Shown here in pieces: positions 1-64,000 of a DNA stretch of 64,000 nucleotides. The DNA is from Ruminococcus sp. YE71. Its GTDB lineage: Bacteria; Bacillota; Clostridia; Oscillospirales; Ruminococcaceae. The notes under the pieces are model-generated. The model was not told where the DNA came from, made no database searches, and worked only from the letters and a program-made list of their open reading frames with translations. Numbering within the stretch: the first letter of the stretch is position 1; every line of letters starts with the position of its first letter. A program made the translations under genes and the position numbers. Location: NCBI RefSeq assembly GCF_900119155.1, contig NZ_FPIR01000016.1, positions 1 to 64,000 of the forward strand, given 5' to 3'.

Positions 1-1
1 G

Positions 2-124
2 GGCAAAAACAACATCAAAACAGAGTTCATTTTGCTCGGGCTGGCATACAACATAAAGAAACTTTTTACGAAGATCTCGGGAAACCGACTCGGAATATCT
101 CTTTTTGAACTAAAATCGGCATAA
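2..124 (+). CDS. IS transposase, C-terminal end only (cut by left edge)
   Basis: An open frame enters from the left edge and stops at TAA 122-124, giving 40 residues. The stretch TEFILLGLAYNIKKLF followed by a short basic tail resembles the C-terminus of IS1182/IS4-like DDE transposases, where an F-x-x-x-A-x-N-hydrophobic-K pattern closes the last helix. The codons are A/T-rich compared with the genes to the right, which fits acquired DNA. The catalytic domain lies outside the window, so family and intactness cannot be judged. Confidence 0.55.
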   Translation, partial: GKNNIKTEFILLGLAYNIKKLFTKISGNRLGISLFELKSA

Positions 125-130
125 AACCAA

Positions 131-179
131 CAGAACAAAACACCCCCGAGTTCTCTTTTTGAAGAGGGCTTGGGGGTGT
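131..179 (-). terminator. Terminator of the two-component operon
   Basis: Arms 140-150 and 169-179 form a stem of about 11 bp (ACACCCCC core). In the minus direction a TTTTGTT tract follows, so it best serves the histidine kinase gene ending at 286. In the plus direction no T-run follows. Positions 180-285 hold nothing else recognisable. Confidence 0.7.
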
Positions 180-285
180 GCGCGCTGAAAATGCCTATTT
201 TACAAAGCATTGTATTTGACGGGTTTGATGTGCGGATATTGAGAGGGAGTGCTGATGGTGCAACAGCTCCTTTTTTATGCCGTAT

Positions 286-1626
286 TCATATCATCTGTTC
301 CACATCGAAGGTCTCCCTGCCGTCGGGCAGCTCGATGACCGCGGTCGCCTTCACCGAACCGCTGCCCGAGCTTATGGTAAGCTCGCCGCCGTGTGCCTGA
401 CAGATGTCGTTGACGATGCGCAGTCCGTAGCCGTGACCCTTGCCTTTCGAGGTCATGATGCTGAAGGAACCCGCGGAACTGTTCTCGCACCTCAGCACGA
501 ACATACCGTTTTTCACGCCGCTTTTGAGGGCGATATATTTACACTCGGACTTCTCGGAACGCAGGCAGGCCTCAACAGCGTTGTCGAACAGGTTCGAGAA
601 CAGCGAGCATAGCTCCACGGGTTCGAGCCCCGAAGCCTTGCAGCCGTGCAGGTCGGTAGTCACATTTATGCCGTCAAGCCGTTCGTCGCTGAGCTTTACG
701 GTCAACACCGCGTTCACGGTGCGGTCGTCGCAGTAGTTGACGTTCCTCACCGACAGCAGACCGCTCTGCATCGACGAGAGTATGCGCTCCGCCTGTTCGC
801 CGCCGTCGGGCTCGTTCATCAGACGGATAGCCGTCGTCAGCTGATTCTGCATCTCGTGGCGCAGCTTCGATATCTCGTCGAACTTCTCTTCCGCCAGCTG
901 GTAGTAGCGGTACTCGTTCTCACGCACGGCGCGGAGCTGTTCGAGCTCCTGCTCCGTCCTGATAAGGTCGCGCCGACGCAGGCTCCCGAAGTAGTGCATC
1001 AGCAGCAGCGTATACATCAGCGTCTGATAGGAGAGCTGGATGAGGTTGTCGGTATCGCTGAGTACAGAATTCTTTTCGACGCGGCTGTGCATCACAAGGA
1101 ACATGAAATGCAGCGTCACGAAGAACGAGAGAATGTGCATATCGTAATGAATTCCCTGACTCACCAGCGATTTTCGGCGGGAAATCATGATGACCGCAAC
1201 GTAGCCGAGAAACAGCACGTCGGTAAAGACTATGCGGTAGAATGCGAGCGTCGTGTCGTCGCTGCTCGCCAGATAGCCGTAGTTCGGTATCTCGTCGAAG
1301 ATCACGACCGCGAGGGGTATCGTCAAAAACTCTAACGCGAAGGACAGCGCATAGAACGAAAAATACTGTATAAGCCGCCTTTTCAGCGAGCCGCCGAACA
1401 TGGTCAGCACGAAGCACAGCAGTATCAGACCCCTCAGCCCCGCCTGCACGAAAGGAGGAGTTGACGGGAACATCAGCCCGAAAAGACCGTATGTTGCCGC
1501 CATCGGCACGAACCAGATAACAACGCTGAACATGAAGCTCTTCTTCGGTTCGCCCGTGCAGAAAAGGTAGAAGGTCGAGATCAGCTGCTGCACGAACAGT
1601 CCGAGCAGGTATACTACATCGCTCAC
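286..1626 (-). CDS. Sensor histidine kinase, AgrC/GHKL type
   Basis: A 446-residue membrane sensor kinase. The first ~200 residues hold about six hydrophobic segments and are the likely signal-sensing part. A short coiled coil (about 210-245) leads to an H-box LRHEMQNQL with H257 as the presumed phosphoacceptor. A GHKL ATPase domain follows with N-box SNLFDNAVEAC and G-box GHGYGLRIV. This layout is that of AgrC/ComD/CitA-like kinases that pair with LytTR regulators. The GTG start overlaps the stop of the regulator gene by four bases (GTGA), so the two are translationally coupled. No agrB/agrD-like peptide gene is visible nearby, so the ligand is unknown. Confidence 0.88.
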   Translation of the reverse strand: MSDVVYLLGLFVQQLISTFYLFCTGEPKKSFMFSVVIWFVPMAATYGLFGLMFPSTPPFVQAGLRGLILLCFVLTMFGGSLKRRLIQYFSFYALSFALEFLTIPLAVVIFDEIPNYGYLASSDDTTLAFYRIVFTDVLFLGYVAVIMISRRKSLVSQGIHYDMHILSFFVTLHFMFLVMHSRVEKNSVLSDTDNLIQLSYQTLMYTLLLMHYFGSLRRRDLIRTEQELEQLRAVRENEYRYYQLAEEKFDEISKLRHEMQNQLTTAIRLMNEPDGGEQAERILSSMQSGLLSVRNVNYCDDRTVNAVLTVKLSDERLDGINVTTDLHGCKASGLEPVELCSLFSNLFDNAVEACLRSEKSECKYIALKSGVKNGMFVLRCENSSAGSFSIMTSKGKGHGYGLRIVNDICQAHGGELTISSGSGSVKATAVIELPDGRETFDVEQMI

Positions 1627-2336
1627 AGTGTATCACCCACGTATTCAAAGTATCTCTGCCGCGCTTCCTTGAACCGCGACTGGCTTATCGGCAGTTCCAT
1701 CCCGCCGCTGAGGGTGAAGATGTATCTGCTGATGGAGACCACGCAGGAAAGGTTCACGATGAAGCTCTGGTGACAGCAGACAAAACTGTCGGGCAGACGC
1801 TTCATAAGCTGTGACAGCTTCAGGTCGCGGAAAGTGCCTATTGGTTCACAGGACTTGTTGTACACGGTGAGTTTCCGCGCGGAGCTTTCGATGTAGGAAA
1901 TATCGGAAACGCGGACGGTCTGCGCCGAATTCTTGCCCGTGGCGAAGGTTATGCACCCGTCGGAAGCGTGCTTGCGTTCGACTATCGCCAGAGCCCTTTT
2001 CACGCTTTCCTCCGCGAAGGGCTTTATCAGCATGGCATCGGGAGCCGACTCGAACACCTGTTCGCAGTAGCGCATATGAGCGGTCACGAACACGAGAGCC
2101 GCATCGGGATGGTCTTTCCTCATGGAATTCGCAAGCTCGATGCCGTTCCTGCCATCCTCAAGCTCGATGTCGAGAAAGATGATGCTGCACCCCTGCGCAG
2201 CGTACCCCGACGCAGTTTCGTAGTCTGTCGCCTCGAAGATCTCCGCGTCGGCACACAGCCTGCTCAGCATATCCGACAGCGTCCTGCACTGTGCAGGCTC
2301 GTTGTCATATATCAGTATCCTTTTCGTTACAGCCAC
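1623..2336 (-). CDS. LytTR-family response regulator
   Basis: A 237-residue AgrA/LytR-type regulator. The receiver domain (about 6-125) has the acidic pair near D11 and phosphoacceptor D56 in IIFLDIELEDG. A LytTR DNA-binding domain (about 135-237) contains the family pattern ISYIESSARKL and F(V)CCHQSFIVNL. It is first in a two-gene operon with the kinase. The start is GTG at 2336 after a G-rich stretch; no better ATG was found. LytTR regulators usually bind pairs of short direct repeats one or two helical turns apart, and repeated TCAAA words lie just upstream around its own promoter, suggesting autoregulation. Confidence 0.88.
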   Translation of the reverse strand: MAVTKRILIYDNEPAQCRTLSDMLSRLCADAEIFEATDYETASGYAAQGCSIIFLDIELEDGRNGIELANSMRKDHPDAALVFVTAHMRYCEQVFESAPDAMLIKPFAEESVKRALAIVERKHASDGCITFATGKNSAQTVRVSDISYIESSARKLTVYNKSCEPIGTFRDLKLSQLMKRLPDSFVCCHQSFIVNLSCVVSISRYIFTLSGGMELPISQSRFKEARQRYFEYVGDTL

Positions 2337-2388
2337 CCCATCCCGAAATTAATTCACATCCCGTACCGAAAGGTCTCGGGACTCTTTT

Positions 2389-2417
2389 ATTATATACCAT
2401 TTTTCTGTCAAAGTCAA
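2389..2417 (-). promoter_or_regulatory. Sigma-A promoter of the two-component operon
   Basis: Read on the minus strand: -35 TTGACT (2417-2412), 17-bp spacer, -10 TATAAT (2394-2389). Confidence 0.7.
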
Positions 2418-2486
2418 TCAAGAATGTTAATTTTTTGTCAAAATTTGAGAATAGATAGTCAAACTATCAATTATTTATCAAAATTT
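2407..2486. promoter_or_regulatory. Repeated TCAAA words, possible LytTR operator
   Basis: GTCAAA occurs at 2407, 2437 and 2458 and ATCAAA near 2477; two copies extend to TCAAAATTT. Spacings of about 30, 21 and 19-20 bp are near helical-turn multiples. They lie in AT-rich DNA between the divergent operon and small gene, and the first touches the operon's -35. Assignment to the LytTR regulator is inference. Confidence 0.35.
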
Positions 2487-2539
2487 CTGTTATTAAAATG
2501 TTTTTTACAGATAAAAAAACAGGAAATTCCCAAAAACTC

Positions 2540-2568
2540 TTGACAAATAAATATATACGCATTATAAT
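2540..2568 (+). promoter_or_regulatory. Consensus sigma-A promoter of the 77-aa gene
   Basis: TTGACA (2540-2545), 17-bp spacer, TATAAT (2563-2568): a full match to consensus, within strongly AT-rich DNA. It leaves a leader of about 70 nt before the start codon. Confidence 0.8.
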
Positions 2569-2644
2569 TATATTATATAGATATAATTCTTTTATCCTAC
2601 ACGGAAAGTATGGATGGAACATAAGCTAAGGAGTGGTAAATGAA

Positions 2645-2878
2645 ATGAAAGAGTTTTATTACACTATGATCGTTAAAGCTAATGGGCTCAAGGCCTATTA
2701 CGGAAAACGAAATACAGAAGTGTTCCCGATAAAGGGCACCGTCGATGCCGAGGATTCGGCAGTCGGCTATGAATCAGAAGAGGAAGCGGTAAAGAATCAG
2801 AACTTCATTGAGAACTACTGCCGTACAATGGGTATTGCAGTGTCAGAAATGAAAGCCGTTGCTCTTGAAGGAGAATAA
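2645..2878 (+). CDS. Small protein of unknown function (77 aa)
   Basis: The start is ATG 2645 (MKEFYYTM), because an AAGGAG Shine-Dalgarno occupies 2628-2633 and rules out the upstream in-frame GTG. The product is soluble, slightly acidic and without Cys pairs or membrane segments. It begins with a beta-strand-like YYTMIV and has a glutamate-rich middle. I do not recognise a family. It has a consensus promoter, a clear terminator and stands alone, divergent from the two-component operon, so it could be a regulated target of that system. That link rests on position only. Confidence 0.7.
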   Translation: MKEFYYTMIVKANGLKAYYGKRNTEVFPIKGTVDAEDSAVGYESEEEAVKNQNFIENYCRTMGIAVSEMKAVALEGE

Positions 2879-2899
2879 AACCCCCTTATGAAAATTTTA

Positions 2900-2943
2900 T
2901 CGGTATCGCCCGAACTACCTATGAGCGATACCGACTTTTTTTT
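2900..2943 (+). terminator. Intrinsic terminator of the 77-aa gene
   Basis: A perfect 10-bp stem (TCGGTATCGC, arms 2900-2909 and 2925-2934) is followed by a run of eight T. It may also serve the converging gene that ends at 2948. Confidence 0.85.
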
Positions 2944-2947
2944 GCTT

Positions 2948-4408
2948 TTATAGCGGCTTATGGGAGAATCTGAAAGTCTTGTAGGTGTATTTGTCGCCTA
3001 TCTTCGTATTCTTCCATTTGTCGAATTTTTCTTCGGAGCTTTGTTTGTCGCCCCATTTGTCCGTAATGACTATGTAGTACTTGCCCTTCCTGGCACCCTG
3101 TCTGAGGTCACCGTAACTCGGGTCGGTACCGTCCTTGTAGGTCACGATGCCCGAAAGGTCTGCCCACTTGGGTTCGTGGTCGCTTCCCTTGGTGTCCTCG
3201 GTGCGTATCTCGACCCACTTGTCGATGTCGTAGTAATACTTTGTATCGTACACGGGTTCGTTGCGGTAAACGGGTTCCTGGTAGGTCTCAGTCTCGTACT
3301 CCGTCCTGTATCTCGGAGTCTGAACTTCCTCGAACTGACCGTTTCCGAGGTCACGGTAGTGAGTATCGTAGCCGTCCTGTACCTGATGCGCCACCTGCCG
3401 CGTCCGCGTTTCGTAGTGGTCGAGGACCTGTCGGTAGGAGCGTATCTCCTCCTTTTTCTCGTGGAGATTCGCACCTTTCGGAAGGGTCCAGTCGCTTTCG
3501 TCAACGTTCTTGAATTCCTCAACGCCGACCGTTCTCTCCCACTCGAAGCCTGAGACTTCGGCGGTGCGCTTGACGGGGACGAAGATGAAGAGCAGTACCG
3601 CCGCCAGCACAGTGAACACGGCGAGTCTCTTCTTGAATTTTTCAACAGCCCTGTTTTTGTTGATCTGCCGCATCTGCTGAATGGTATTCACAGCTTCGCG
3701 CTTGTGTTCGCCGCAGTAGGGGCAGAATTTGTATTCAGGGTCGTCGGGAATGTTCGCGTGGCATTTTGCGCACACCCACCTCTTTCCGACAGACGGCGTT
3801 TCGTTCTCCGTCGGCTCGTAGTACTCCGTGTCATCGGGCTTTGCATCGCCGCATCTCGGACAGAAACGGTAGTTGCCGTACAGCCCGATCTTGGAACAGC
3901 ACCCGCAGTCCCAGCGAAGCCTTCGCAGGGCGTGGCGTTCCTCACGCTTAGCGTGCCTTTCCTCGGTGGAGGAAACCGCAGGCTTTTCAGGCTCGGGATT
4001 CTCGGGCGAGGGAGCGTTCGGATTCGGAGCGCCGCATTCGGCGCAGTTGAGCGCTGTCGGCGGGTTCGTCTGACCGCAGTATCCGCAGGTCCAGTCTGCC
4101 GACGCACGCTGGACGGTTGGCTTTTCCAACTTGCCGAAGTAGTTCCGCGAAGCGTCGCCCTTCGGAGAGCCGCAGTTTCCGCAGAAGAGGTCTTCGTTTG
4201 CGTTCTGGGTACTGCAATAGTCGCAGACCCAGTTGGCGACGGAGCGCATATCACCCTCGGCGACATACTCCACCGCGTTCGGATCCATGTAATATTTCAC
4301 ATTCGCGGGTATCGGCGCACCGCAGTTGGTGCAGAACTTCTTGTCGCCGCGGATGTGTTTTTTGCCGCATTGGGGACAGTCCCAGTAGCCCCAGACGTGC
4401 TTTGACAT
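2948..4408 (-). CDS. Membrane protein with five zinc ribbons and a Tyr/Glu-rich domain
   Basis: A 486-residue protein. The first ~245 residues carry five four-cysteine ribbons (CPQC/CTNC, CDYC/CGNC, CGYC/CAEC, CGCC/CPRC, CAKC/CPYC). Ribbons 2 and 3 resemble RanBP2-type fingers. A Pro/Glu linker lies between ribbons 3 and 4. A single membrane segment (AVFTVLAAVLLFIFVPV, about 265-282) follows, then a ~200-residue domain with a tyrosine/glutamate/threonine-rich stretch (about 360-405: repeated Y-x-x-E-P-V-Y words). The order suggests ribbons inside the cell and the last domain outside. I know similar multi-ribbon proteins only as uncharacterised Firmicutes proteins. It starts 3 bp after hisC, so it is co-transcribed with it. 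Confidence 0.75.
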   Translation of the reverse strand: MSKHVWGYWDCPQCGKKHIRGDKKFCTNCGAPIPANVKYYMDPNAVEYVAEGDMRSVANWVCDYCSTQNANEDLFCGNCGSPKGDASRNYFGKLEKPTVQRASADWTCGYCGQTNPPTALNCAECGAPNPNAPSPENPEPEKPAVSSTEERHAKREERHALRRLRWDCGCCSKIGLYGNYRFCPRCGDAKPDDTEYYEPTENETPSVGKRWVCAKCHANIPDDPEYKFCPYCGEHKREAVNTIQQMRQINKNRAVEKFKKRLAVFTVLAAVLLFIFVPVKRTAEVSGFEWERTVGVEEFKNVDESDWTLPKGANLHEKKEEIRSYRQVLDHYETRTRQVAHQVQDGYDTHYRDLGNGQFEEVQTPRYRTEYETETYQEPVYRNEPVYDTKYYYDIDKWVEIRTEDTKGSDHEPKWADLSGIVTYKDGTDPSYGDLRQGARKGKYYIVITDKWGDKQSSEEKFDKWKNTKIGDKYTYKTFRFSHKPL

Positions 4409-4411
4409 AGG

Positions 4412-5479
4412 TCAGATCAGCTCCTTTACCGCCTCCACGAGTTTATCCATCTGTTCGTCCGTGCCGACAGTTATCCTGAGCCTGTTGGAGATGCGCGGCT
4501 TGTCCCAGTAGCGGATGAAGATGCCTTTTTCTCTCAGGTGAGTGAAGATCTCCTTGGCAGAGAGGGTCTTGTGCTCGGCGAAAAGGAAGTTCGTGCCGCT
4601 GTCGGGAATATCGAAACCGAGCTCTCTCAGTTCCTTTGTGATGCGCTCACGGGTCGCGATGACCTTTGCGGTCGTCTCGCGCAGGTACGCCTCGTCGTTG
4701 ACCGAAGCCACGCCTGCCTCTATCGTCACCCTGTCCATCGGGTAGGAATTGTAGCTGTCCTTGACCGCGCCCATATAGCGGATAAGTTCGGGATCTCCCA
4801 TCGCCATGCCGATTCGCATACCTGCCATCGAGCGCGACTTTGAGAAGGTCTGGGTCACCAGCAGGTTCTCGTACTTCTCGATAAGGGGAACTGCCGACTT
4901 GCCGCCGAAGTCTATGTACGCCTCGTCGATGATAACGACGCTGTCGGGGTTATGCTCCAGAAGCTCGGTAACGAAGTCAAGACTCTCGCAAATCGAAGTC
5001 GGGGCATTCGGGTTAGGGATGACCACGCCGCCGTTCTCGCCGAAGAAGTCGGAAACGTTGATGCGGAAATTCTCATCCACCGCAGGCGTTCTGAAGGGTA
5101 TCTTCAGAAGTTCGCACCACACGGGGTAGAAGGAATAGGTCACGTCGGGGAACAGCACGGGCTTATCCGAGTTAAAGAACGCCCTGAACGCTGTAGCGAG
5201 CACGTCGTCCGAGCCGTTGCCGATGAACACGTTCTCGGAGGTCAGCTTGGTGCCGTTGAGCGAGTTGAGACGTTCCGCGACTGCTTTTCTCAGCGGTGCG
5301 GCGTCCATCGAGGGGTAAAGTCTCAGACTCTCCGCTTTGAACTTCGCGATGCACTCATTAACGGCAGGCGAGGGCGGATAGGGGCACTCGTTTGCGTTGA
5401 GCTTGATTATGTCATCACTTTTCGGCTGTTCGCCTGCTGTGTAGGGTTCGATGTTGATAAGGTTATCTCTCCAGCTCAT
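4412..5479 (-). CDS. hisC: Histidinol-phosphate aminotransferase
   Basis: A 355-residue fold-type I PLP aminotransferase that converts imidazole-acetol phosphate and glutamate to histidinol phosphate and 2-oxoglutarate in histidine synthesis. Visible family marks are the N-terminal LNANECPYPPSP, the GNGSDD loop, YIDF before the PLP-binding lysine in TFSKSRSMAG, and the C-terminal RISNRLRITVGT. Length is normal. It stands apart from other his genes, between a radical SAM gene and the zinc-ribbon gene, so a broader aminotransferase role (e.g. aromatic amino acids) is possible. An AAAGG site lies rather far (~14 nt) from the ATG. Confidence 0.85.
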   Translation of the reverse strand: MSWRDNLINIEPYTAGEQPKSDDIIKLNANECPYPPSPAVNECIAKFKAESLRLYPSMDAAPLRKAVAERLNSLNGTKLTSENVFIGNGSDDVLATAFRAFFNSDKPVLFPDVTYSFYPVWCELLKIPFRTPAVDENFRINVSDFFGENGGVVIPNPNAPTSICESLDFVTELLEHNPDSVVIIDEAYIDFGGKSAVPLIEKYENLLVTQTFSKSRSMAGMRIGMAMGDPELIRYMGAVKDSYNSYPMDRVTIEAGVASVNDEAYLRETTAKVIATRERITKELRELGFDIPDSGTNFLFAEHKTLSAKEIFTHLREKGIFIRYWDKPRISNRLRITVGTDEQMDKLVEAVKELI

Positions 5480-5526
5480 AATATATTATCTGCCTTTCTG
5501 TAAAGGTTAATTTTCCGCGTCCGAGG

Positions 5527-6141
5527 TCAGTCGGGGATGTACTCTCTCACTCTCAGCTTCACGCCTGCTTTTTCGGCTACCGCTTTTGACTGTGCGACTT
5601 TTTCTTCGCCGATGATATCGACTACCGTCAGCACCACCTCGGGAACATAATCCTTAACCTCCGATGCGAATCTCAGCATAGCATCGAAGCTCCTGATGCC
5701 GAAGCTCGGTCTTGTTACCTCGTTGTACTCCTCGGCGGTCGGCGCGTTCAGGCTAATGGAGACGCAGTCGATAAGTCCCTTGAACTCCCCTGCCGTTGAC
5801 CTGCCGTTTATCAGGTCTGACAGACCGTTTGTGTTGATGCGGAGCGGAGTCTTTGTATGCTCCCTCAGCCACTTCGCAACCTGCTTGACCATCTCGATCT
5901 CGCAGGTCGGCTCGCCGTAGCCGCAGAAAACTATCTGCTTGTAGCTGTCGAGGTCGCGCTTTGAAAGGTCGGCGGTTATCTCCTCGAAACTCGGCGTATG
6001 TTCGAGCCACAGGGGGTCCGAGCCGTAGGCGGTGTCGCCGTTCTGTCTCAGGCAGAAGGTACACGCACAGGGACATTTGTTCGTAAGGTTGAGGTACAGG
6101 CCTTCGCCGACCTCGTAGGAAATTGTCATTGCTTTTCTCAT
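5527..6141 (-). CDS. Radical SAM protein, TatD-associated type
   Basis: About 204 residues from the ATG at 6141, which has GGTGA five bases upstream; an in-frame ATG at 6153 is less well placed. The cysteine motif C-x3-C-x2-C is seen in CPCACTFC near the N-terminus, followed by the GYGEPT motif that binds SAM. The short length and N-terminal ISYEVGEGLYLNLTNKC match the group often found beside tatD-like nucleases. Here no tatD is present; neighbours are hisC and a membrane protein. The substrate is unknown. It presumably uses a [4Fe-4S] cluster to cleave SAM in the cytoplasm. Confidence 0.8.
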   Translation of the reverse strand: MRKAMTISYEVGEGLYLNLTNKCPCACTFCLRQNGDTAYGSDPLWLEHTPSFEEITADLSKRDLDSYKQIVFCGYGEPTCEIEMVKQVAKWLREHTKTPLRINTNGLSDLINGRSTAGEFKGLIDCVSISLNAPTAEEYNEVTRPSFGIRSFDAMLRFASEVKDYVPEVVLTVVDIIGEEKVAQSKAVAEKAGVKLRVREYIPD

Positions 6142-6177
6142 ACTTTTCACCATCTATCCGTTTTTTTGTACTTATCG

Positions 6178-6678
6178 TTATTTTTTGAGTATCAGCCGCA
6201 GGCTCGCGAAGAATCCCACAAACATTGAGAGCACCATGCTGAACAGCAGAAGTTTCCACGCGGTCTGCTGATTTGCCATAAAGGTCGCGAAGCTCACGCC
6301 GCCGACTATCTTTCTTGCGGTGCCCTCCGCGCCGAGGGACGAACAAAGCAGTGCCAGCGCGAAACGCGTGTTTATCAGCGCCGAGAACGCCGAGATGCCG
6401 CTTCCGATGGAAGAGAACAGAACGCTGTAATTCTCGCGCTTATGGTACACGATGATACCGCTCGCAAGATGCATCGCCGTCAGCACAAGGAACGCCGCGA
6501 ACGCCGCGAAGAAACCGATGCCCAGTGCGACATTCGGATCCTTGTCCTTGTTCAGAAAGCTCATTATCGCAAGGAGAAGCGCCCCCAGCGAGAAGGATGC
6601 GAGCATCGCGAACACCGCAAAAGCGCGGTTCCTTCTTACATCCTTAGGTATCTCTTCGGTCTTTATCTGTTTTGGCAT
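6178..6678 (-). CDS. Four-helix membrane protein of unknown function
   Basis: A 166-residue protein with a short charged N-terminus (KQIKTEEIPKDVRRN) and four hydrophobic segments, roughly 23-44, 54-82, 88-115 and 140-163. No catalytic motif or known domain is recognised. Its ATG overlaps the TAA of the corC-like gene by one base (TAATG), so translation is coupled. The coupling suggests a link to the CorC/HlyC transporter, but nothing in the sequence shows a function. Confidence 0.65.
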   Translation of the reverse strand: MPKQIKTEEIPKDVRRNRAFAVFAMLASFSLGALLLAIMSFLNKDKDPNVALGIGFFAAFAAFLVLTAMHLASGIIVYHKRENYSVLFSSIGSGISAFSALINTRFALALLCSSLGAEGTARKIVGGVSFATFMANQQTAWKLLLFSMVLSMFVGFFASLRLILKK

Positions 6679-7928
6679 TATCCATCTTCCTTTTCATTCT
6701 TTTGTACGTATCTGACGATCAGGCTGTCGATGCGCTGGTCGTTCTCCATCGAGACGGTGACGGAAAAACCGTCCAGCTCGACTGTTTCGCCGTCGGTGGG
6801 GAAACGTTCGAGACGTTCTGTCACCCAGCCGCCGACCGAGTTCGCGTCAGCCTCGATAAGATCCTCGTCAAGTTCGGCTTTTTCGAGGAAGTCGGAGACC
6901 GAAAGCTCGCCCGAGACCTGCCAGCTGTTCTCGCCGAGGCTGATGAAGCTGTCATCCTCCTCGTCGCGCTCGTCGTATATCTCGCCCACAAGCTCCTCGA
7001 TTATGTCTTCGAGGGTGCAGATGCCTGCCGTGCCGCCGTACTGATCGACCACGACCGCCATGTGGACTTTCTTCTTCTGCATCAGCTTCATTACCTCGGA
7101 AATACGCTTCGTTTCGGAGATATACACGGGGCTCGACATTATCTCGCCGATATCCCTACCTCCCTCCATGTACAGCTTGAAGAAGTCTATCTCATGGACG
7201 ATGCCGACTATCGAATCCAGCGACTTCTCATACACGGGAAGGCGCGAATAGCTGTTTTCGAGGAACACCTGACGTATCTTCTCCATATCGAAGCCGCGCT
7301 CGATACCGATGACGTTGACGCGTGGCACCAGCACCTCTTCGATGGTAGTCTCGTCGAAGTCCAGTGCCGAGCGGACAAGTTCGCTCTCCTGTTCTTCGAG
7401 CACGCCCTCGGTCTCGCTCTCGTCGATGATGTATTTGAGCTCTTCTTCGGTAAAGGACGGCTGTTTTTTCTTGCCGCCGAGGATCATATCCACGCCCTTC
7501 TTCACGAACCCGAAGAACCATATGGCGGGGGTGAGTATGAACATCGCCGCCGAAAGTGGTGCGCTCATCAGCATCGAGAAGCTCTCGGCGTTCTCCTTCG
7601 CCAGGGATTTCGGCAGTATCTCGCCGAATATCAGCACCAGCACGGTCAGCGTCAGCGTCGCATATGCCACGCTGTTCGAGCCGAACTTTTTCGTGAACAG
7701 CACCGTCGTCAGCGAGGACGAAAGGATGTTCACCACGTTGTTGCCGATGAGTATCGCCGTCAGCGCCTTATCGAAATTCTCTGTTATGTCGAGCGCCTTT
7801 TTCGCGCTCTTTTTTCCCGAAGCCGCCATATTCTTGAGTCGTATGCGGTTTGCGGACGAAAACGCTGTCTCGGTCGCAGAGCATACTGCCGACAGCGCGA
7901 GCAGTATACAGATAATAAACACGTCCAT
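6678..7928 (-). CDS. CNNM/CorC-HlyC family transporter
   Basis: A 416-residue integral membrane protein of the hemolysin-C/CorC group, implicated in Mg2+ or Co2+ transport. Order: DUF21/CNNM membrane domain (about 1-165) with ATETAFSSA and the FGEILPKSLAKE signature; a CBS pair (about 190-320) including VPRVNV, SRLPVYE and GGTAGICTLEDIIEELVGEI; and a C-terminal CorC_HlyC domain (about 335-410). Length is typical. It sits between a cysK-like gene (19 bp upstream) and the coupled membrane protein, probably in one operon. Confidence 0.88.
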   Translation of the reverse strand: MDVFIICILLALSAVCSATETAFSSANRIRLKNMAASGKKSAKKALDITENFDKALTAILIGNNVVNILSSSLTTVLFTKKFGSNSVAYATLTLTVLVLIFGEILPKSLAKENAESFSMLMSAPLSAAMFILTPAIWFFGFVKKGVDMILGGKKKQPSFTEEELKYIIDESETEGVLEEQESELVRSALDFDETTIEEVLVPRVNVIGIERGFDMEKIRQVFLENSYSRLPVYEKSLDSIVGIVHEIDFFKLYMEGGRDIGEIMSSPVYISETKRISEVMKLMQKKKVHMAVVVDQYGGTAGICTLEDIIEELVGEIYDERDEEDDSFISLGENSWQVSGELSVSDFLEKAELDEDLIEADANSVGGWVTERLERFPTDGETVELDGFSVTVSMENDQRIDSLIVRYVQKNEKEDG

Positions 7929-7947
7929 GTTTTTTTGAGACCTTACC

Positions 7948-8964
7948 TCACATTCCTACAGTTCTCACGCCGAGGAGTTTCAGATGTCGGGTCATGTACT
8001 CTTCCCTGACCTCGAACTCACTGCAATAATCGGTCGAGAGATATTTCTTGTTGTCGTCTGCGAACACGGTGACGATGGTCTTATCGCCGCCGATGCGGTC
8101 GCCTGCTTCGAGTGCTCCCAGCAGATTCGCGCCCGAGGATATTCCGACGCCGATGCCGAGCTCTCTCGACAGACGCTGAGCCGCGATTATCGAATCGATG
8201 TCGTCTATCGACACCACGCCGTCGCACTCGTCGAGCTTCATTATCTGTGGGATGAACTCATCCGAGATGCCCTGTATGCGGTGCGAACCCACCTTGTAGC
8301 CCGTTGAGAGGGTAGGCGAGTTGAGCGGTTCCAGGGGGAACAGCTTGCAGTCTGGGTTGACGGTGCGCAGTCTGCGTCCGATACCCATGATAGTGCCGCC
8401 TGTTCCCACGCCTGCGACTACCGCGTCGGCAGTCAGCCCGAGCTTTCCGAGCTGAACGATGATCTCCGCGCCCGTCGTCTCGTAATGCGCGGTGCAGTTG
8501 TCCTCGTTGGAGAACTGACCGGGCAGGAAGACCTTCGGGTCGTCATTCGCCAGCTGTTCGGTCATGGCTATCGAGCCTAAGAAACCGCCCTGTTCACGGG
8601 AAACGGGGCATATCTCCGCGCCGTAGCTCTTGATAAGATTCACGCGCTCGATACTCATCCAGTCTGGCATGAATATGCGGACGTGATTTCCGAGATACGC
8701 GCCAACCGCCGAGAACGAGATGCCCGTATTGCCGCTGGTGGCTTCCACGATGACGCTGTTCTCGTCCGCAGCTCCGCTCTCGTATGCGCGGCGCATTATG
8801 TAGAGCGCCACCCTGTCCTTGATGCTGCCCGAGAGCTGCAAAGCCTCGAACTTAGCGTAAACGGTGCGTTTTTCGCCCTTATACTCGCAATCTATAGCCA
8901 GCAGGGGTGTATTTCCCACGAGCCTTTCAAGCTCTGTGAACTTCTTTCTGATAATTTCATTCAT
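7948..8964 (-). CDS. Cysteine synthase family PLP enzyme
   Basis: About 338 residues from the ATG at 8964; a GGGA ribosome site lies nine bases upstream, while an in-frame GTG at 8979 overlaps it. A fold-type II PLP enzyme: the Schiff-base lysine is in GSIKDRVAL, substrate loop TSGNTG, phosphate-binding GVGTGGTIMG. The family makes cysteine from O-acetylserine and sulfide or related beta-substitutions. The loop QGGFLGSIAMTEQLA differs from the usual CysK pattern, so a cystathionine beta-synthase-like or other beta-replacement role is possible. First gene of the presumed operon running down to 2948. Confidence 0.8.
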   Translation of the reverse strand: MNEIIRKKFTELERLVGNTPLLAIDCEYKGEKRTVYAKFEALQLSGSIKDRVALYIMRRAYESGAADENSVIVEATSGNTGISFSAVGAYLGNHVRIFMPDWMSIERVNLIKSYGAEICPVSREQGGFLGSIAMTEQLANDDPKVFLPGQFSNEDNCTAHYETTGAEIIVQLGKLGLTADAVVAGVGTGGTIMGIGRRLRTVNPDCKLFPLEPLNSPTLSTGYKVGSHRIQGISDEFIPQIMKLDECDGVVSIDDIDSIIAAQRLSRELGIGVGISSGANLLGALEAGDRIGGDKTIVTVFADDNKKYLSTDYCSEFEVREEYMTRHLKLLGVRTVGM

Positions 8965-9009
8965 ATACATTATTCCCACTTTACAATTAATAAAATAGCA
9001 TACGCATTT

Positions 9010-9038
9010 ATTATATCACACAAATACAAAAATTGCAA
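9010..9038 (-). promoter_or_regulatory. Promoter of the cysK-like operon
   Basis: Minus strand -35 TTGCAA (9038-9033), 17-bp spacer, -10 TATAAT (9015-9010), about 45 bp upstream of the start codon. Confidence 0.65.
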
Positions 9039-9055
9039 GCCCCGAACACTTAATT

Positions 9056-9094
9056 CCCGAAAAAACAGCGGACAGCCTGCCGAGCTGTCCGCCG
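9056..9094 (-). terminator. Terminator of the MacB-type export operon
   Basis: A perfect 9-bp stem GCGGACAGC (arms 9068-9076 and 9084-9092), followed on the minus strand by TGTTTTTTCG. Confidence 0.85.
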
Positions 9095-9106
9095 TAAAGT
9101 GACGTA

Positions 9107-10363
9107 TTATTCGTATCTGAGTGCGTCGATCGGGTCGAGACGTGCCGCCTTTATGGAAGGCAGCAGACCGAAGATGATGCCGACCGCCATCGAGAATACG
9201 ACCGAAACGATTATCGCAGGGGTCGATATCGCGACGGGCACTTCCGCCATCTTCGAGACGATCTGCGCAAGTCCGATGCCTGCTCCCACGCCGATGATAC
9301 CGCCGATACTCGTCAGCACCGAAGCTTCGGTCAGGAACTGCATGAGTATCTTGCCGCGGCGTGCGCCGAGGGCTTTTTTCAGACCTATCTCTCTCGTTCT
9401 CTCGGTAACGGACACGAGCATGATGTTCATAACGCCAATACCGCCCACGAGAAGCGAGATGCTCGCGATCCAGATGAGCATATTGTTTGTGGAGCCGCTG
9501 AGCTTCTGGAGTTTTTCCGCCTGTTCCAGAAGGTTCTCGCTCTTGTACTTGATGTTCGAGTCCTTCTTGACGCTGAGTCTGTCGTTGAGTATCTCCTCAG
9601 CCGCCTTGCCTGCCGCGGTCATGGCGTCGGTATCCTTTACCTTTATGACCACGTTCTGCGGAACATCGAACTTGAAGGATATCGGCCATGTCTCGGAGGG
9701 AATGTAGATGACTCCGCCCTCGGATTCCGAATACACCTTGTAGTCGTCGATGCTGTTGATGACAGGCTCGAACTGCGAGCTCTTTACCACAACGCCCACC
9801 ACCGTAAACGGCTCGTTTCCGATCTCAAGGGTCTTGCCGACAGGGTCATCCAAACCGAAGATAGACTTCACCACCGCATTGTTGATGATGCAGACCTTGC
9901 GCTGACCCGAATAGTCGCGGGCGGCAAAGCCCTTGCCCTTCATTATCTGGAAGCCCATCGTATCGAAGTAGTTCTCGTCCACGCCGCAGACGTTTCCGCC
10001 CTCAAGCATGGTGTTGTTGTAGAACAGTCTGTCAACGTATGTCTGCAAACGGTAAGCCGTGCAGTTCTGAACGTCCTTGACCGCCATCAGTTCGTCGATG
10101 GTGCTCTTGTCGATGACAGGCACGCCGTCGGGGATGTCCGTCCACTGGAACTCCATCTCGGAATCGCCCTGCATCAGCGTTATCTTAACGGTGTTCTCAC
10201 CCGAACCGATAAGGTTGTTTTTTATCTCTTCATTCGTGCCCTTGATGGTCGAGACTATCGCGATGATAGCCGCGATACCGATGATGATACCGAGCATCGT
10301 CAGGAACGAACGTATCTTATGTGAAAATATGCCCTGAAAGGACAATCTGATATTTTCAAACAC
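9107..10363 (-). CDS. MacB/FtsX-type ABC transporter permease
   Basis: A 418-residue permease with the MacB layout: one N-terminal helix (LTMLGIIIGIAAIIAIVST), a ~220-residue extracytoplasmic MacB_PCD domain (about 45-275), and three C-terminal helices forming the FtsX domain, including GGIGVMNIMLVSVTERTREIGLKKALGARR. GTG start with GGAGGGAT four bases upstream. Last gene of the operon adaptor, ATPase, adaptor, permease. In Gram-positive bacteria such units often export peptides or respond to antimicrobial peptides; the substrate cannot be read here. Confidence 0.88.
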   Translation of the reverse strand: MFENIRLSFQGIFSHKIRSFLTMLGIIIGIAAIIAIVSTIKGTNEEIKNNLIGSGENTVKITLMQGDSEMEFQWTDIPDGVPVIDKSTIDELMAVKDVQNCTAYRLQTYVDRLFYNNTMLEGGNVCGVDENYFDTMGFQIMKGKGFAARDYSGQRKVCIINNAVVKSIFGLDDPVGKTLEIGNEPFTVVGVVVKSSQFEPVINSIDDYKVYSESEGGVIYIPSETWPISFKFDVPQNVVIKVKDTDAMTAAGKAAEEILNDRLSVKKDSNIKYKSENLLEQAEKLQKLSGSTNNMLIWIASISLLVGGIGVMNIMLVSVTERTREIGLKKALGARRGKILMQFLTEASVLTSIGGIIGVGAGIGLAQIVSKMAEVPVAISTPAIIVSVVFSMAVGIIFGLLPSIKAARLDPIDALRYE

Positions 10364-10380
10364 AGTTATCCCTCCAATCT

Positions 10381-12228
10381 TTAATCCCAGATGTTGACAG
10401 GCTCTTCGGAATCACGGGTCTTTACGCCCTCTCTGACATCCTTGCCGTACGGGAAGCATATCTTGTCCTTCAGCGAGATGCCGCCCTTTATCTCGACGCA
10501 CTCGCCGTAAAGCTCCTTGCCAGACTTCACGTACTGCTTTTTGAGCAGGCCGTTCTCGTCGGCTTTCATAACGTAGTAGCCCGCTCCCTCGCGGTGCAGA
10601 TACCACATGGGAAGATATATCGAGCCCGAGGACTGATCCTCGTCAGTCGGCATCTCGCCCATCGCGGATACCTGTATCCAGCTGTCGATGGTAAGGGAGT
10701 TCTCATCCTCCACCGTACCCGTCACGATGAAGGTACTGCTGTTGGGGTTGTCGTTCCAGTTGAAGCTGTAGTACGAAACAGGCTCATCCTTCACACCTGT
10801 CACATTGATGGTGAACATCTCGCCCGTCTGGTAATTCATGCCCATGAGCTGTGTGCCCTTGGCGAACTGACCGAGGTTCAGCTCGCCCACCTGTATCTCC
10901 ACGCAGGTCGCCTCGTCGCCTCTCACTATGATGTATGACGAATCCAGCAGGCTCGCGTCGATATCAAGGTCTGCGTCTATCTCTTCGCTGAGGTTCTCAC
11001 CGTCGTCGCCGTCTTCAAACTCGGCGTCTTCATTATCTTCGCTGTTTCCGCTGAGCGTTTCCGAGCCAACCTTTGCCACGATGCCGTCTATCTTCGCGAC
11101 TATCTTTCCGTCGCTGAGCTTTTTCAGGCTCTCCTCGTATTCGAGCTTTTTCGTGCGCAGGTCGAGCTGGAGATCCTTGATGTTGTTCTCCTGAGTGCGG
11201 ATCTTGCCGTCGAGATCGGCGCGACTGTACATATAGTTCTCGTTCGCGGGAGTGCTGTCGTTTGCCTGATCGTTGCCGAAGTCGTAGCCGCCGTCGTCGA
11301 TATCGTCGGGTTCGTAGTCGTCGGAGATATCGGGCAGGCTGTCATCGAAGTCGTCGGGGAAGCTGTCGCCGCTATCCTGTGGACCTGTGTACACGAAGAA
11401 ACTGCCGCACCTGCCCTCGCCCGAACCGTCGTAGCTCACCATTCCGTCCATCACGGTAACGCCGTCGTTGACGTGCCATGTGTAGACCGAGAGCTTTTCG
11501 TCCGCGGCGCCGTCGAGCACCCACATATACAGCAGGTTCCCTTCCTCGCTGTAGACGTTGAGCACCACCTTGCGCTTGGTGTTCTTTATCTGGGACATGA
11601 ATGGCGCTGCCACCTCGGCTTCAAACGCCATGTTGAAGCGGAAGGTACCGTCCTCATCCACCTCGCTGACCTGCTGAAAGGTGCCGAGCCTGTCGATGAG
11701 TTTCAGCTCGGGCTTATCGGGGAGCGAGCTGTCATCTTCGGAAGAGCTGTCCTCCGAGTCCTCGGGGAAATCGGGCTCGTCGGGGTAAACAGGGTCGGGA
11801 GTGTAAGGCTTCATCTCCGAGGGGAGCAGCCCCTTGAGCCTTGTGAGCTCCTTCTCCGCCTTCTTAATATTCTGTTCGATAACGCCAATCTCAGCCTTTT
11901 TCTGTTCAGACTGGAGTTTGAGCAGGGTCGTGTCGAGTTCAACGAGGACGTCGCCTTTCTTCACGTAGTCGCCTACCTTGACCTTGACCTCCTTTATCTG
12001 ATCCTCAGCCCCCAGACCTACCGTCTGAGTGTTCGAGGACACGACTCTTCCGTCAAAAGTCGGGTTGTCCTGATAGCTGTACCAACCGTATTCATCCGAA
12101 AGCATGGAAACGGGGACAACGTCAACTATCCTCTTGTCGTTCTGGGATTTCTTGTATCTGTCATATCCGAACTTGCCGCCGCCTGCGAGAAGCGCAAGGC
12201 AGAGCAGCGTGATTATCGCCTTTTTCAT
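10381..12228 (-). CDS. HlyD-like adaptor with an inserted acidic domain
   Basis: A 615-residue periplasmic-adaptor-type protein. After an N-terminal anchor (LLCLALLAGGGKFGYDRY) comes a split biotinyl-lipoyl-like domain (VSSNTQTVGLGAEDQIKEVKV; its second half near 375-390, GKIVAKIDGIVAKVGSETLS) around a coiled coil. Between the halves lies an insertion of ~200 residues with Ser/Asp/Glu/Pro-rich linkers (about 150-170 and 285-325) and a beta-rich part. The C-terminal part (about 425-610) is a beta-barrel/membrane-proximal domain. The insertion makes it much longer than usual (about 400). Its ATG overlaps the ATPase stop by four bases. Confidence 0.82.
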   Translation of the reverse strand: MKKAIITLLCLALLAGGGKFGYDRYKKSQNDKRIVDVVPVSMLSDEYGWYSYQDNPTFDGRVVSSNTQTVGLGAEDQIKEVKVKVGDYVKKGDVLVELDTTLLKLQSEQKKAEIGVIEQNIKKAEKELTRLKGLLPSEMKPYTPDPVYPDEPDFPEDSEDSSSEDDSSLPDKPELKLIDRLGTFQQVSEVDEDGTFRFNMAFEAEVAAPFMSQIKNTKRKVVLNVYSEEGNLLYMWVLDGAADEKLSVYTWHVNDGVTVMDGMVSYDGSGEGRCGSFFVYTGPQDSGDSFPDDFDDSLPDISDDYEPDDIDDGGYDFGNDQANDSTPANENYMYSRADLDGKIRTQENNIKDLQLDLRTKKLEYEESLKKLSDGKIVAKIDGIVAKVGSETLSGNSEDNEDAEFEDGDDGENLSEEIDADLDIDASLLDSSYIIVRGDEATCVEIQVGELNLGQFAKGTQLMGMNYQTGEMFTINVTGVKDEPVSYYSFNWNDNPNSSTFIVTGTVEDENSLTIDSWIQVSAMGEMPTDEDQSSGSIYLPMWYLHREGAGYYVMKADENGLLKKQYVKSGKELYGECVEIKGGISLKDKICFPYGKDVREGVKTRDSEEPVNIWD

Positions 12229-12917
12229 GCCTTCTCCTCCTCTCCGGTGAACAGTTCACCGTCGCGGATATAAACTATCCTCTTTGCACGCTCGGCTATT
12301 TCGGGAGCGTGGGTTATCATCACAACGGTAACGCCTTCCGCGTTGAGCTCGGAGAAGAGCCCCATCACCTGCTCGCCCGACTTTGTGTCGAGAGCGCCCG
12401 TCGGCTCGTCCGCCAGCAGAAGTCTCGGCTTGTTGACGATAGCTCTTGCGATGGCTACCCTCTGCTTCTGACCGCCCGAGAGCTGTGTTGGCTTATGGTA
12501 CATCCTGTCCTCAAGACCCACCCTTTCGAGGGCAATCTTTGCGCGTTTGCGGCGTTCGCTTTTTCTCACGCCTGCGTAAAGCAGCGGCAGCTCGACATTT
12601 TCGAGAGCCGACTGTCTCGGCAGCAGGTTGAAATTCTGGAACACGAAGCCTATCTTGCGGTTGCGGATATTCGAGAGCTGCTTGTCGCGGCACTTTGCAA
12701 TATCCTCGCCGTCGAAGATGAACATTCCCGCGGTCTGCTTGTCAAGGCAGCCGATGATGTTCATCATGGTGGATTTTCCCGAACCCGAAGGTCCCATGAT
12801 AGCCACATACTCCCCGTCGCTTACCGAGAAGTTGATGTTTTTGAGCACGGGCACGGGCGTTTTGTCGATATAGTACGCTTTGTCTACGTTTCTCAGTTCT
12901 AATATTGTCTCTGACAT
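12225..12917 (-). CDS. ABC transporter ATP-binding protein, MacB/LolD type
   Basis: A 230-residue ATPase: Walker A GPSGSGKST, Q-loop FQNFNLL, signature LSGGQKQRVAIARAI, Walker B LLLADEPTGALD, H-loop MITHAPE. The sequence FQNFNLLPRQSALENVELPLLYAGV is typical of the MacB/LolD/FtsE-related group that drives mechanotransmission rather than transport through the membrane. It lies between the two adaptor genes and overlaps the downstream one, so the four products probably form one complex. Confidence 0.92.
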   Translation of the reverse strand: MSETILELRNVDKAYYIDKTPVPVLKNINFSVSDGEYVAIMGPSGSGKSTMMNIIGCLDKQTAGMFIFDGEDIAKCRDKQLSNIRNRKIGFVFQNFNLLPRQSALENVELPLLYAGVRKSERRKRAKIALERVGLEDRMYHKPTQLSGGQKQRVAIARAIVNKPRLLLADEPTGALDTKSGEQVMGLFSELNAEGVTVVMITHAPEIAERAKRIVYIRDGELFTGEEEKA

Positions 12918-12929
12918 ACGCTCACCGCC

Positions 12930-14327
12930 TTAGCCCACAGCAACGGCTTCGCCGTCAGCGCCGTTTTCAGCGGCTTCTGCATTCTCTGCATCCTCTGCGG
13001 CCTTTGCTTCTTCGCCATTTCCGGCATCTTCGCTCTCGGTCACTTCTTCACCTTCGGCTGTCTCGCCGTCTTCGTTCTCCTCGTATTCGGCCATGTCGCC
13101 CATATCCTCGCCGTTGTCTTCTTCGCCGAAATCAACATCGGGGATATCCATCTCGTCGATATTGGTGGTGACAGCCATGCCCTCTTCGATAGAGCCCATC
13201 GGGTAAGCGATGCTGTCGTTCTTGTCAAGGCCGCTGATGATCTCGCAGTCGCCCATATCCTCGTCGCGGTCGCCGACCTTGACCTCGCGCTTTTCAATGC
13301 GCTTGTCCTTGCCCTTTACCCAGACATAGGTCTTGCCGTTCTCTTCAACGAGGTAGTCGGAGTAGAGCCAGATGCCCTTCTTCTCCTTTATCTCGGCGCC
13401 CATGCCGTAGTCGGGCACGATAATTATGTGCTGACCGAGCATCAGACCTTCAAGGGTCTCGGGCTCAACGGTGAAGCTGTACTTTGTGCTCTGTCCGCCG
13501 CCCTCATCCGAGCCGTAGTAATCATCCTGATCCGACCTCTGGGGGTTGTTGTCGATAGTTTCTATCGTACCGTTCCATGTGGTGTCGTCTATCCTCGACT
13601 TGATGATGACGGGCATACCCACGTATATGTTATTGATTGTCATTTCGTTGACAGTGCCTTTGAGCACGTAGTTGTCGCCCTTGGATATCTTCACGACGAT
13701 GTTGTCCGAAAGGGTCTCGAAATTGTTCAGGTCTGCGACTTCCTTGACCACACCGTCTGTGGGAGAAGTCACGGAAGCGTTCTTTATAGACTTTTTCAGC
13801 TTCTCGTTTGCAGCCTTCTTGGTCTTTACCTCGTACTCCGAGGTAGCGATTTCGCTCTTGAGGGAAAGTATCTCAGCTTCGAGGGAGACAGCCTCATCCT
13901 GAGTAGCCTTTGCCTTGAGCTTTTCCATATCCTCAAGCTCTTTTTTCTTTGTCTCGACGTCATATTCAAGGCGCTCGACCTCGATGACTGCGGTGTCGAG
14001 TTCAAGGTTCATCGACTCCACGTCGTAAGTGAAGAGCACGTCGCCCTCCTTGACCGAATCACCGACCTTCACGGCTATGGATTTGAGGGTCTTCGTGCTG
14101 TCGTACTTCACGTCCTCTGTCTTCTGTGCCTCGACTACCCCCGAAAACATGATGCCCGAAAGCGACAAGCCGTCATTGCTCATCACGTCCGAGACTTTCT
14201 GGACATATACCGTGCCGTCAACCTTTGGTGTGTCGTTTTTCTTCCAGAGCTTGAAGCCGGCAAAGCCCGCGCCTGCTGCTATGGCGGCAACTATTGCCCC
14301 CACAGCGATCTTCCTTCCTACTGACAT
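12930..14327 (-). CDS. HlyD/MacA-like adaptor with acidic C-terminal tail
   Basis: 465 residues from the ATG at 14327, which has AAAGGAGG nine bases upstream. An N-terminal anchor (VGAIVAAIAAGAGFAGFKLW) is followed by a lipoyl half (KTLKSIAVKVGDSVKEGD), a long coiled coil (about 110-190), the second lipoyl half (SPTDGVVKEVADL) and beta-barrel domains. The last ~65 residues are almost only Glu, Asp, Ala and Gly. First gene of the export operon. Two different adaptors in one operon are unusual; they may form a mixed ring or work at different steps. Confidence 0.85.
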   Translation of the reverse strand: MSVGRKIAVGAIVAAIAAGAGFAGFKLWKKNDTPKVDGTVYVQKVSDVMSNDGLSLSGIMFSGVVEAQKTEDVKYDSTKTLKSIAVKVGDSVKEGDVLFTYDVESMNLELDTAVIEVERLEYDVETKKKELEDMEKLKAKATQDEAVSLEAEILSLKSEIATSEYEVKTKKAANEKLKKSIKNASVTSPTDGVVKEVADLNNFETLSDNIVVKISKGDNYVLKGTVNEMTINNIYVGMPVIIKSRIDDTTWNGTIETIDNNPQRSDQDDYYGSDEGGGQSTKYSFTVEPETLEGLMLGQHIIIVPDYGMGAEIKEKKGIWLYSDYLVEENGKTYVWVKGKDKRIEKREVKVGDRDEDMGDCEIISGLDKNDSIAYPMGSIEEGMAVTTNIDEMDIPDVDFGEEDNGEDMGDMAEYEENEDGETAEGEEVTESEDAGNGEEAKAAEDAENAEAAENGADGEAVAVG

Positions 14328-14386
14328 TTGTTTGTCCTCCTTTTGTTCTCTGTGGCAGGGGGAACAGATACGCCCCTGCATTGTTA

Positions 14387-14414
14387 ATTATATCACAAAA
14401 AAACATTCTGTCAA
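14387..14414 (-). promoter_or_regulatory. Promoter of the export operon
   Basis: Minus strand TTGACA (14414-14409), 16-bp spacer, TATAAT (14392-14387). The ~60-nt leader contains a GC-rich hairpin (arms about 14354-14361 and 14373-14379) just upstream of the ribosome site. Confidence 0.75.
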
Positions 14415-14529
14415 TAAGAGTTGGCATTTTTAAGAAAATCGTAAGAAAAATATCACCCGCCACTCAAATTCCGCCGCCGCTGACCGCTGAAAGCATCGTG
14501 ATAATTTGCCGAAAAAAAGACAAAAGCTA

Positions 14530-14558
14530 TTGCAATTTACGGGGCGGTGTGTTATAAT
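14530..14558 (+). promoter_or_regulatory. Promoter of the GH95-GH26 pair
   Basis: TTGCAA (14530-14535), 17-bp spacer, TATAAT (14553-14558), 34 bp before the GH95 start. Confidence 0.75.
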
Positions 14559-14592
14559 GATATAGATTAGGCAACACCGAAAGGATGATAGT

Positions 14593-16863
14593 ATGGCAAA
14601 CAAAGCCTCGTCATATATGTGGTATGACTCCCCTGCCGAGGAATGGGATCACGCTCTGCCCGTGGGCAACGGCAGGATCGGCGGCATGGTATTCGGTCAG
14701 CCGCTCCGCGAGAAGATCATGCTCAATGAGGATTCGGTCTACTCGGGCGGCCCGAGAAAACGAAACAATCCCTCGGCCCGCGAGAACCTCGATAAGGTAC
14801 GCAGCCTTCTCTTCGACGAGAAGATCGAAGAGGCTGAGAAGATCATACTCGACACATTCTGCGGAACTCCGCCGAACGGCAGACATTATATGCCCCTCGG
14901 TCAGCTGGATATCATCCATGAGGAGACCGAGTGCGATTACGGCACACGCTCCCTCGACCTCGAAACGGCAGTCGCGGCGACTGCCTACTCCATCGGCGGC
15001 GCGGACTTCACCCGTGAGGTGTTCTGTTCCGAGCCCGACAATGTCATGGCGATGCGCATAGCCGCTTCCAAAAAGGGTGCGGTTAATATCCGCGTCGGCA
15101 TCGACGGACGCGACGATTATTTTGATGACAACTCCCCCGTTTCCGATGACGCGATTCTTTTCTACGGCGGCACGGGGTCGGAGGACGGAATAAAATTTGC
15201 GGCTTACATCAAGGTCATGAGCGTGGGCGGCAGTGTCTCGCGGTACGGTAATTTCATCCGCTGCGAAGGCTGCGATGAAGTGGTCATCCTGCTGGCGGCT
15301 CAGACGAGCTTCCGCTTTGCCGACTACAAGCAGCAGGCTAAGGCAGACGCAGAAGCCGCGGCACTGATCGGTTACGAACAGCTGAAGGCAAGACACCTTG
15401 ACGACTACAAGAGCCTTTACGGACGGGCTTCTCTCGATCTGGGCGGCAGCAGCAAACTGCCGACGGACAAGCGTCTCAAAGCCTTCGCAGAGGGCGGCAG
15501 GGACAACGCGCTCATCACGCTCTACTGGAATTTCGCCAGGTATCTGCTCATCGCCGCGAGCCGCAGGGGCACGCTGCCGACCAATTTGCAGGGCATCTGG
15601 AACAAGGATATGTGGCCTGCATGGGGCTGCCGCTTCACCATCAACATCAACACCGAAATGAACTACTGGGGCGTCGAGACCTCGAACCTGTCGGAGCTTT
15701 CCGAACCGCTGTTTGAACTCATCGAACGCATGAGACCCAACGGCAGAGAGACCGCCCGCGAAATGTACGGCTGCGGCGGCTTCATGGCGCATCACAACAC
15801 CGATCCCTGGGGCGACACCGCTCCGCAGGACCTCTGGATACCTGCCACTCAGTGGGTGTCGGGCGCGGCCTGGCTCTGCCTGCATATATGGGAGCATTAT
15901 CTCTTCACCCTCGACAAGGATTTCCTGCGGGACAAGTACCCGACGCTGAAAGAGTGCGCGGCGTTCTTTGAGGATTTCCTCATCGAGAACAGACAGGGAC
16001 AGCTGGTCACCTGCCCGTCCCTCTCCCCCGAGAACGTGTACATAACCGAGAGCGGCTCGAAAGGTTCGCTTTGTATCGGACCTTCGATGGACAGTCAGAT
16101 TATTTACGAGCTGTTCACGGCGGTCATAGAATCGTCCAGAATTCTGGACTGTGACAAGAAACATTCCAAAAAGCTCGCGGCTATGCGCGACAGACTGCCC
16201 AAACCCGAGATCGGCAAGTACGGTCAGATCAAGGAGTGGGCTATCGACTACGACGAGGCCGAACCGGGTCACAGACACGTTTCACAGCTGTTCGCGCTAT
16301 ATCCCGGCGATATGATCTCGGTGAGAAAGACCCCCGAGCTTGCGAAGGCTGCAAGGGCTACCCTCGAAAGAAGGCTGTCCCACGGCGGCGGTCACACGGG
16401 CTGGTCGAGAGCGTGGATGATAAACTTCTGGGCAAGGCTGTACGATGCCGAAAAGGTCGCGGAAAACGTCCGCCTGCTGCTGACGAACTCGACGAGCATC
16501 AACCTGTTCGATATGCATCCGCCCTTCCAGATAGACGGCAATTTCGGCGGCGCGGCAGGCATCACCGAGGCACTCCTGCAAAGCACGAACGGTGAGCTGG
16601 TGCTTCTGCCCGCGTGCCCGAAACAGTGGAAGCGCGGCAGTTTCAAAGGTCTGCGTGCGAGAGGTGCGCTGACGGTCAGCTGCGAGTGGGACGAGAAAGG
16701 ACTCACCGCCGAAGTCACTGCGGACAGGGACATCGACATTCTGATAAGCTCGCCGCGGTACCGCCTACAGGCAAAGATCGGCGCGGTGACTTCCTATGAG
16801 ACCGATAAATGTCAGGTTGAATTCAGGGCAGGCGATACTGCACGTATCACCGTTGCTATATAA
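14593..16863 (+). CDS. GH95 alpha-L-fucosidase-type glycoside hydrolase, cytoplasmic
   Basis: A 756-residue enzyme with the full GH95 architecture: an N-terminal beta domain starting [23 protein letters not shown], an (alpha/alpha)6 barrel, and a C-terminal beta domain. Residues matching the known active site are N351 and N353 (NINTEMNYW), E480 (SPEN) and D648 (QIDGN). GH95 enzymes release alpha-1,2-linked fucose or, in some members, L-galactose. No signal peptide is present, so it acts on imported oligosaccharides. AAAGGA precedes the ATG by seven bases. A GH26 lipoprotein follows 21 bp downstream, probably in the same transcript. Confidence 0.9.
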
Positions 16864-16884
16864 AAGGAAAGGAAAAGAAAAGGT

Positions 16885-18744
16885 ATGAGATCAAGAAGGA
16901 TAGCGGCTGCGGCTGCGGCGGTCGTCATTTGCGTGACGGCTCTCGGCTCATGCGGCACATCTATGAACAAGAACGAGAAGATAAACGACTCGGAGTCGGC
17001 TGAAAGCTCGGTCTCCGCAGATTCGGGCGACAGTTCGGAGAGCAGTTCCGAGGGTGACGGCGGCGACACGGCTGTTCCCGTTTACAACGAGACCAACTTC
17101 GACGCTGTGACCGTTCCGTATGTGGAGTACTCAAAGACTTATCAGGCAGAGTCGGGAACGATCATCGGCGATACCGCTTCTGTCAAGAAGGACAGGGCTT
17201 CCTTCAAGGGCGAGGGTTACGTTTCGGGTGCGACCCGCGACAACTGGTCGATGAGCTTCGACCTGCCCGAATCCCAGTTCTACAACATCTCGGTACAGAC
17301 TGCCGCTGACAGCGCGGTAAACTGCCGCCTGTACATAAACGGCCGCGAAGTGTGGATATTCCGCACCGCGGGCGACGGCAATTTCAGCGAGAAGAACCTT
17401 GAGAACATATGGCTTGAAAAGGGCATCAACGAGATAACCGTTCAGTCCACTGACAATCTCGTGGACATCGACTTCGTGAAGATCGAGTCGAATGCGGATA
17501 TCAGTGCCCTCAACCCCGACCTGTCGGCAGCGGTGCTCTCGAACCCGAAGGCCAGCTACCGCGCTCAGGCGCTCTATCAGATACTCTGCTCCAACTACGG
17601 CAAGCAGGTGTTGACCGCTCAGCACGACACCGCAGGCGGAAGCTCCGAAACTGCCGCTGTCCAGCAGCTTACAAAGAAAGCGCCCGCCGTCCGCGTTTCG
17701 GACATCGGTCTGTACACCAAGCAGAACCCCAAGGACGTTACTCAGGCGATAAACTACTTTGAGGCAGGCGGTCTCATCGGCTACGACTGGTACTGGATAG
17801 ACCCGACGGGCGACAAGAACTGCGACAAGTTCGAGGTCAAGGACGTGAACTTCGACTTCAAGAAGGCTGTTCCGAAGACGGTAGATAAGCCTGCACAGTA
17901 TCCCGATGACGACGGCGATGGTCTGCCCGACGAGGGTGCAGAGCCTATCTCGCCCGCATCTTCCGAGCCCGAATACTCCATCGAGGAGATCGCGGCGTGG
18001 GACAGCGACACCATCGAATACTACTACAACAACGGCGACATCTCCAACGAGCTGTACTGCATCCTGAACGATATCGACAAGATCTCGGGCAAGCTGGCAA
18101 AGCTCCAGGAAGAGGGCGTGCCCGTACTCTGGAGACCGCTACCCGTCGCAAGCAACGGACTTTACTGGTGGGGCACCGACAAGGAGACCTACAAGTGGCT
18201 GTGGAAGCTGATGTACACCCGCATGACCACCTACCACGAGCTGAACAACCTCGTGTGGGTATGGAGCGCTCAGAACGCCGACTGGTACGTGGGCGACAAT
18301 TACTGCGACGTGCTGTCCGTTGATGTCTACACCGACGGCAACCGCAACGCGCAGATAAACACCCTGCTGTTCCTCAACAATCTCTGCAAGACCAAGCCGC
18401 TCGCCATGAGCGAGTGCAGCAATCTGCCCGCTATCGAGAGCGTGCTTCAGGAGAAGGCCTTCTGGGCTTACACCGCCCTCTGGACCGAGCCGTATCTTTC
18501 CACCGAGATGGGCGTTTACGCCACCGACGAGGAAGAGAAGGTCAAGGCGGCAGGTCGCTTCACCGAGTTCTACAACAACAATTACACCCTCACCCGTGAG
18601 GAGCTCCCCGACCTCGTGGCAGTTGCAAGGGCTATCCGCTCCGAGAAGAAGGCTGCCGAGAAGGCCGCCAAGGAAGCCGAGAAAAAAGCTGCCGAGGCTG
18701 CCGAAAAGAAATCCTCCGATGAAGGTTCTGACGAGAACGAGTAA
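16885..18744 (+). CDS. Lipoprotein CBM35-GH26 (mannanase family) without acid/base Glu
   Basis: A 619-residue surface lipoprotein: signal peptide with lipobox LGSC (C23), a Ser/Asp/Glu-rich spacer, a CBM35-like module (about 85-205, YQAESGT), then GH26 (about 220-585). GH26 marks are LTAQHDTAGGSS, LIGYDWYWIDP, VWVWSAQNADWYVGD and nucleophile E510 in LAMSECSN. The acid/base site, normally R-P-x-H-E, reads RPLPVASNGLYWWG, so the His-Glu pair is P420-V421. A 60-residue acidic insertion (about 330-375) precedes it. The tail (about 588-619) is an Ala/Lys/Glu helix. It may bind mannan without cutting it, or hydrolyse by another route. Confidence 0.85.
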   Translation: MRSRRIAAAAAAVVICVTALGSCGTSMNKNEKINDSESAESSVSADSGDSSESSSEGDGGDTAVPVYNETNFDAVTVPYVEYSKTYQAESGTIIGDTASVKKDRASFKGEGYVSGATRDNWSMSFDLPESQFYNISVQTAADSAVNCRLYINGREVWIFRTAGDGNFSEKNLENIWLEKGINEITVQSTDNLVDIDFVKIESNADISALNPDLSAAVLSNPKASYRAQALYQILCSNYGKQVLTAQHDTAGGSSETAAVQQLTKKAPAVRVSDIGLYTKQNPKDVTQAINYFEAGGLIGYDWYWIDPTGDKNCDKFEVKDVNFDFKKAVPKTVDKPAQYPDDDGDGLPDEGAEPISPASSEPEYSIEEIAAWDSDTIEYYYNNGDISNELYCILNDIDKISGKLAKLQEEGVPVLWRPLPVASNGLYWWGTDKETYKWLWKLMYTRMTTYHELNNLVWVWSAQNADWYVGDNYCDVLSVDVYTDGNRNAQINTLLFLNNLCKTKPLAMSECSNLPAIESVLQEKAFWAYTALWTEPYLSTEMGVYATDEEEKVKAAGRFTEFYNNNYTLTREELPDLVAVARAIRSEKKAAEKAAKEAEKKAAEAAEKKSSDEGSDENE

Positions 18745-18769
18745 CTTTTTCGGGACAGTTATAAAAAGC

Positions 18770-18810
18770 AATACCGCTGTGAGAGTTCCTGCTCTTACAG
18801 CGGTATTTTT
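18770..18810 (+). terminator. Terminator after the GH26 gene
   Basis: A stem of ATACCGCTGT (18771-18780) with ACAGCGGTAT (18797-18806), extended inside by GAGAG/CTCTT pairing, followed by TTTTT. Confidence 0.9.
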
Positions 18811-18980
18811 CTGTCGTTTCATATATCGGTTTTAAGTAAATCAGTAAAATCACTTAATGATTTTCGCTGGCATTTGATGTTAAATGTTTGAAATTTTGTA
18901 CAATTACGTGAAGTAAAGTGTCAGACTTTGTAAGGTACGACAAATCAATTGTAAATTATCTTTATTATATATGTGCAACG

Positions 18981-19009
18981 TTGACAATCAACTATAAATG
19001 AGGTATAAT
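18981..19009 (+). promoter_or_regulatory. Consensus promoter of the ncRNA candidate
   Basis: TTGACA (18981-18986), exactly 17 bp, TATAAT (19004-19009). No convincing ORF with a ribosome site follows for 390 nt. Confidence 0.85.
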
Positions 19010-19015
19010 TAGTAT

Positions 19016-19407
19016 ATAAAGAAACCACTTAACAAAAGTTTCGTGCGAAGGCCGCACCTGCCGAACCGTCGAAAACGGTGATATTTAAGGAAAATCAATG
19101 TAGAAAGAGGGGTCTCGTTATGAGATGAGAAGAAGACGTTTTAACGAAAACACTGTCGAAAATACCGCGTTATGCCGAAACTGTTGCTGTCACCGCATAA
19201 ATATATGTGATGTCGGCGCAGCGTCGCCATGTGGCACCTGCCGCAGACGTCAGAAAAAGTATTTTCCGAAAATTGCATTCCTCCCATGACCCTTTTCCCA
19301 CCACCTTCGGGGTCATATGATATATTGCCATCTTTCTATATTTTCCTTAAATAGGTCGGCAAACCGGAACAGGTCGCTCTCGAAAGAGAGCGACCTGCTT
19401 TCGTTTA
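19016..19407 (+). ncRNA. Large structured non-coding RNA candidate (~390 nt)
   Basis: A transcript from the consensus promoter to the terminator at 19370 would carry no protein. Closing helix: 19083-19095 pairs perfectly with 19340-19352 (ATTTAAGGAAAAT), then after a bulge 19101-19108 pairs with 19331-19338 (TAGAAAGA), 21 bp in all enclosing ~220 nt. Local hairpins include ACCGT/ACGGT at 19065-19079, GTTTT/AAAAC near 19138-19151, GGCG/CGCC near 19214-19227 and ATGACCC/GGGTCAT at 19286-19316. CACCTGCCG occurs twice (19045, 19235). I found no hallmark of RNase P RNA, tmRNA, SRP RNA or a T-box. The family is not identified; raiA-type or a clade-specific RNA are possibilities. Confidence 0.72.
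19370..19407 (+). terminator. Terminator of the ncRNA candidate
   Basis: A perfect 12-bp stem (19370-19381 with 19386-19397) capped by a GAAA tetraloop and followed by CTTTCGTTTATT. It may also stop the converging queH gene, though no T-run follows in that direction. Confidence 0.85.
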
Positions 19408-20061
19408 TTCGTGAAGTATCGCGGAGTTCTCTCTGCCTGCGCGGCGCTGTTCGGCTTCGCGCTTCGAGAACACGCAGCCGCAGTAGTCCTGCCGATAGAG
19501 CGAATACACCGCCGACAGCTCGATGGAACGCTTGTAGCCGCCCTTTTTCTTCAGGTCGAGGGGCAGCGCTCTCACGGGGTAGACTTCAGCAAGCTGTTCG
19601 GAGATCTCGTTGAGCTTCGGGGCGTTCTTGTAGGGGGAGATGGAGAGGGTCGTGCCGAAGTAATCGAACCCGAGCCGCGCCGCAAGCTCCGCCGTCTTTT
19701 CGAGCCGCAGCCGATAGCAGACAAAACACCGCTCGCCGCCCTCGGGTATCTGCTCAAGCCCTCTGACCGCCGAGTAGAATTCCTCTGGGTCGTAGTCCCC
19801 CTCGATGAAGCTGACGGGATGTCTGACGGGCAGTTCGGAGATGAGCCGTTTCTGCTCCTCGACACGGTGGCGGAACTCCTCTTCAGGGGAGATGTTTGGG
19901 TTGTAGTAGAATATCGTGACCGAGAAATGCTGCGTCAGGTATTCGAGGGTGTAGGACGAGCAGGGTGCGCAGCAGCTGTGGAGCATCAGCGTCGGGACTT
20001 CGCCCTCGGGGATGGAAGAAATGAGCTTTTCAAGTTCAAGCTGATAGTTGCGTTTGTTCAT
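19405..20061 (-). CDS. queH: Epoxyqueuosine reductase QueH
   Basis: 218 residues, the DUF208/QueH family. It reduces epoxyqueuosine in tRNA to queuosine, the last step of queuosine synthesis, replacing QueG. Conserved cysteines are visible in HSCCAPCSS (about 28-36), RCFVCYRLRLEKTA (about 110-123) and YRQDYCGC (about 189-196); these bind the iron-sulfur cluster and metal. Length is normal. No other que genes are in the window. The preceding gap to spoVAD (20062-20223) contains only AT-rich promoter-like DNA. Confidence 0.92.
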   Translation of the reverse strand: MNKRNYQLELEKLISSIPEGEVPTLMLHSCCAPCSSYTLEYLTQHFSVTIFYYNPNISPEEEFRHRVEEQKRLISELPVRHPVSFIEGDYDPEEFYSAVRGLEQIPEGGERCFVCYRLRLEKTAELAARLGFDYFGTTLSISPYKNAPKLNEISEQLAEVYPVRALPLDLKKKGGYKRSIELSAVYSLYRQDYCGCVFSKREAEQRRAGRENSAILHE

Positions 20062-20223
20062 GATGCACCTCGATAATTGATAAAAAATGATAATAAACAG
20101 CGTCCGCGCCGTTTTTCTGAGCCGTTTCGTTTTTCAGTATAGCACATTTTTTCGCGGATGTCTATATCTGCGGGTATATATCTTCTTTTTCGGGCAATAT
20201 TATCCTAAAAAAGGAGTGAACTT

Positions 20224-21234
20224 ATGAAACAGACTCACATTTTCTCACAGCCGCCTTCGATCATCTCATCGGCGGCGGTCGGCGGCAAAATGGAGAGCGC
20301 AGGACCTCTTGCCGACTGCTTTGACAAGATAAACGACGACCCGTACCTCTCCACCGACACCTTCGAGAAAGGCGAGAGCAAGCTGCAAAAGGAAGCCATG
20401 CTCCACATGATGGACAAGGCAGGACTCTCCCCTGCCGATTTCGGGGCGGTGTTCGGCGGTGACCTGCTCAACCAGTGTACGGGCACCACCTACGCCATGC
20501 GCGACCTCGGGATACCCTTTCTCGGCATCTACGGCGCCTGCTCGACCATGGCTGAGGGGCTCATCATGGCGAGCGTTTTCGTGTCGGCGGGAGCGGTGCA
20601 GAGGGCTGCTGCCGTCACCTCATCTCACTTCTGCTCGGCGGAAAGGCAGTACCGCTTCCCTCTTAACTACGGCGGACAGCGTACCCCGACCTCGCAGTGG
20701 ACGGCGACAGCGGGCGGAGCGCTATGTGTGTCCGCCGAGGACAGACCGCCCTATGTTCGAGGCTACGCGGTGGGCGTCATCGAGGATCTGGGCGTGACCG
20801 ATGCCGCGAATATGGGCGCTGCGATGGCGCCTGCCGCCTGGTCTACAGTCTCGGCTTTCCTGCGGGAGACGGGCAGGCAGCCGCAGGACTTCGACATGAT
20901 ACTCACGGGCGACCTCGGCAAGGTCGGCAGCAGGCTCTTCTGCGAGCTCGCTGAGCGCGAGGGGGTCAACGTCCGCGGCAACCACGCCGACTGCGGAACC
21001 ATGCTCTACAGCTTCGAGGAGCAGGACGTCCACGCAGGAGGAAGCGGATGCGGTTGCTGTGCTTCGGTGCTCTGCGGTCTCATCCTGCCGAGGATAGCCT
21101 GCGGAGGACTGAAAAACGTGCTGTTCGCGGCGACAGGTGCGCTTATGTCACCCACCGTCAATCAGCAGGGCGAGTCGATACCGTCCATATCCCACGCGGT
21201 GTGGCTCTCAGCCGAAAAGGAGGAAAAAGCATGA
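20224..21234 (+). CDS. spoVAD: Stage V sporulation protein AD
   Basis: 336 residues with a thiolase-like fold; SpoVAD binds dipicolinic acid and takes part in its uptake into the forespore. Recognisable stretches are FEKGESKLQKEAM, the GGDLLNQCTGTTYA loop, GIPFLGIYGACSTMAEG and RTPTSQWTATAGGA. AAAGGAG sits seven bases upstream. Normally spoVAC precedes it; here it does not. A GTATA / 17 bp / AATATTA pair at about 20176-20204 resembles a sigma-G promoter weakly. The ATG of spoVAE overlaps its stop. Confidence 0.92.
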   Translation: MKQTHIFSQPPSIISSAAVGGKMESAGPLADCFDKINDDPYLSTDTFEKGESKLQKEAMLHMMDKAGLSPADFGAVFGGDLLNQCTGTTYAMRDLGIPFLGIYGACSTMAEGLIMASVFVSAGAVQRAAAVTSSHFCSAERQYRFPLNYGGQRTPTSQWTATAGGALCVSAEDRPPYVRGYAVGVIEDLGVTDAANMGAAMAPAAWSTVSAFLRETGRQPQDFDMILTGDLGKVGSRLFCELAEREGVNVRGNHADCGTMLYSFEEQDVHAGGSGCGCCASVLCGLILPRIACGGLKNVLFAATGALMSPTVNQQGESIPSISHAVWLSAEKEEKA

Positions 21235-21587
21235 TATTTCTGTACGCATTTCTCGTGGGAGGTCTGCTCTGCGCTGTGGGGCAGCTGCTTCTCGATCTGA
21301 CGAAACTCACCCCTGCAAGGATACTCACGGGCTACGTCGTGACGGGGGTCATACTCGGCGGACTGGGGCTTTACCGACCGCTCATCGACGCGGCAGGGGC
21401 GGGCGCATCGGTGCCGCTGACGGGTTTCGGCTGTCTCATCGCGGAGGGAGTGAAGAAAGCGGTGGACAGCGACGGCTCCCTCGGGATACTCACGGGTTCG
21501 ATGACGGCAGGCGCGGCAGGCATCACAGCAGCGCTCATTTTCGGGCTCGCGGCTTCGATGTTTGCAAAAAGCTCGGCACGCGAGTGA
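21231..21587 (+). CDS. spoVAE: Stage V sporulation protein AE
   Basis: 118 residues from ATG 21231, which overlaps the spoVAD stop (ATGA) and has AAGGAGG eight bases upstream. Three or four hydrophobic segments span most of the protein, including FLVGGLLCAVGQLLLDLTKLTPARIL and the GFGCLIAEGVKKAV loop typical of SpoVAE/SpoVAEB. It forms part of the membrane channel for dipicolinic acid at sporulation and germination. Co-translated with spoVAD. The gap 21588-21748 holds AT-rich DNA without a clear terminator. Confidence 0.9.
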   Translation: MIFLYAFLVGGLLCAVGQLLLDLTKLTPARILTGYVVTGVILGGLGLYRPLIDAAGAGASVPLTGFGCLIAEGVKKAVDSDGSLGILTGSMTAGAAGITAALIFGLAASMFAKSSARE

Positions 21588-21748
21588 CAAAAAAAGTGCG
21601 GAATAACGCGGAAATTCTACTATTTTTATCAATTTAAAACGTTTTTGCGTGACTCCTTCATTGTAATAAAACACTGAAACATGATACTTTTGTTCAATGT
21701 CCATATAAAGTCCGTTAATGGACGTTCAATAATTTGTAAGGAATAACA

Positions 21749-21778
21749 TTGACAAACCCCTCCATAAAATGATATTAT
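21749..21778 (+). promoter_or_regulatory. Promoter of livJ with 100-nt leader
   Basis: TTGACA (21749-21754), 18-bp spacer, TATTAT (21773-21778). The leader contains a 7-bp hairpin (TACCGCA / TGCGGTA, about 21814-21847) before the AAGGAG ribosome site. Confidence 0.7.
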
Positions 21779-21876
21779 TATATATACAAAAGTATATAAT
21801 GCATTGGGACTTTACCGCATGACTGCATTTTGGCGGCTTTGCGGTATCGTCAAACATCATTAAGGAGTGTCAGATT

Positions 21877-23091
21877 ATGAAAATGTTAAAGAAGATCCTC
21901 GCATTTTCTCTCGCAGCAGTAATGGCAGGCAGCTGTCTCAGCTCCTGCGGAGTAGCGGAAAATGCAGCAAACAACAAAGGCGGTGACGGCGCTGCTTCGG
22001 ACGCCAAGACCATCGTTATCGGCGGCAGCGGTCCTCTCACAGGCGGCGCAGCACAGTACGGCGTAGGCGTCAAGAACGCTATGGAGCTGGCTGTGAACGA
22101 AGTAAACTCTTCGGGTATGCTGGGCGACACCAAGCTCCAGCTCATCTTCGAGGATGACGAGGCTGACCCCGCTGATAAGGCTGTCAACGCTTACAACACC
22201 CTCAAGGACAAGGGCATGGACATCATGATCGGAACCGTTACAACAGGTTCCTGCCTCGCTGTCATCGATCAGACTTACGCTGACGGCATCTTCCAGATCA
22301 CTCCCTCGGCTTCGGCTCAGGACGTTATCAAGAATGACAACTGCTTCCAGGTATGCTTCACCGACCCCAACCAGGGCAAGGCTTCGGCTGACTACATCTC
22401 GGGCAACAACATCGCTCAGAAGGTCGCGATCATCTACGACAGCTCCGATGCTTACTCTTCGGGTATCTACAACACCTTCAAGTCCGAGGCTGAGACTCTC
22501 GGTCTCGAGGTAGTTTCCGAGCAGTCCTTCACCAAGGATTCCAAGACCGACTTCTCGGCTCAGATCAGTGCCTGCAAGCTGGCGGGTGCCGAGCTGGTAT
22601 TCCTTCCCATCTACTATCAGGAGGCTTCGCTCATCCTGTCCCAGTCCGCTTCCGCAGGCTTCTCGCCGATATTCTTCGGCTGCGACGGTCTCGACGGTAT
22701 CCTCTCTGTTGAGAACTTCGACACCTCGCTCGCTGAAGGCGTTATGCTGCTGACTCCGTTCGCTGCTGACGCTAAGGATGAGATGACCTCCAAGTTCGTA
22801 AGCAACTACAAGGAGAGCTACGGCGGCGAGACCCCGAACCAGTTCGCAGCTGACGCTTACGACTGCGTAATGATCGTTGCAAAGCTCATCAAGCAGGAGG
22901 GCATCACCGCTGATATGTCCGCTTCCGAGATCAACGACAAGCTGAAGGCAGCTATCACAAACGTTGGCTTCACCTACGACGGACTTACCGGAAAGACCAT
23001 GACATGGAACGCTGACGGTGCAGTTTCCAAGAATCCTAAGGCTGTTATCATCAGAGACGGCGCTTACGCTTCCCTCGACGAGAACGAATAA
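21877..23091 (+). CDS. livJ: Branched-chain amino acid ABC transporter binding lipoprotein
   Basis: 404 residues. A lipoprotein signal peptide ends near C20 or C24 (MAGSCLSSCG). The mature part is a type I periplasmic-binding fold (peripla_BP_6): IVIGGSGPLTGGAAQYGVGVKNAMELAVNEVN at the N-terminus, EDDEADPADKAVNAYNTL, and ADAYDCVMI near the end. It captures branched-chain or related amino acids outside the membrane and delivers them to LivHMGF, encoded just downstream. It has its own terminator before the livH promoter, which allows higher expression of the binding protein. Confidence 0.9.
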   Translation: MKMLKKILAFSLAAVMAGSCLSSCGVAENAANNKGGDGAASDAKTIVIGGSGPLTGGAAQYGVGVKNAMELAVNEVNSSGMLGDTKLQLIFEDDEADPADKAVNAYNTLKDKGMDIMIGTVTTGSCLAVIDQTYADGIFQITPSASAQDVIKNDNCFQVCFTDPNQGKASADYISGNNIAQKVAIIYDSSDAYSSGIYNTFKSEAETLGLEVVSEQSFTKDSKTDFSAQISACKLAGAELVFLPIYYQEASLILSQSASAGFSPIFFGCDGLDGILSVENFDTSLAEGVMLLTPFAADAKDEMTSKFVSNYKESYGGETPNQFAADAYDCVMIVAKLIKQEGITADMSASEINDKLKAAITNVGFTYDGLTGKTMTWNADGAVSKNPKAVIIRDGAYASLDENE

Positions 23092-23111
23092 TCAACTATC
23101 ACGACCAAACG

Positions 23112-23149
23112 ACCGATGGCGGCAATCACTGTTCGCCGTCGGTTTTTTG
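23112..23149 (+). terminator. Terminator after livJ
   Basis: A 10-bp stem with one G-T pair (ACCGATGGCG 23112-23121 with CGCCGTCGGT 23134-23143) followed by TTTTTTG. Confidence 0.85.
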
Positions 23150-23196
23150 TTTGGGATAATATTTATATAAAATATATATTATTTTCAGATTTCCTA

Positions 23197-23225
23197 TTGC
23201 AATCGGCGTATTAATATGTTATAAT
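23197..23225 (+). promoter_or_regulatory. Promoter of livHMGF
   Basis: TTGCAA (23197-23202), 17-bp spacer, TATAAT (23220-23225), 40 bp before livH. Confidence 0.75.
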
Positions 23226-23264
23226 ATTTGTGTTTGGTAAATTATTGGAAAGGACTGCTGTTCT

Positions 23265-24146
23265 ATGGGATTCTTGGACAACCTTATCAACGGCATAAGT
23301 CTCGGCAGTATCTACGCGGTCATCGCACTGGGCTACACCCTCGTTTACGGTATCGCGAAAATGCTGAACTTTGCTCACGGCGACGTTATTATGGTCGGCG
23401 GCTACGTCATCTTCACGATGATGACCACCCTGCACGTCAACCCTTACCTCTCGATACTCATTTCGATGGCCGCCTGTACTCTGCTCGGCATCACTATCGA
23501 GAAGATAGCCTACAAACCGCTCCGTCAGGCGACAAGCCTTTCGGTGCTGATAACCGCTATCGGCGTCAGCTACTTCCTTCAGAATATGGCACTTCTCATC
23601 TTCGGTGAGAAGCCCGTTACCTTTACTTCGGTCATCAACCTGCCGAAGATAACCCTCTTCGACGGACAGATAATCATCAAGAGCGAGACTACCGCCGCGA
23701 TAATCGTTTCCGTGCTTATCGTTGTGGGGCTCTCCCTATTCGTGAACAAGACCAGAAGCGGCAGAGCGATGCTCGCGGTCTCGGAGGACAAGGACGCGGC
23801 TCAGCTCATGGGCATAAACGTAAACCGCACCATCTCGCTGACCTTCGCCATCGGCTCGGGTCTTGCGGCTGTTGCAGGCGCACTGCTCTGCTCCACCTAC
23901 CCCGTGCTCTCAAATACCACAGGCGCTATGCCAGGTATCAAGGCGTTCGTGGCGGCGGTATTCGGCGGCATCGGCTCTATCCCCGGCGCTATGATAGGCG
24001 GTCTGCTCATCGGCATCATCGAGATACTCGGCAGAGCCTACATCTCGCCGCAGCTTGCAGACGCTATCGTGTTCGCGGTGCTCATCATCGTGCTGATGGT
24101 GAAGCCCACAGGCATACTCGGTAAAAAGGTAAGCGAAAAGGTATAA
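23265..24146 (+). CDS. livH: Branched-chain amino acid ABC transporter permease LivH
   Basis: 293 residues, about eight membrane helices. The N-terminal LINGISLGSIYAVIALGYTLVYGIAKMLNFAHGDV is the family signature, and the coupling motif region reads EDKDAAQLMGINVNRTISLTF. GGIGSIPGAMIGGLLIGIIE lies near the C-terminus. It pairs with LivM to form the channel for branched-chain amino acid import. First of five tightly packed genes. Confidence 0.92.
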   Translation: MGFLDNLINGISLGSIYAVIALGYTLVYGIAKMLNFAHGDVIMVGGYVIFTMMTTLHVNPYLSILISMAACTLLGITIEKIAYKPLRQATSLSVLITAIGVSYFLQNMALLIFGEKPVTFTSVINLPKITLFDGQIIIKSETTAAIIVSVLIVVGLSLFVNKTRSGRAMLAVSEDKDAAQLMGINVNRTISLTFAIGSGLAAVAGALLCSTYPVLSNTTGAMPGIKAFVAAVFGGIGSIPGAMIGGLLIGIIEILGRAYISPQLADAIVFAVLIIVLMVKPTGILGKKVSEKV

Positions 24147-24161
24147 GGGAGGACGTTCTTC

Positions 24162-25235
24162 ATGAAGCTGAAAATCAAGCCTGCAACGCGCAGGAGCTTC
24201 GTTACATACGCGATAGTCACGGCGGCTTTCATCGCAGTCGAAGTGGCCGCATCGCTCGGCAGAACGAGCAATATGTTCATCGGTCTGCTCATTCCGTTCT
24301 GCGTTTATTCTATTGCGGCAGTGTCGCTGAACCTCACTGTCGGCATTCTGGGCGAGCTCAGTCTCGGTCAGGCAGGATTCATGTGCATCGGCGCATACTC
24401 CAGCGCGATATTCTCGTGCATGACTAAGGACACCATCACAAACGCATTGGTACGCTTCCCGATGGCACTGCTCGTCGGCGGCGCGTTCGCGGCGATATTC
24501 GGAGTGCTTATCGGCATCCCCGTGCTCAGGCTCCGCGGCGACTACCTTGCGATAGTCACCCTCGCATTCGGCGAGATAATCAAGAACGTGTTCGCGGCAC
24601 TCTACGTCGGAAAGGACAGCCGCGGTCTGCACTTCTCGCTGACAAGCTCGGGCGACCTTGGGCTCGAACCCGGCGGCAAGATGATAATCAACGGCGCACT
24701 CGGCATCTCGGGCATCCCGAAGGACTCGACCTTTGAGATAGGCTTCGTGGTGCTGATGCTGACCCTCGTGATAATCTACAACTTCATCAATTCCCGCACG
24801 GGCAGAGCGGTAATGTCCATCCGCGACAACCGCATCGCAGCCGAATCAATCGGTCTGAACATCACAAAGTACAAGCTCATAACCTTCGGTCTGACCGCGT
24901 TCCTCGCAGGTATCGCAGGCGCACTCTTCTCCCACAACCTTGCTATCCTTCAGGCTTCAAAGTTCGACTACAACCTGTCGATACTCATCCTCGTGTTCGT
25001 CGTTCTCGGCGGCATCGGAAGCGTAAGGGGCAGCGTTATCGCGGCTGTCGTGCTGACCTACCTGCCCGAAGTGCTCCGCAGCATCAACAGCTACAGAATG
25101 CTCATCTACTCCATCGTGCTCATCGTCATGATGATATTCACATCGAACGCAAAAATCCGCGGCTTCTTCGCGGGAAACCTCATGAAGCTGAAAGCTATGT
25201 TCGGCAAACAGACTGCGGCAAAGGAGGGCGAGTGA
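24162..25235 (+). CDS. livM: Branched-chain amino acid ABC transporter permease LivM
   Basis: 357 residues with about nine helices. Typical LivM segments are LNLTVGILGELSLGQAGFMCIGAYSSAI, RLRGDYLAIVTLAFGEI and the coupling stretch SIRDNRIAAESIGLNITKYKL. It is followed after one base by livG. Permease partner of LivH. Confidence 0.92.
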   Translation: MKLKIKPATRRSFVTYAIVTAAFIAVEVAASLGRTSNMFIGLLIPFCVYSIAAVSLNLTVGILGELSLGQAGFMCIGAYSSAIFSCMTKDTITNALVRFPMALLVGGAFAAIFGVLIGIPVLRLRGDYLAIVTLAFGEIIKNVFAALYVGKDSRGLHFSLTSSGDLGLEPGGKMIINGALGISGIPKDSTFEIGFVVLMLTLVIIYNFINSRTGRAVMSIRDNRIAAESIGLNITKYKLITFGLTAFLAGIAGALFSHNLAILQASKFDYNLSILILVFVVLGGIGSVRGSVIAAVVLTYLPEVLRSINSYRMLIYSIVLIVMMIFTSNAKIRGFFAGNLMKLKAMFGKQTAAKEGE

Positions 25236-25236
25236 T

Positions 25237-25995
25237 ATGGCACTTCTCGAAGTCAAGAAACTCGGTATCTCGTTCGGCGGCCTGCGCGCTGTTGACGATT
25301 TCTCAATCAGCATAAACAAGGGCGAACTCTACGGGCTCATCGGCCCGAACGGCGCAGGAAAGACCACCATCTTCAACCTGCTGACAGGCGTGTACAAGCC
25401 CACTGACGGCAGCATCACCCTCGACGGTGTGAACCTCACAGGCAGGAGCACCATCGAGATAAACAAGGCAGGCATCGCACGTACCTTCCAGAACATCAGA
25501 CTTTTCTCGAACCTCAGCGTGCTGGACAACGTCAAGGCAGCCCTCACCAACCGCTACACCTACTCGACGGTGACGGGCATATTCAGACTGCCGAAGTACT
25601 TCTCCGCAGAAAAGGCGATGAACGAAGAGGCGATGAAACTGCTGAGCGTTTTTGAACTGGACGGCGAGGCGGATACCATCGCCGCGAATCTCCCCTACGG
25701 CAAACAGCGCAAGCTTGAGATAGCCCGCGCGCTGGCAACTTCGCCGAAGCTGCTGCTGCTCGACGAGCCCGCCGCAGGCATGAACCCCAACGAAACTGCC
25801 GAGCTTATGAACACAATAAGACAGGTAAGGGACGATTTTGACATGACCGTGCTGCTCATCGAGCACGATATGAGCCTTGTATCGGGCATCTGCGAACGGT
25901 TATCTGTACTGAATTTCGGACAGCTGCTCTGTGAGGGCAAGACTGCCGAGGTGCTCTCGAATCCCGAGGTCATCACGGCATATCTCGGCGAATAA
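25237..25995 (+). CDS. livG: Branched-chain amino acid ABC transporter ATPase LivG
   Basis: 252 residues: Walker A GPNGAGKTT, RTFQNIRLF Q-loop, Walker B LLLLDEPAAGMNP, H-loop LLIEHDM. The signature region reads LPYGKQRKLEIARAL, the LivG variant of LSGGQ. The C-terminal NPEVITAYLGE is typical of this family. One of the two ATPases driving LivHM. Confidence 0.93.
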   Translation: MALLEVKKLGISFGGLRAVDDFSISINKGELYGLIGPNGAGKTTIFNLLTGVYKPTDGSITLDGVNLTGRSTIEINKAGIARTFQNIRLFSNLSVLDNVKAALTNRYTYSTVTGIFRLPKYFSAEKAMNEEAMKLLSVFELDGEADTIAANLPYGKQRKLEIARALATSPKLLLLDEPAAGMNPNETAELMNTIRQVRDDFDMTVLLIEHDMSLVSGICERLSVLNFGQLLCEGKTAEVLSNPEVITAYLGE

Positions 25996-26008
25996 GGGGG
26001 ACGGCAGT

Positions 26009-26719
26009 ATGGCAATGTTAGAGGTCAAGGACCTTTGCGTAAACTACGGCATGATTAAGGCTCTCAAGGGCATCTCCTTCGATGTCAATGAGGGCGAGGT
26101 AATAGCGCTCATCGGCGCGAACGGCGCGGGAAAGACCACCACGCTCCACACACTGACGGGTATCCTACACGCAAAGTCGGGCTCGATAGTGTTCGAGGGC
26201 ATGGAGCTCACTAAAACTCCCGCACACAATATCGTGAAGCTGGGCATCGCACACGTTCCCGAGGGACGGCGAATCTTCCAGCAGCTGACGGTGCTCGACA
26301 ACCTGAAGCTCGGCGCATTCATCAGAAACGACAAGGACGGCATCGCAGAGGACATGGAGAAGATTTACAAGCGCTTCCCGCGTCTTGCCGAGAGAAAAAG
26401 CCAGATAGCAGGCACCCTCTCGGGCGGTGAACAGCAGATGCTCGCTATGGGCAGAGCGCTGATGTCGCGTCCGAAAATGATAGTCATGGACGAGCCGTCG
26501 ATGGGTCTTTCGCCCATCATGGTGAGTGAGATATTCAACATCATCACCTCGATACGTGAGGACGGAACGACAGTCCTTCTCGTTGAGCAGAACGCGAAAA
26601 AGGCGCTCTCCATCGCGGACAGGGCATACGTGCTCGAAACGGGCAAGATAACTCTTTCGGGCATGGCAAGCGACCTTATCAACGATGAAAAGGTCAGAAA
26701 AGCATATCTCGGCGAATAA
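26009..26719 (+). CDS. livF: Branched-chain amino acid ABC transporter ATPase LivF
   Basis: 236 residues from ATG 26009 (MAMLEVKDLCVNYG), preceded by a G-rich ribosome site and lying 13 bp after livG. Walker A GANGAGKTT, signature LSGGEQQMLAMGRAL, Walker B IVMDEPSMGLSP, H-loop LLVEQNA. VPEGRRIFQQLTV is characteristic of LivF. Confidence 0.93.
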   Translation: MAMLEVKDLCVNYGMIKALKGISFDVNEGEVIALIGANGAGKTTTLHTLTGILHAKSGSIVFEGMELTKTPAHNIVKLGIAHVPEGRRIFQQLTVLDNLKLGAFIRNDKDGIAEDMEKIYKRFPRLAERKSQIAGTLSGGEQQMLAMGRALMSRPKMIVMDEPSMGLSPIMVSEIFNIITSIREDGTTVLLVEQNAKKALSIADRAYVLETGKITLSGMASDLINDEKVRKAYLGE

Positions 26720-26735
26720 AAAGGAGGTTCAGACT

Positions 26736-27347
26736 ATGGCACAGATAATCACCATCGCAAGAGGAATGGGCAGCGGCGGACGAACCATCGGAAGGATGCT
26801 GTCCGAACAGCTCGGAATGAAGTACTACGACAAAGACCTTATCAAGCTCGCCAGCGAGGACAGCGGCATCAACGAAGCCTTCTTCGGACGCGTTGACGAG
26901 AAGCTCAAGACCTCGTTCATCAAGCGCGGCGGCGTGTACAAGGGCGGCGTTATCGACCCGTCCAGCAAGGAGTTCACGTCGGACAAGAACCTGTTCAACT
27001 TTCAGGCGAAGATAATCAAGGAACTTGCGGACAAGGAACCTGCTGTCATCGTCGGACGCTGCGCAGACTTTATCCTCCGCGACAGAGATGACGTTATCAG
27101 GCTGTTCATCCACTGCGACGAAGATACTGCGGTGAAGAACGTGATCGACGCTTACGGCGTTGAGGAGAAGGAAGCTCACCGCATAGTCGAGCACACCGAC
27201 AAAGACCGCAGCGAGTACTACAAGCACTACACGGGCAGAAGCTGGACGGACGCGCGAAACTACAACATCTGTCTGGACACCAGCCGACTTGATTACGACA
27301 CCTGCGTGGAGATAATCAAGGGCTACATCGCTATCATTTCAAAGTAA
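26736..27347 (+). CDS. Cytidylate-kinase-like protein in the liv operon
   Basis: 203 residues from ATG 26736, with AAAGGAGG seven bases upstream. It begins IITIARGMGSGGRTIGRMLSEQLGM, a modified P-loop (G-x-G-S-G-G-R-T) of the cytidylate-kinase-like family (PF13189), followed by YYDKDLI and a conserved VIVGRCADFIL. Members are widespread in Clostridia but lack a known substrate. It is 16 bp behind livF and ends at a shared terminator, so it is transcribed with the amino acid transporter. Phosphotransfer is inferred from the P-loop; whether the substrate is a nucleotide is not clear. Confidence 0.82.
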   Translation: MAQIITIARGMGSGGRTIGRMLSEQLGMKYYDKDLIKLASEDSGINEAFFGRVDEKLKTSFIKRGGVYKGGVIDPSSKEFTSDKNLFNFQAKIIKELADKEPAVIVGRCADFILRDRDDVIRLFIHCDEDTAVKNVIDAYGVEEKEAHRIVEHTDKDRSEYYKHYTGRSWTDARNYNICLDTSRLDYDTCVEIIKGYIAIISK

Positions 27348-27350
27348 CGA

Positions 27351-27386
27351 AAAACCGTCGGAACACCTCCGACGGTTTTCTTTTTA
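27351..27386. terminator. Bidirectional terminator
   Basis: An 11-bp perfect stem (27351-27361 with 27369-27379) is flanked by T-rich runs on both strands. It ends the liv operon and the converging GNAT gene, whose stop codon lies in its T-run. Confidence 0.85.
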
Positions 27387-27839
27387 CGTATCAATACGTT
27401 CGTATTCGACCAGCGCCATGTCTCGGTAGGTCAGGTCGCCGCGTGCCTTGAAGCCGAGACGCTCCCAGAAAGCATTTCCGACCTCATTTCGACTGAATAC
27501 CACAAAGCACACTTTTCCGATACCGCATCCAGTAAATGCGTCGAGCACCGCTTTTACAAGCGCTCTGCCTATCCCCTGCCCTCTGCGCTCGGGACTGACC
27601 GCTGTATGATAGATATGTCCGCGCCTGCCATCGTGACCTCCGAGAATGCACCCGATCATCTTTCCTTCCGAAACGGCGACAAAGCAGGTAGTGGGGTTTC
27701 GCTCAAGGAAACGCGCTATCCCCTCCCGTGAATCGTCGCGGTCGTTGAGCCCCATGCCTTTGCAGGACAGCCACATCGAATAAACATCGTCATAATCCTC
27801 GATGGTCATCGTTCTGATCTCAAAAGCCACGTCGCTCAC
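27384..27839 (-). CDS. GNAT family N-acetyltransferase
   Basis: 151 residues. The acetyl-CoA-binding motif is seen in TAVSPERRGQGIGRALVKAV, and the C-terminal FWERLGFKARGDLTYRDM matches the RimI/small-molecule acetyltransferase pattern. The acceptor is unknown. It overlaps the tcdA stop by four bases and is last in a three-gene operon with ttcA-like and tcdA. Confidence 0.85.
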   Translation of the reverse strand: MSDVAFEIRTMTIEDYDDVYSMWLSCKGMGLNDRDDSREGIARFLERNPTTCFVAVSEGKMIGCILGGHDGRRGHIYHTAVSPERRGQGIGRALVKAVLDAFTGCGIGKVCFVVFSRNEVGNAFWERLGFKARGDLTYRDMALVEYERIDT

Positions 27840-28537
27840 TCCTTTATCAGGTCTTTTATCACTTCGCCCGCTATGATGAGCCCCATCACCGAGGGCACAA
27901 ACGCCGCCGAAGCAGGCACTCGCTTTTCACCGTCGGTGCGCTTTTTCGGCTCTTCTTCAGAATAGACCGCCTTAACGCCCGTGATGCCGCGCTTTTTCAG
28001 CTCGTAACGCACCACCTTTGCCAGCGGACAGACCTTCGTTTTCGAGATGTCTGCCACCCGAAACGCCGTGGGATCGAGCTTGTTGCCAGCACCCATCGCC
28101 GAGATGACGGGCACGCCTGCCGCCTTCGCCTTCTCGATTATGGCTATCTTGCCAGACACCGTGTCGATAGCATCGATAACATAGTCGTACTGCGTGAAAT
28201 CAAAGCTGTCGGCATTCTCGGGCAGGAAAAAACACTCGTGGGGATTGACGGTCACCTCGGGGTCGATGTCGCGGATGCGGTCGGCGGCAGCCTTCACCTT
28301 CGGCTGACCGAGGGTGCTGTGCAGGGCGATTATCTGACGGTTGAGGTTCGAGAGCGCCACCGTGTCGCTGTCGATGAGGTCGAGCGTGCCGATGCCGCTC
28401 CGTGCAAGCGCCTCCACCGCGAAGCCGCCCACGCCGCCCACGCCGAACACTGCCACGCGCTTGCTGCGAAGCCCTGCCACTGCCTCCTCACCGAGGAGCG
28501 CTTCTATTCTCGAAAGCTGTTCACTCATCGCCGTCAC
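27836..28537 (-). CDS. tcdA: tRNA threonylcarbamoyladenosine dehydratase
   Basis: 233 residues of the ThiF/E1-like family. It forms cyclic t6A (ct6A) at A37 of ANN-decoding tRNAs by ATP-dependent activation. Marks: N-terminal SRIEALLGEEAVAGLRSKRVAVFGVGGVGGFA (nucleotide-binding glycines), SNLNRQI, VIDAIDTVSGK and a C-terminal FVPSVMGLIIAGEVI. The true start may be the ATG three codons in. It overlaps the upstream ttcA-like gene by 17 bp. The t6A precursor enzyme Sua5 is encoded at 41301. Confidence 0.88.
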   Translation of the reverse strand: MTAMSEQLSRIEALLGEEAVAGLRSKRVAVFGVGGVGGFAVEALARSGIGTLDLIDSDTVALSNLNRQIIALHSTLGQPKVKAAADRIRDIDPEVTVNPHECFFLPENADSFDFTQYDYVIDAIDTVSGKIAIIEKAKAAGVPVISAMGAGNKLDPTAFRVADISKTKVCPLAKVVRYELKKRGITGVKAVYSEEEPKKRTDGEKRVPASAAFVPSVMGLIIAGEVIKDLIKE

Positions 28538-29417
28538 TGCCCTTCTGCGGTTCGGCGACCGTGCCGCGGACGCTCCTGCCCTCGTCGTAGCTGTCGAGGA
28601 AGTGATGATACTCGTCGCCGAGGTGGTAGGAGATTATCGTCTGCAAGTTCACATTCTCCACGCTGCGGAAGATGTTCTTATCGACGGCGGGATTCTTTGC
28701 GCGGAGTTCTTTCAGCAGCATCTTGACCTCCTGACGCTTCGACTCGCCGATGCCGTCGCCGCTCATATGCACGCTCTCGGTGAAACGGCAGGCGCACTGT
28801 ATGAACTCCAGCCCGTTGTGCCTGCACCAGTGGATGATGTCATCCTCGCGCACCATGTACAGGGGACGTATCAGCTCCATGCCCTCAAAATGCTCGCTGT
28901 GGAGCTTCGGCATCATGGTCTGCACCTGCGAGCCGTATATCATGCCCATGAGTATCGTCTCGATAACGTCGTCGAAATGGTGTCCGAGGGCTATCTTGTT
29001 GCAGCCCATGTCCTGCGCGGTCTTGTAGAGATAGCCGCGGCGCATCCTCGCGCAGAGGTAGCAGGGGTTCATCTCAATCTTGTAGACGGCGTTGAAGATG
29101 TTCGTCTCGAAAATGTGTATCGGTATTTCGAGCTTTGCTGCGTTTTCCTCGATACGGCGGCGGTTTTCGGGGTTGTAGCCGGGGTCCATGACGATATACT
29201 CCACCTCGAAGGGTATCTTCGAGTACCGCTGAAGACGCTTCATGCACATCGCCATCAGCATCGAGTCCTTGCCGCCCGAGATGCAGACAGCTATCTTGTC
29301 GTTCGGCTTGATAAGCTCGTAATCCTTGATGCCTTTGAGGAATTTCGACCACACGGTCTTGCGGAATTTGCCGACCAGCGTCAGCTCATATTCGTTTGCC
29401 AGTTCCAAAGAGCACAC
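28521..29417 (-). CDS. TtcA-like tRNA thiolation ATPase
   Basis: 298 residues. The PP-loop SGGKDS is at about 47-52. Cysteines in NPCYLCARMRRG (about 118-121) and QCACRF (about 217-219) match the three cluster-binding positions of TtcA/TtuA enzymes, which thiolate tRNA bases (s2C32 in TtcA). HHFDDVIET is a second family motif. It is the first gene of the operon and has a full consensus promoter. Which base is modified cannot be told from sequence. Confidence 0.85.
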   Translation of the reverse strand: MCSLELANEYELTLVGKFRKTVWSKFLKGIKDYELIKPNDKIAVCISGGKDSMLMAMCMKRLQRYSKIPFEVEYIVMDPGYNPENRRRIEENAAKLEIPIHIFETNIFNAVYKIEMNPCYLCARMRRGYLYKTAQDMGCNKIALGHHFDDVIETILMGMIYGSQVQTMMPKLHSEHFEGMELIRPLYMVREDDIIHWCRHNGLEFIQCACRFTESVHMSGDGIGESKRQEVKMLLKELRAKNPAVDKNIFRSVENVNLQTIISYHLGDEYHHFLDSYDEGRSVRGTVAEPQKGSDGDE

Positions 29418-29447
29418 TCCTTTTTATTTCTACAGTATCACTATGAT

Positions 29448-29476
29448 ATTATACAACGTTATTATGAACTTGTCAA
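29448..29476 (-). promoter_or_regulatory. Consensus promoter of the ttcA-tcdA-GNAT operon
   Basis: Minus strand TTGACA (29476-29471), 17-bp spacer, TATAAT (29453-29448): a full consensus match. Confidence 0.8.
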
Positions 29477-29526
29477 GCACGGGCGCACCCCATAGCCCGC
29501 CAAATGTAAACAATTTGTTGATACTA

Positions 29527-29555
29527 TTGAACTTGCTGTCAAACTGTGGTATAAT
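29527..29555 (+). promoter_or_regulatory. Promoter of yajC
   Basis: TTGAAC (29527-29532), 17-bp spacer, TATAAT (29550-29555). GGAGG lies seven bases before the yajC ATG. Confidence 0.75.
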
Positions 29556-29599
29556 AAATTTTGTTAGTTTGAAAAATCAACTTCTCGGAGGAAACAAGT

Positions 29600-29923
29600 A
29601 TGGATACATTAACTCTTTTCACCGCAACGGCTTCAAAAGCATCCGCATATTCGACCATCATCATGTTCGTGCTGGTCATCGTGTTCTTCTATTTTCTGAT
29701 AATCCGTCCGCAGAAAACTCAGGAAAAGAAGGAAAAGGCGATGCGCGACTCCCTTGAAGTCGGCGATGAAGTTATCACAAACGGCGGCATCGTGGGCATC
29801 GTGTTCTCCATCAAGGACGACACCGTGGTCATCGAGACAGGCAGCGACCGCAGCAAGATAAGAGTCATGAAGTGGGCTATCGCCAAGAACCTCACCGTTC
29901 ACGACGGCGACGAAAGCAAATGA
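29600..29923 (+). CDS. yajC: Preprotein translocase accessory protein YajC
   Basis: 107 residues: one N-terminal membrane helix (TIIMFVLVIVFFYFLIIRPQKTQEKK, the YajC signature) and a small cytoplasmic domain with GDEVITNGGIVGIV. It associates with SecDF in protein export. It stands alone here with its own promoter and terminator; secD and secF are not adjacent. Confidence 0.93.
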   Translation: MDTLTLFTATASKASAYSTIIMFVLVIVFFYFLIIRPQKTQEKKEKAMRDSLEVGDEVITNGGIVGIVFSIKDDTVVIETGSDRSKIRVMKWAIAKNLTVHDGDESK

Positions 29924-29940
29924 TCCGATCACAAAAAATC

Positions 29941-29980
29941 AAACTCCCGACGTTTATAACGAACGTCGGGAGTTTTTTTA
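29941..29980. terminator. Bidirectional terminator between yajC and nfnB
   Basis: A 14-bp perfect stem (29941-29954 with 29962-29975) has T-runs on both strands. Confidence 0.9.
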
Positions 29981-31387
29981 TCACTGTTTATTTCTGATGA
30001 ACTCGTCGATGGAAGCCGCGGCTTTTTTGCCTGCGCCCATCGCAAGGATAACGGTCGCCGCACCTGTTACAGCGTCGCCGCCTGCGTAAACGCCGTCCTT
30101 TGTGGTGGCGTTTGTCGCTTCATCGACAACGAGACAGCCGCGCTTGTTGGCTTCGATGCCGGGGGTCGTGCTGCGGATGAGGGGATTCGGGGAAGTGCCT
30201 ATCGCCATGATGACCGAATCGACATCAAGGGTGAAATTGCTGCCCTCGACCTCGACGGGGCTGCGTCTGCCCGAAGCGTCGGGCTCGCCAAGCTCCATCT
30301 TCACGCACTCGATGCCCGTAACGTTGCCGTCATCATCGCCGAGGATGCGCACGGGATTGTTCAGCAGCCTGAACTCGATGCCCTCCTCCTGCGCGTGATG
30401 GACCTCTTCGCGGCGAGCGGGGAGCTCCTCCATCGAGCGGCGGTAGATGATGTACACCTTCTCCGCGCCCAGTCTCATCGCCGAACGTGCCGCGTCCATA
30501 GCAACGTTTCCGCCGCCGACTACCGCAACGTTCTTCGCACGTCTTATCGGGGTGTCGTACTCTTCAAGGTAAGCCTTCATCAGATTGATGCGGGTCAGGT
30601 ACTCGTTCGCCGAGTAAACGCCCACCAGCGCTTCGCCGTCGATGCCCATGAATCTCGGCAGACCTGCTCCCGAGCCCACGAACACGGCTTCGTAGCCCCT
30701 TTCCATTATCTCGTCAATCGAAAGCACCCTGCCGATGACCATGTCGGTCATTATCTCAACGCCCAGCGCCTTGAGACCGTCTATCTCCTTCTGAACGATA
30801 GCCTTCGGGAGCCTGAACTCTGGGATGCCGTACATCAGCACGCCGCCTGCGGTGTGGAACGCTTCAAAAATAGTCACCTGATAACCCAGCTTCGCAAGGT
30901 CGCCTGCGCAGGACAGTGCGGACGGGCCGCCGCCCACTATCGCCACCTTGTGACCGTTCGGCTCGGGTCTTGTGTTCTTCTCGGACAGCTCGGGATGGTT
31001 CATGGCGTAATCGGCGCAGAATCTCTCCAGTCTGCCGATAGCCACAGGCTCGCCGTTCTTGCCGCGGACGCACTTGCTCTCGCACTGGCGCTCCTGGGGA
31101 CACACTCTTCCCGTAACGGCAGGCAGGCTGTTGGTGCCCTTGATTATCTCATACGCCCCGATGAAGTCGCCCTCCTTCACCTTCGAAATGAACTCGGGGA
31201 TGCGGACGCTGACGGGACATCCCGTCATGCACAGGGGTTTATTGCAGTTGAGGCAGCGCTTTGCCTCATTTATCGCCTCTTCTTCGGTGTAGCCGAGGCT
31301 GACCTCCTTGAAGTTACGCGCACGAACGAGGGGCTCCTGCTCGGTGACGGGAGTCTTGTTCGGCTGCATATTCGGTTTTTCCGCCAT
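29981..31387 (-). CDS. nfnB: NfnB / NADPH-dependent glutamate synthase-like subunit
   Basis: 468 residues from the ATG at 31387, which shares one base with the nfnA stop (TAATG). The N-terminal part carries iron-sulfur cysteines (CLNCNKPLCMTGCPV, CPQERQCESKC). Two nucleotide-binding folds follow: FAD (VAIVGGGPSALSCAGDLAKLG) and NAD(P) (VAVVGGGNVAMDAARSA). It closes with the GDAVTGAATVILAMGAGK motif. Single copies are often named GltA, but the adjacent FAD/NAD-binding subunit makes the electron-bifurcating transhydrogenase NfnAB likely: NADH and reduced ferredoxin to NADPH. Confidence 0.85.
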   Translation of the reverse strand: MAEKPNMQPNKTPVTEQEPLVRARNFKEVSLGYTEEEAINEAKRCLNCNKPLCMTGCPVSVRIPEFISKVKEGDFIGAYEIIKGTNSLPAVTGRVCPQERQCESKCVRGKNGEPVAIGRLERFCADYAMNHPELSEKNTRPEPNGHKVAIVGGGPSALSCAGDLAKLGYQVTIFEAFHTAGGVLMYGIPEFRLPKAIVQKEIDGLKALGVEIMTDMVIGRVLSIDEIMERGYEAVFVGSGAGLPRFMGIDGEALVGVYSANEYLTRINLMKAYLEEYDTPIRRAKNVAVVGGGNVAMDAARSAMRLGAEKVYIIYRRSMEELPARREEVHHAQEEGIEFRLLNNPVRILGDDDGNVTGIECVKMELGEPDASGRRSPVEVEGSNFTLDVDSVIMAIGTSPNPLIRSTTPGIEANKRGCLVVDEATNATTKDGVYAGGDAVTGAATVILAMGAGKKAAASIDEFIRNKQ

Positions 31388-32217
31388 TATCTGACACCTC
31401 CCGTAAGTCTGCACAGATGATCGTGCTCTGTCTTTTTATAGGTACCGTTTCTTCTCATCAGCTCGTCGAAATCCACCTTGTGACCGTCGAAATCGGGGCC
31501 GTCCACGCAGGCGTAGCGTATCTTTCCGTCAACGGTGACGCGGCAGCCGCCGCACATACCCGTGCCGTCGATCATGATCGGGTTGAGCGACACGAGAGTT
31601 TTGATGCCGTATGGCTCGGTGGTCTTGCAGACGAATTTCATCATCGGTACAGGGCCGATGGCGATGACGAGGTCGTAGTTTCTGCCGCCGTCGATAAGAT
31701 CCTTCAGCTTGTTGGTAACAAAGCCGTGATAGCCTGCCGAGCCGTCGTCGGTACAGAGATAGAAGCCCGTAGAAACAGCCTTCATCTCCTCTTCAAGGAT
31801 GATGATGTCCTTTGAACGGAAGCCTGCGATAAGGTCTACCTCAGCCCCCGACTCAAAAAGCTGCTTTGCCTGCGGATAAGCGATAGCGCATCCTACGCCG
31901 CCGCCCACCACCGCGACGCGCTTTGCACCGAAGTATTCGGTAGCCGTTCCGAGAGGACCTACCACATCAAGGATGCTGTCCCCCTCATTAAGCTGTGCGA
32001 GCTTGTGAGTCGAAGCGCCGATCGCCTGAAAAATAATGGTGATAGTACCCTTCTTCTCGTCATGATCCGCGATGGTCAGCGGAACTCTCTCGCCGTACTC
32101 ATCCACGCGGTATATTATAAACTGTCCTGCCTTTGCCTTAGCCGCGATGTACGGAGCTTCGATCTCCAACAGCACGGTAGTTTCATTGAGCTGACATTTG
32201 CGCATTATCTTAAACAC
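31387..32217 (-). CDS. nfnA: NfnA: ferredoxin-NADP reductase subunit alpha
   Basis: 276 residues, a sulfide dehydrogenase / PyrK-like protein. An FAD-binding barrel (about 1-100) is followed by an NAD-binding domain (GPLGTATEYFGAKRVAVVGGGVGCAIAYPQAKQL). Near the C-terminus a [2Fe-2S] site is formed by the cysteines of MCGGCRVTVDGKIRYACVDG. It is translated in coupling with nfnB and led by a good promoter. Together they would sit in the cytoplasm and link ferredoxin, NADH and NADPH pools. Confidence 0.85.
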   Translation of the reverse strand: MFKIMRKCQLNETTVLLEIEAPYIAAKAKAGQFIIYRVDEYGERVPLTIADHDEKKGTITIIFQAIGASTHKLAQLNEGDSILDVVGPLGTATEYFGAKRVAVVGGGVGCAIAYPQAKQLFESGAEVDLIAGFRSKDIIILEEEMKAVSTGFYLCTDDGSAGYHGFVTNKLKDLIDGGRNYDLVIAIGPVPMMKFVCKTTEPYGIKTLVSLNPIMIDGTGMCGGCRVTVDGKIRYACVDGPDFDGHKVDFDELMRRNGTYKKTEHDHLCRLTGGVR

Positions 32218-32277
32218 ACATTATCCCCCGTTTCCTTTTTCACTTTTACGCTTTAGGATTTTAATATACATATGTCT

Positions 32278-32306
32278 ATTATACATCATAATTTGCAATT
32301 TTTCAA
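32278..32306 (-). promoter_or_regulatory. Promoter of nfnAB
   Basis: Minus strand TTGAAA (32306-32301), 17-bp spacer, TATAAT (32283-32278). Confidence 0.75.
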
Positions 32307-32359
32307 GGGGGTTCCTGCATTTTTATCACAGTCATCCATGTTTAAGCAAAAATATCACA

Positions 32360-33616
32360 TTATTTTGTGAGCATAGTCATAATACACTCCCTTTCGATGC
32401 ATGATCTGGTGTCTTTTTCCGCCGAAAGCTGTCCGAAGCTGTACACCGCAAACCCCTCGCACCCTGCCGAGAGCGCGTCCTTTATCTGCCTTGCGATTAT
32501 CCCCTGCTCCGAAACGAACTCCTCTTCTGCGCTGTCGCCTTCGGTCTTGTACAGCCCCAGTCCGCAGACCAGCGCCACGTTTTCGCCCGTGCAGAGCGCT
32601 CTCCACTCCGCCAGCGTTTCCGAAAAGGGGCAGACGGTGTTCTCGTACCCGAAGTACAGCTGGGGCGCGATGTAGTCTATGAACCCGTCCTCGGCGCACC
32701 ACCTCTTCACGTCCGCGAACATGAACTCGTAATTGTTGCCGATGTTCCCCTGGGGCGACACCCCGAAGAGCATCTCCTCGTCCGCCGACTTCACCGTGTC
32801 GTGGATCAGCTTCACCATCTCCGTGCAGTTTTCCATCCTCCATTCTGCAAGCGGCAGCTCCGTACCCGATTCGGCGTAGGTCTCACTGTCGAAGGACGGG
32901 TCGGTGGTGGGGTAGAAATAGTCGTCGATGTGCAGACCGTCGATGTCGTATTCGCAGAGCTCACGCACCCCTGCCGCTATGTACTCCCTGACTTCTGGTA
33001 CAGCAGGGTCGAGCCAGTAGAAGGGCGTGCCCTCGGGTGACGAGACATACTCGGGGTAGACCTCGGGCTCCGCGAACCACTCGTACAGCTCGTACCCCTG
33101 CAAGCGCTCCATGTCCGCCTTCGTCTCACACCGAAGGGGATTTATCCACGCGTGTACCGACAGCCCCCTCTCGTGCGCGAGCCGAACCGTTATTTTCAGC
33201 GGGTCGTAGAGCGGTCTGCCCTCGCTGTCGGCGGGAAGGCTCTTGGCAGGCGGATACAGCTCCGAGGGATAGTACGCGTCCGCGAACGCCCTGACGTGCA
33301 GATACACCGTGTTCAGCCCCGTCTCCGCGATGAGGTCGAGAGCCCCCGACATTTTCGCCGAGAAGCTGTCGGCATCCTCGGCGAAAAGTCCGTTCATGTC
33401 CATGTAGGTGAGCCAGACGGCTCTCTGCTCCCCGAAGTTGAGCGCCCCGTACTGCGGCATCTCGTTCGGCAGATACCTGACAGCCGTCGGGGCTTCTGCC
33501 GTGCTCATATTTTCGACCGAGCGGGTCTGCACGGACGTTTTCGCTCCGCTTCCCTGCCACGCGCACCCTGCCAGCATCACCGCGGAAATAATCATCGCAA
33601 CCGTTTTTTTCATCAT
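32360..33616 (-). CDS. Lipoprotein with glycosyl-hydrolase-like 10 domain (YngK type)
   Basis: About 418 residues from the ATG at 33616 (AGGAGT five bases upstream). A lipoprotein signal peptide (MKKTVAMIISAVMLAGC) is followed by a GHL10 barrel (PF02638), with QRAVWLTYMDMNGLF, GLNTVYLHVRAFADAYYPS, HAWINPLR, YDIDGLHIDDYFYP and SPQGNIGNN. Related YngK/DigH proteins act on cell-wall glycans lacking stem peptides, so a surface wall-remodelling role is likely. D and E residues in the IDGLHIDDY strand would be candidates for the active site. Single gene ending near 32360 without an obvious terminator. Confidence 0.82.
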   Translation of the reverse strand: MMKKTVAMIISAVMLAGCAWQGSGAKTSVQTRSVENMSTAEAPTAVRYLPNEMPQYGALNFGEQRAVWLTYMDMNGLFAEDADSFSAKMSGALDLIAETGLNTVYLHVRAFADAYYPSELYPPAKSLPADSEGRPLYDPLKITVRLAHERGLSVHAWINPLRCETKADMERLQGYELYEWFAEPEVYPEYVSSPEGTPFYWLDPAVPEVREYIAAGVRELCEYDIDGLHIDDYFYPTTDPSFDSETYAESGTELPLAEWRMENCTEMVKLIHDTVKSADEEMLFGVSPQGNIGNNYEFMFADVKRWCAEDGFIDYIAPQLYFGYENTVCPFSETLAEWRALCTGENVALVCGLGLYKTEGDSAEEEFVSEQGIIARQIKDALSAGCEGFAVYSFGQLSAEKDTRSCIERECIMTMLTK

Positions 33617-33672
33617 CGGCACTCCTTTTAACAGCTTGTACTGATTATTATGCATAAGAACCGCAGAATATG

Positions 33673-33703
33673 AAAAGGCACAGCCTTCCGACTGTGCCTT
33701 TTT
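33673..33703. terminator. Terminator of the gat operon
   Basis: An 11-bp stem AAAAGGCACAG/CTGTGCCTTTT with T-runs on both sides (33673-33683 with 33692-33702). It ends the gatB-aspS gene on the minus strand. Confidence 0.88.
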
Positions 33704-33705
33704 GA

Positions 33706-36576
33706 TTACGGGATAAGACGGTTGATGTCTCTCGGGAACATACTGGTCTCACGGATGTTGTTTCTGCCGAGGAGCTTCATGAGAAGTCTCTCAAGGCCGA
33801 TTCCGAGACCGCCATGGGGCGGCAGACCGTACTTGTGAGCGTCGAGGTAGCTCTCGAAGTCGGCGGGGTCAAGACCCTGTGCGAGCATCTTGTCTACCTG
33901 CTCCTGGTAGTCGTTGATCCTCTGACCGCCTGAGGTTATCTCAAGACCTCTGAACAGCAGGTCGAACTTGTATGCTTCCTTGGGATCCTCGCGGCTGTTC
34001 ATAGCGTAGAACGGCGGCTTAGAGGACGGGAAATGGGTAACGAAGATGAAGTCGCTGTTGTACTTCTCCTTAGCGTACTTGCCGAGGTTCACCTCGTCCT
34101 CGGGGTCGAGGTCGAACTTCTTGCCGCCTGCGGCATTGTCACCGCGGAGCAGTGTCAGCGCGTCGATGAACTTGATCGAGGGTATCTCGGTGATATTCGG
34201 AACGTCCACTTCGAGGAGTGTCAGCTCGTACTTGTAGTTCTCCTTCAGGTACTCCATGATGTGGCGGAGCATCGCGGTCTCCATCGCCATTACGTCGTAC
34301 ATGGAGTCGATGTAACCCATCTCGAAGTCAAGACCTATGTACTCGTTGATGTGACGGCTGGTAGCGTGCTTCTCCGCACGGTAAACAGGCGCGATCTCAT
34401 AAACGCGGTCGAACACGCCGACGCAGGCCTGCTTGTAGAACTGCGGCGACTGGTTCAGGAACGCATTCTTGTGGAAGTAGTCGAGGCGGAAGATGTTCGC
34501 GCCGCCCTCAGCGCCCTGAGCAACGATCTTCGGGGTGTGTATCTCGGTGAAGCCGTTTGCTCTCATGAACTCGTGCATACCGTGAACAAGACCCTCCTGG
34601 AGCTTGAAGATAGCTCTCTCGTAGGGGTTGCGGAGTGCCGCCACGCGGTTGTCGAGCTTGGTGTCGATGGAGCAGTTGAGCTTGCCCTGAGAAATTTTCA
34701 GCGGCAGGTCGGCTGCGGGAGTGCTGATGAGACGGATGTCCGAAAGCACGATCTCAACGCCGTTGAAGTCCTTCGGGTTCTCCTGAACTGTACCCTTCAC
34801 CCATACGAAGTCGCCCTCTTTGAGACCCTGGATGCTGTCCTTGCAGGCTTCGCTGTGAACGGTCTGGATGGTGCAGTTTGCTGTTCTTACAACAACGAAT
34901 GCAACACCCGCCATCTTTCTGAGTCTGTGAACGCAGGCCTTGAACTCAACGGTCTTGCCTACATTGTTCAGCGCGTCGGAAAGAGCGAATTCCTTGATGA
35001 GCTTGTCGGTGCCGACCATCACCATGTAGTCGCCGTCCTTGGACGGAACATACTTGTCGGGATTTGTATACTTAGTGAGCTTGGAGAGGTCTCTGCCCTG
35101 CTCTTCCTCAGCAGTCTCGACCTCAACAGCCGCGCCTGCCGAAGCCGCTTCGAGCTTCTGCTCCAGCACTTCCTTGATTATCTTCGGAGTAGCCACGCCC
35201 TTGAGCGACTTGGTACACTGACCCATGATGAAGCCGAATACCTTCTTCTCGCCGCTTGCGTACTGCTGTACCTGCGAAGCGTTCTCGGTGAGGATGCTGT
35301 CGATAACGCTTGCCACCTTATCCATATCAACGGAGATGATATAGCCTGCGTCCTTAGCGATCTTCTCGGGGTCGCCGCCGTTTTCAGCCATTACGCGGAA
35401 TACGGCCTTAGCGTCGTTCTTCGAGATCTTCTCCTCGTCTGCGAGCTTGACTACGGTCGCCAGCTCTTCGGGAGTGAACTTGATGTTGTCGAGGTCTATC
35501 TCGCCGAGATTGATACGTCTCATGAACTCGGTGAGGATGAATGCCGATACCGACTTCGGAGCGTTGTAGGTCTTGAGCGCTTCCTCGAAGAAATCGGAGA
35601 TGGGCTTGTTGTTTACAAGTGTCTGAGCGTCTACCTTCGAGAGCTTGTATTCGCCAGTGTAGCGTGCAAGGCGGACGTTCGGCATCTCGGGGAGCTTCGC
35701 CTTGATAGCGGCGAGCTGTTCGTCGGTGAGGTTCACCTGTAAGATGTCGGGCTCGGGGAAGTAGCGGTAGTCGTGAGCGTTTTCCTTGGTACGCATCGAC
35801 TTGGTAGCGTCGCGGTTAGCGTCATAGCGGCGGGTCTCCTGAACGACCTTCTTGCCTGCTTCGAGAAGAAGTGCCTGTCTGCGCTCCTCGTACTTGATAG
35901 CGCGTCCCACCGACTTGATGGAGTTGATGTTCTTGATCTCGGCACGAGTACCGAACTCCTTGTCGCCCGGCTTCATGATGGAGATATTTACGTCGCATCT
36001 GAGGGAGCCCTGCTCCATCTTACAGTCGCATACGCCTGCGTACTGAAGGAGAAGCGAGATCTGCTCAACGTAAGCCATAGCCTCCTCGGCGGAGCGCATA
36101 TCAGGCTCGGAAACGATCTCGATCAGCGGGATGCCGCAGCGGTTGTAGTCTGCGAGAGATACGCCGTTGTAGTCGTCATGAACGAGCTTGCCTGCGTCCT
36201 CTTCGAGGTGGACGTGGTTGATGCGGATGTCCTTCTTCTTGCCGTTTACCTCTATCGGGATAGCGCCCGCACCGATGATCGGGTAGTAGAGCTGGGATAT
36301 CTGGTAGGCCTTCGGAAGGTCGGGGTAGAAGTAGTTCTTGCGGTCGAATACCGAGAACTTGTTTATCTCACAGCCGAAAGCGTAGCCTGCCTTTACCGCA
36401 TATTCAACGGCGGTCTGGTTGATGACGGGCAGAGTACCGGGCATACCCGTGCAGACGGGGCAGCAGCGGCTGTTGCGCTCTCCGCCGAACTCAGCGGAGC
36501 AATTGCAGAATATCTTGGTCTTGGTAAGAAGCTCGGCGTGTATCTCAAGACCAATGACAGTAATATACTTTTCCAT
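33706..36576 (-). CDS. gatB-aspS: GatB fused to non-discriminating-type aspartyl-tRNA synthetase
   Basis: A single 956-residue frame. Residues 1-475 are a full GatB (GLEIHAELLTKTKIFC, zinc-site CNC...CCPVC, HVHLEEDAGKLVHD, tail domain to KIIKEVLEQKL). An Ala/Glu-rich linker spans about 476-515. Residues ~516-956 are an archaeal-type AspRS: OB fold, class II motif 2 with VYEIAPVYRAEKHATSRHINEY (723-745) and motif 3 GIGLERLLMKL (about 925-935). His550 (VHRLRK) and Pro601 (ENPKDF) seem to match the His/Pro pair of non-discriminating AspRS. Such an enzyme charges tRNA-Asn with Asp, which GatCAB then amidates. The fusion would be a built-in transamidosome. Downstream of gatA by 14 bp. Confidence 0.92.
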   Translation of the reverse strand: MEKYITVIGLEIHAELLTKTKIFCNCSAEFGGERNSRCCPVCTGMPGTLPVINQTAVEYAVKAGYAFGCEINKFSVFDRKNYFYPDLPKAYQISQLYYPIIGAGAIPIEVNGKKKDIRINHVHLEEDAGKLVHDDYNGVSLADYNRCGIPLIEIVSEPDMRSAEEAMAYVEQISLLLQYAGVCDCKMEQGSLRCDVNISIMKPGDKEFGTRAEIKNINSIKSVGRAIKYEERRQALLLEAGKKVVQETRRYDANRDATKSMRTKENAHDYRYFPEPDILQVNLTDEQLAAIKAKLPEMPNVRLARYTGEYKLSKVDAQTLVNNKPISDFFEEALKTYNAPKSVSAFILTEFMRRINLGEIDLDNIKFTPEELATVVKLADEEKISKNDAKAVFRVMAENGGDPEKIAKDAGYIISVDMDKVASVIDSILTENASQVQQYASGEKKVFGFIMGQCTKSLKGVATPKIIKEVLEQKLEAASAGAAVEVETAEEEQGRDLSKLTKYTNPDKYVPSKDGDYMVMVGTDKLIKEFALSDALNNVGKTVEFKACVHRLRKMAGVAFVVVRTANCTIQTVHSEACKDSIQGLKEGDFVWVKGTVQENPKDFNGVEIVLSDIRLISTPAADLPLKISQGKLNCSIDTKLDNRVAALRNPYERAIFKLQEGLVHGMHEFMRANGFTEIHTPKIVAQGAEGGANIFRLDYFHKNAFLNQSPQFYKQACVGVFDRVYEIAPVYRAEKHATSRHINEYIGLDFEMGYIDSMYDVMAMETAMLRHIMEYLKENYKYELTLLEVDVPNITEIPSIKFIDALTLLRGDNAAGGKKFDLDPEDEVNLGKYAKEKYNSDFIFVTHFPSSKPPFYAMNSREDPKEAYKFDLLFRGLEITSGGQRINDYQEQVDKMLAQGLDPADFESYLDAHKYGLPPHGGLGIGLERLLMKLLGRNNIRETSMFPRDINRLIP

Positions 36577-36590
36577 TTGTCTTTTCCTCC

Positions 36591-38045
36591 TTAGTCAAGC
36601 TTCGGTGATACGGGCTTAAAGGTCTGCTCGAAAGCGTCGGCGAGCTGGATGACGGTCTGCTCGTCGAAGCGTCTGCCGACGATCGAAAGTCCGATGGGCA
36701 TACCCTTGTCGCTGTAGCCGCAGGGCGTGGATATTGCAGGGAGACCCGCGATATTCACGGTAACGGTGCAGATGTCAGCCTGATACATCTTTACAGGGTC
36801 GGATACCTGCTCCTCGGGGCGGTAAGCAACTGCGGGAGTTGTGGGCGTGATGATCGCGTCGCACTTCTCGAAGATGCCGTCATACTCGGCGCGGATGACC
36901 TGTCTCAGAGCCATAGCCTTGCCGTAGTAAGCGTCATAGTAACCGCTCGAAAGTGCGTAGTTGCCGAGGAGTATGCGGCGCTTTACCTCGTCGCCGAAGC
37001 CCTCGGAACGGGACTTCTTGATAAGCTCTTCGTAGCTGTCCGCCTCAGCGGTGCGGTGACCGTACTTGATGCCGTCGTATCTCGACAGGTTGGAAGCCGC
37101 CTCGGCAGAGCTGATGAGGTAGTAAGCAGGAACAGCGTACTTGAGGGACGGCATGGAGCAGTCCACAAGCTCGGCGCCGAGGGACTTGTAAGTCTCGGCA
37201 GCTGCGAGCACGCTCTTTCTGATCTCGTCGTCGATGCCCTCACCGAAGAACTCCTTCGGCAGAGCGAGCTTCATGCCCGTAAGGGGCTTGCCGATCTTCG
37301 CCGCGAAGTCGGGCACGCTCTCGCGGGAGCTTGTGCCGTCGTGGGGGTCGAAGCCGCAGATGCAGTCGAGTATCTTAGCGCAGTCGTAAGCCGAGTGCGC
37401 GATAGGTCCGATCTGGTCGAAGGAACTTGCGAAAGCCACAAGACCGAAACGGGAAACTCTGCTGTAGGTAGGCTTGATGCCCGTAACGCCGCAGAATGCC
37501 GCAGGCTGTCTGATAGATCCGCCCGTATCCGAACCGAGGGATGCGGTGCAGAGCTCAGCTGCAACAGCCGCCGCCGAACCGCCCGACGAACCGCCGGGAA
37601 CGCAGTCGGTGTTGTAGGGGTTGCGGGTCTTTGCGAAAGCCGAGGTCTGGGTCGAGCCGCCCATCGCGAACTCGTCCATGCTCGCCTTTCCGAGCATAAC
37701 GATGCCCTGTGCGTTCAGGCGCTCCATAACGGTAGCATTGTACTGGGGCACGAAGTCCTCAAGTATCTTTGAAGCGCAGGTGGTGCGGACGCCCTCTGTG
37801 CAGATGTTGTCCTTGATAGCCATCGGGATACCAGTCAGAGCCTTTGCCTCGCCCGCGTCGATGAGCTTCTGAGCCGCGTCAGCCTGTGCGAGAGCGCCCT
37901 CTTCGGTAACGGTTATATAGGACTTTATCTTTCCGTCACGCGCTTTGATATTTGCGATGTACTCCTGTGCAAGCTCTTTCGCGCTGATCTTCTTAGCGTC
38001 GAGAGCCTCACGCTGAGCACGGATAGTCTTTAATGAACTGTCCAA
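36591..38045 (-). CDS. gatA: Asp/Glu-tRNA amidotransferase subunit A
   Basis: 484 residues of the amidase-signature family. The catalytic Lys is in GIPMAIKDNIC, and the cis-Ser and Ser nucleophile are in the glycine/serine-rich GGSSGGSAAAVAAELCTASLGSDTGGSIRQPAAFCG. It releases ammonia from glutamine or asparagine and passes it to GatB. Order gatC, gatA, gatB with 14-24 bp gaps marks one operon. Confidence 0.94.
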   Translation of the reverse strand: MDSSLKTIRAQREALDAKKISAKELAQEYIANIKARDGKIKSYITVTEEGALAQADAAQKLIDAGEAKALTGIPMAIKDNICTEGVRTTCASKILEDFVPQYNATVMERLNAQGIVMLGKASMDEFAMGGSTQTSAFAKTRNPYNTDCVPGGSSGGSAAAVAAELCTASLGSDTGGSIRQPAAFCGVTGIKPTYSRVSRFGLVAFASSFDQIGPIAHSAYDCAKILDCICGFDPHDGTSSRESVPDFAAKIGKPLTGMKLALPKEFFGEGIDDEIRKSVLAAAETYKSLGAELVDCSMPSLKYAVPAYYLISSAEAASNLSRYDGIKYGHRTAEADSYEELIKKSRSEGFGDEVKRRILLGNYALSSGYYDAYYGKAMALRQVIRAEYDGIFEKCDAIITPTTPAVAYRPEEQVSDPVKMYQADICTVTVNIAGLPAISTPCGYSDKGMPIGLSIVGRRFDEQTVIQLADAFEQTFKPVSPKLD

Positions 38046-38069
38046 AATATTTCACTCCTTGATATGAGA

Positions 38070-38348
38070 TTATTCTACTACCTTCGGTACGACGAATGCG
38101 TTGTCGCGGTTGACAGCATTCGCGAGGACCTTCTCGGTCGGCATGGAATCGTGTTTCTCGTCGGCACGCAGGCTCTCGAGGAAAACGTTGTGATTATCCT
38201 TATGAGCGTCGTACTCAACGTCGTAGCCCTTGACGCCGTCCATAAGCTCGATGATGTCGGTCATCTCGGCGGCAGTCTTTTCGAGCTGCTCGTCGGTAAA
38301 TTCGAGCTTGCCAAGCTCGGCAAGGTATTTTACCATATTAAGATCCAT
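38070..38348 (-). CDS. gatC: Asp/Glu-tRNA amidotransferase subunit C
   Basis: 92 residues from ATG 38348 (MDLNMVKYLAELGKLEFTDEQ), with AAAGGAAG about eight bases upstream. A longer frame upstream lacks a ribosome site. GatC wraps around GatA/GatB and stabilises the complex. The C-terminal LRADEKHDSMPTEKVLANA with the PTEKVLANA-like motif is typical. First gene of the gat operon. Confidence 0.9.
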   Translation of the reverse strand: MDLNMVKYLAELGKLEFTDEQLEKTAAEMTDIIELMDGVKGYDVEYDAHKDNHNVFLESLRADEKHDSMPTEKVLANAVNRDNAFVVPKVVE

Positions 38349-38371
38349 AAATCTTCTTCCTTTCTGTCGAA

Positions 38372-38388
38372 ATGGCGCACTGCGCCAT
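38372..38388. promoter_or_regulatory. Perfect 17-bp palindrome in the gat leader
   Basis: ATGGCGCACTGCGCCAT is symmetric around its centre and lies a few bases after the expected transcription start. It could be a repressor operator, or a 6-bp hairpin at the 5' end of the mRNA. Confidence 0.5.
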
Positions 38389-38399
38389 ACTAACATCTA

Positions 38400-38428
38400 A
38401 TTATACCACATCGCACGGCTCATTTCAA
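38400..38428 (-). promoter_or_regulatory. Promoter of the gat operon
   Basis: Minus strand TTGAAA (38428-38423), 17-bp spacer, TATAAT (38405-38400). Confidence 0.78.
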
Positions 38429-38470
38429 GGGCTTCGGGCGTATTTGTGAAAAAAATTCATATTTTCCATA

Positions 38471-38508
38471 ATAGAACAGAGCCGCAGAAGTATCGTCTTC
38501 TGCGGCTC
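38471..38508 (-). terminator. Terminator of lysA
   Basis: A 12-bp perfect stem (38479-38490 with 38497-38508); the following minus-strand sequence TGTTCTATT is only moderately T-rich. Confidence 0.65.
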
Positions 38509-38515
38509 GCGCTGC

Positions 38516-39784
38516 TTACTTGATATATTTGTCGAGGATACCGCAGAAGTCGAAGGTGCGGAAGTAATCCGCAGGTGTCTCTGCGCGGCGTATCATCTTC
38601 ACGCTGCCGTCCTCCTGAAGCAGGAGTTCTGCGTGGCGGAGTCTGCCGTTGTAGTTGTAGCCCATAGCGTAGCCGTGAGCGCCCGAATCGTGTATCACGA
38701 GCAGGTCGCCGATCTCTATCTCGGGGAGCATACGGTCAACGGCGAACTTGTCGTTGTTCTCGCAAAGGCTGCCTGTAACGTCGTACTTGTGGTCGCAGGG
38801 AGCGTTCTCCTTGCCGAGAACGGTGATGTGGTGATAAGCACCGTACATCGCAGGTCTCATGAGGTCGCAGGCGGTAGCGTCAACGCCGATATATTCCTTA
38901 TATATATGCTTCTGGTGAATAGCCCTTGTCACAAGATGACCGTAGGGAGCAAGCATATATCTGCCGAGCTCGGTGAAGATCGAAACATCGCCGAGACCCG
39001 CGGGCACCAGTATCTCGTCGAACGCCTTGTGGACGCCCTCGCCGATGACCTGAATATTGTTCGGTTCCTTGTCGGGGGTGTAAGGGATGCCGACGCCGCC
39101 CGAAAGGTTGATGTACTTGATCGAGATGCCTGTCTTTTCCTTTATCTCAACTGCCAGCTCGAAGAGTATGGAAGCGAGCTTCGGATAGTACTCGTTGGAA
39201 ACGGTGTTGGATGCGAGGAATGCGTGCAGGCCGAAATTCTCCGCGCCCTTTTCTTTCAGTATCTTGTAACCCTCGATGAGCTGTTCCTTGGTGAAGCCGT
39301 ACTTGGCGTCGCCGGGGTTGTCCATGATGTCGGTGCCCAGCTCGAAAACTCCGCCCGGATTGAAGCGGCAGAAAATGGTCTTGGGTATACCGCAGAGCTT
39401 ATCGAGGAACTCTATGTGGGTGAAGTCATCGAGGTTGATGAAGCCGCCCAGCTCCTTTGCCTTGAGGTAGTCCTCCTTCGGGGTAACGTTCGAGGAGAAC
39501 ATGATGTCGCTGCCCGAGAAGCCGCAGCACTCGGAAAGCATCAGCTCGGTGAGCGAAGAGCAGTCAACACCGCAGCCCTCTTCCTTGAGGATGCCGAGGA
39601 TGTAGGGGTTCGGGGTAGCCTTTACCGCGAAGTACTCACGGAAGCCCTTGTTCCATGCGAACGCCTTGTTCAGCTCGCGTGCGTTGCGGCGGATGCCTGC
39701 CTCGTCATAGATGTGGAAAGGGGTAGGGTAGGTCTTAGCGATCTCTTCTGCCTGTTCCTTTGTGATGAACGGTGTCTTGCTCAT
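38516..39784 (-). CDS. lysA: Diaminopimelate decarboxylase
   Basis: 422 residues, fold-type III PLP enzyme that decarboxylates meso-diaminopimelate to lysine. PLP lysine in YFAVKATPNP, substrate/PLP motifs INLSGGVGIPY, ELGRYMLAPYG and CENNDKFAVDR, and the C-terminal GAHGYAMGYNYNGRLRHAELLL. The spacing and the LDDFTHIEFLDKL segment fit the Clostridia/Bacteroidetes subgroup of LysA. A carboxynorspermidine decarboxylase-like role is less likely. Stands alone with its own promoter and terminator. Confidence 0.88.
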   Translation of the reverse strand: MSKTPFITKEQAEEIAKTYPTPFHIYDEAGIRRNARELNKAFAWNKGFREYFAVKATPNPYILGILKEEGCGVDCSSLTELMLSECCGFSGSDIMFSSNVTPKEDYLKAKELGGFINLDDFTHIEFLDKLCGIPKTIFCRFNPGGVFELGTDIMDNPGDAKYGFTKEQLIEGYKILKEKGAENFGLHAFLASNTVSNEYYPKLASILFELAVEIKEKTGISIKYINLSGGVGIPYTPDKEPNNIQVIGEGVHKAFDEILVPAGLGDVSIFTELGRYMLAPYGHLVTRAIHQKHIYKEYIGVDATACDLMRPAMYGAYHHITVLGKENAPCDHKYDVTGSLCENNDKFAVDRMLPEIEIGDLLVIHDSGAHGYAMGYNYNGRLRHAELLLQEDGSVKMIRRAETPADYFRTFDFCGILDKYIK

Positions 39785-39827
39785 TGTATATCAGTCCTTT
39801 ACTGTGCTAAAATAAAAAGATATTTTA

Positions 39828-39856
39828 ATTATAGCTCTTTTGTATGGATACGTCAA
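39828..39856 (-). promoter_or_regulatory. Promoter of lysA
   Basis: Minus strand TTGACG (39856-39851), 17-bp spacer, TATAAT (39833-39828). Confidence 0.75.
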
Positions 39857-39945
39857 GCAAATTGCTGAAAATTAACACAAAATACACAATTATGACATTT
39901 GAAGTATACAGAAACTGTCTGATTGTAAACTTTATGCGCATACGC

Positions 39946-39974
39946 TTGATATTAAGCGTACAATATGGTATAAT
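39946..39974 (+). promoter_or_regulatory. Promoter of the DUF951-prfA operon
   Basis: TTGATA (39946-39951), 17-bp spacer, TATAAT (39969-39974). Confidence 0.72.
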
Positions 39975-40016
39975 AAGGTGTTAATTACAATAGGTATCGG
40001 AAAGCGTGGTTTTGGT

Positions 40017-40220
40017 ATGGACATCCAGAAGGGCGATACGCTCGTTATGAAGAAAAAACACCCCTGCGGCTCGAACGAGATGCTCGTCCTCAGAACGGGC
40101 ATGGACCTGAAACTGCGCTGCGTCGGCTGCGGCAGAGAATTCATGATACCCCGCTCTAAGGGCGAAAAAAATATCAAAAGCATAAACAAAGACGGAAACG
40201 GAGGCACTGATGGACGCTAA
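40017..40220 (+). CDS. DUF951 small zinc-ribbon protein
   Basis: 67 residues from ATG 40017. The family core is clear: [21 protein letters not shown], then [25 protein letters not shown]. Cysteines of HPCG and CVGC probably bind one metal. DUF951 proteins are common in Firmicutes and have no settled role; here it overlaps prfA by 11 bases, tying it to translation. The ribosome site is weak. Confidence 0.85.
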
Positions 40221-41283
40221 ATTTGAAGCGGTCGCCGTTCGGTTCGAGGAGATAGGCGAGTTGCTGACTCAGCCCGACACGGTAAACGACAGCAGCAGAT
40301 ACGCCGAGCTGATGAAGGAATATTCGCGTCTCGGACCCATCGCCGCCAAGATAAAAGAATATGAAAAGGCAGAGACCGAAAACACCGAGGCGAGGGAAAT
40401 GCTCGCAGAGGGCGGTCTTGACGCCGAGATGAAGGAAATGGTCAGCGAACAGCTCACCGAAAGCGCCGATGCTCTTGAAAGGCTCGGCGAGGAACTGAAA
40501 ATAATGCTGCTCCCCCGCGACCCCAACGACGACAAGAACGTTATCGTCGAGATACGCGGCGGCGCGGGCGGCGAGGAGAGCGCACTTTTCGCACACTCGC
40601 TCTACAGGATGTATCAGCTCTACTCCGCCTCAAAGGGCTGGAAGACCGAGCTCATCCACATAAACGAGACCGAGCTGGGCGGCTGCAAGGAAGTCACTTT
40701 CTCGGTGGAGGGTCAGGGCGCTTACTCCCGTCTCAAGTACGAGAGCGGCGTTCACCGCGTTCAGCGCGTGCCCGAGACCGAGTCGCAGGGACGCATCCAC
40801 ACCTCGACAGTGACGGTGGCGGTACTTCCCGAAGCCGAAGAGGTGGAGCTCGAACTCAACGAAGCTACCGAACTGAAAATAGACGTTTTCCGCGCTTCGG
40901 GCGCAGGCGGTCAGCATATCAACAAGACCGAGTCGGCTGTCCGCATCACACATCTCCCCACGGGTCTCGTGGTGGAATGTCAGGACGAGCGCAGCCAGTA
41001 CAAGAACAAGGACAAGGCTATGCGCGTTCTCCGCTCGCGGCTGCTGGAAATGCAGCGCGAGGCTCACGACAGCGAGATAGCCTCACAGCGCCGCTCGATG
41101 GTCGGCACAGGCGACCGCTCCGAGAGGATACGCACCTACAACTTCCCCGAGAGCCGTATCTCCGACCACCGCATCGGTCTGACGATATACAAACTCGACA
41201 GCTTCCTGAACGGTCAGCTCGATGAGGTGATAGACGCCCTCGCGCTCGCCGACCGCACAGCACAGCTCACGGAAAACAATTGA
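40210..41283 (+). CDS. prfA: Peptide chain release factor 1
   Basis: 357 residues. The peptidyl-tRNA hydrolysis motif GGQ is in [20 protein letters not shown]; the codon-reading loop has the P-x-T form ([14 protein letters not shown]) of RF1, which reads UAA and UAG. Length is usual. It overlaps DUF951 upstream, and sua5 begins 18 bp downstream, an arrangement seen in many Firmicutes. Confidence 0.95.
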
Positions 41284-41300
41284 TTCGGAAGGACAAGGAT

Positions 41301-42326
41301 ATGGATTCAAGATACGAGACCGAGCTGCTGACCTGCTCGCCCGAGGATATCAGACGGGCGGCAGAGCTTATCCGCTCGGGCGAAGTGGTCGGGATGCCGA
41401 CCGAGACTGTGTACGGTCTTGCCGCCAACGCCTTCGACGAAAAGGCTGCCGCAAAGATATTCGCGGCAAAGGGCAGACCCTCAGACAATCCGCTGATAGT
41501 ACATATCAGCGACATCACGATGATAAGCGAGATAGCCGCCGAGCTACCGCAGCTGGCAGTCACCTGCGCAAAGCGCTTCTGGCCGGGTCCCCTCACCATG
41601 GTGCTCCCAAAGACCCCGAAGATACCTGATTCGGTGTCGGGCGGGCTCAATACCGTCGGCGTGCGGATGCCCTCGCATCCTGGTGCCCTCGCACTCATCG
41701 CCGAGTCGGGAGTGCCCCTTGCGGCACCCTCCGCGAACCTTTCGGGCAGCCCCTCGCCTACCACCGCAGAACACGTCATGAACGATATGAAGGGCAGGAT
41801 ACCTGCTGTCATCGACGGCGGCGAATGTGAAGCGGGCGTCGAGTCCACCGTCATCTGCTTCGAGCAGGACGCGATAAAGATACTCCGCCCGGGACGCATC
41901 ACGGCTCAGATGCTCATGGAAATAACCCCCGACATCCGCATAGATAAGGGCGTGCTCCACCGCATCGACAACAGCGAGCCCGTCGCTTCCCCGGGGATGA
42001 AATACAAGCACTACTCCCCGAAAGCCGAGGTGTTCCTCATAGACGGCACTTCCGAGCAGTTCGCCGAGTATATCGCGAAACAGGACATGAAAAATGCCCT
42101 CTGCATCGTGTTCGACAGCGCCGATATGGGCGGTCTGAAAATGCCCTTCATCTCGATAGGCAACTCCGCGGTGGAACAGGCACACGGGCTCTTCTCGGCT
42201 CTGCGCAGCGCCGACAAACGCGGCGCAAAGGTCGTTTACGCGCGCTGCCCTAAGACCGACGGCGTAGGGCTTGCCGTCTACAACAGACTTATCCGTGCGG
42301 CGGCGTTCAGGGTGATAAAGCTTTGA
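41301..42326 (+). CDS. sua5: Threonylcarbamoyl-AMP synthase, Sua5 type
   Basis: 341 residues from ATG 41301 (GGAAGGA seven bases upstream). The N-terminal YrdC/TsaC domain has GEVVGMPTETVYGLAANAF and KGRPSDNPLIVHI. A C-terminal Sua5 domain starts after the linker PGMKYKHYSPKAEV. It makes threonylcarbamoyl-AMP from Thr, bicarbonate and ATP for t6A at tRNA A37. TcdA (27836) would then cyclise t6A. Confidence 0.92.
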   Translation: MDSRYETELLTCSPEDIRRAAELIRSGEVVGMPTETVYGLAANAFDEKAAAKIFAAKGRPSDNPLIVHISDITMISEIAAELPQLAVTCAKRFWPGPLTMVLPKTPKIPDSVSGGLNTVGVRMPSHPGALALIAESGVPLAAPSANLSGSPSPTTAEHVMNDMKGRIPAVIDGGECEAGVESTVICFEQDAIKILRPGRITAQMLMEITPDIRIDKGVLHRIDNSEPVASPGMKYKHYSPKAEVFLIDGTSEQFAEYIAKQDMKNALCIVFDSADMGGLKMPFISIGNSAVEQAHGLFSALRSADKRGAKVVYARCPKTDGVGLAVYNRLIRAAAFRVIKL

Positions 42327-42943
42327 GCGCACACGTTATCGGGCTGACGGGTCAGAGCGGATCGGGCAAGACCACCGTCGCGCAGGAGTTCCTGCGGCAG
42401 GGGTTCTGCCACATCGACTGCGACAGGCTCGTACACCATATGCTCGCCGAGGAAAGCAGATGCACGGCGGCTCTGCGTGAAAATTTCCCGCAGTTCTTCG
42501 ACGGCGGAAATTTTGACCGTCGGCGTGCGGCGGCTCTGCTCTTTGCAGACCGTGACCTGCTCGACCGCTACAACGCGGTGTTCTTCCCCTTCATCACCGA
42601 GGAGATAACCGCCCGCATCAGCGCTGCCGAACAGGAGGGCTGCGAGTTCATACTTCTCGATGCTCCCACCCTTTTTGAAGCGGGGGCGGATACGCTCTGT
42701 GAGCTGATTGTCGCCTGCGTTTCGGATGAGGAGAACCGCATCGTGCGCATCACCGAACGGGACGGCATCGACGAGGAAAGCGCACGCCGCAGGATACGCT
42801 CACAGCACAGCGAGGAATTTTTCCGCGGGAAGGCGGATATAGTTATAGAGAACAACGGCTCGTATCCCGAGCTGCTCAGATCGGCGGAGACTGCCGCCGA
42901 AAGGATAAAGGAAAGTGTAAATGGCAAAGAAAAAGAGCAGTAA
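42323..42943 (+). CDS. coaE: Dephospho-CoA kinase
   Basis: 206 residues, P-loop GLTGQSGSGKTT, CDRLVHHML and the LLDAPTLFEAG motif of CoaE; it adds the 3'-phosphate in the last step of CoA synthesis. The start is TTG at 42323, overlapping the sua5 stop (TTGA), a start decided by position because no ATG or GTG lies close. It overlaps the next gene by 23 bases. Confidence 0.9.
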   Translation: MSAHVIGLTGQSGSGKTTVAQEFLRQGFCHIDCDRLVHHMLAEESRCTAALRENFPQFFDGGNFDRRRAAALLFADRDLLDRYNAVFFPFITEEITARISAAEQEGCEFILLDAPTLFEAGADTLCELIVACVSDEENRIVRITERDGIDEESARRRIRSQHSEEFFRGKADIVIENNGSYPELLRSAETAAERIKESVNGKEKEQ

Positions 42944-43604
42944 CAGCACACTCGGTCTCGCTGTGTTCGTGACCGTTATGCTGCTTCTGGGCATGGGTCT
43001 GTACCTTGTGTTCAGACGTCCCGAGATACAGCAGACCGTGCCGAAAGCTAAACAGTACTTCACCTACCCCACCGATTACGAGGAGTATGTGATAAAGTAT
43101 TCCAACGAGTATGATATCGACGCTCGTTATATTTTCGCGGTCATCCGCACCGAATCGTCTTTCGTTGAAACTGCCGAGAGCGAGGTCGGTGCAAGGGGGC
43201 TCATGCAGATAATGCCCGACGCCTTCGACTGGATACAGTTCCGTCTCGATGACGACCGCGGACTTACCTTCGACGATATGTATACCCCCGAATACAATAT
43301 TCAGTACGGTACATATATGCTCTCGTACCTGTACGAAAAGTTCGGCAGCTACGAACTTGCTTCGGCAGCTTACCACCAGGGCATGAATGCCGTTTCGGGA
43401 TGGATAGACGACGGTACTATCGACCCCGAACATTTCAGCGTGGATGAGAACCTCGACGCTATGCCGTCCGACCTCACCCGCGACTACATCTACAAAGTAA
43501 TGAAAGCATTCGATAAATACAAGGAGAATGCACAATTAGAGGAGGATATCAATAATGGAAAACAGCAAAACAGCAGCGGAGATCCTGACGGAGAAACTGC
43601 TTGA
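42921..43604 (+). CDS. Membrane-anchored lytic transglycosylase (SLT domain)
   Basis: 227 residues: an N-terminal membrane anchor (LAVFVTVMLLLGMGLYLVF, about 13-31) and a GH23 domain (about 52-200). The catalytic Glu78 is in IRTESSF, followed by VGARGLMQIMPDAF, YNIQYGTYML and AAYHQGMNAVSGW. It cleaves peptidoglycan between MurNAc and GlcNAc outside the membrane. A hydrophilic tail (about 200-227) is translated over the start of the next gene (50-base overlap). Confidence 0.9.
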   Translation: MAKKKSSNSTLGLAVFVTVMLLLGMGLYLVFRRPEIQQTVPKAKQYFTYPTDYEEYVIKYSNEYDIDARYIFAVIRTESSFVETAESEVGARGLMQIMPDAFDWIQFRLDDDRGLTFDDMYTPEYNIQYGTYMLSYLYEKFGSYELASAAYHQGMNAVSGWIDDGTIDPEHFSVDENLDAMPSDLTRDYIYKVMKAFDKYKENAQLEEDINNGKQQNSSGDPDGETA

Positions 43605-44964
43605 AGACCCGAAAAACGCAGCTCTCATCATGAGCGATGAGGAGATAGCTTCGGCTGACGAGTTCTGTGAGGGATATAAGTCGTTCCTCTCAGTCGGCAA
43701 GACCGAGCGTCTCGCCTGCAACGAAGCCGTAAGGCTCGCCGAGGAAGCAGGCTTTGCTCCCTACGAAAAGGGCAGAGAGTACAAGGCAGGCGACCGTTTC
43801 TACTTCGTTAACCGCGGTAAGGCGATCATTCTCACCGTTATGGGCGAGAAGCCCCTTGCAGAGGGCATCAGGCTCGCGGCAGCACACATCGACTCCCCGA
43901 GACTTGACCTCAAGCAGCATCCGCTCTACGAGGACAAGGATATGGCTCTCTTCAAGACCCACTACTACGGCGGCATCAAGAAGTACCAGTGGACGACCGT
44001 TCCCCTCGCACTTCACGGCGTAGTTATCCGTGCGGACGGTTCGAGCGTTGAGATCAACATCGGCGAGGACGACGGCGACCCCGTATTCTGCGTGACCGAC
44101 CTGCTCATCCACCTTGCAGACGCTCAGATGAAGCGCACCCTTGCTGACGGCGTCCGCGGCGAGGAACTGAACATCCTCGTAGGTTCGCGTCCCTTCAGAG
44201 ACGACAAGGCTTCCAACCTCGTCAAGCTCAACATCATGCGCATCCTCAACGAGAAGTACGGCATCACCGAGCACGATTTCGTTTCGGCAGAGCTTGAGGC
44301 AGTTCCTGCCTGCAAGGCTGTTGACGTGGGCTTCGACAGAAGCATGGTTGGTTCCTACGGTCAGGACGACAGAGTGTGCGCTTACGGCGCTCTCATGGCT
44401 ATCCTCGGCTGCGACGCTCCGACCTACACCTGCATGACCGTTCTCACCGACAAGGAAGAGATCGGCAGCGAGGGCAACACGGGTCTCAACAGCTCCTACC
44501 TGCCCTACTTCATCGACGATCTGGCTGAGCTCCAGGGCGTCAAGGGTCACACCGTTATCAGCAACTCCATCTGCCTGTCGGCTGACGTTAACGCCGCAGA
44601 AGACCCGACCTTCGCAGACGTTACCGAGTCCCGCAACGCTTCCAAGCTGGGCTACGGCGTAGTGTTCACCAAGTATACGGGCGCTCGCGGCAAGAGCGGC
44701 ACTTCCGACGCTTCCGCTGAATTCGTCGGCCGCATCCGCAAGATGATGAACGACGGCGGAGTTATCTGGCAGACAGGCGAGCTCGGCAAGGTCGATGCAG
44801 GCGGCGGCGGAACTGTAGCCTGCTATCTGGCAGATCTCGACATCGACGTTATCGACCTGGGCGTGCCCGTACTCTCGATGCACGCACCTTTCGAGATCAC
44901 CTCGAAGCTCGATACATACCAGTGCTACAAGGCCTGCACCGTATTCTTCGACGACAAGCAGTGA
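43555..44964 (+). CDS. M18 family aminopeptidase
   Basis: 469 residues. M18 marks: AAHIDSPRLDLKQHPLYED (metal-binding His and Asp), a HYYGGIKKYQW loop, TDKEEIGSEGNTGLNSS (Glu pair) and a C-terminal SMHAPFEITSKLDTYQCYKA with a metal-binding His. It removes N-terminal, often acidic, residues from peptides in the cytoplasm using two metals. The start overlaps the transglycosylase by 50 bases, with AGAGGAG upstream. Last gene of the operon from 40017. Confidence 0.92.
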   Translation: MENSKTAAEILTEKLLEDPKNAALIMSDEEIASADEFCEGYKSFLSVGKTERLACNEAVRLAEEAGFAPYEKGREYKAGDRFYFVNRGKAIILTVMGEKPLAEGIRLAAAHIDSPRLDLKQHPLYEDKDMALFKTHYYGGIKKYQWTTVPLALHGVVIRADGSSVEINIGEDDGDPVFCVTDLLIHLADAQMKRTLADGVRGEELNILVGSRPFRDDKASNLVKLNIMRILNEKYGITEHDFVSAELEAVPACKAVDVGFDRSMVGSYGQDDRVCAYGALMAILGCDAPTYTCMTVLTDKEEIGSEGNTGLNSSYLPYFIDDLAELQGVKGHTVISNSICLSADVNAAEDPTFADVTESRNASKLGYGVVFTKYTGARGKSGTSDASAEFVGRIRKMMNDGGVIWQTGELGKVDAGGGGTVACYLADLDIDVIDLGVPVLSMHAPFEITSKLDTYQCYKACTVFFDDKQ

Positions 44965-44986
44965 TCTGACACAAATCAAAAAAATT

Positions 44987-45022
44987 TCGGAGCAAAGGTC
45001 CATCCTCTGCTCCGATTTTTTA
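44987..45022 (+). terminator. Terminator after the M18 gene
   Basis: An 8-bp stem (TCGGAGCA 44987-44994 with TGCTCCGA 45008-45015) followed by six T. Confidence 0.85.
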
Positions 45023-45099
45023 TGAGAATATTTCACAGGCATTTTTCTGATTTTTCTGCGGATACTATCTTTGAATCCAAACCGAAAGGAAGTATCTCA

Positions 45100-45933
45100 A
45101 TGAAAAAACTGCTTTTTACCGCCGCGAGTGCGGCTGTCCTGCTCACGAGCTGCGGTTCGGCTGACCATGACATCAGCTCTCAAGACATGGCGGACTCCCC
45201 TGCCCTCACCGACCGCGAGACTCAGGAAGAACACATCGTGACCCCCGTTCAGGGCACGCCGCCCCTCACCGTCAAGATCGGTTACGGTCAGGGCGTCGAG
45301 GTGGATGACAAGAACCGCCCCATCGGCGCCCTCGACTTCAACGAAAAGTACGGCAGATGGAACGCCACCGCCATCAACACCGACTCAAAGAAGATACTGC
45401 TGACCTTCGATCAGGGCTACGAGAACGGTCTCACAGGTCAGATCCTCGACACGCTGAAAGAAAAAAAGGTCAAGGCGGTGTTCTTCGTGGTGCAGGACTA
45501 CGCCGAGCGCAACCCCGAACTCGTTCAGCGCATGATCGACGAGGGGCACACCATCGGCAACCACAGCGTCTCCCACCCGTCCATGCCTTCCCTATCGCCG
45601 ACTCAGTGCGCCGACGAGGTGAACGGTCTGAACGACTATATGGAGCAGAACTTCGGCGTCCGTCCGACCCTCTTCCGTCCCCCGATGGGCGAATTCTCCG
45701 AGCTGTCCCTCGCTATGACCGACCGCTGCGGCTGCAAGTCCATGCTCTGGAGCTTCGCCTACGCCGACTGGGACGTAGACAACCAGCCCGACCCCGCCGA
45801 GGCTAAGCAAAAACTCGTCGGTGCCGCCCACGAAGGCGCCATCTACCTTCTCCACTCGGTCTCCCAGACCAACGCCGACATCCTCGGCGACTTCATCGAC
45901 GAGGTCCGCGCTGAGGGGTTTGAGTTTGAATAG
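45100..45933 (+). CDS. PdaA-like polysaccharide deacetylase lipoprotein
   Basis: 277 residues from ATG 45100 (AAAGGAAG upstream). A lipoprotein signal peptide ends at LLTSCG. The NodB/CE4 domain has LLTFDQGYENG in place of TFDDG, the form seen in PdaA-type enzymes, plus GNHSVSHPSM (two metal-binding His) and FRPPMGEF. PdaA removes acetyl from MurNAc to allow muramic delta-lactam formation in spore cortex. That role fits the sporulation genes in the window but is inferred. Confidence 0.87.
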   Translation: MKKLLFTAASAAVLLTSCGSADHDISSQDMADSPALTDRETQEEHIVTPVQGTPPLTVKIGYGQGVEVDDKNRPIGALDFNEKYGRWNATAINTDSKKILLTFDQGYENGLTGQILDTLKEKKVKAVFFVVQDYAERNPELVQRMIDEGHTIGNHSVSHPSMPSLSPTQCADEVNGLNDYMEQNFGVRPTLFRPPMGEFSELSLAMTDRCGCKSMLWSFAYADWDVDNQPDPAEAKQKLVGAAHEGAIYLLHSVSQTNADILGDFIDEVRAEGFEFE

Positions 45934-46078
45934 GGACAGTGGTGGAATTATTGGGGGAAACCCTTTTGAAAAAGGGTTCTCCCCCAAACCCCTTTCCTAA
46001 AACTTTTAATATGTTGTTATATAGACGTGTTTGGGAAGATGGGCTCTCGACATTTCATGAGAGAATGACTATATGTAG

Positions 46079-46106
46079 GGTGGGGGCTTGCTCCCACCGC
46101 TTTTTT
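46079..46106 (+). terminator. Likely terminator of the deacetylase gene
   Basis: The GGTGGG/CCCACC hairpin (46079-46098) is followed by GCTTTTTTCG in the plus direction. Confidence 0.7.
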
Positions 46107-46192
46107 CGCTTTCTAATATGCAGAAGGCGCGAGGACATTCTGTGTTATCATTCACGGTTGACACGGGCGATTGATGTCGCCCATACATAAAA

Positions 46193-46222
46193 GAAGAAAA
46201 AACGGTGGGGAGCACCCCACCG
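46193..46222 (-). terminator. Likely terminator of purD
   Basis: The 8-bp stem CGGTGGGG/CCCCACCG (46203-46222) is followed on the minus strand by TTTTTTCTTC. Confidence 0.75.
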
Positions 46223-46353
46223 AATATTTCTATCCTAAAAAAATTTTAGTCTCACATTACGCAGAGAGAGCCAAACGTCCCCCACACATCTACCTGCCGA
46301 CATATTAAAAGTCTTTGGAAAGGTGGGCTGGGGTAAAACCCGCACTCTCTCAC

Positions 46354-47706
46354 TCACTGACGCAGATAGACGCCGTTTGACTCGATGTAGTCTTCCATGT
46401 CGTCCTTGTAGTAGAGGTCAAGGGGGTCGGCGTGAGCTTTGAGGGCGCGCTGACCGATGTCGTGGCGGAAGTGAACGCCGTCCCAGGTGATCTTGTCAAC
46501 AGCCTCGTAGGACTTGCGGAGAGCCTCTGCGAGGGTGAGGGCGGTGCAGGTCACGCCCAGCACTCTGCCGCCTGCGGTAAGGAACTTACCGTTGTCGAGC
46601 TTGGTGCCTGCGTGGTAAACGAACGCGCCGTCTACCTGACCCTTGTCGTCAAGACCCTTGATCTCGATACCCTTGGGATAGCTCAGAGGATAGCCGCCCG
46701 AAGCCATGACCACGCAGGAGCAGCTTCCGCTCTTCCAGCTGATCTTGAGGTCGCCGAGTCTGTGCTCGTAGATAGCCTCGAAGATCTCGCAGAGGTCGCT
46801 GTCCAGCATCGGGAGCACCACCTGAGTCTCGGGATCGCCGAAGCGGCAGTTGTACTCGATGACCTTCGGACCCTTCGGGGTTATCATCAGACCGAAGTAC
46901 AGGCAGCCCTCAAAAGTTCTGCCCTCGGCGTTCATAGCCTCGATGGTAGGCTTGAAGATAGTCTCCATGCACTCCTTTGCGATAGCGTCGGTGTAGTAGG
47001 GATTCGGGGAAACGGTGCCCATACCGCCCGTGTTGAGACCCTCGTCGCCGTCGAGAGCGCGCTTGTGATCCATCGAAGAGATCATCGGAACGACGGTCTT
47101 GCCGTCGGTGAAGCTCAGAACGCTCACCTCGGGACCCGTCAGGAACTCCTCGATAACGATCCTTGCGCTGGACTTGCCGAATTTCAGCTCGTCGATCATC
47201 TCATGAACAGCCTGTATCGCCTCTTCCTCGTTCTGCGCGAGAATAACGCCCTTGCCCAGTGCGAGGCCGTCAGCCTTGATTACCGCAGGATAGCTGTTCT
47301 GCTTTTTCAGGTACGCGATGGCGGGCTCGCTCTCGGTGAATACCTCGTAAGCCGCAGTCGGGATGTTGTACTTTTTCATCAGCTCTTTCGAGAACACCTT
47401 CGAGCCCTCGATGATAGCCGCATTAGCCTTCGGGCCGAAAGTCATGAAGCCCTTCGCCTGAAGCGCATCCACCATGCCGAGCACCAGCGGATCGTCGGGA
47501 GCGACTACGACCATGTCGGGCTTTAACTTCTCAGCCAGCGCAACAACTCCGTCAACGTCCGTCGCCGCAACGTCAAAGCACTCCGCAAAACGCGATATAC
47601 CGCCGTTTCCGGGTGTGCAGTACAGCTTATCTACCTTGGGGCTCTCAGCCAGCTTCATAATAATGGCGTGCTCTCTTCCGCCGCCTCCAACTACCAAAAT
47701 GTTCAT
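46354..47706 (-). CDS. purD: Phosphoribosylamine-glycine ligase
   Basis: 450 residues. ATP-grasp enzyme joining glycine to phosphoribosylamine. N-terminal MNILVVGGGGREHAI, the FGPKANAAIIEGSKVFSKELM segment, VIKADGLALGKGV, and EYNCRFGDPETQVVLP with metal-binding residues are all present. Usual length is about 420-430, so it is slightly long, with a C-terminal extension. It is the last gene of the minus-strand purine region, separated from the other pur genes by four envelope genes. Confidence 0.94.
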   Translation of the reverse strand: MNILVVGGGGREHAIIMKLAESPKVDKLYCTPGNGGISRFAECFDVAATDVDGVVALAEKLKPDMVVVAPDDPLVLGMVDALQAKGFMTFGPKANAAIIEGSKVFSKELMKKYNIPTAAYEVFTESEPAIAYLKKQNSYPAVIKADGLALGKGVILAQNEEEAIQAVHEMIDELKFGKSSARIVIEEFLTGPEVSVLSFTDGKTVVPMISSMDHKRALDGDEGLNTGGMGTVSPNPYYTDAIAKECMETIFKPTIEAMNAEGRTFEGCLYFGLMITPKGPKVIEYNCRFGDPETQVVLPMLDSDLCEIFEAIYEHRLGDLKISWKSGSCSCVVMASGGYPLSYPKGIEIKGLDDKGQVDGAFVYHAGTKLDNGKFLTAGGRVLGVTCTALTLAEALRKSYEAVDKITWDGVHFRHDIGQRALKAHADPLDLYYKDDMEDYIESNGVYLRQ

Positions 47707-47769
47707 ACTGATCTATCCTTTCGTTTATGGATTCCGCCCCGTTCGGCGCGGTTTTGTGCGGGTGTATTC

Positions 47770-47850
47770 TCTGTGGGAGAACCTTCGCCTTAGCTTCGCA
47801 CGGCCAGAAGAAAGGTTCTCCCACAGACCCCCTTCCAAAGACTTTTTATA
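47770..47850. repeat. Second copy of the dispersed palindromic repeat
   Basis: A perfect 16-bp inverted repeat (47770-47785 with 47812-47827, core TGTGGGAGAACCTT) is followed by ACCCCCTTCCAAAGACTTTTTATA. Both the hairpin and its tail match the copy at 45953-46014 in layout. No T-run follows on either side at the right distance for a terminator. Confidence 0.6.
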
Positions 47851-47864
47851 CTTTTTTTGTGGGG

Positions 47865-49316
47865 TTAATTGGTTTGCTCTGATATAATTACGGTGTCGAT
47901 GAGTCTTGAAAGTTCGTCGCCGAGGTCATACAGGACGTCGCCCTCGCCGCCGAAAGTTATGTCGTACTCGGTATTTTTCAGCGTAATTATCAGCATCCTC
48001 GTTTTCACATTATCTTTGCCGTTTATCACGAGGTTGCCTGCCTGAACTCCGCCGACGCTGAATTCCGAGCTTACGAACGCGCTCGCGCCGTCCTTGCTGA
48101 ACTCTTTCTCGTAGGCTTCGGCAAGCTGTGAGCTGTAATTCTGCCCGTGTTCCTTACCGTCCGAATACGCCTTTGAGCTGAACGAGAAGTAAGCCTTGCC
48201 CTTATAATTCTCGTTCTCGCCCCTGTACATCCCGACGATACTGCCGTCCTTGTCGGCGGTGACTTCCCACTTGTTCTCATCCACCGTGAAGGTCAGCTCA
48301 CCCAGCGAAAACTCGCGGTCTTCCGCAAGCTGTTCCTGCTTTTGGGTCTCTGCCTGCGAAGCGTCTGCCTCGCTGATATCCTCGCGTTCGCCCGATATCT
48401 CCATACCCGTGATGAGCTTTTTCTCCTCATTGGTTATATAGAGGGGCGGGAAGGCGTTTTCCTCACCATTCTCATGCTTTTCCGTCAGCTTGAAGATGAT
48501 GATATACTCCTTGCCGATGAACAGACGGTTGTGAACAGTACACTTATTTGAGCCCTCTGTCAGGTCGTTCTCGAACTCGGACGTCCTCATGTCCTCTATC
48601 CCTAAATTCTTTTCAGCACCTTCCGAAAATAGCTTTTTTCCGAAATACTGTTCCGCATAGGTGTTATACTGATCTTCCGTAAGCGTTTTTCCGTACAGCT
48701 CGGGGTTATACAGCACGCTGATCGTACCAGTGATGCCGTCCTCGTTAAAGATGCACGCCGCGTTCGGTGCATTTTCGCGCACCCCGTCGAAATGCCATTC
48801 ATCGGGGAGCGTGAACTTGACGGTAGTGCCGAAGGTCAGCTCGTTTCCCTTACACGACGGCGCGAGTTCTCTGTAGCCGACCTGCTTCTTCTCCTCATTT
48901 TTTTCGACAGGAGCGCGGTTTCCCGTTGCCGTGGCGATATCGACCTTTCTGTATTGTTTCGAGGTGTCGATGCCCTTCGCGTAAAAGGTCGCGAAGATCG
49001 CCGCCGAAACAGCCACGACCACCAGCGTACAGCCTGCCGACAGCAGGTCGATCAGTCTCTCGCGTTCGCTCTTCGGGGCTTTGACGGTCTTGTTGAAGCC
49101 GCTGAACGGGCTCCCGAAGTAGTTGTCCATCCCTGCGAACGGCGATCTTGAAGGCTTCGGCGGGGGCGGTGCAGGTCTTGCCGCCGCCGATTTCGGAACG
49201 GGCACTATCCTCGGGTTTTCGTCGGTGGTCATCGGCTCACCGCCGCAGATGTCGCAGTACTTCGGGTAAGTGCCGAGTATCATTCCGCATTTTGAACATT
49301 TCAGCAGTCGTGCCAT
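47865..49316 (-). CDS. Zinc-ribbon membrane protein with two similar extracellular domains
   Basis: 483 residues. N-terminal zinc ribbon CSKCGMILGTYPKYCDICGG, a Pro-rich linker (about 45-75), one membrane helix (about 92-112), then two ~160-residue beta/alpha domains (about 140-300 and 325-480). Each begins with a pattern like F...G.T.KF.L(P/D)...W and ends at a hydrophobic strand, reminiscent of PsbP/Mog1-like folds. No catalytic motif is visible. It is related in design to the next gene. Function unknown; likely an envelope sensor or scaffold with the ribbon inside. Confidence 0.72.
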   Translation of the reverse strand: MARLLKCSKCGMILGTYPKYCDICGGEPMTTDENPRIVPVPKSAAARPAPPPPKPSRSPFAGMDNYFGSPFSGFNKTVKAPKSERERLIDLLSAGCTLVVVAVSAAIFATFYAKGIDTSKQYRKVDIATATGNRAPVEKNEEKKQVGYRELAPSCKGNELTFGTTVKFTLPDEWHFDGVRENAPNAACIFNEDGITGTISVLYNPELYGKTLTEDQYNTYAEQYFGKKLFSEGAEKNLGIEDMRTSEFENDLTEGSNKCTVHNRLFIGKEYIIIFKLTEKHENGEENAFPPLYITNEEKKLITGMEISGEREDISEADASQAETQKQEQLAEDREFSLGELTFTVDENKWEVTADKDGSIVGMYRGENENYKGKAYFSFSSKAYSDGKEHGQNYSSQLAEAYEKEFSKDGASAFVSSEFSVGGVQAGNLVINGKDNVKTRMLIITLKNTEYDITFGGEGDVLYDLGDELSRLIDTVIISEQTN

Positions 49317-49343
49317 TTCACACCTCCTCCGCGGACACCCTCA

Positions 49344-50744
49344 TCATACGGTATCCTCATTTATCTTAAACGTCCCGAGCATCTCGGTTATGCTGTCGTA
49401 AGCGTCGGGGTATCCTTTCTCGGGCAGCATCCAGTAGAACATCGCCGCGAAATCGCCCTGCTTCACGATCTTCATTTTCAGCTGATAGACCGAACCGTCG
49501 TCTTCGTTGACGGTCATGTGGAGATCGCCGCTGTCGTACTTGCCGAGCTTGTCCTCACCCACGAACTCCAAAGTGTACTTTTCCTTCGCGCCGAGATTCT
49601 TCGAGTAGTAGCCCGCAAGTTCAAGCGGCGTGTATTTCCCTATCAGACTGCTGTGGGAGTACACCGCGAAGAACGCCGCGTCCTCCTCGCCCTTGAAAAT
49701 GAACGAGCAATCCTGATCCTGATCGGGCTCGTTGACGATCGTCCACTTGTCGGGGTCCACCCATATCGAAGCGTAATCGCAGATTATGCGGTTTACGCTG
49801 TCATACTCGGTGGGCACCGTATAGTTGTGAAGGTTCACGCCCTCAAGCGAGCCGCCGCTCTCCGCGGAAGTCTTTTCGATCTCAAGCGTGTGCAGCATAT
49901 CAAAGTAATCCTCGGGATAGCCCTCGATGTCGAAGCGTACCAGCACATCGTCAACGCTCACAAATACAATGCCCGTGGTTTTATCCTCCGCATCGTCGGT
50001 GTAGCTGACGAGATGCCCCGAATACTTCCCGATCCTGACCTCCTCAGGTTCATAGATCGTGCATCCGCTCAGCGTCATGGAAAATATCTTGTAAAAATGA
50101 TTCGCCGCGTAGATACTTCCGCACCTGTGGGACTCGTCACCGCTGTTGTAAAAACAGCTCACAGTCAGCTTCTTCCCGCCGTTTTTCACTGTGATCTCGT
50201 CCGCCGAGCTTTCGCCCTCCACCGACCAGAGCTTTGTGTCGGCGCTGATCGAAAAATACTCGTTCGAGATGATGCCGCTGTCCGCGTGATGCTCACAGCG
50301 CACGTTTTTGTAGTAGTCCAGGTCAGAGGCCTCGTCAAAGTACTCGTTCGGGTCAAAGTCGGGAACGGAAATGCTGTTGGCGAACAGACTGCCGTACTCG
50401 TCCCGCCAGCTTTGCATACCCTCATGGACCATACTGTCCGTGTCGATGCTGAAGCTCGGTCTTGATGACGTATCATCCTCCGAATATACGTGGGACTTTT
50501 CTTTAAGCGTGCCGAGATCTACCTTCGTCAGCATCGGTATCAGAGCCGCCGCAGCTCCGCCAAGTACCAGAAGCGTACCCGCCGCAGCCGCCGCGTTCAT
50601 GCCCATGTTCTTTTTCAGTCGCTGTCTGCGCTCCGTCTCGGTGTTCATTCCCCTTTCGGGGGGAACGGCGCCGCAGCTCGGGCAGCAGTAATCGCCTATC
50701 CCGATCCCCGAACCGCAGAAGCTGCAAATGTTATCTCTTGCCAT
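49344..50744 (-). CDS. Zinc-ribbon membrane protein, paralogue-like
   Basis: 466 residues with the same plan: zinc ribbon CSFCGSGIGIGDYCCPSCG at the N-terminus, a basic stretch (RRQRLKKN), a membrane helix (AAAAAGTLLVLGGAAAALIPML, about 50-71), then two beta-rich repeats (about 165-300 and 320-462) starting FSISADTKLWSV and ASIWVDPDKWTI. The tryptophan-centred motif near each domain start is shared with 47865-49316 and 51630-52382. No known domain recognised. Confidence 0.72.
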   Translation of the reverse strand: MARDNICSFCGSGIGIGDYCCPSCGAVPPERGMNTETERRQRLKKNMGMNAAAAAGTLLVLGGAAAALIPMLTKVDLGTLKEKSHVYSEDDTSSRPSFSIDTDSMVHEGMQSWRDEYGSLFANSISVPDFDPNEYFDEASDLDYYKNVRCEHHADSGIISNEYFSISADTKLWSVEGESSADEITVKNGGKKLTVSCFYNSGDESHRCGSIYAANHFYKIFSMTLSGCTIYEPEEVRIGKYSGHLVSYTDDAEDKTTGIVFVSVDDVLVRFDIEGYPEDYFDMLHTLEIEKTSAESGGSLEGVNLHNYTVPTEYDSVNRIICDYASIWVDPDKWTIVNEPDQDQDCSFIFKGEEDAAFFAVYSHSSLIGKYTPLELAGYYSKNLGAKEKYTLEFVGEDKLGKYDSGDLHMTVNEDDGSVYQLKMKIVKQGDFAAMFYWMLPEKGYPDAYDSITEMLGTFKINEDTV

Positions 50745-50785
50745 TGTTCTTTCTCTTTCTGAAATGTATCAACAGTGTACCGTCC

Positions 50786-51628
50786 TCAGCTAACCACGAG
50801 GTGTCCCAGAAAGTAACCCAGATCATAGGATGCTGCGTCTTCCAGGTCATTTTGCTGCGTACACTCCCCGATTATCACCAGATCCTTTACCTCGGTAAGA
50901 TAGGTTATGATGTCCATGCCGTCCTCATGGCAGGTGATAATCATCCATTTCCTGCCTGCGATATCGGTCTCTTCGCTGTCGTGGGGACTGTACGGATTCA
51001 GCTCCATGTAGTAGCCGCAGACCTTCTCGAAGTCGAGCATCTTGTCCGCAGGTTTTCTGAGCACTTTCACATACATTAACGAACCAAAGTTCGAGCCGTC
51101 GCTTGCCTTATAATAATATGGCAGTTTCACACGGTCATCGCAGGTGACCTTTCCGAAACACGGTTTATCAGGGATCAGGATCTTCGCGGCATCCTCAAAA
51201 ATCACCGTCTGTCCGTCAGTGGTACACTTCACACAGTTGTTACTGTTCAAAAATTCGTACACATCAGCCTCGGGAAGCTCGGTCTCCGGCGGTTCGGTCT
51301 CGGTCAACTCTGCCGCGGAAGTCTCCGCAGCGGCAGTCGTTTCCGCAGGGGGCTCGGTACTTTCCACGGGCGCTTCTATCATGGGTATCGCAATAGTCGT
51401 GACCATCGTCCCCGTCTGAGCCGCCGTCTCCTCCGCGCTATCAGCCGCCGAAATTTCCGTGCCGCTGTCAGCCGTCAGATCGCCGCTGTCCTTCCGCAGA
51501 GCGAGCCACACCGCGACCCCGATAAGCGCCGCGGTCAGCACCGCCGTCACGCTCCCGAAGATCATATTTATCCGCTTGTTGAGCTGTTCCGCCCTAAGCT
51601 CCTCTGGCTGTCTGCCGCCGAACGCCAT
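50786..51628 (-). CDS. Single-pass membrane protein with Thr/Glu-rich stalk
   Basis: 280 residues: short cytoplasmic part, one membrane helix (MIFGSVTAVLTAALIGVAVWLAL, about 22-44), a low-complexity Thr/Ala/Glu/Pro stalk (about 50-120) and a C-terminal domain of ~150 residues with NNCVKCTTDGQTVIFEDAAKIL. The last part is of the same size and style as the repeats in its neighbours. It starts one base before the preceding lipoprotein gene ends, so they are co-transcribed. Function unknown. Confidence 0.68.
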   Translation of the reverse strand: MAFGGRQPEELRAEQLNKRINMIFGSVTAVLTAALIGVAVWLALRKDSGDLTADSGTEISAADSAEETAAQTGTMVTTIAIPMIEAPVESTEPPAETTAAAETSAAELTETEPPETELPEADVYEFLNSNNCVKCTTDGQTVIFEDAAKILIPDKPCFGKVTCDDRVKLPYYYKASDGSNFGSLMYVKVLRKPADKMLDFEKVCGYYMELNPYSPHDSEETDIAGRKWMIITCHEDGMDIITYLTEVKDLVIIGECTQQNDLEDAASYDLGYFLGHLVVS

Positions 51629-51629
51629 A

Positions 51630-52382
51630 TCAGTCGGTGAACTTCACGGACTCCGCCATCTTGATGAAATCTTCCGAAGCCGCCTCGAAACCGTCGCCGA
51701 TACCGTTGAGGTTCATGACGAGATGCAGGTCGCCGTGGAAGCACTCAACGAACGTGAACCTGAAAATGATTCCGTCGCCGAGGTCGGTGGTAGCGTTGGT
51801 AAGATAACCCTTTTCGCCGTCGATCTCGATATCCTTGTTCTCGATGTCCTTGCAGCCCATCGCTTCGAGATCCTTGATGTTGATGTCGTGAGCCTCGTCA
51901 AGGGTGGGAACGGTCTGCTTGGTCGTGTCGATCTTGTCCGCGATCACGGAAACTGCGGAAGAGTTGTCGTTCGAGCGCAGGTACGCAGTGGTAACGAGCG
52001 CCGCATCTTCATCCTCAAGCGTCCAGACGTCACTGTTGACGTTGAAAGTCAGCAGGCGGCCGTCGAAAACGCCGTCTTTCAGGTCACCCTGAACTATCCT
52101 GCCGCCGTCATTGTCTTCCCTGTACACGAAACCCTCTGCGGTGATATTGCCGTTACCGCTATCTTCCGAGTCCGATTCAACGGACTCTTTGCCTTCATCG
52201 TCCGGATTTACGGACTGATCCTCCGTGCTCTCAGCAGTGCTGCTGTCTGATTTTTTGGACTGCTCTGCAACAGAAGAGCTGCCCGTCTTATCATTATCTT
52301 CCTTATCCTTGGCTCCGCAGCCCGCAAAAGCCGCCGCCATAACAAAAGCAGCCAGAACTGCGATGATTCTCCTGGTCTTCAT
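51630..52382 (-). CDS. Lipoprotein with one domain of the same type
   Basis: 250 residues from ATG 52382 (AAGGGAG upstream). A lipoprotein signal peptide ends at FAGCGAKDKE; a Ser/Asp/Glu-rich linker (about 25-85) is followed by one C-terminal domain (about 95-250) with FNVNSDVWTLEDEDAALV and a hydrophobic end strand. This is the single-domain form of the unit duplicated in the two zinc-ribbon proteins. First gene of the four-gene envelope cluster. Confidence 0.72.
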   Translation of the reverse strand: MKTRRIIAVLAAFVMAAAFAGCGAKDKEDNDKTGSSSVAEQSKKSDSSTAESTEDQSVNPDDEGKESVESDSEDSGNGNITAEGFVYREDNDGGRIVQGDLKDGVFDGRLLTFNVNSDVWTLEDEDAALVTTAYLRSNDNSSAVSVIADKIDTTKQTVPTLDEAHDINIKDLEAMGCKDIENKDIEIDGEKGYLTNATTDLGDGIIFRFTFVECFHGDLHLVMNLNGIGDGFEAASEDFIKMAESVKFTD

Positions 52383-52472
52383 CTTCACGATCTCCCTTAC
52401 TATCCTTATTTTTGTACAGATATGTTTGCACGCAGCAGTGCCCGTAAGCCCTGCTGCGCACCATTGCAAACA

Positions 52473-53654
52473 TTAGTGATGGAACAGTCTGATGCCGGTG
52501 AACGCCATCGCCATGCCGTACTTGTTGCAGGTCTCGATAACGTTGTCGTCGCGGATAGAGCCGCCCGGTTCAGCGATGTACTTAACGCCCGACTTGAAAG
52601 CTCTCTCGATGTTGTCGCCGAAGGGGAAGAACGCGTCAGAACCCAGCGCAACGTCGGTGTTCTTTGCGAGCCATGCCTTCTTTTCCTCGCGGGTGAATAC
52701 CTCGGGCTTCACCTTGAAGATGTTCTGCCATGTGCCCTCTGCCAGCACGTCCTCGTACTCGTCGCCGATGTAAACGTCGATAGCGTTGTCGCGGTCAGCT
52801 CTGCGGATGTCGTCCTTGAACTGAAGACCCATTACCTGCGGCGACTGACGGAGCCACCAGTTGTCAGCCTTCTGACCTGCAAGGCGTGTGCAGTGGATAC
52901 GCGACTGCTGACCTGCGCCAATGCCGATCGCCTGACCGTCCTTCACGTAGCAGACGGAGTTGGACTGAGTGTATTTCAGAGTGATGAGCGAGATGAGAAG
53001 ATCCATCTTCTTGTCATCGGGGATGTCCTTGTTCTCGGTAACGACGTTTGCGAGCATATCGTTGTCGATGAGCAGTTCCTGTCTGCCCTGCTCGAAGGTC
53101 ACGCCGAACACCTGCTTGCGCTCGATGGGGTTCGGAACATAGCTCTCGTCGATCTGAATGATGTTGTAAGTGCCCTTGCGCTTGGACTTGAGTATCTCCA
53201 GAGCCTCAGCCTCGTAACCCGGAGCGATAACGCCGTCGGATACCTCGCGCTGGATCATCTTCGCGGTGGAAACGTCGCAGACGTCCGAAAGTGCGATGAA
53301 GTCGCCGTAGCTGGACATTCTGTCAGCACCTCTCGCTCTTGCGTAAGCGCAGGCAAGGGGGCTGAGCTCGCCGAGATCGTCCACCCAGTAGATCTTCTTG
53401 AGGGTATCGGAAAGCGGCTTGCCTACGGCAGCGCCCGCAGGCGAAACGTGCTTGAAGGAAGTCGCAGCAGGCAGTCCCGTGATCTTCTTCAGCTCGCGCA
53501 CCAGCTGCCAGCCGTTGAACGCGTCAAGCAGATTGATGTAGCCGGGCTTGCCGCAAAGCACAGTGATGGGCAGCTCGCTGCCGTCCTCCATGAACACCCT
53601 TGAGGGCTTCTGGTTCGGGTTACATCCGTATTTTAAAAGCATTTCGTTAGCCAT
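52473..53654 (-). CDS. AICAR transformylase, stand-alone
   Basis: 393 residues from ATG 53654 (GGAGG upstream). It is the AICARFT half of PurH only: SFKHVSPAGAAVG (catalytic Lys-His), YGDFIALSDVCD, KYTQSNSVCYVKDGQAIGIGAGQQSRIHCTRLA, DAFFPFGDNIERA and a C-terminal GMAMAFTGIRLFHH. It formylates AICAR with 10-formyl-THF. The N-terminal IMP cyclohydrolase domain of normal PurH is missing, and an archaeal-type PurO is encoded 16 bp upstream, which completes the step. Confidence 0.92.
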   Translation of the reverse strand: MANEMLLKYGCNPNQKPSRVFMEDGSELPITVLCGKPGYINLLDAFNGWQLVRELKKITGLPAATSFKHVSPAGAAVGKPLSDTLKKIYWVDDLGELSPLACAYARARGADRMSSYGDFIALSDVCDVSTAKMIQREVSDGVIAPGYEAEALEILKSKRKGTYNIIQIDESYVPNPIERKQVFGVTFEQGRQELLIDNDMLANVVTENKDIPDDKKMDLLISLITLKYTQSNSVCYVKDGQAIGIGAGQQSRIHCTRLAGQKADNWWLRQSPQVMGLQFKDDIRRADRDNAIDVYIGDEYEDVLAEGTWQNIFKVKPEVFTREEKKAWLAKNTDVALGSDAFFPFGDNIERAFKSGVKYIAEPGGSIRDDNVIETCNKYGMAMAFTGIRLFHH

Positions 53655-53670
53655 TGGTAATTCCTCCAGT

Positions 53671-54390
53671 TCAAACCTTCTCAAACTTATTAACGATCTC
53701 AGTCTTCTCCTCGCCCGTTGCGATGTCGATGAATCTCACGAACAGCGATACCTTGTTGTCGGCGTTGAGCGAATCCCACAGACCCTTTGTGAACTCCCCG
53801 ATGTCGTTGGGGATGCTGACCTTCTTGGGCTCACCCTCGAAGCTGGGCAGGGGCGAACCGTCGCCCATGTAGGTGTGGATGAAGTGACCGATGCCCGCAA
53901 CGGGAGTCGAGTATGTGAAGGTGAAGCGCTCCACGCTGGAAGGGTCGCCGTCTGCGGACTTGAGTATCGACATGGCGTAGTTGTACTGACCGTCGCCGAG
54001 GTGCATGATACCCGATATTCTCGGAGTGTAGTTCGGAGCGTCGTCCTCGTACTCTCTGGTGCGAAGGCTCTGCTCAAAGGTCTGCTGCTTGTCCATCAGC
54101 TCATAGATAGTGTCGGTCTGATCGCCGTTGGTAACGATGGTCTTGTTGCCGAGCTTTCTCACTGGCGAGTAGATGATAAGGTGCGGATCGCTGAGCTTGC
54201 TTGGATCGGCAGCCTCAGTCTTGATGCCGTCCTCAGTCTCGGTGAACACGCGGTTGCGGCTGTTAACGCTGCGTCCCATGATGAAGTACGCGGTAACAGC
54301 GCTCTTTCCGTCAGCCGATCTTCCGATGACGATACCTCTTCCCGGGTAGCTGTTGCTTCTGAGTTCTTCGTAAATGTCCAGAGTTTTCAT
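53671..54390 (-). CDS. purO: IMP cyclohydrolase, archaeal PurO type
   Basis: 239 residues. The pattern SNSYPGRGIVIGRSADGKSAVTAYFIMGRS followed by SRNRVF matches PF07826 PurO, which closes FAICAR to IMP. The fold is unrelated to the PurH cyclohydrolase domain. Co-transcribed with the stand-alone AICAR transformylase. PurO was first described in archaea; its presence in Clostridia suggests an old transfer or replacement. Confidence 0.9.
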   Translation of the reverse strand: MKTLDIYEELRSNSYPGRGIVIGRSADGKSAVTAYFIMGRSVNSRNRVFTETEDGIKTEAADPSKLSDPHLIIYSPVRKLGNKTIVTNGDQTDTIYELMDKQQTFEQSLRTREYEDDAPNYTPRISGIMHLGDGQYNYAMSILKSADGDPSSVERFTFTYSTPVAGIGHFIHTYMGDGSPLPSFEGEPKKVSIPNDIGEFTKGLWDSLNADNKVSLFVRFIDIATGEEKTEIVNKFEKV

Positions 54391-54457
54391 TGTGGATTAC
54401 CTCCTTGAAATTTGATAAAAGTTAATATATAAAGTGATAATACCTGTCTGATGTTTT

Positions 54458-54832
54458 TCAGTCATCGAATTCTTCGTGCTCTTCTTCGCACGGCACGGGC
54501 TCGAATCCGCTCTGTAGCAGGATCCGTTCCGCATCCTCGGCAAAGGATCTGTTTGCGCCCCAGGAGAGATTGAGAAGTCCGCCGCCGCCTGCCGAACCGA
54601 TAACCACAGCACCTGTGCTGTCCATTTCTCTGGACAGCAGTACGGTCAGCGCCGCATAATTGCCGTTTCTCATAAAATATCTCTCAAAGGATAAAAGCAC
54701 CGCGCTGCCGCCGCATACCGTTTCCCCGCAGATAAATTCGGGTGAAAGACCGTACCTGAGATCTTCGGCGAGCTGTTCCAGCTGCATATCATCCAGAGCA
54801 CAGTCCTTTTTCATTTTAATTATCTCTGCCAT
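54458..54832 (-). CDS. Small conserved protein, possibly DUF6054
   Basis: 124 residues, acidic at both ends. A beta-rich core carries SAVLLSFERYFMRNGNYAALTVLLS, a Gly-rich turn IGSAGGGGLLNLSWGA and a final helix. I think it resembles DUF6054 (small Firmicutes proteins), but this is from memory of pattern only. It lies between purO and a CPBP protease gene, 10 bp downstream of the latter. Confidence 0.6.
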   Translation of the reverse strand: MAEIIKMKKDCALDDMQLEQLAEDLRYGLSPEFICGETVCGGSAVLLSFERYFMRNGNYAALTVLLSREMDSTGAVVIGSAGGGGLLNLSWGANRSFAEDAERILLQSGFEPVPCEEEHEEFDD

Positions 54833-54842
54833 AGTGTTTACC

Positions 54843-55523
54843 TCACGCGATCAGATCGACCATGATGTCCCAGAACATATGCAGCGTTATCGGAACAAGG
54901 ATATTCCTGTTCTTTATAAATGTAAGGCTGAAAATGATGCTGAGCACCATAATGGTGATGAATCCGCCGTTTGCGAACACCGCCACCAGCATCCCGCGCT
55001 TTATCCATATCGGGATATGTATCAGCAGGAACAGCAGGGCATTCAGCAGTATGCATGGCCATTGTTTCTTCTTTTCATCGCTGAGCGCGACATTCAAAAG
55101 CCAGCCGCGGAAGACCATCTCCTCCGTCAGACCCACAAACAGGTATCTGACGATCTGCACAGCCCCGAAATCGATGCTGATCTTCAGCGCCCCTGCCGCC
55201 TGATATTTCGGCAGGATTATCAGCGCCGCGAACAGCACGAACACAGGTATGCTCTTCAGCCAGTCCGCCTTGCTCGTGAACATCTCTTTGAGCGAGATAT
55301 ACAGCTCGTCCGAATAATGCCTCACCAGAAGCACCGCAGGCAAAGTCCATGCAAGATTCTTGATGATGACCGACTTCACGACCTCCGAAGCGACCGCATT
55401 CGGCACCGCTTCATCGATCTTCCCTTTGATGACCAGCTCAAAGACTGCCCATACAGCATAGAACACAACGGCAAATATCACCGCAGCCTTGCCCTTTGAT
55501 AAACTCTTATCTGTTTTTTCCAT
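54843..55523 (-). CDS. CPBP-family intramembrane protease
   Basis: About 226 residues from ATG 55523 (AAGGAAAG upstream). Around seven membrane segments. The CAAX/CPBP motifs are present: TEEMVFRGWLL (EExxxR), FLLIHIPIW (metal-binding His) and a last LHMFWD. In bacteria such proteins are often linked to bacteriocin immunity or surface protein handling; the substrate is unknown. No bacteriocin gene was found beside it. Confidence 0.83.
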   Translation of the reverse strand: MEKTDKSLSKGKAAVIFAVVFYAVWAVFELVIKGKIDEAVPNAVASEVVKSVIIKNLAWTLPAVLLVRHYSDELYISLKEMFTSKADWLKSIPVFVLFAALIILPKYQAAGALKISIDFGAVQIVRYLFVGLTEEMVFRGWLLNVALSDEKKKQWPCILLNALLFLLIHIPIWIKRGMLVAVFANGGFITIMVLSIIFSLTFIKNRNILVPITLHMFWDIMVDLIA

Positions 55524-55597
55524 GTTACTTTCCTTGACTTTTGTTAATCTTTTCACATCAGACCGTTATCTCTTTTTTCTTTCCCTTTCGGGCGGTC

Positions 55598-56008
55598 CTA
55601 CTGTTTTTTCATCACTATAAGCGCCTTTATGCAGCTCACGAGCCCCACGACAGCGAACGCTCCGCCCGCTATCCTGAACATTGACGGCGATGAGCTCACC
55701 CCTTCAAGATAGCAGTAGGACGGTTCATTCGGGTCGTAAAACACCGTTACGCCCGACCCCTCCGAGACTCTTCTGCTCGTATACAGGCTCTCCGAATAGG
55801 TCTTTCCATCGACCGAATACTCAACAGTGACATGATAGTCCCTGTCGTCGCCCGTACCCGACTCCATGACCGAGACTGCCGTGCCGCTCACCTCAGCGGT
55901 GCAGCGCGACTTCCTCGAATCCCGACCGTTAGCTATCAGCGTCGCCGTCAGCACACCAACGATCATGCAAATCAGACCCATTATCAGGTCTCTCTTGGCT
56001 TTGCTCAT
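55598..56008 (-). CDS. DUF3592 membrane protein
   Basis: 136 residues: two membrane helices (about 8-26 and 111-132) flank an extracytoplasmic beta domain with VTVEYSVDGKTYSESLY and VTVFYDPNEPSYCYLEG, the DUF3592 pattern. Function unknown. Separated from purN by a 33-bp gap, so probably in the same transcript. Confidence 0.78.
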   Translation of the reverse strand: MSKAKRDLIMGLICMIVGVLTATLIANGRDSRKSRCTAEVSGTAVSVMESGTGDDRDYHVTVEYSVDGKTYSESLYTSRRVSEGSGVTVFYDPNEPSYCYLEGVSSSPSMFRIAGGAFAVVGLVSCIKALIVMKKQ

Positions 56009-56041
56009 ATAACTGTACCTTTCTCCCGAATGCGGAAAAGC

Positions 56042-56665
56042 TCAGTCAACGTAAGCCCTGCCGTCGCGGACGGTTATCCTGTCCTCACAGAACAGCGCCA
56101 CCGACTTTGGCAGTATCTTCCACTCAACGTTCTCCATGATGCGTTTCTGGAGCGTTTCGGGAGTGTCGTCGTTTCTGACCTCAACGGTGTCCTGCATGAT
56201 TATCGGGCCGCCGTCGCACTCGGGGGTCACGAAATGCACCGTCGCGCCCGAGACCTTCACGCCCTTTTCCAGCGCCGCCTCGTGAACGTGCAGTCCGTAG
56301 AAGCCCTTTCCGCAGAAGCTCGGGATCAGTGCAGGGTGGATGTTCATCATCCTGTAGGGGAATGCCTCGAACGCCTGCTCGTCAAGTATCGTCATGAAGC
56401 CTGCGTAGACCACCAGGTCAGCCTTTTCCTCGATGAGCGCATCCGTAACAGCCCTCGTATAGCTCGCGATGTCGGCGTATTCCTTCCTCGCGATGACGCG
56501 GCTCTTTATCCCTGCGTTTGCCGCCCTTTCGAGCGCGTAAACGCCTTCCTTCGAGGAGATGACGCAGGTGATGCGTCCCTCTTTGATGATACCGCTGTTC
56601 TGCGCATCGATAAGCGCCTGCAAATTAGTTCCGCCGCCCGAAACGAGCACGCATATATTCTTCAT
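56042..56665 (-). CDS. purN: Phosphoribosylglycinamide formyltransferase
   Basis: 207 residues from ATG 56665 (AGAGGTG upstream). Starts MKNICVLVSGGGTNLQALIDA. The active-site trio is visible in MNIHPALIPSFCGKGFYGLHVHEA (Asn, His) and VTPECDGGPII (Asp). Uses 10-formyl-THF to formylate GAR, third step of purine synthesis. Confidence 0.93.
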   Translation of the reverse strand: MKNICVLVSGGGTNLQALIDAQNSGIIKEGRITCVISSKEGVYALERAANAGIKSRVIARKEYADIASYTRAVTDALIEEKADLVVYAGFMTILDEQAFEAFPYRMMNIHPALIPSFCGKGFYGLHVHEAALEKGVKVSGATVHFVTPECDGGPIIMQDTVEVRNDDTPETLQKRIMENVEWKILPKSVALFCEDRITVRDGRAYVD

Positions 56666-56705
56666 TGTTACACCTCTTAATACGAATAAGCATTGCAGCA
56701 TAAGT

Positions 56706-56897
56706 TCAGGAGTCAGAATGTTTCATTTTATATGTAATGAACAATATACCTGCCGCCGCTATAAGATCGACTATACTTGCCGCCAGACGGGCAGTTTTTG
56801 AGATCTCGATCTCCATTATACCGATCGCTGCCATGCACAGACTGACTACAATTATAATGACAGCCAGTATGATCTTTGCTTTTTTCACACTTATCAC
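56706..56897 (-). CDS. Small two-helix membrane protein
   Basis: 63 residues with two hydrophobic segments (KIILAVIIIVVSLCMAAIGIM and ASIVDLIAAAGILFITYKM) joined by a short charged loop. No family recognised. Lies between purN (40 bp) and the gene at 56916. It could be a small membrane regulator; there is no evidence for a role. Confidence 0.5.
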   Translation of the reverse strand: MISVKKAKIILAVIIIVVSLCMAAIGIMEIEISKTARLAASIVDLIAAAGILFITYKMKHSDS

Positions 56898-56915
56898 TAC
56901 AAAAATATCCTGCTT

Positions 56916-57503
56916 TTATATACCCTCGCAGACAGCCGTGCCGTCTGCCATGAGCTTAACGTGTATCCTGTGTCCTGCAAAATAATCGGGTTCACAGCAC
57001 AGTTCTAAGAATACGTCATCTGCCATATCAAGAGACTTCTCGAACTCCACCGTGATGTCAACAGGATAAAAGCTTGTTGAAAACTCCTCATCAGTGACTT
57101 CAACTTCTTCATCAGCCCCCTGACTTTCCCAGTCGCCCGCAAGCTCTGCCATGCCGCCTTTTATCATTGAACGTGCGACTTCGGGACGTGACTTTTCCGC
57201 AAGTTCCATTATTTTAAGAGCCGCAGTCACTGTCCTTTCGGGCAGACCCTCGGGAATATCAAAGCCGTCCATTATCTGCTCGTATTCGTCAAGAGTTATC
57301 TCATCATTCTCATATCTGCGGCGGGGTCCTTCGGCTAATTCATCAAACAGCCTGTCGCTCTCCTCGCCCAGCAGTTTTCTTTCAACATATATGGCAAAAC
57401 GGACTTTCCTGCCCCACAGCGGAACACGTTCGTCAGTCTCGTAAAAGCCCATGCTCATGTCCTTGAAATCAGCAGAAGTCATAAACTCAGCGCCCCTTTT
57501 CAT
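56916..57503 (-). CDS. Cytoplasmic protein, DUF2262-like
   Basis: 195 residues. No membrane segment. The C-terminal half has ITVEFEKSLDMADDVFLELCCEPDYFAGHRIHVKL, where the G-H-x-I-x-V end resembles DUF2262 (protein of unknown function). Start at 57503 overlaps the purM stop (TGATGA); an ATG seven codons in, behind AAAAGGGG, is an alternative. Coupled to purM. Confidence 0.6.
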   Translation of the reverse strand: MKRGAEFMTSADFKDMSMGFYETDERVPLWGRKVRFAIYVERKLLGEESDRLFDELAEGPRRRYENDEITLDEYEQIMDGFDIPEGLPERTVTAALKIMELAEKSRPEVARSMIKGGMAELAGDWESQGADEEVEVTDEEFSTSFYPVDITVEFEKSLDMADDVFLELCCEPDYFAGHRIHVKLMADGTAVCEGI

Positions 57504-58537
57504 CAGCAGATGATAACGCCCTCATCACTCTCGACAAGCTCGCCGAGAACATAAGCTGTCTCGCCTGCCGCAGTAAGAGCTGCGATAGCCTTGTCAGCGT
57601 CGTTCTTGTCAACTACGACGGTCATTCCGACACCCATGTTGAAGGTGTTGAACATATCTCTCTCGGGGATCTTGCCTGTCTCCCGGATAACGTTGAAGAT
57701 GGGCAGTACTCTTACAGCGCTGCGCTCGATCTTCGCGGACAGACCCTTCGGCAGCGAACGCGGGATGTTCTCGTAGAAGCCGCCGCCCGTGATGTGGGAG
57801 ATGCTCTTTACGGTAACGCTGTCGATGAGGCTCATGATAGCCTTTACGTAAATTCTGGTCGGGGTCAGCAGCACGCTTCCGAGGGGTGCGCCGAGATCGG
57901 AGTTGTGTCTTGCAAGGTTCTGCTCGTTAACGGTGAACACCTTTCTTACCAGCGAGAAGCCGTTGGAGTGAACGCCGCTGGAAGCGATAGCGATCATAAC
58001 GTCGCCAGCCTTCTGGGTGTCGGGCTTGAGCAACTTGTCCTTGTCAACGATACCTACCGAGAAGCCTGCCAGGTCGTACTCGTCCTCGGGCATAAGACCC
58101 GGGTGCTCGGCAGTCTCGCCGCCGATGAGTGCGCAGCCTGCCTGAACGCAGCCCTCAGCCACGCCCGAAACGATCTCCGCGATCTTCTCGGGGATGTTCT
58201 TGCCGCAGGCGATGTAGTCAAGGAAGAACTGGGGCTTAGCGCCGCAGCAGATGATGTCGTTGACGCACATAGCAACGCAGTCGATGCCGACGGTGTCGTG
58301 CTTGTCCATAAGGAACGCCAGCTTGATCTTTGTGCCTACGCCGTCCGTGCCCGATACGAGAACAGGCTTGCTGATGCCCGTCATATCCAGCTCGAACAGA
58401 CCGCCGAATCCGCCGATACCGCCGATAGCGCCTGCGGTCATAGTCCTTGCGACGTACTGCTTCATCAGTTCTACCGATCTGTAACCTGCGGTAACGTCAA
58501 CGCCGGCTTCCTTGTAGCTTTCAGAAAAACTTTTCAT
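57503..58537 (-). CDS. purM: Phosphoribosylformylglycinamidine cyclo-ligase
   Basis: 344 residues. AIR synthase: [19 protein letters not shown] at the start, [55 protein letters not shown] and [13 protein letters not shown]. Converts FGAM to AIR with ATP. Gap of 181 bp to the upstream HAD gene. Confidence 0.95.
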
Positions 58538-58590
58538 ATCATTATTCCTTTCGCGTTTTGCATTATACGGTTGTTCTTACCGAATCAAAT

Positions 58591-58638
58591 AACATAAAAT
58601 AAGTCGGGGTTCAAGTATAGATCTCGCCAAACTCCGAC
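58591..58638 (-). terminator. Weak terminator between the HAD gene and purM
   Basis: Arms 58630-58638 and 58603-58611 pair in 8 of 9 positions, followed on the minus strand by TTATTTTATG. It may limit read-through to purM. Confidence 0.4.
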
Positions 58639-58718
58639 CATTCCTTTCTTGTACTGATATCTCCTCAGCAAGGTAGGTCGGGTGCGGTGAAAGAGCATAT
58701 CTTTTCAGCCCTGCCCCA

Positions 58719-59378
58719 TCAGTGCTGTCTGTCGGAAAATATCATTTCCGCAGCCTCCTGCGGCGAACCTGCCAGATACTCCGCCGCGGCATCGTGAGCC
58801 TCTTCCCTGCTCCCGTAACCCCAGAGGGCGTACATACACGGCAGACCCAGCGCGTGAGCGCCGTCGGCGTCCTGCCGCCTGTCGCCGATCATCAGGACTC
58901 CCGAACGGTCGGTGATGCCGAGCCGTCCGAGCACGTACTCTATGACCTTGTCCTTGCGGTCGCGCTTCCCCTCAAGGTCGCCGCCGCCTATCACCTCGAA
59001 ATATCCGCTGAGCCCGAACTTATCGAGTATCCTCACCGCGAACACCTCGGGCTTGCTGGTCGCCACAGCCATGCGCAGACCTGCGCTTTTCAGCCTGTCC
59101 AGCATTTCCGTAACGCCGCCGTACACCTCGTTCTCAAACAGCCCCACCGCAGAATATCTCTCACGGTAGTGCCGCACAGCCTCGGCAGTCCTTTCCGCGT
59201 CGTGACCGCACAGCTTCCCGAAGCTGTCGTAGAGCGGCGGCCCGACGAACTGCATCATATCCTCGGGGCATTCGATACCCATTATCCCCAGCGAATGTCT
59301 GAAGCAGTTGAGTATCCCCGCCGCCGAGTCGGTCAGCGTTCCGTCCAGGTCAAAGAGGAGCGTATCGAATCTGCTCAC
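58719..59378 (-). CDS. HAD-superfamily phosphatase
   Basis: 219 residues of the Gph/PpaX-like subgroup. Motif I FDLDGTLTDS (nucleophile Asp), motif II VATSKPE, motif III region with KDKVIEYVL, motif IV MIGDRRQDADGA. The cap domain (about 18-85) is helical. Substrate could be phosphoglycolate, pyrophosphate or a nucleotide. ATG overlaps the purE stop by four bases, so translation is coupled to purine synthesis. Confidence 0.83.
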   Translation of the reverse strand: MSRFDTLLFDLDGTLTDSAAGILNCFRHSLGIMGIECPEDMMQFVGPPLYDSFGKLCGHDAERTAEAVRHYRERYSAVGLFENEVYGGVTEMLDRLKSAGLRMAVATSKPEVFAVRILDKFGLSGYFEVIGGGDLEGKRDRKDKVIEYVLGRLGITDRSGVLMIGDRRQDADGAHALGLPCMYALWGYGSREEAHDAAAEYLAGSPQEAAEMIFSDRQH

Positions 59379-59869
59379 AGCGCCGCTATCTGCTCCTGAA
59401 GAGCCTTGTCTTTCGCGACAACACCCTCGACCATCTCGGTCTTAGCCTTTTCGAGCTGTGCCGCCAGTCCCTCGTCCGAGAGAGCCAGCATCTCTATCGC
59501 GAGAACAGCCGCGTTCTTGGCGCCGTTGACCGCAACAGTCGCAACGGGTATTCCCGAAGGCATCTGAACGGTAGCCAGCAGTGCGTCAAGACCCTCGAAG
59601 GTAGACTTTATCGGGATGCCGATAACGGGAAGAGTAGTGTTTCCTGCGATGACGCCCGCAAGATGTGCCGCCATGCCTGCCGCGCAGATTATCACGCCGA
59701 AGCCGTCAGCCTTAGCGTTCTGTGCGAATTCTGCCGCAAGTGCGGGGGTCCTGTGAGCGCTCATAACTCTGCACTCAAAGGGAACACCGTATTTTTTCAG
59801 CTCTGTAAGTGCGTTCTTGACAACGGGGAAATCGCTGTCACTGCCCATGATTACTGCGACCTTTTTCAT
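59375..59869 (-). CDS. purE: N5-carboxyaminoimidazole ribonucleotide mutase
   Basis: 164 residues, class I PurE: MGSDSDFPVVKNALTELKKYGV, VMSAHRTPALAAEFA (catalytic His), ICAAGMAAHLAGVIAGNTTLPVIGIP. Class I PurE normally works with PurK on N5-CAIR; no purK is in this window. First gene after the leader with an intrinsic terminator, so its expression probably depends on that leader. Confidence 0.94.
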   Translation of the reverse strand: MKKVAVIMGSDSDFPVVKNALTELKKYGVPFECRVMSAHRTPALAAEFAQNAKADGFGVIICAAGMAAHLAGVIAGNTTLPVIGIPIKSTFEGLDALLATVQMPSGIPVATVAVNGAKNAAVLAIEMLALSDEGLAAQLEKAKTEMVEGVVAKDKALQEQIAAL

Positions 59870-59883
59870 ACCTAATGACCTCC

Positions 59884-59926
59884 TAATAAAAAAACAGCAG
59901 CTAATTTGGTGTCAGACTGCTGTTTT
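59884..59926 (-). terminator. Attenuator terminator before purE
   Basis: A perfect 10-bp stem (59917-59926 with 59891-59900), then seven T on the minus strand, 15 nt before the purE start. Confidence 0.85.
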
Positions 59927-60034
59927 CGGATGCTTTTTTATGCACTTCGAGTACAAAAAGCAAAGGGTACTGCCGTTTTCAGCGGCGAACACCCCGAAAG
60001 GCTCAGATGTACAAAGTCTTTCGCTCGGCAACAT
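59912..60034 (-). other. Possible 40-codon leader ORF in the purE leader
   Basis: ATG at 60034 lies behind AGAGGTAAAG; the frame reads 40 residues (begins MLPSERLCTSEPFG) and ends with TGA inside the terminator loop. It has no run of one amino acid that would suggest classic peptide attenuation. It may be a by-product of the structured leader. Confidence 0.3.
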
Positions 60035-60067
60035 AGTCTTTACCTCTTTTACTCATAGTACAATATT

Positions 60068-60096
60068 ATTTTACTATATTTCCGAGGAAATTTCAA
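60068..60096 (-). promoter_or_regulatory. Promoter of the purE operon
   Basis: Minus strand TTGAAA (60096-60091), 17-bp spacer, TAAAAT (60073-60068). Confidence 0.68.
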
Positions 60097-60117
60097 TAGG
60101 AATAACCACACAAATTG

Positions 60118-60348
60118 TTACAGATTTGTTAATTCTCGTTCATGATTCACCCCTTTCCTGCAAAACACAGTAAAATATTCACACCCTGCCCCGTCGCCGA
60201 TGCGGCCGCTCCCGAGCCTTTCGGCGAGCTGTTCGCGCTGCACCGCCGTCAGCTGCGAAAGCGCCTCTTCCCTCACTCGCCCCGAACACACCGCGTTCAG
60301 GTAAGCGAGCGGCATATCACGCCTGCCCGATAAATGCGAACTGTACAT
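60118..60348 (-). CDS. Small protein of unknown function (76 aa)
   Basis: ATG at 60348 follows AGGAGGGAG, a strong ribosome site. The product is hydrophilic: MYSSHLSGRRDMPLAYLNAV, an amphipathic helix (REEALSQLTAVQREQLAERL), then a short tail with two cysteines (GCEYFTVFC). No family recognised. It ends 22 bp before the purE promoter. An open frame on the opposite strand over the same bases has no ribosome site. Confidence 0.6.
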   Translation of the reverse strand: MYSSHLSGRRDMPLAYLNAVCSGRVREEALSQLTAVQREQLAERLGSGRIGDGAGCEYFTVFCRKGVNHERELTNL

Positions 60349-60438
60349 TTTTTCTCCCTCCTGTTATCCAAGTCTGCGAATTACCGCACATCTATTATCC
60401 CCCATATCCGAAAGTTGATACCGTGAAAAAAACACAGG

Positions 60439-60466
60439 TTGACAAATCGGGAAAATAGTGTTAAAC
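60439..60466 (+). promoter_or_regulatory. Promoter of rsmA
   Basis: TTGACA (60439-60444), 16-bp spacer, TTAAAC (60461-60466). A ~140-nt leader contains the hairpin TGCGGGTTT / GAAACCCGCA (about 60526-60553). Confidence 0.55.
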
Positions 60467-60611
60467 TGATTATTATATCAGTCAATTTTCCCCTGTTTGA
60501 ACAAGATTCGGGTTTGCGGTGCTGACTGCGGGTTTTACCGTGGGAAACCCGCACTCACCCCGTAAATTATCAGGAATAAAGGGTGTTACATTATTCATAA
60601 GGAGACCGCCG

Positions 60612-61478
60612 ATGGAAGGATTGTACGAAGTCAGGACGATAAACCGCCTGCTTGAAAAATACGGGTTCAGCTTCTCGAAAAAGCTGGGGCAGAATTTCCT
60701 TATCAACCCCTCGGTCTGCCCGAGGATAGCCGAGATGGGCAACGCGCAGAAGGGTTTCGGCGTCATCGAGGTCGGGACGGGCTTCGGCGTGCTCACCCAC
60801 GAGCTTGCGAAACGCGCCGACAAGGTCTGCGCCGTCGAGCTGGACGAGCGCTTAATACCCGTGCTGGAAGAGACCCTCGCCGAGCACGACAATGTGAAAA
60901 TATTCAACGCCGACATAATGGAATTCGACCTCCACAAGCTCATCGCCGAAGAGTTTGAAGGGCTTGAAGTCGTAGTCTGCGCGAATCTGCCCTACTACAT
61001 CACCTCCCCTGTCATCATGCGGCTTCTTGAAGAGCGCCTGCCGATACGTTCGGTGACGGTCATGGTGCAGAAGGAAGCAGGTGTGCGCCTGTGCGCTCCC
61101 CTCGCGACCCGCGACTGCGGAGCGGTGACCTTCGCGGTGCGCTACTTCTCCGAGCCGAAACAGCTTTTCAACGTCTCCAGGGGCAGTTTCTACCCCGCGC
61201 CGAACGTTGACAGCTGCGTCATCCGCTTCGACATCCGCGGGGAGACCCCCGACTGCGTCACCGACGAAAAGCACTTCTTCAAAGTCGTCAGAGCCGCATT
61301 CCAGCAGCGCAGAAAGACCCTCTGCAACTCCGTTTCGGGAACGCTGGGTCTGGACAAGTCGCTGGTCGGCGAAGCGGCGGCGGCGGCAGGTCTTTCGCCG
61401 TCGGTGCGCCCCGAAGCCATGTCCCTCGAACAGATGGCGGCTTTTTCCGAAGAGCTGAAAAAACTCTGCGAAAAGTGA
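60612..61478 (+). CDS. rsmA: 16S rRNA dimethyladenosine transferase
   Basis: 288 residues from ATG 60612 (AAGGAG seven bases upstream). SAM-binding motif IEVGTGFGVLTHELAKRA, catalytic NLPYYITSPVI, N-terminal KKLGQNFLINP, and FQQRRKTLCNS in the C-terminal domain. It dimethylates A1518 and A1519 (E. coli numbering) of 16S rRNA. Also known as ksgA. Confidence 0.95.
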   Translation: MEGLYEVRTINRLLEKYGFSFSKKLGQNFLINPSVCPRIAEMGNAQKGFGVIEVGTGFGVLTHELAKRADKVCAVELDERLIPVLEETLAEHDNVKIFNADIMEFDLHKLIAEEFEGLEVVVCANLPYYITSPVIMRLLEERLPIRSVTVMVQKEAGVRLCAPLATRDCGAVTFAVRYFSEPKQLFNVSRGSFYPAPNVDSCVIRFDIRGETPDCVTDEKHFFKVVRAAFQQRRKTLCNSVSGTLGLDKSLVGEAAAAAGLSPSVRPEAMSLEQMAAFSEELKKLCEK

Positions 61479-61502
61479 GCCTTTATCCCGATCATGGCGA
61501 GC

Positions 61503-61620
61503 CGAACCGTATGTGATCTTTATCCGTCCTCGGTTCGTATCGAATAATAATACATCATTCGTTCCACGCGGAACATCCGTCGGTAATTCTGCCGCGATGC
61601 TCCGCGTGGAACATTTTTCT
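61503..61620 (+). terminator. Tandem hairpins after rsmA
   Basis: Hairpin 1: CGAACCG / CGGTTCG (about 61503-61537). Hairpin 2: a 12-bp perfect stem (61561-61572 with 61601-61612), loop with its own CG-rich pairing, then ATTTTTCTT. The second is a good terminator. The rest of the gap up to 61790 holds a TACAAT -10-like box (61750-61755) and a TTCGACG word (61668), one base off a Spo0A box. Confidence 0.8.
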
Positions 61621-61790
61621 TGCCGACGGCCGTGTGAATCTCGGAGACCCGAATTTCACGGTGCATTTTCGACGCACTATCTGCCGCAAAACATCGGACG
61701 GGTGTCCGTCGGGCGACATATACCGACAGCTTCCGCAGGAAAAATATGCTACAATGTCTTTGAACGATTTTTCAAAGGAAGTGCAAAGAC

Positions 61791-64000
61791 ATGAACAAGC
61801 TCAAAGAAAAGATCAAGCCTGCCGAATGCGGAGACCTGCTGCGCTCCCGCGAGCTGCACAGGGGAAAGACTTATCTGGCTAAATTCTCGCTGACGGCTGC
61901 CGCCGCGTTCCTTGCGGGCTTCGGAAAAATGATCGGCTTCCCGTCGTACATGAGCGTCGCGGTGGCTGCCGTTTCTGGGCAGTTCGCAGGGGCGGCGCTG
62001 CTGGGGACGGCGGTGTCGGCGGCGGTACAGGGCAGCCTTGCGGCACAGGCGGTGCAGCTGGGGGCGATATTCATTTTCGCGGCGATGAGCGTTTTCTTCC
62101 CCCACTGGTCGCGAAACGGCGACCCCGTCCGACTCTCGCTGACGACGGCGGCGGTATGCCTGCTGCTGAGCGTGATGATGAGCGCCGCCGACAGCGCCAG
62201 CTTCACCGTCTCGATGCGGATGATAAGCTCTCTGATGTGCGCCTGCATCGTCTACGCGGCGGCGTATGTGGGGCAGCGTTCAGCTTCGGGTCAGCCGATC
62301 CGCGTACAGGGTCTGACGGCGGTGTACCTCTCGATGATATACATAGTCACGGTCTGCACCCTCTGTTCGGTGAGGATAGGCCCCTTCACCGCAGGCAGGG
62401 TCCTCGCCTGCGCCGTGATACCTGCCGCCGCGAAAAAGCGCAGAGCCGCAGGCGGCGCCGTCATGGGCGCTCTCACGGCGGTCTCGGTGACGATGTGCTC
62501 GGCGACACTGGCAGTCAACACCATGCTGCTGGCGGCGGCAGGTCTGATAAGCTCGGCTTTCGGCGGGCTCGGCAGACTGGCTTCGGGGATAGCGTTCATG
62601 GTCTCGGCTTCGGCGGCGCTTGGTACGGCAGGGCTCAACGCCGACACGTTCAATATGCTCGCCGATATCATAGCGGGGACGGCGATCTTCGCGGCGATGC
62701 CTTCGAGACTTTCCTCACGGATAGCTTCAAAATTCATGATATTCGGCTCGGCGGCGGACAGCGCGGGACAAACGGCTTCATCGCGGCTGACCTTCGCGGC
62801 GATGACCATCTCGGACATCCGTCAGAAGCTCGCCCTCGTGTCGGAAACGGTGGAGAGCCGCGCCGAGACCCCGACCCTCGCCGACAGGGTCACCGACTCG
62901 CTCTGCGCGGGCTGCCGTCTGTACGACGACTGCCGAAAGAACGGCACGGCGCTTCGGCTGTCGAGGTCGATAGACAGGTGCGCCGACGCGCCTTCCGCGG
63001 CAGGCTGCATACGCGCCGGCAGACTCAGCGAAACGGTGGCGGATTGCAGGCGCGAACAGCTGGCAGACCGCGCCGAAGCGATGCGTATGAAGGAGATGCG
63101 GCTGATGCTCCGCGAACAGCTCGGGGCGATGAGCGACATCCTCAACGACCTGTCGTGCAGGCTTTCGCGGCGGAGAGAGACCGACGCGAAGCTCTCGGCG
63201 GCGGCGCGGAGCTACTTCGAGAGGCAGGGTTTCAGAGGTGTGAGGGCGTGCGTTTACACCGACGAGAGCGGCAGCAGGCACGCGGAAGTCTATCTGACAG
63301 GAGAGTTCGAGGGGGAGGCGCTGTCGGTGACGGCGGGGCTTTGCAGGACACTCGAATGCGACCTCGAACTGCCAGAGGTGACTTCGGCGAGCAGCATCAC
63401 GAAGCTGGAATTCGATGAGATACCGCCCTTCGCCGCGGATTTCGGCAGCTATTCGGCGCTGGGCAGCGAGTCGAGCTGTTCGGGGGACACGGTGATGACG
63501 ACGGGGGCTTCGGCAGGCGAACGGTACGTGCTCCTCTCGGACGGGATGGGCACGGGCAAACGCGCAAGGCTCGACTCGGAGCTGACCGTCAACCTTGCGG
63601 AGCGGCTGCTCAGGTCGGGACTGACGATGGCGACCGCACAGAAGGTCATCGGGTCGGTGATGCAGGTGAAGGAATGGGACGAGAGCTTCGCGACCCTCGA
63701 CTTCCTGCGGCTCGACCTGTTCTCGGGGAGGGCGGAGTTCCTCAAGTCGGGGGCTGCGCCTGCATGGCTGTGCCGCGACGGCAGCGCCGTGAAGATAGGC
63801 TGCACTTCCTTCCCGACGGGGATCCTCCACGGCTGCGACCCCGACGTTTACTCCTGCAAGCTGTTCGACGGCGACCTTCTGCTGCTGGCGTCGGACGGAG
63901 CGAGCGAACAGGCTCTCGGGGAGACGGCGGCACTGGCTTACGAGTTCCCGTCGCTGACCGCCGAGGAGCTTGCGCTTCGGGCAGGATGTGCCTGCACGAA
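61791..64000 (+). CDS. spoIIE: Stage II sporulation protein E, 5' part (cut by right edge)
   Basis: At least 736 residues without a stop; the gene leaves the window. ATG 61791 with AAAGGAA ten bases upstream. About ten membrane helices lie between residues 35 and 330, then a cytoplasmic regulatory region with cysteines (CAGCRLYDDC), then a PP2C phosphatase domain with LSDGMGTGKRA (D584, G585) and, near the edge, ASDGASEQ. SpoIIE dephosphorylates SpoIIAA to activate sigma-F in the forespore and acts at the polar septum. The length so far agrees with B. subtilis SpoIIE (827). Confidence 0.93.
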   Translation, partial: MNKLKEKIKPAECGDLLRSRELHRGKTYLAKFSLTAAAAFLAGFGKMIGFPSYMSVAVAAVSGQFAGAALLGTAVSAAVQGSLAAQAVQLGAIFIFAAMSVFFPHWSRNGDPVRLSLTTAAVCLLLSVMMSAADSASFTVSMRMISSLMCACIVYAAAYVGQRSASGQPIRVQGLTAVYLSMIYIVTVCTLCSVRIGPFTAGRVLACAVIPAAAKKRRAAGGAVMGALTAVSVTMCSATLAVNTMLLAAAGLISSAFGGLGRLASGIAFMVSASAALGTAGLNADTFNMLADIIAGTAIFAAMPSRLSSRIASKFMIFGSAADSAGQTASSRLTFAAMTISDIRQKLALVSETVESRAETPTLADRVTDSLCAGCRLYDDCRKNGTALRLSRSIDRCADAPSAAGCIRAGRLSETVADCRREQLADRAEAMRMKEMRLMLREQLGAMSDILNDLSCRLSRRRETDAKLSAAARSYFERQGFRGVRACVYTDESGSRHAEVYLTGEFEGEALSVTAGLCRTLECDLELPEVTSASSITKLEFDEIPPFAADFGSYSALGSESSCSGDTVMTTGASAGERYVLLSDGMGTGKRARLDSELTVNLAERLLRSGLTMATAQKVIGSVMQVKEWDESFATLDFLRLDLFSGRAEFLKSGAAPAWLCRDGSAVKIGCTSFPTGILHGCDPDVYSCKLFDGDLLLLASDGASEQALGETAALAYEFPSLTAEELALRAGCACT

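Follow-up and report, generated by a model that had tools for sequence, protein, structure and literature searches.

The window, i.e., the whole analyzed stretch of 64,000 nucleotides from contig NZ_FPIR01000016.1 of Ruminococcus sp. YE71, harbors a gat operon in which gatB and an aspartyl-tRNA synthetase (AspRS) gene share one reading frame. This frame comprises 956 codons on the minus strand, with its ATG at 36576 and its stop codon at 33706-33708; the plus strand across 33706-36576 is broken by stops, and the first-pass annotation of this interval had named no strand. The following features were assigned:

33706 to 36576, minus strand: gatB-aspS fusion gene, 956 amino acids, stop codon included (frame, NCBIfam and Pfam matches, 57 distinct sequences)
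35149 to 36576, minus strand: GatB half, residues 1-476 (NCBIfam, Pfam, alignment and structural match)
35092 to 35148, minus strand: Ala/Glu-rich unconserved tether, residues 477-495 (pN/pS 0.74; pLDDT mostly below 50)
35044 to 35091, minus strand: conserved linker motif DxSKLTxYxNxDKYxP, residues 496-511 (in fused proteins only; folds with the AspRS in models)
33709 to 35016, minus strand: archaeal-type AspRS half, residues ~521-956 (start placed by the start of separate homologues)
34726 to 34944, minus strand: OB-fold anticodon-binding domain, residues 545-617 (Pfam)
34927 to 34929, minus strand: His550, equivalent of Thermococcus kodakarensis Trp26, relaxed-type (alignment)
34765 to 34767, minus strand: Phe604, equivalent of T. 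kodakarensis Lys85, not Pro (alignment)
36591 to 38045, minus strand: gatA (TIGR00132, 611.7 bits, cut-off 481.1)
38070 to 38396, minus strand: gatC (Pfam GatC over cut-off; TIGR00135 slightly below cut-off)

Within the fusion protein, the Pfam domains GatB_N (residues 6-288) and GatB_Yqey (328-475) were detected in the GatB half, and the AspRS half comprises an OB anticodon domain (545-617) followed by a class II core (638-950). The NCBIfam model for GatB (TIGR00133) was matched with 544.7 bits at a cut-off of 314.8. Moreover, the two halves align over their entire lengths with solved GatB and solved AspRS2 proteins, respectively, and the structural matches of the GatB half include 3ip4_B and 3h0l_B (Z 35-37). 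The open frame and the Pfam and NCBIfam assignments thus confirm that a complete GatB, a linker and a complete archaeal-type AspRS are encoded as one protein, as had been proposed from the 956-residue frame. Purifying selection is strong on each half (pN/pS 0.12-0.13; these values are descriptive, since synonymous sites are near saturation). Profile matches also bear out the gene order gatC-gatA-gatB-aspS, with gatA and gatC directly upstream on the same strand. The deduced GatA aligns with solved GatA, and homologues suggest that gatC truly starts at about codon 17, near 38348. Elsewhere in the window, ARAGORN called a tRNA-Leu at 40699-40779 on the plus strand, within a prfA-like frame (40210-41283); this call is probably false, as it is missing from the tRNAs listed when the genome was searched with Rfam.

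The same fusion was sought in related genomes, as the first-pass annotation had proposed. Among 148 family genomes scanned, 14 carried the full-length GatB-AspRS fusion, the source genome included, and a scan of named genomes returned 53 fused loci. After deduplication, the 53 named loci and 13 further family genomes yielded 57 distinct fused sequences, which were compared with 32 unfused gatB-aspS2 loci. Since the same junction occurs in 57 distinct sequences, among them one from a complete chromosome, an assembly or sequencing error at this point was ruled out. The carriers represent a group of gut Ruminococcus with isolate genomes among them, including Ruminococcus bicirculans 80/3 (complete chromosome), R. 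callidus ATCC 27760 and Ruminococcus sp. Marseille-P6503. An upstream gatC is kept among the fused loci, and gatA and gatC precede the fusion in nearly all of those with sufficient contig flank.

Relatives have gatB and aspS2 as distinct genes, mostly next to each other. In a quick tree calculated from joined GatB and AspRS sequences, the fused rows fall almost entirely into one group within this unfused grade. On it, three changes between the fused and unfused states were counted versus 24 with shuffled labels; two unfused metagenome genes (L034 and L038) were placed within the fused group, though with middling support only. One clade of all fused sequences was not rejected (AU p 0.447), and the fusion likely arose once. 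An order-wide scan of 394 genomes gave no GatB-AspRS fusion outside the fused Ruminococcus clade. One candidate flagged in that scan (G197, 940 amino acids) was rejected, as a stop separates its genes, and GatB 'frames' of 1088-1098 amino acids in G132 and G117 were likewise dismissed, gatB and a bacterial-type aspS being parted by a stop. The latter two loci (L047 and L048) feature a gat operon of the window type with a bacterial-type rather than an archaeal-type AspRS gene directly after gatB. Furthermore, four unfused relatives (L124, L126, L127 and L128) possess a small reading frame between gatB and aspS2, and in some unfused relatives the product of this frame ends rich in Cys and acidic residues.

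The linker had previously been described as Ala/Glu-rich. This description holds for residues 477-495 and misses the conserved motif at residues 496-511, which is spelled roughly D-T-S-K-L-T-x-Y-x-N-x-D-K-Y-x-P and shows a pN/pS of 0.28. Among 53 sequences, Thr501 is conserved in 47, Tyr503 in 47 (Phe in four), Asn505 in 45, Tyr509 in 45 (Phe in seven) and Pro511 in 52. The strict form of the motif was found in 40 of 57 fused proteins but not once among the 32 separate GatB or AspRS proteins, and separate AspRS proteins begin just past its position. That the motif is common to the fusions would likewise favor a single origin. In the full-chain structure model (mean pLDDT 80.4, pTM 0.51), residues 501-530 reached pLDDT values of 84-87 and the tether remained below 50. 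When GatB was omitted, the motif region was modelled at a pLDDT of about 90 (pTM 0.82), with disorder limited to the first 17 residues. Because it is modelled equally well in the absence of GatB, the motif is predicted to be part of the AspRS fold and to pack on the AspRS, and a role as a dock for GatB is not favored. The free tether would accordingly be short, in the range of 17 residues. In a structural alignment, the motif occupies the site of the residues preceding the OB domain in eukaryotic AspRS (yeast from residue 75, human from residue 29), a likeness in predicted structural position.

A disordered and unconserved tether is also what a cleavage site might look like, and the working proteins could be separate, either through cleavage of the finished chain or through additional translation of the AspRS half from an internal start. 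For the latter, the copy of the source genome offers a single internal ATG preceded by a fair ribosome-binding signal (-7.8 kcal/mol), which lies inside the null range. Over all fused genes, the best signal in the linker averaged -3.5 kcal/mol versus -4.6 kcal/mol for random windows, and separate aspS genes and gatB starts reached -6.8 and -10.3 kcal/mol, respectively. At the former aspS start, no internal ribosome-binding site exceeding random windows of the same genes was found. Internal initiation is hence unsupported, its signals being at random level and far below what separate aspS genes show. Separate working proteins are considered very unlikely, and we infer that the chain stays uncleaved in the cell.

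The AspRS half was assigned to the archaeal non-discriminating class, in agreement with the first-pass annotation, by exceeding the cut-offs of PRK05159 (522.6 bits versus 353) and TIGR00458 aspS_nondisc (387.8 versus 368.4), both of which are NCBIfam models for aspartate--tRNA(Asn) ligase. It remained below the cut-offs for asnS (TIGR00457; 227 versus 342.6 bits) and aspS_bact (169 versus 373.85 bits). Furthermore, it aligns end to end with the 422-residue AspRS2 of Thermus thermophilus and lacks the bacterial GAD insertion and C-terminal extension, Pfam giving the OB domain and class II core only. Its closest structure is 3kfu_C, the AspRS of the T. thermophilus transamidosome (Z 36-37). The positions of T. 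kodakarensis Trp26 and Lys85 are taken here as the tRNA specificity sites of archaeal AspRS. Of the two residues previously linked to relaxed tRNA recognition, His550 was upheld by alignment: it occupies the position of Trp26 and of T. thermophilus His23, and 61 of the 67 fused rows have His there. The assignment of Pro601 was rejected, as this residue pairs with T. kodakarensis Pro82; the position equivalent to Lys85, and to Pro72 of T. thermophilus AspRS2, is Phe604. This site varies within the clade (Phe, Tyr, Ile, Val and others), with Pro in four of 67 fused rows; Pro at this position is not among the curated criteria of TIGR00458 and PRK05159. One of two relaxed-type residues is thus present, and neither of the discriminating ones (Trp, Lys). 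Taken together, these sequence features suggest a relaxed tRNA specificity of the AspRS half.

The source genome is 99.96% complete and was screened family by family with profile searches. As predicted from the fusion, a second, bacterial-type AspRS is encoded on another contig (C34; 714 bits). At the position of Pseudomonas aeruginosa His31, which we assume to be a relaxed-specificity residue position, this enzyme carries Val, and it has a gap in common with T. thermophilus AspRS1; both features would fit a discriminating enzyme. The reverse assignment, in which the C34 enzyme makes Asp-tRNA-Asn and the fused AspRS half is tRNA-Asp-specific or inactive, can draw on Phe604 in place of Pro at one specificity position. 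However, the relaxed-type His550, the absence of both the discriminating Trp and Lys, the score over the non-discriminating family cut-off and the strong purifying selection argue against it, as do the Val and the T. thermophilus AspRS1-like gap of the C34 enzyme, leaving this assignment with hardly any probability.

Checks for asnS and asnA/asnB had been suggested earlier. Profile searches of the source genome gave no match over the cut-off for AsnRS, nor for GlnRS, and detected the asparagine synthase AsnB with 513 bits (cut-off 267). The only GatB of this genome is the fused one. Since AsnRS and GlnRS are absent, both Asn-tRNA and Gln-tRNA need GatCAB, and with a single GatB and no GlnRS the fused GatB should also serve Gln-tRNA. 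From this pathway logic, the fused protein is inferred to serve both, which extends the asparagine-only role originally assigned to it, where the tRNA-Gln function was missed. As read by eye, tRNA-Asn and both tRNA-Gln start with a U1-A72 pair and tRNA-Asp with G1-C72. The U1-A72 pair is the identity pair of the amidotransferase and admits amidation, while G1-C72 excludes it (PMC9976931). An AspRS of putatively relaxed class, GatA, GatB, GatC and a tRNA-Asn with U1-A72 are thus all encoded in the source genome.

Within the family, AsnRS was found in one of 14 genomes with the fusion, in 12 of 18 with a separate AspRS2 and in 86 of the 116 that lack AspRS2. For its scarcity in fused genomes, Fisher tests gave p 0.0009 and 1.5e-6, uncorrected for shared ancestry. 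GlnRS occurred in none of the 14 fused genomes, and the bacterial AspRS in 13, the exception being a genome of 75% completeness. A second GatB, approximately 45% identical, is encoded in six of the 14. The sole sampled fused genome with an AsnRS gene (G111, locus L025; AsnRS at G111:C16:1862-3223) also has a second GatB, and the fusion may be dispensable there. Overall, genome content and tRNA pairs fit a role of the fusion in Asn-tRNA formation.

Based on these results, the fusion is regarded as a probable natural joining of two Asn-transamidosome parts in one chain, resulting in a permanent amidation complex. The AspRS half would charge tRNA-Asn with aspartate, and the tethered GatCAB would convert the Asp-tRNA-Asn before its release by direct hand-over. 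Class IIb AspRS are homodimers, so two GatCABs would reside on one AspRS dimer, and such an assembly would therefore be permanent and would not need tRNA to hold it together. A higher local concentration of the amidotransferase and less escape of mischarged tRNA would be expected. In turn, tRNA-Asp would be charged by the bacterial AspRS encoded elsewhere in the genome, and Glu-tRNA-Gln would be converted by the same fused GatB as the only one available. What counts against the permanent complex is that Phe604, rather than Pro, fills the Lys85 position and that the fused genome G111 has an AsnRS.

The closest known system is the Asn transamidosome of T. thermophilus (ND-AspRS2, GatCAB and tRNA-Asn; PDB 3KFU), which combines the same protein activities and likewise uses an AspRS of the archaeal type, but as separate proteins and not with GatB and AspRS in one chain. 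Its assembly depends on tRNA, and in known systems an archaeal-type AspRS without GAD domain needs tRNA for contact with GatCAB (PMC9499178), a need that the tether would remove. T. thermophilus also has AsnRS and GlnRS (PMC4206432), whereas neither was detected in the source genome. In the P. aeruginosa Asn transamidosome (PDB 4WJ3), AspRS likewise works with GatCAB on tRNA-Asn; in contrast to the fusion, it is a bacterial AspRS with GAD insertion, and the proteins are separate. The Helicobacter pylori transamidosome with Hp0100 forms without tRNA (PMC8406222), which the fusion would share; there an extra protein mediates assembly, whereas here the bridge would be a peptide linker. In Mycobacterium smegmatis, a lost stop codon joins two gat products in a gatC-gatA fusion, a selected mutant with more mistranslation (PMC7541841). 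This mutant joins two amidotransferase subunits and, unlike the GatB-AspRS fusion, is not a conserved natural gene.

Another covalent AspRS-Gat fusion is the bifunctional AspRS/GatC (NCBIfam NF009460, PRK12820), which combines a bacterial AspRS with GatC instead of an archaeal-type AspRS with GatB; the protein studied here scored 78.5 bits against this model (cut-off 1379), and gatC is a separate gene in the window. The AspRS/GatC layout occurs in relatives: at least eight of those without AspRS2 encode a bacterial AspRS that ends in a C-terminal GatC part, and gatA and gatB come next. Nine were examined and their C-termini read as GatC (loci L131-L139, e.g., L139:3646-5733, minus strand, and L132:586-2802, plus strand). 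In three checked by model, the GatC part scored 77-92 bits (cut-off 47.1), and these relatives' proteins reached 625-668 bits with NF009460, under its cut-off of 1379. Considering both arrangements, AspRS has therefore been joined to GatCAB at least twice, via different subunits, and the occurrence of two distinct AspRS-Gat fusions within a single family of bacteria suggests repeated selection for linkage.

According to a rival explanation, the fusion only fixes a 1:1 ratio and joint expression, with both halves using freely diffusing tRNA and no hand-over. Joining was a small step, gatB and aspS2 being already adjacent in unfused relatives, and the poor conservation of the tether is in line with this account. 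However, a shared operon already put a 1:1 ratio within easy reach, and the conserved motif exclusive to fusions, the scarcity of AsnRS in fused genomes and the second, independent AspRS-GatC fusion all suggest that linkage itself was selected; a mere ratio effect is hence deemed unlikely. Returning to the permanent complex, a more specific version is put forward tentatively, as a possibility of somewhat less than even likelihood: a particle independent of tRNA would produce Asn-tRNA by internal hand-over and Gln-tRNA with free GluRS, the linker motif would set its geometry, and the AspRS-GatC fusion of relatives would have arisen independently.

A literature search, mostly outside subscription journals, returned no paper describing a GatB-AspRS fusion. 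The components and the pathway are already known, and automatic annotation may already name the fusion. What appears to be new is that the enzyme mischarging tRNA-Asn with aspartate and part of the correcting enzyme, previously known mainly from loose complexes of separate proteins, are present in one chain. Direct hand-over as a safeguard of translation is difficult to examine in the known complexes, which are dynamic and in most cases need tRNA to assemble; a natural fusion locks its partners in a one-to-one ratio and allows comparison with a cut version. In mycobacteria, stabilization of GatCAB and the transamidosome resulted in less mistranslation (PMC8406222), and fused Ruminococcus would therefore represent a ready test of whether permanent linkage cuts Asn-to-Asp errors.
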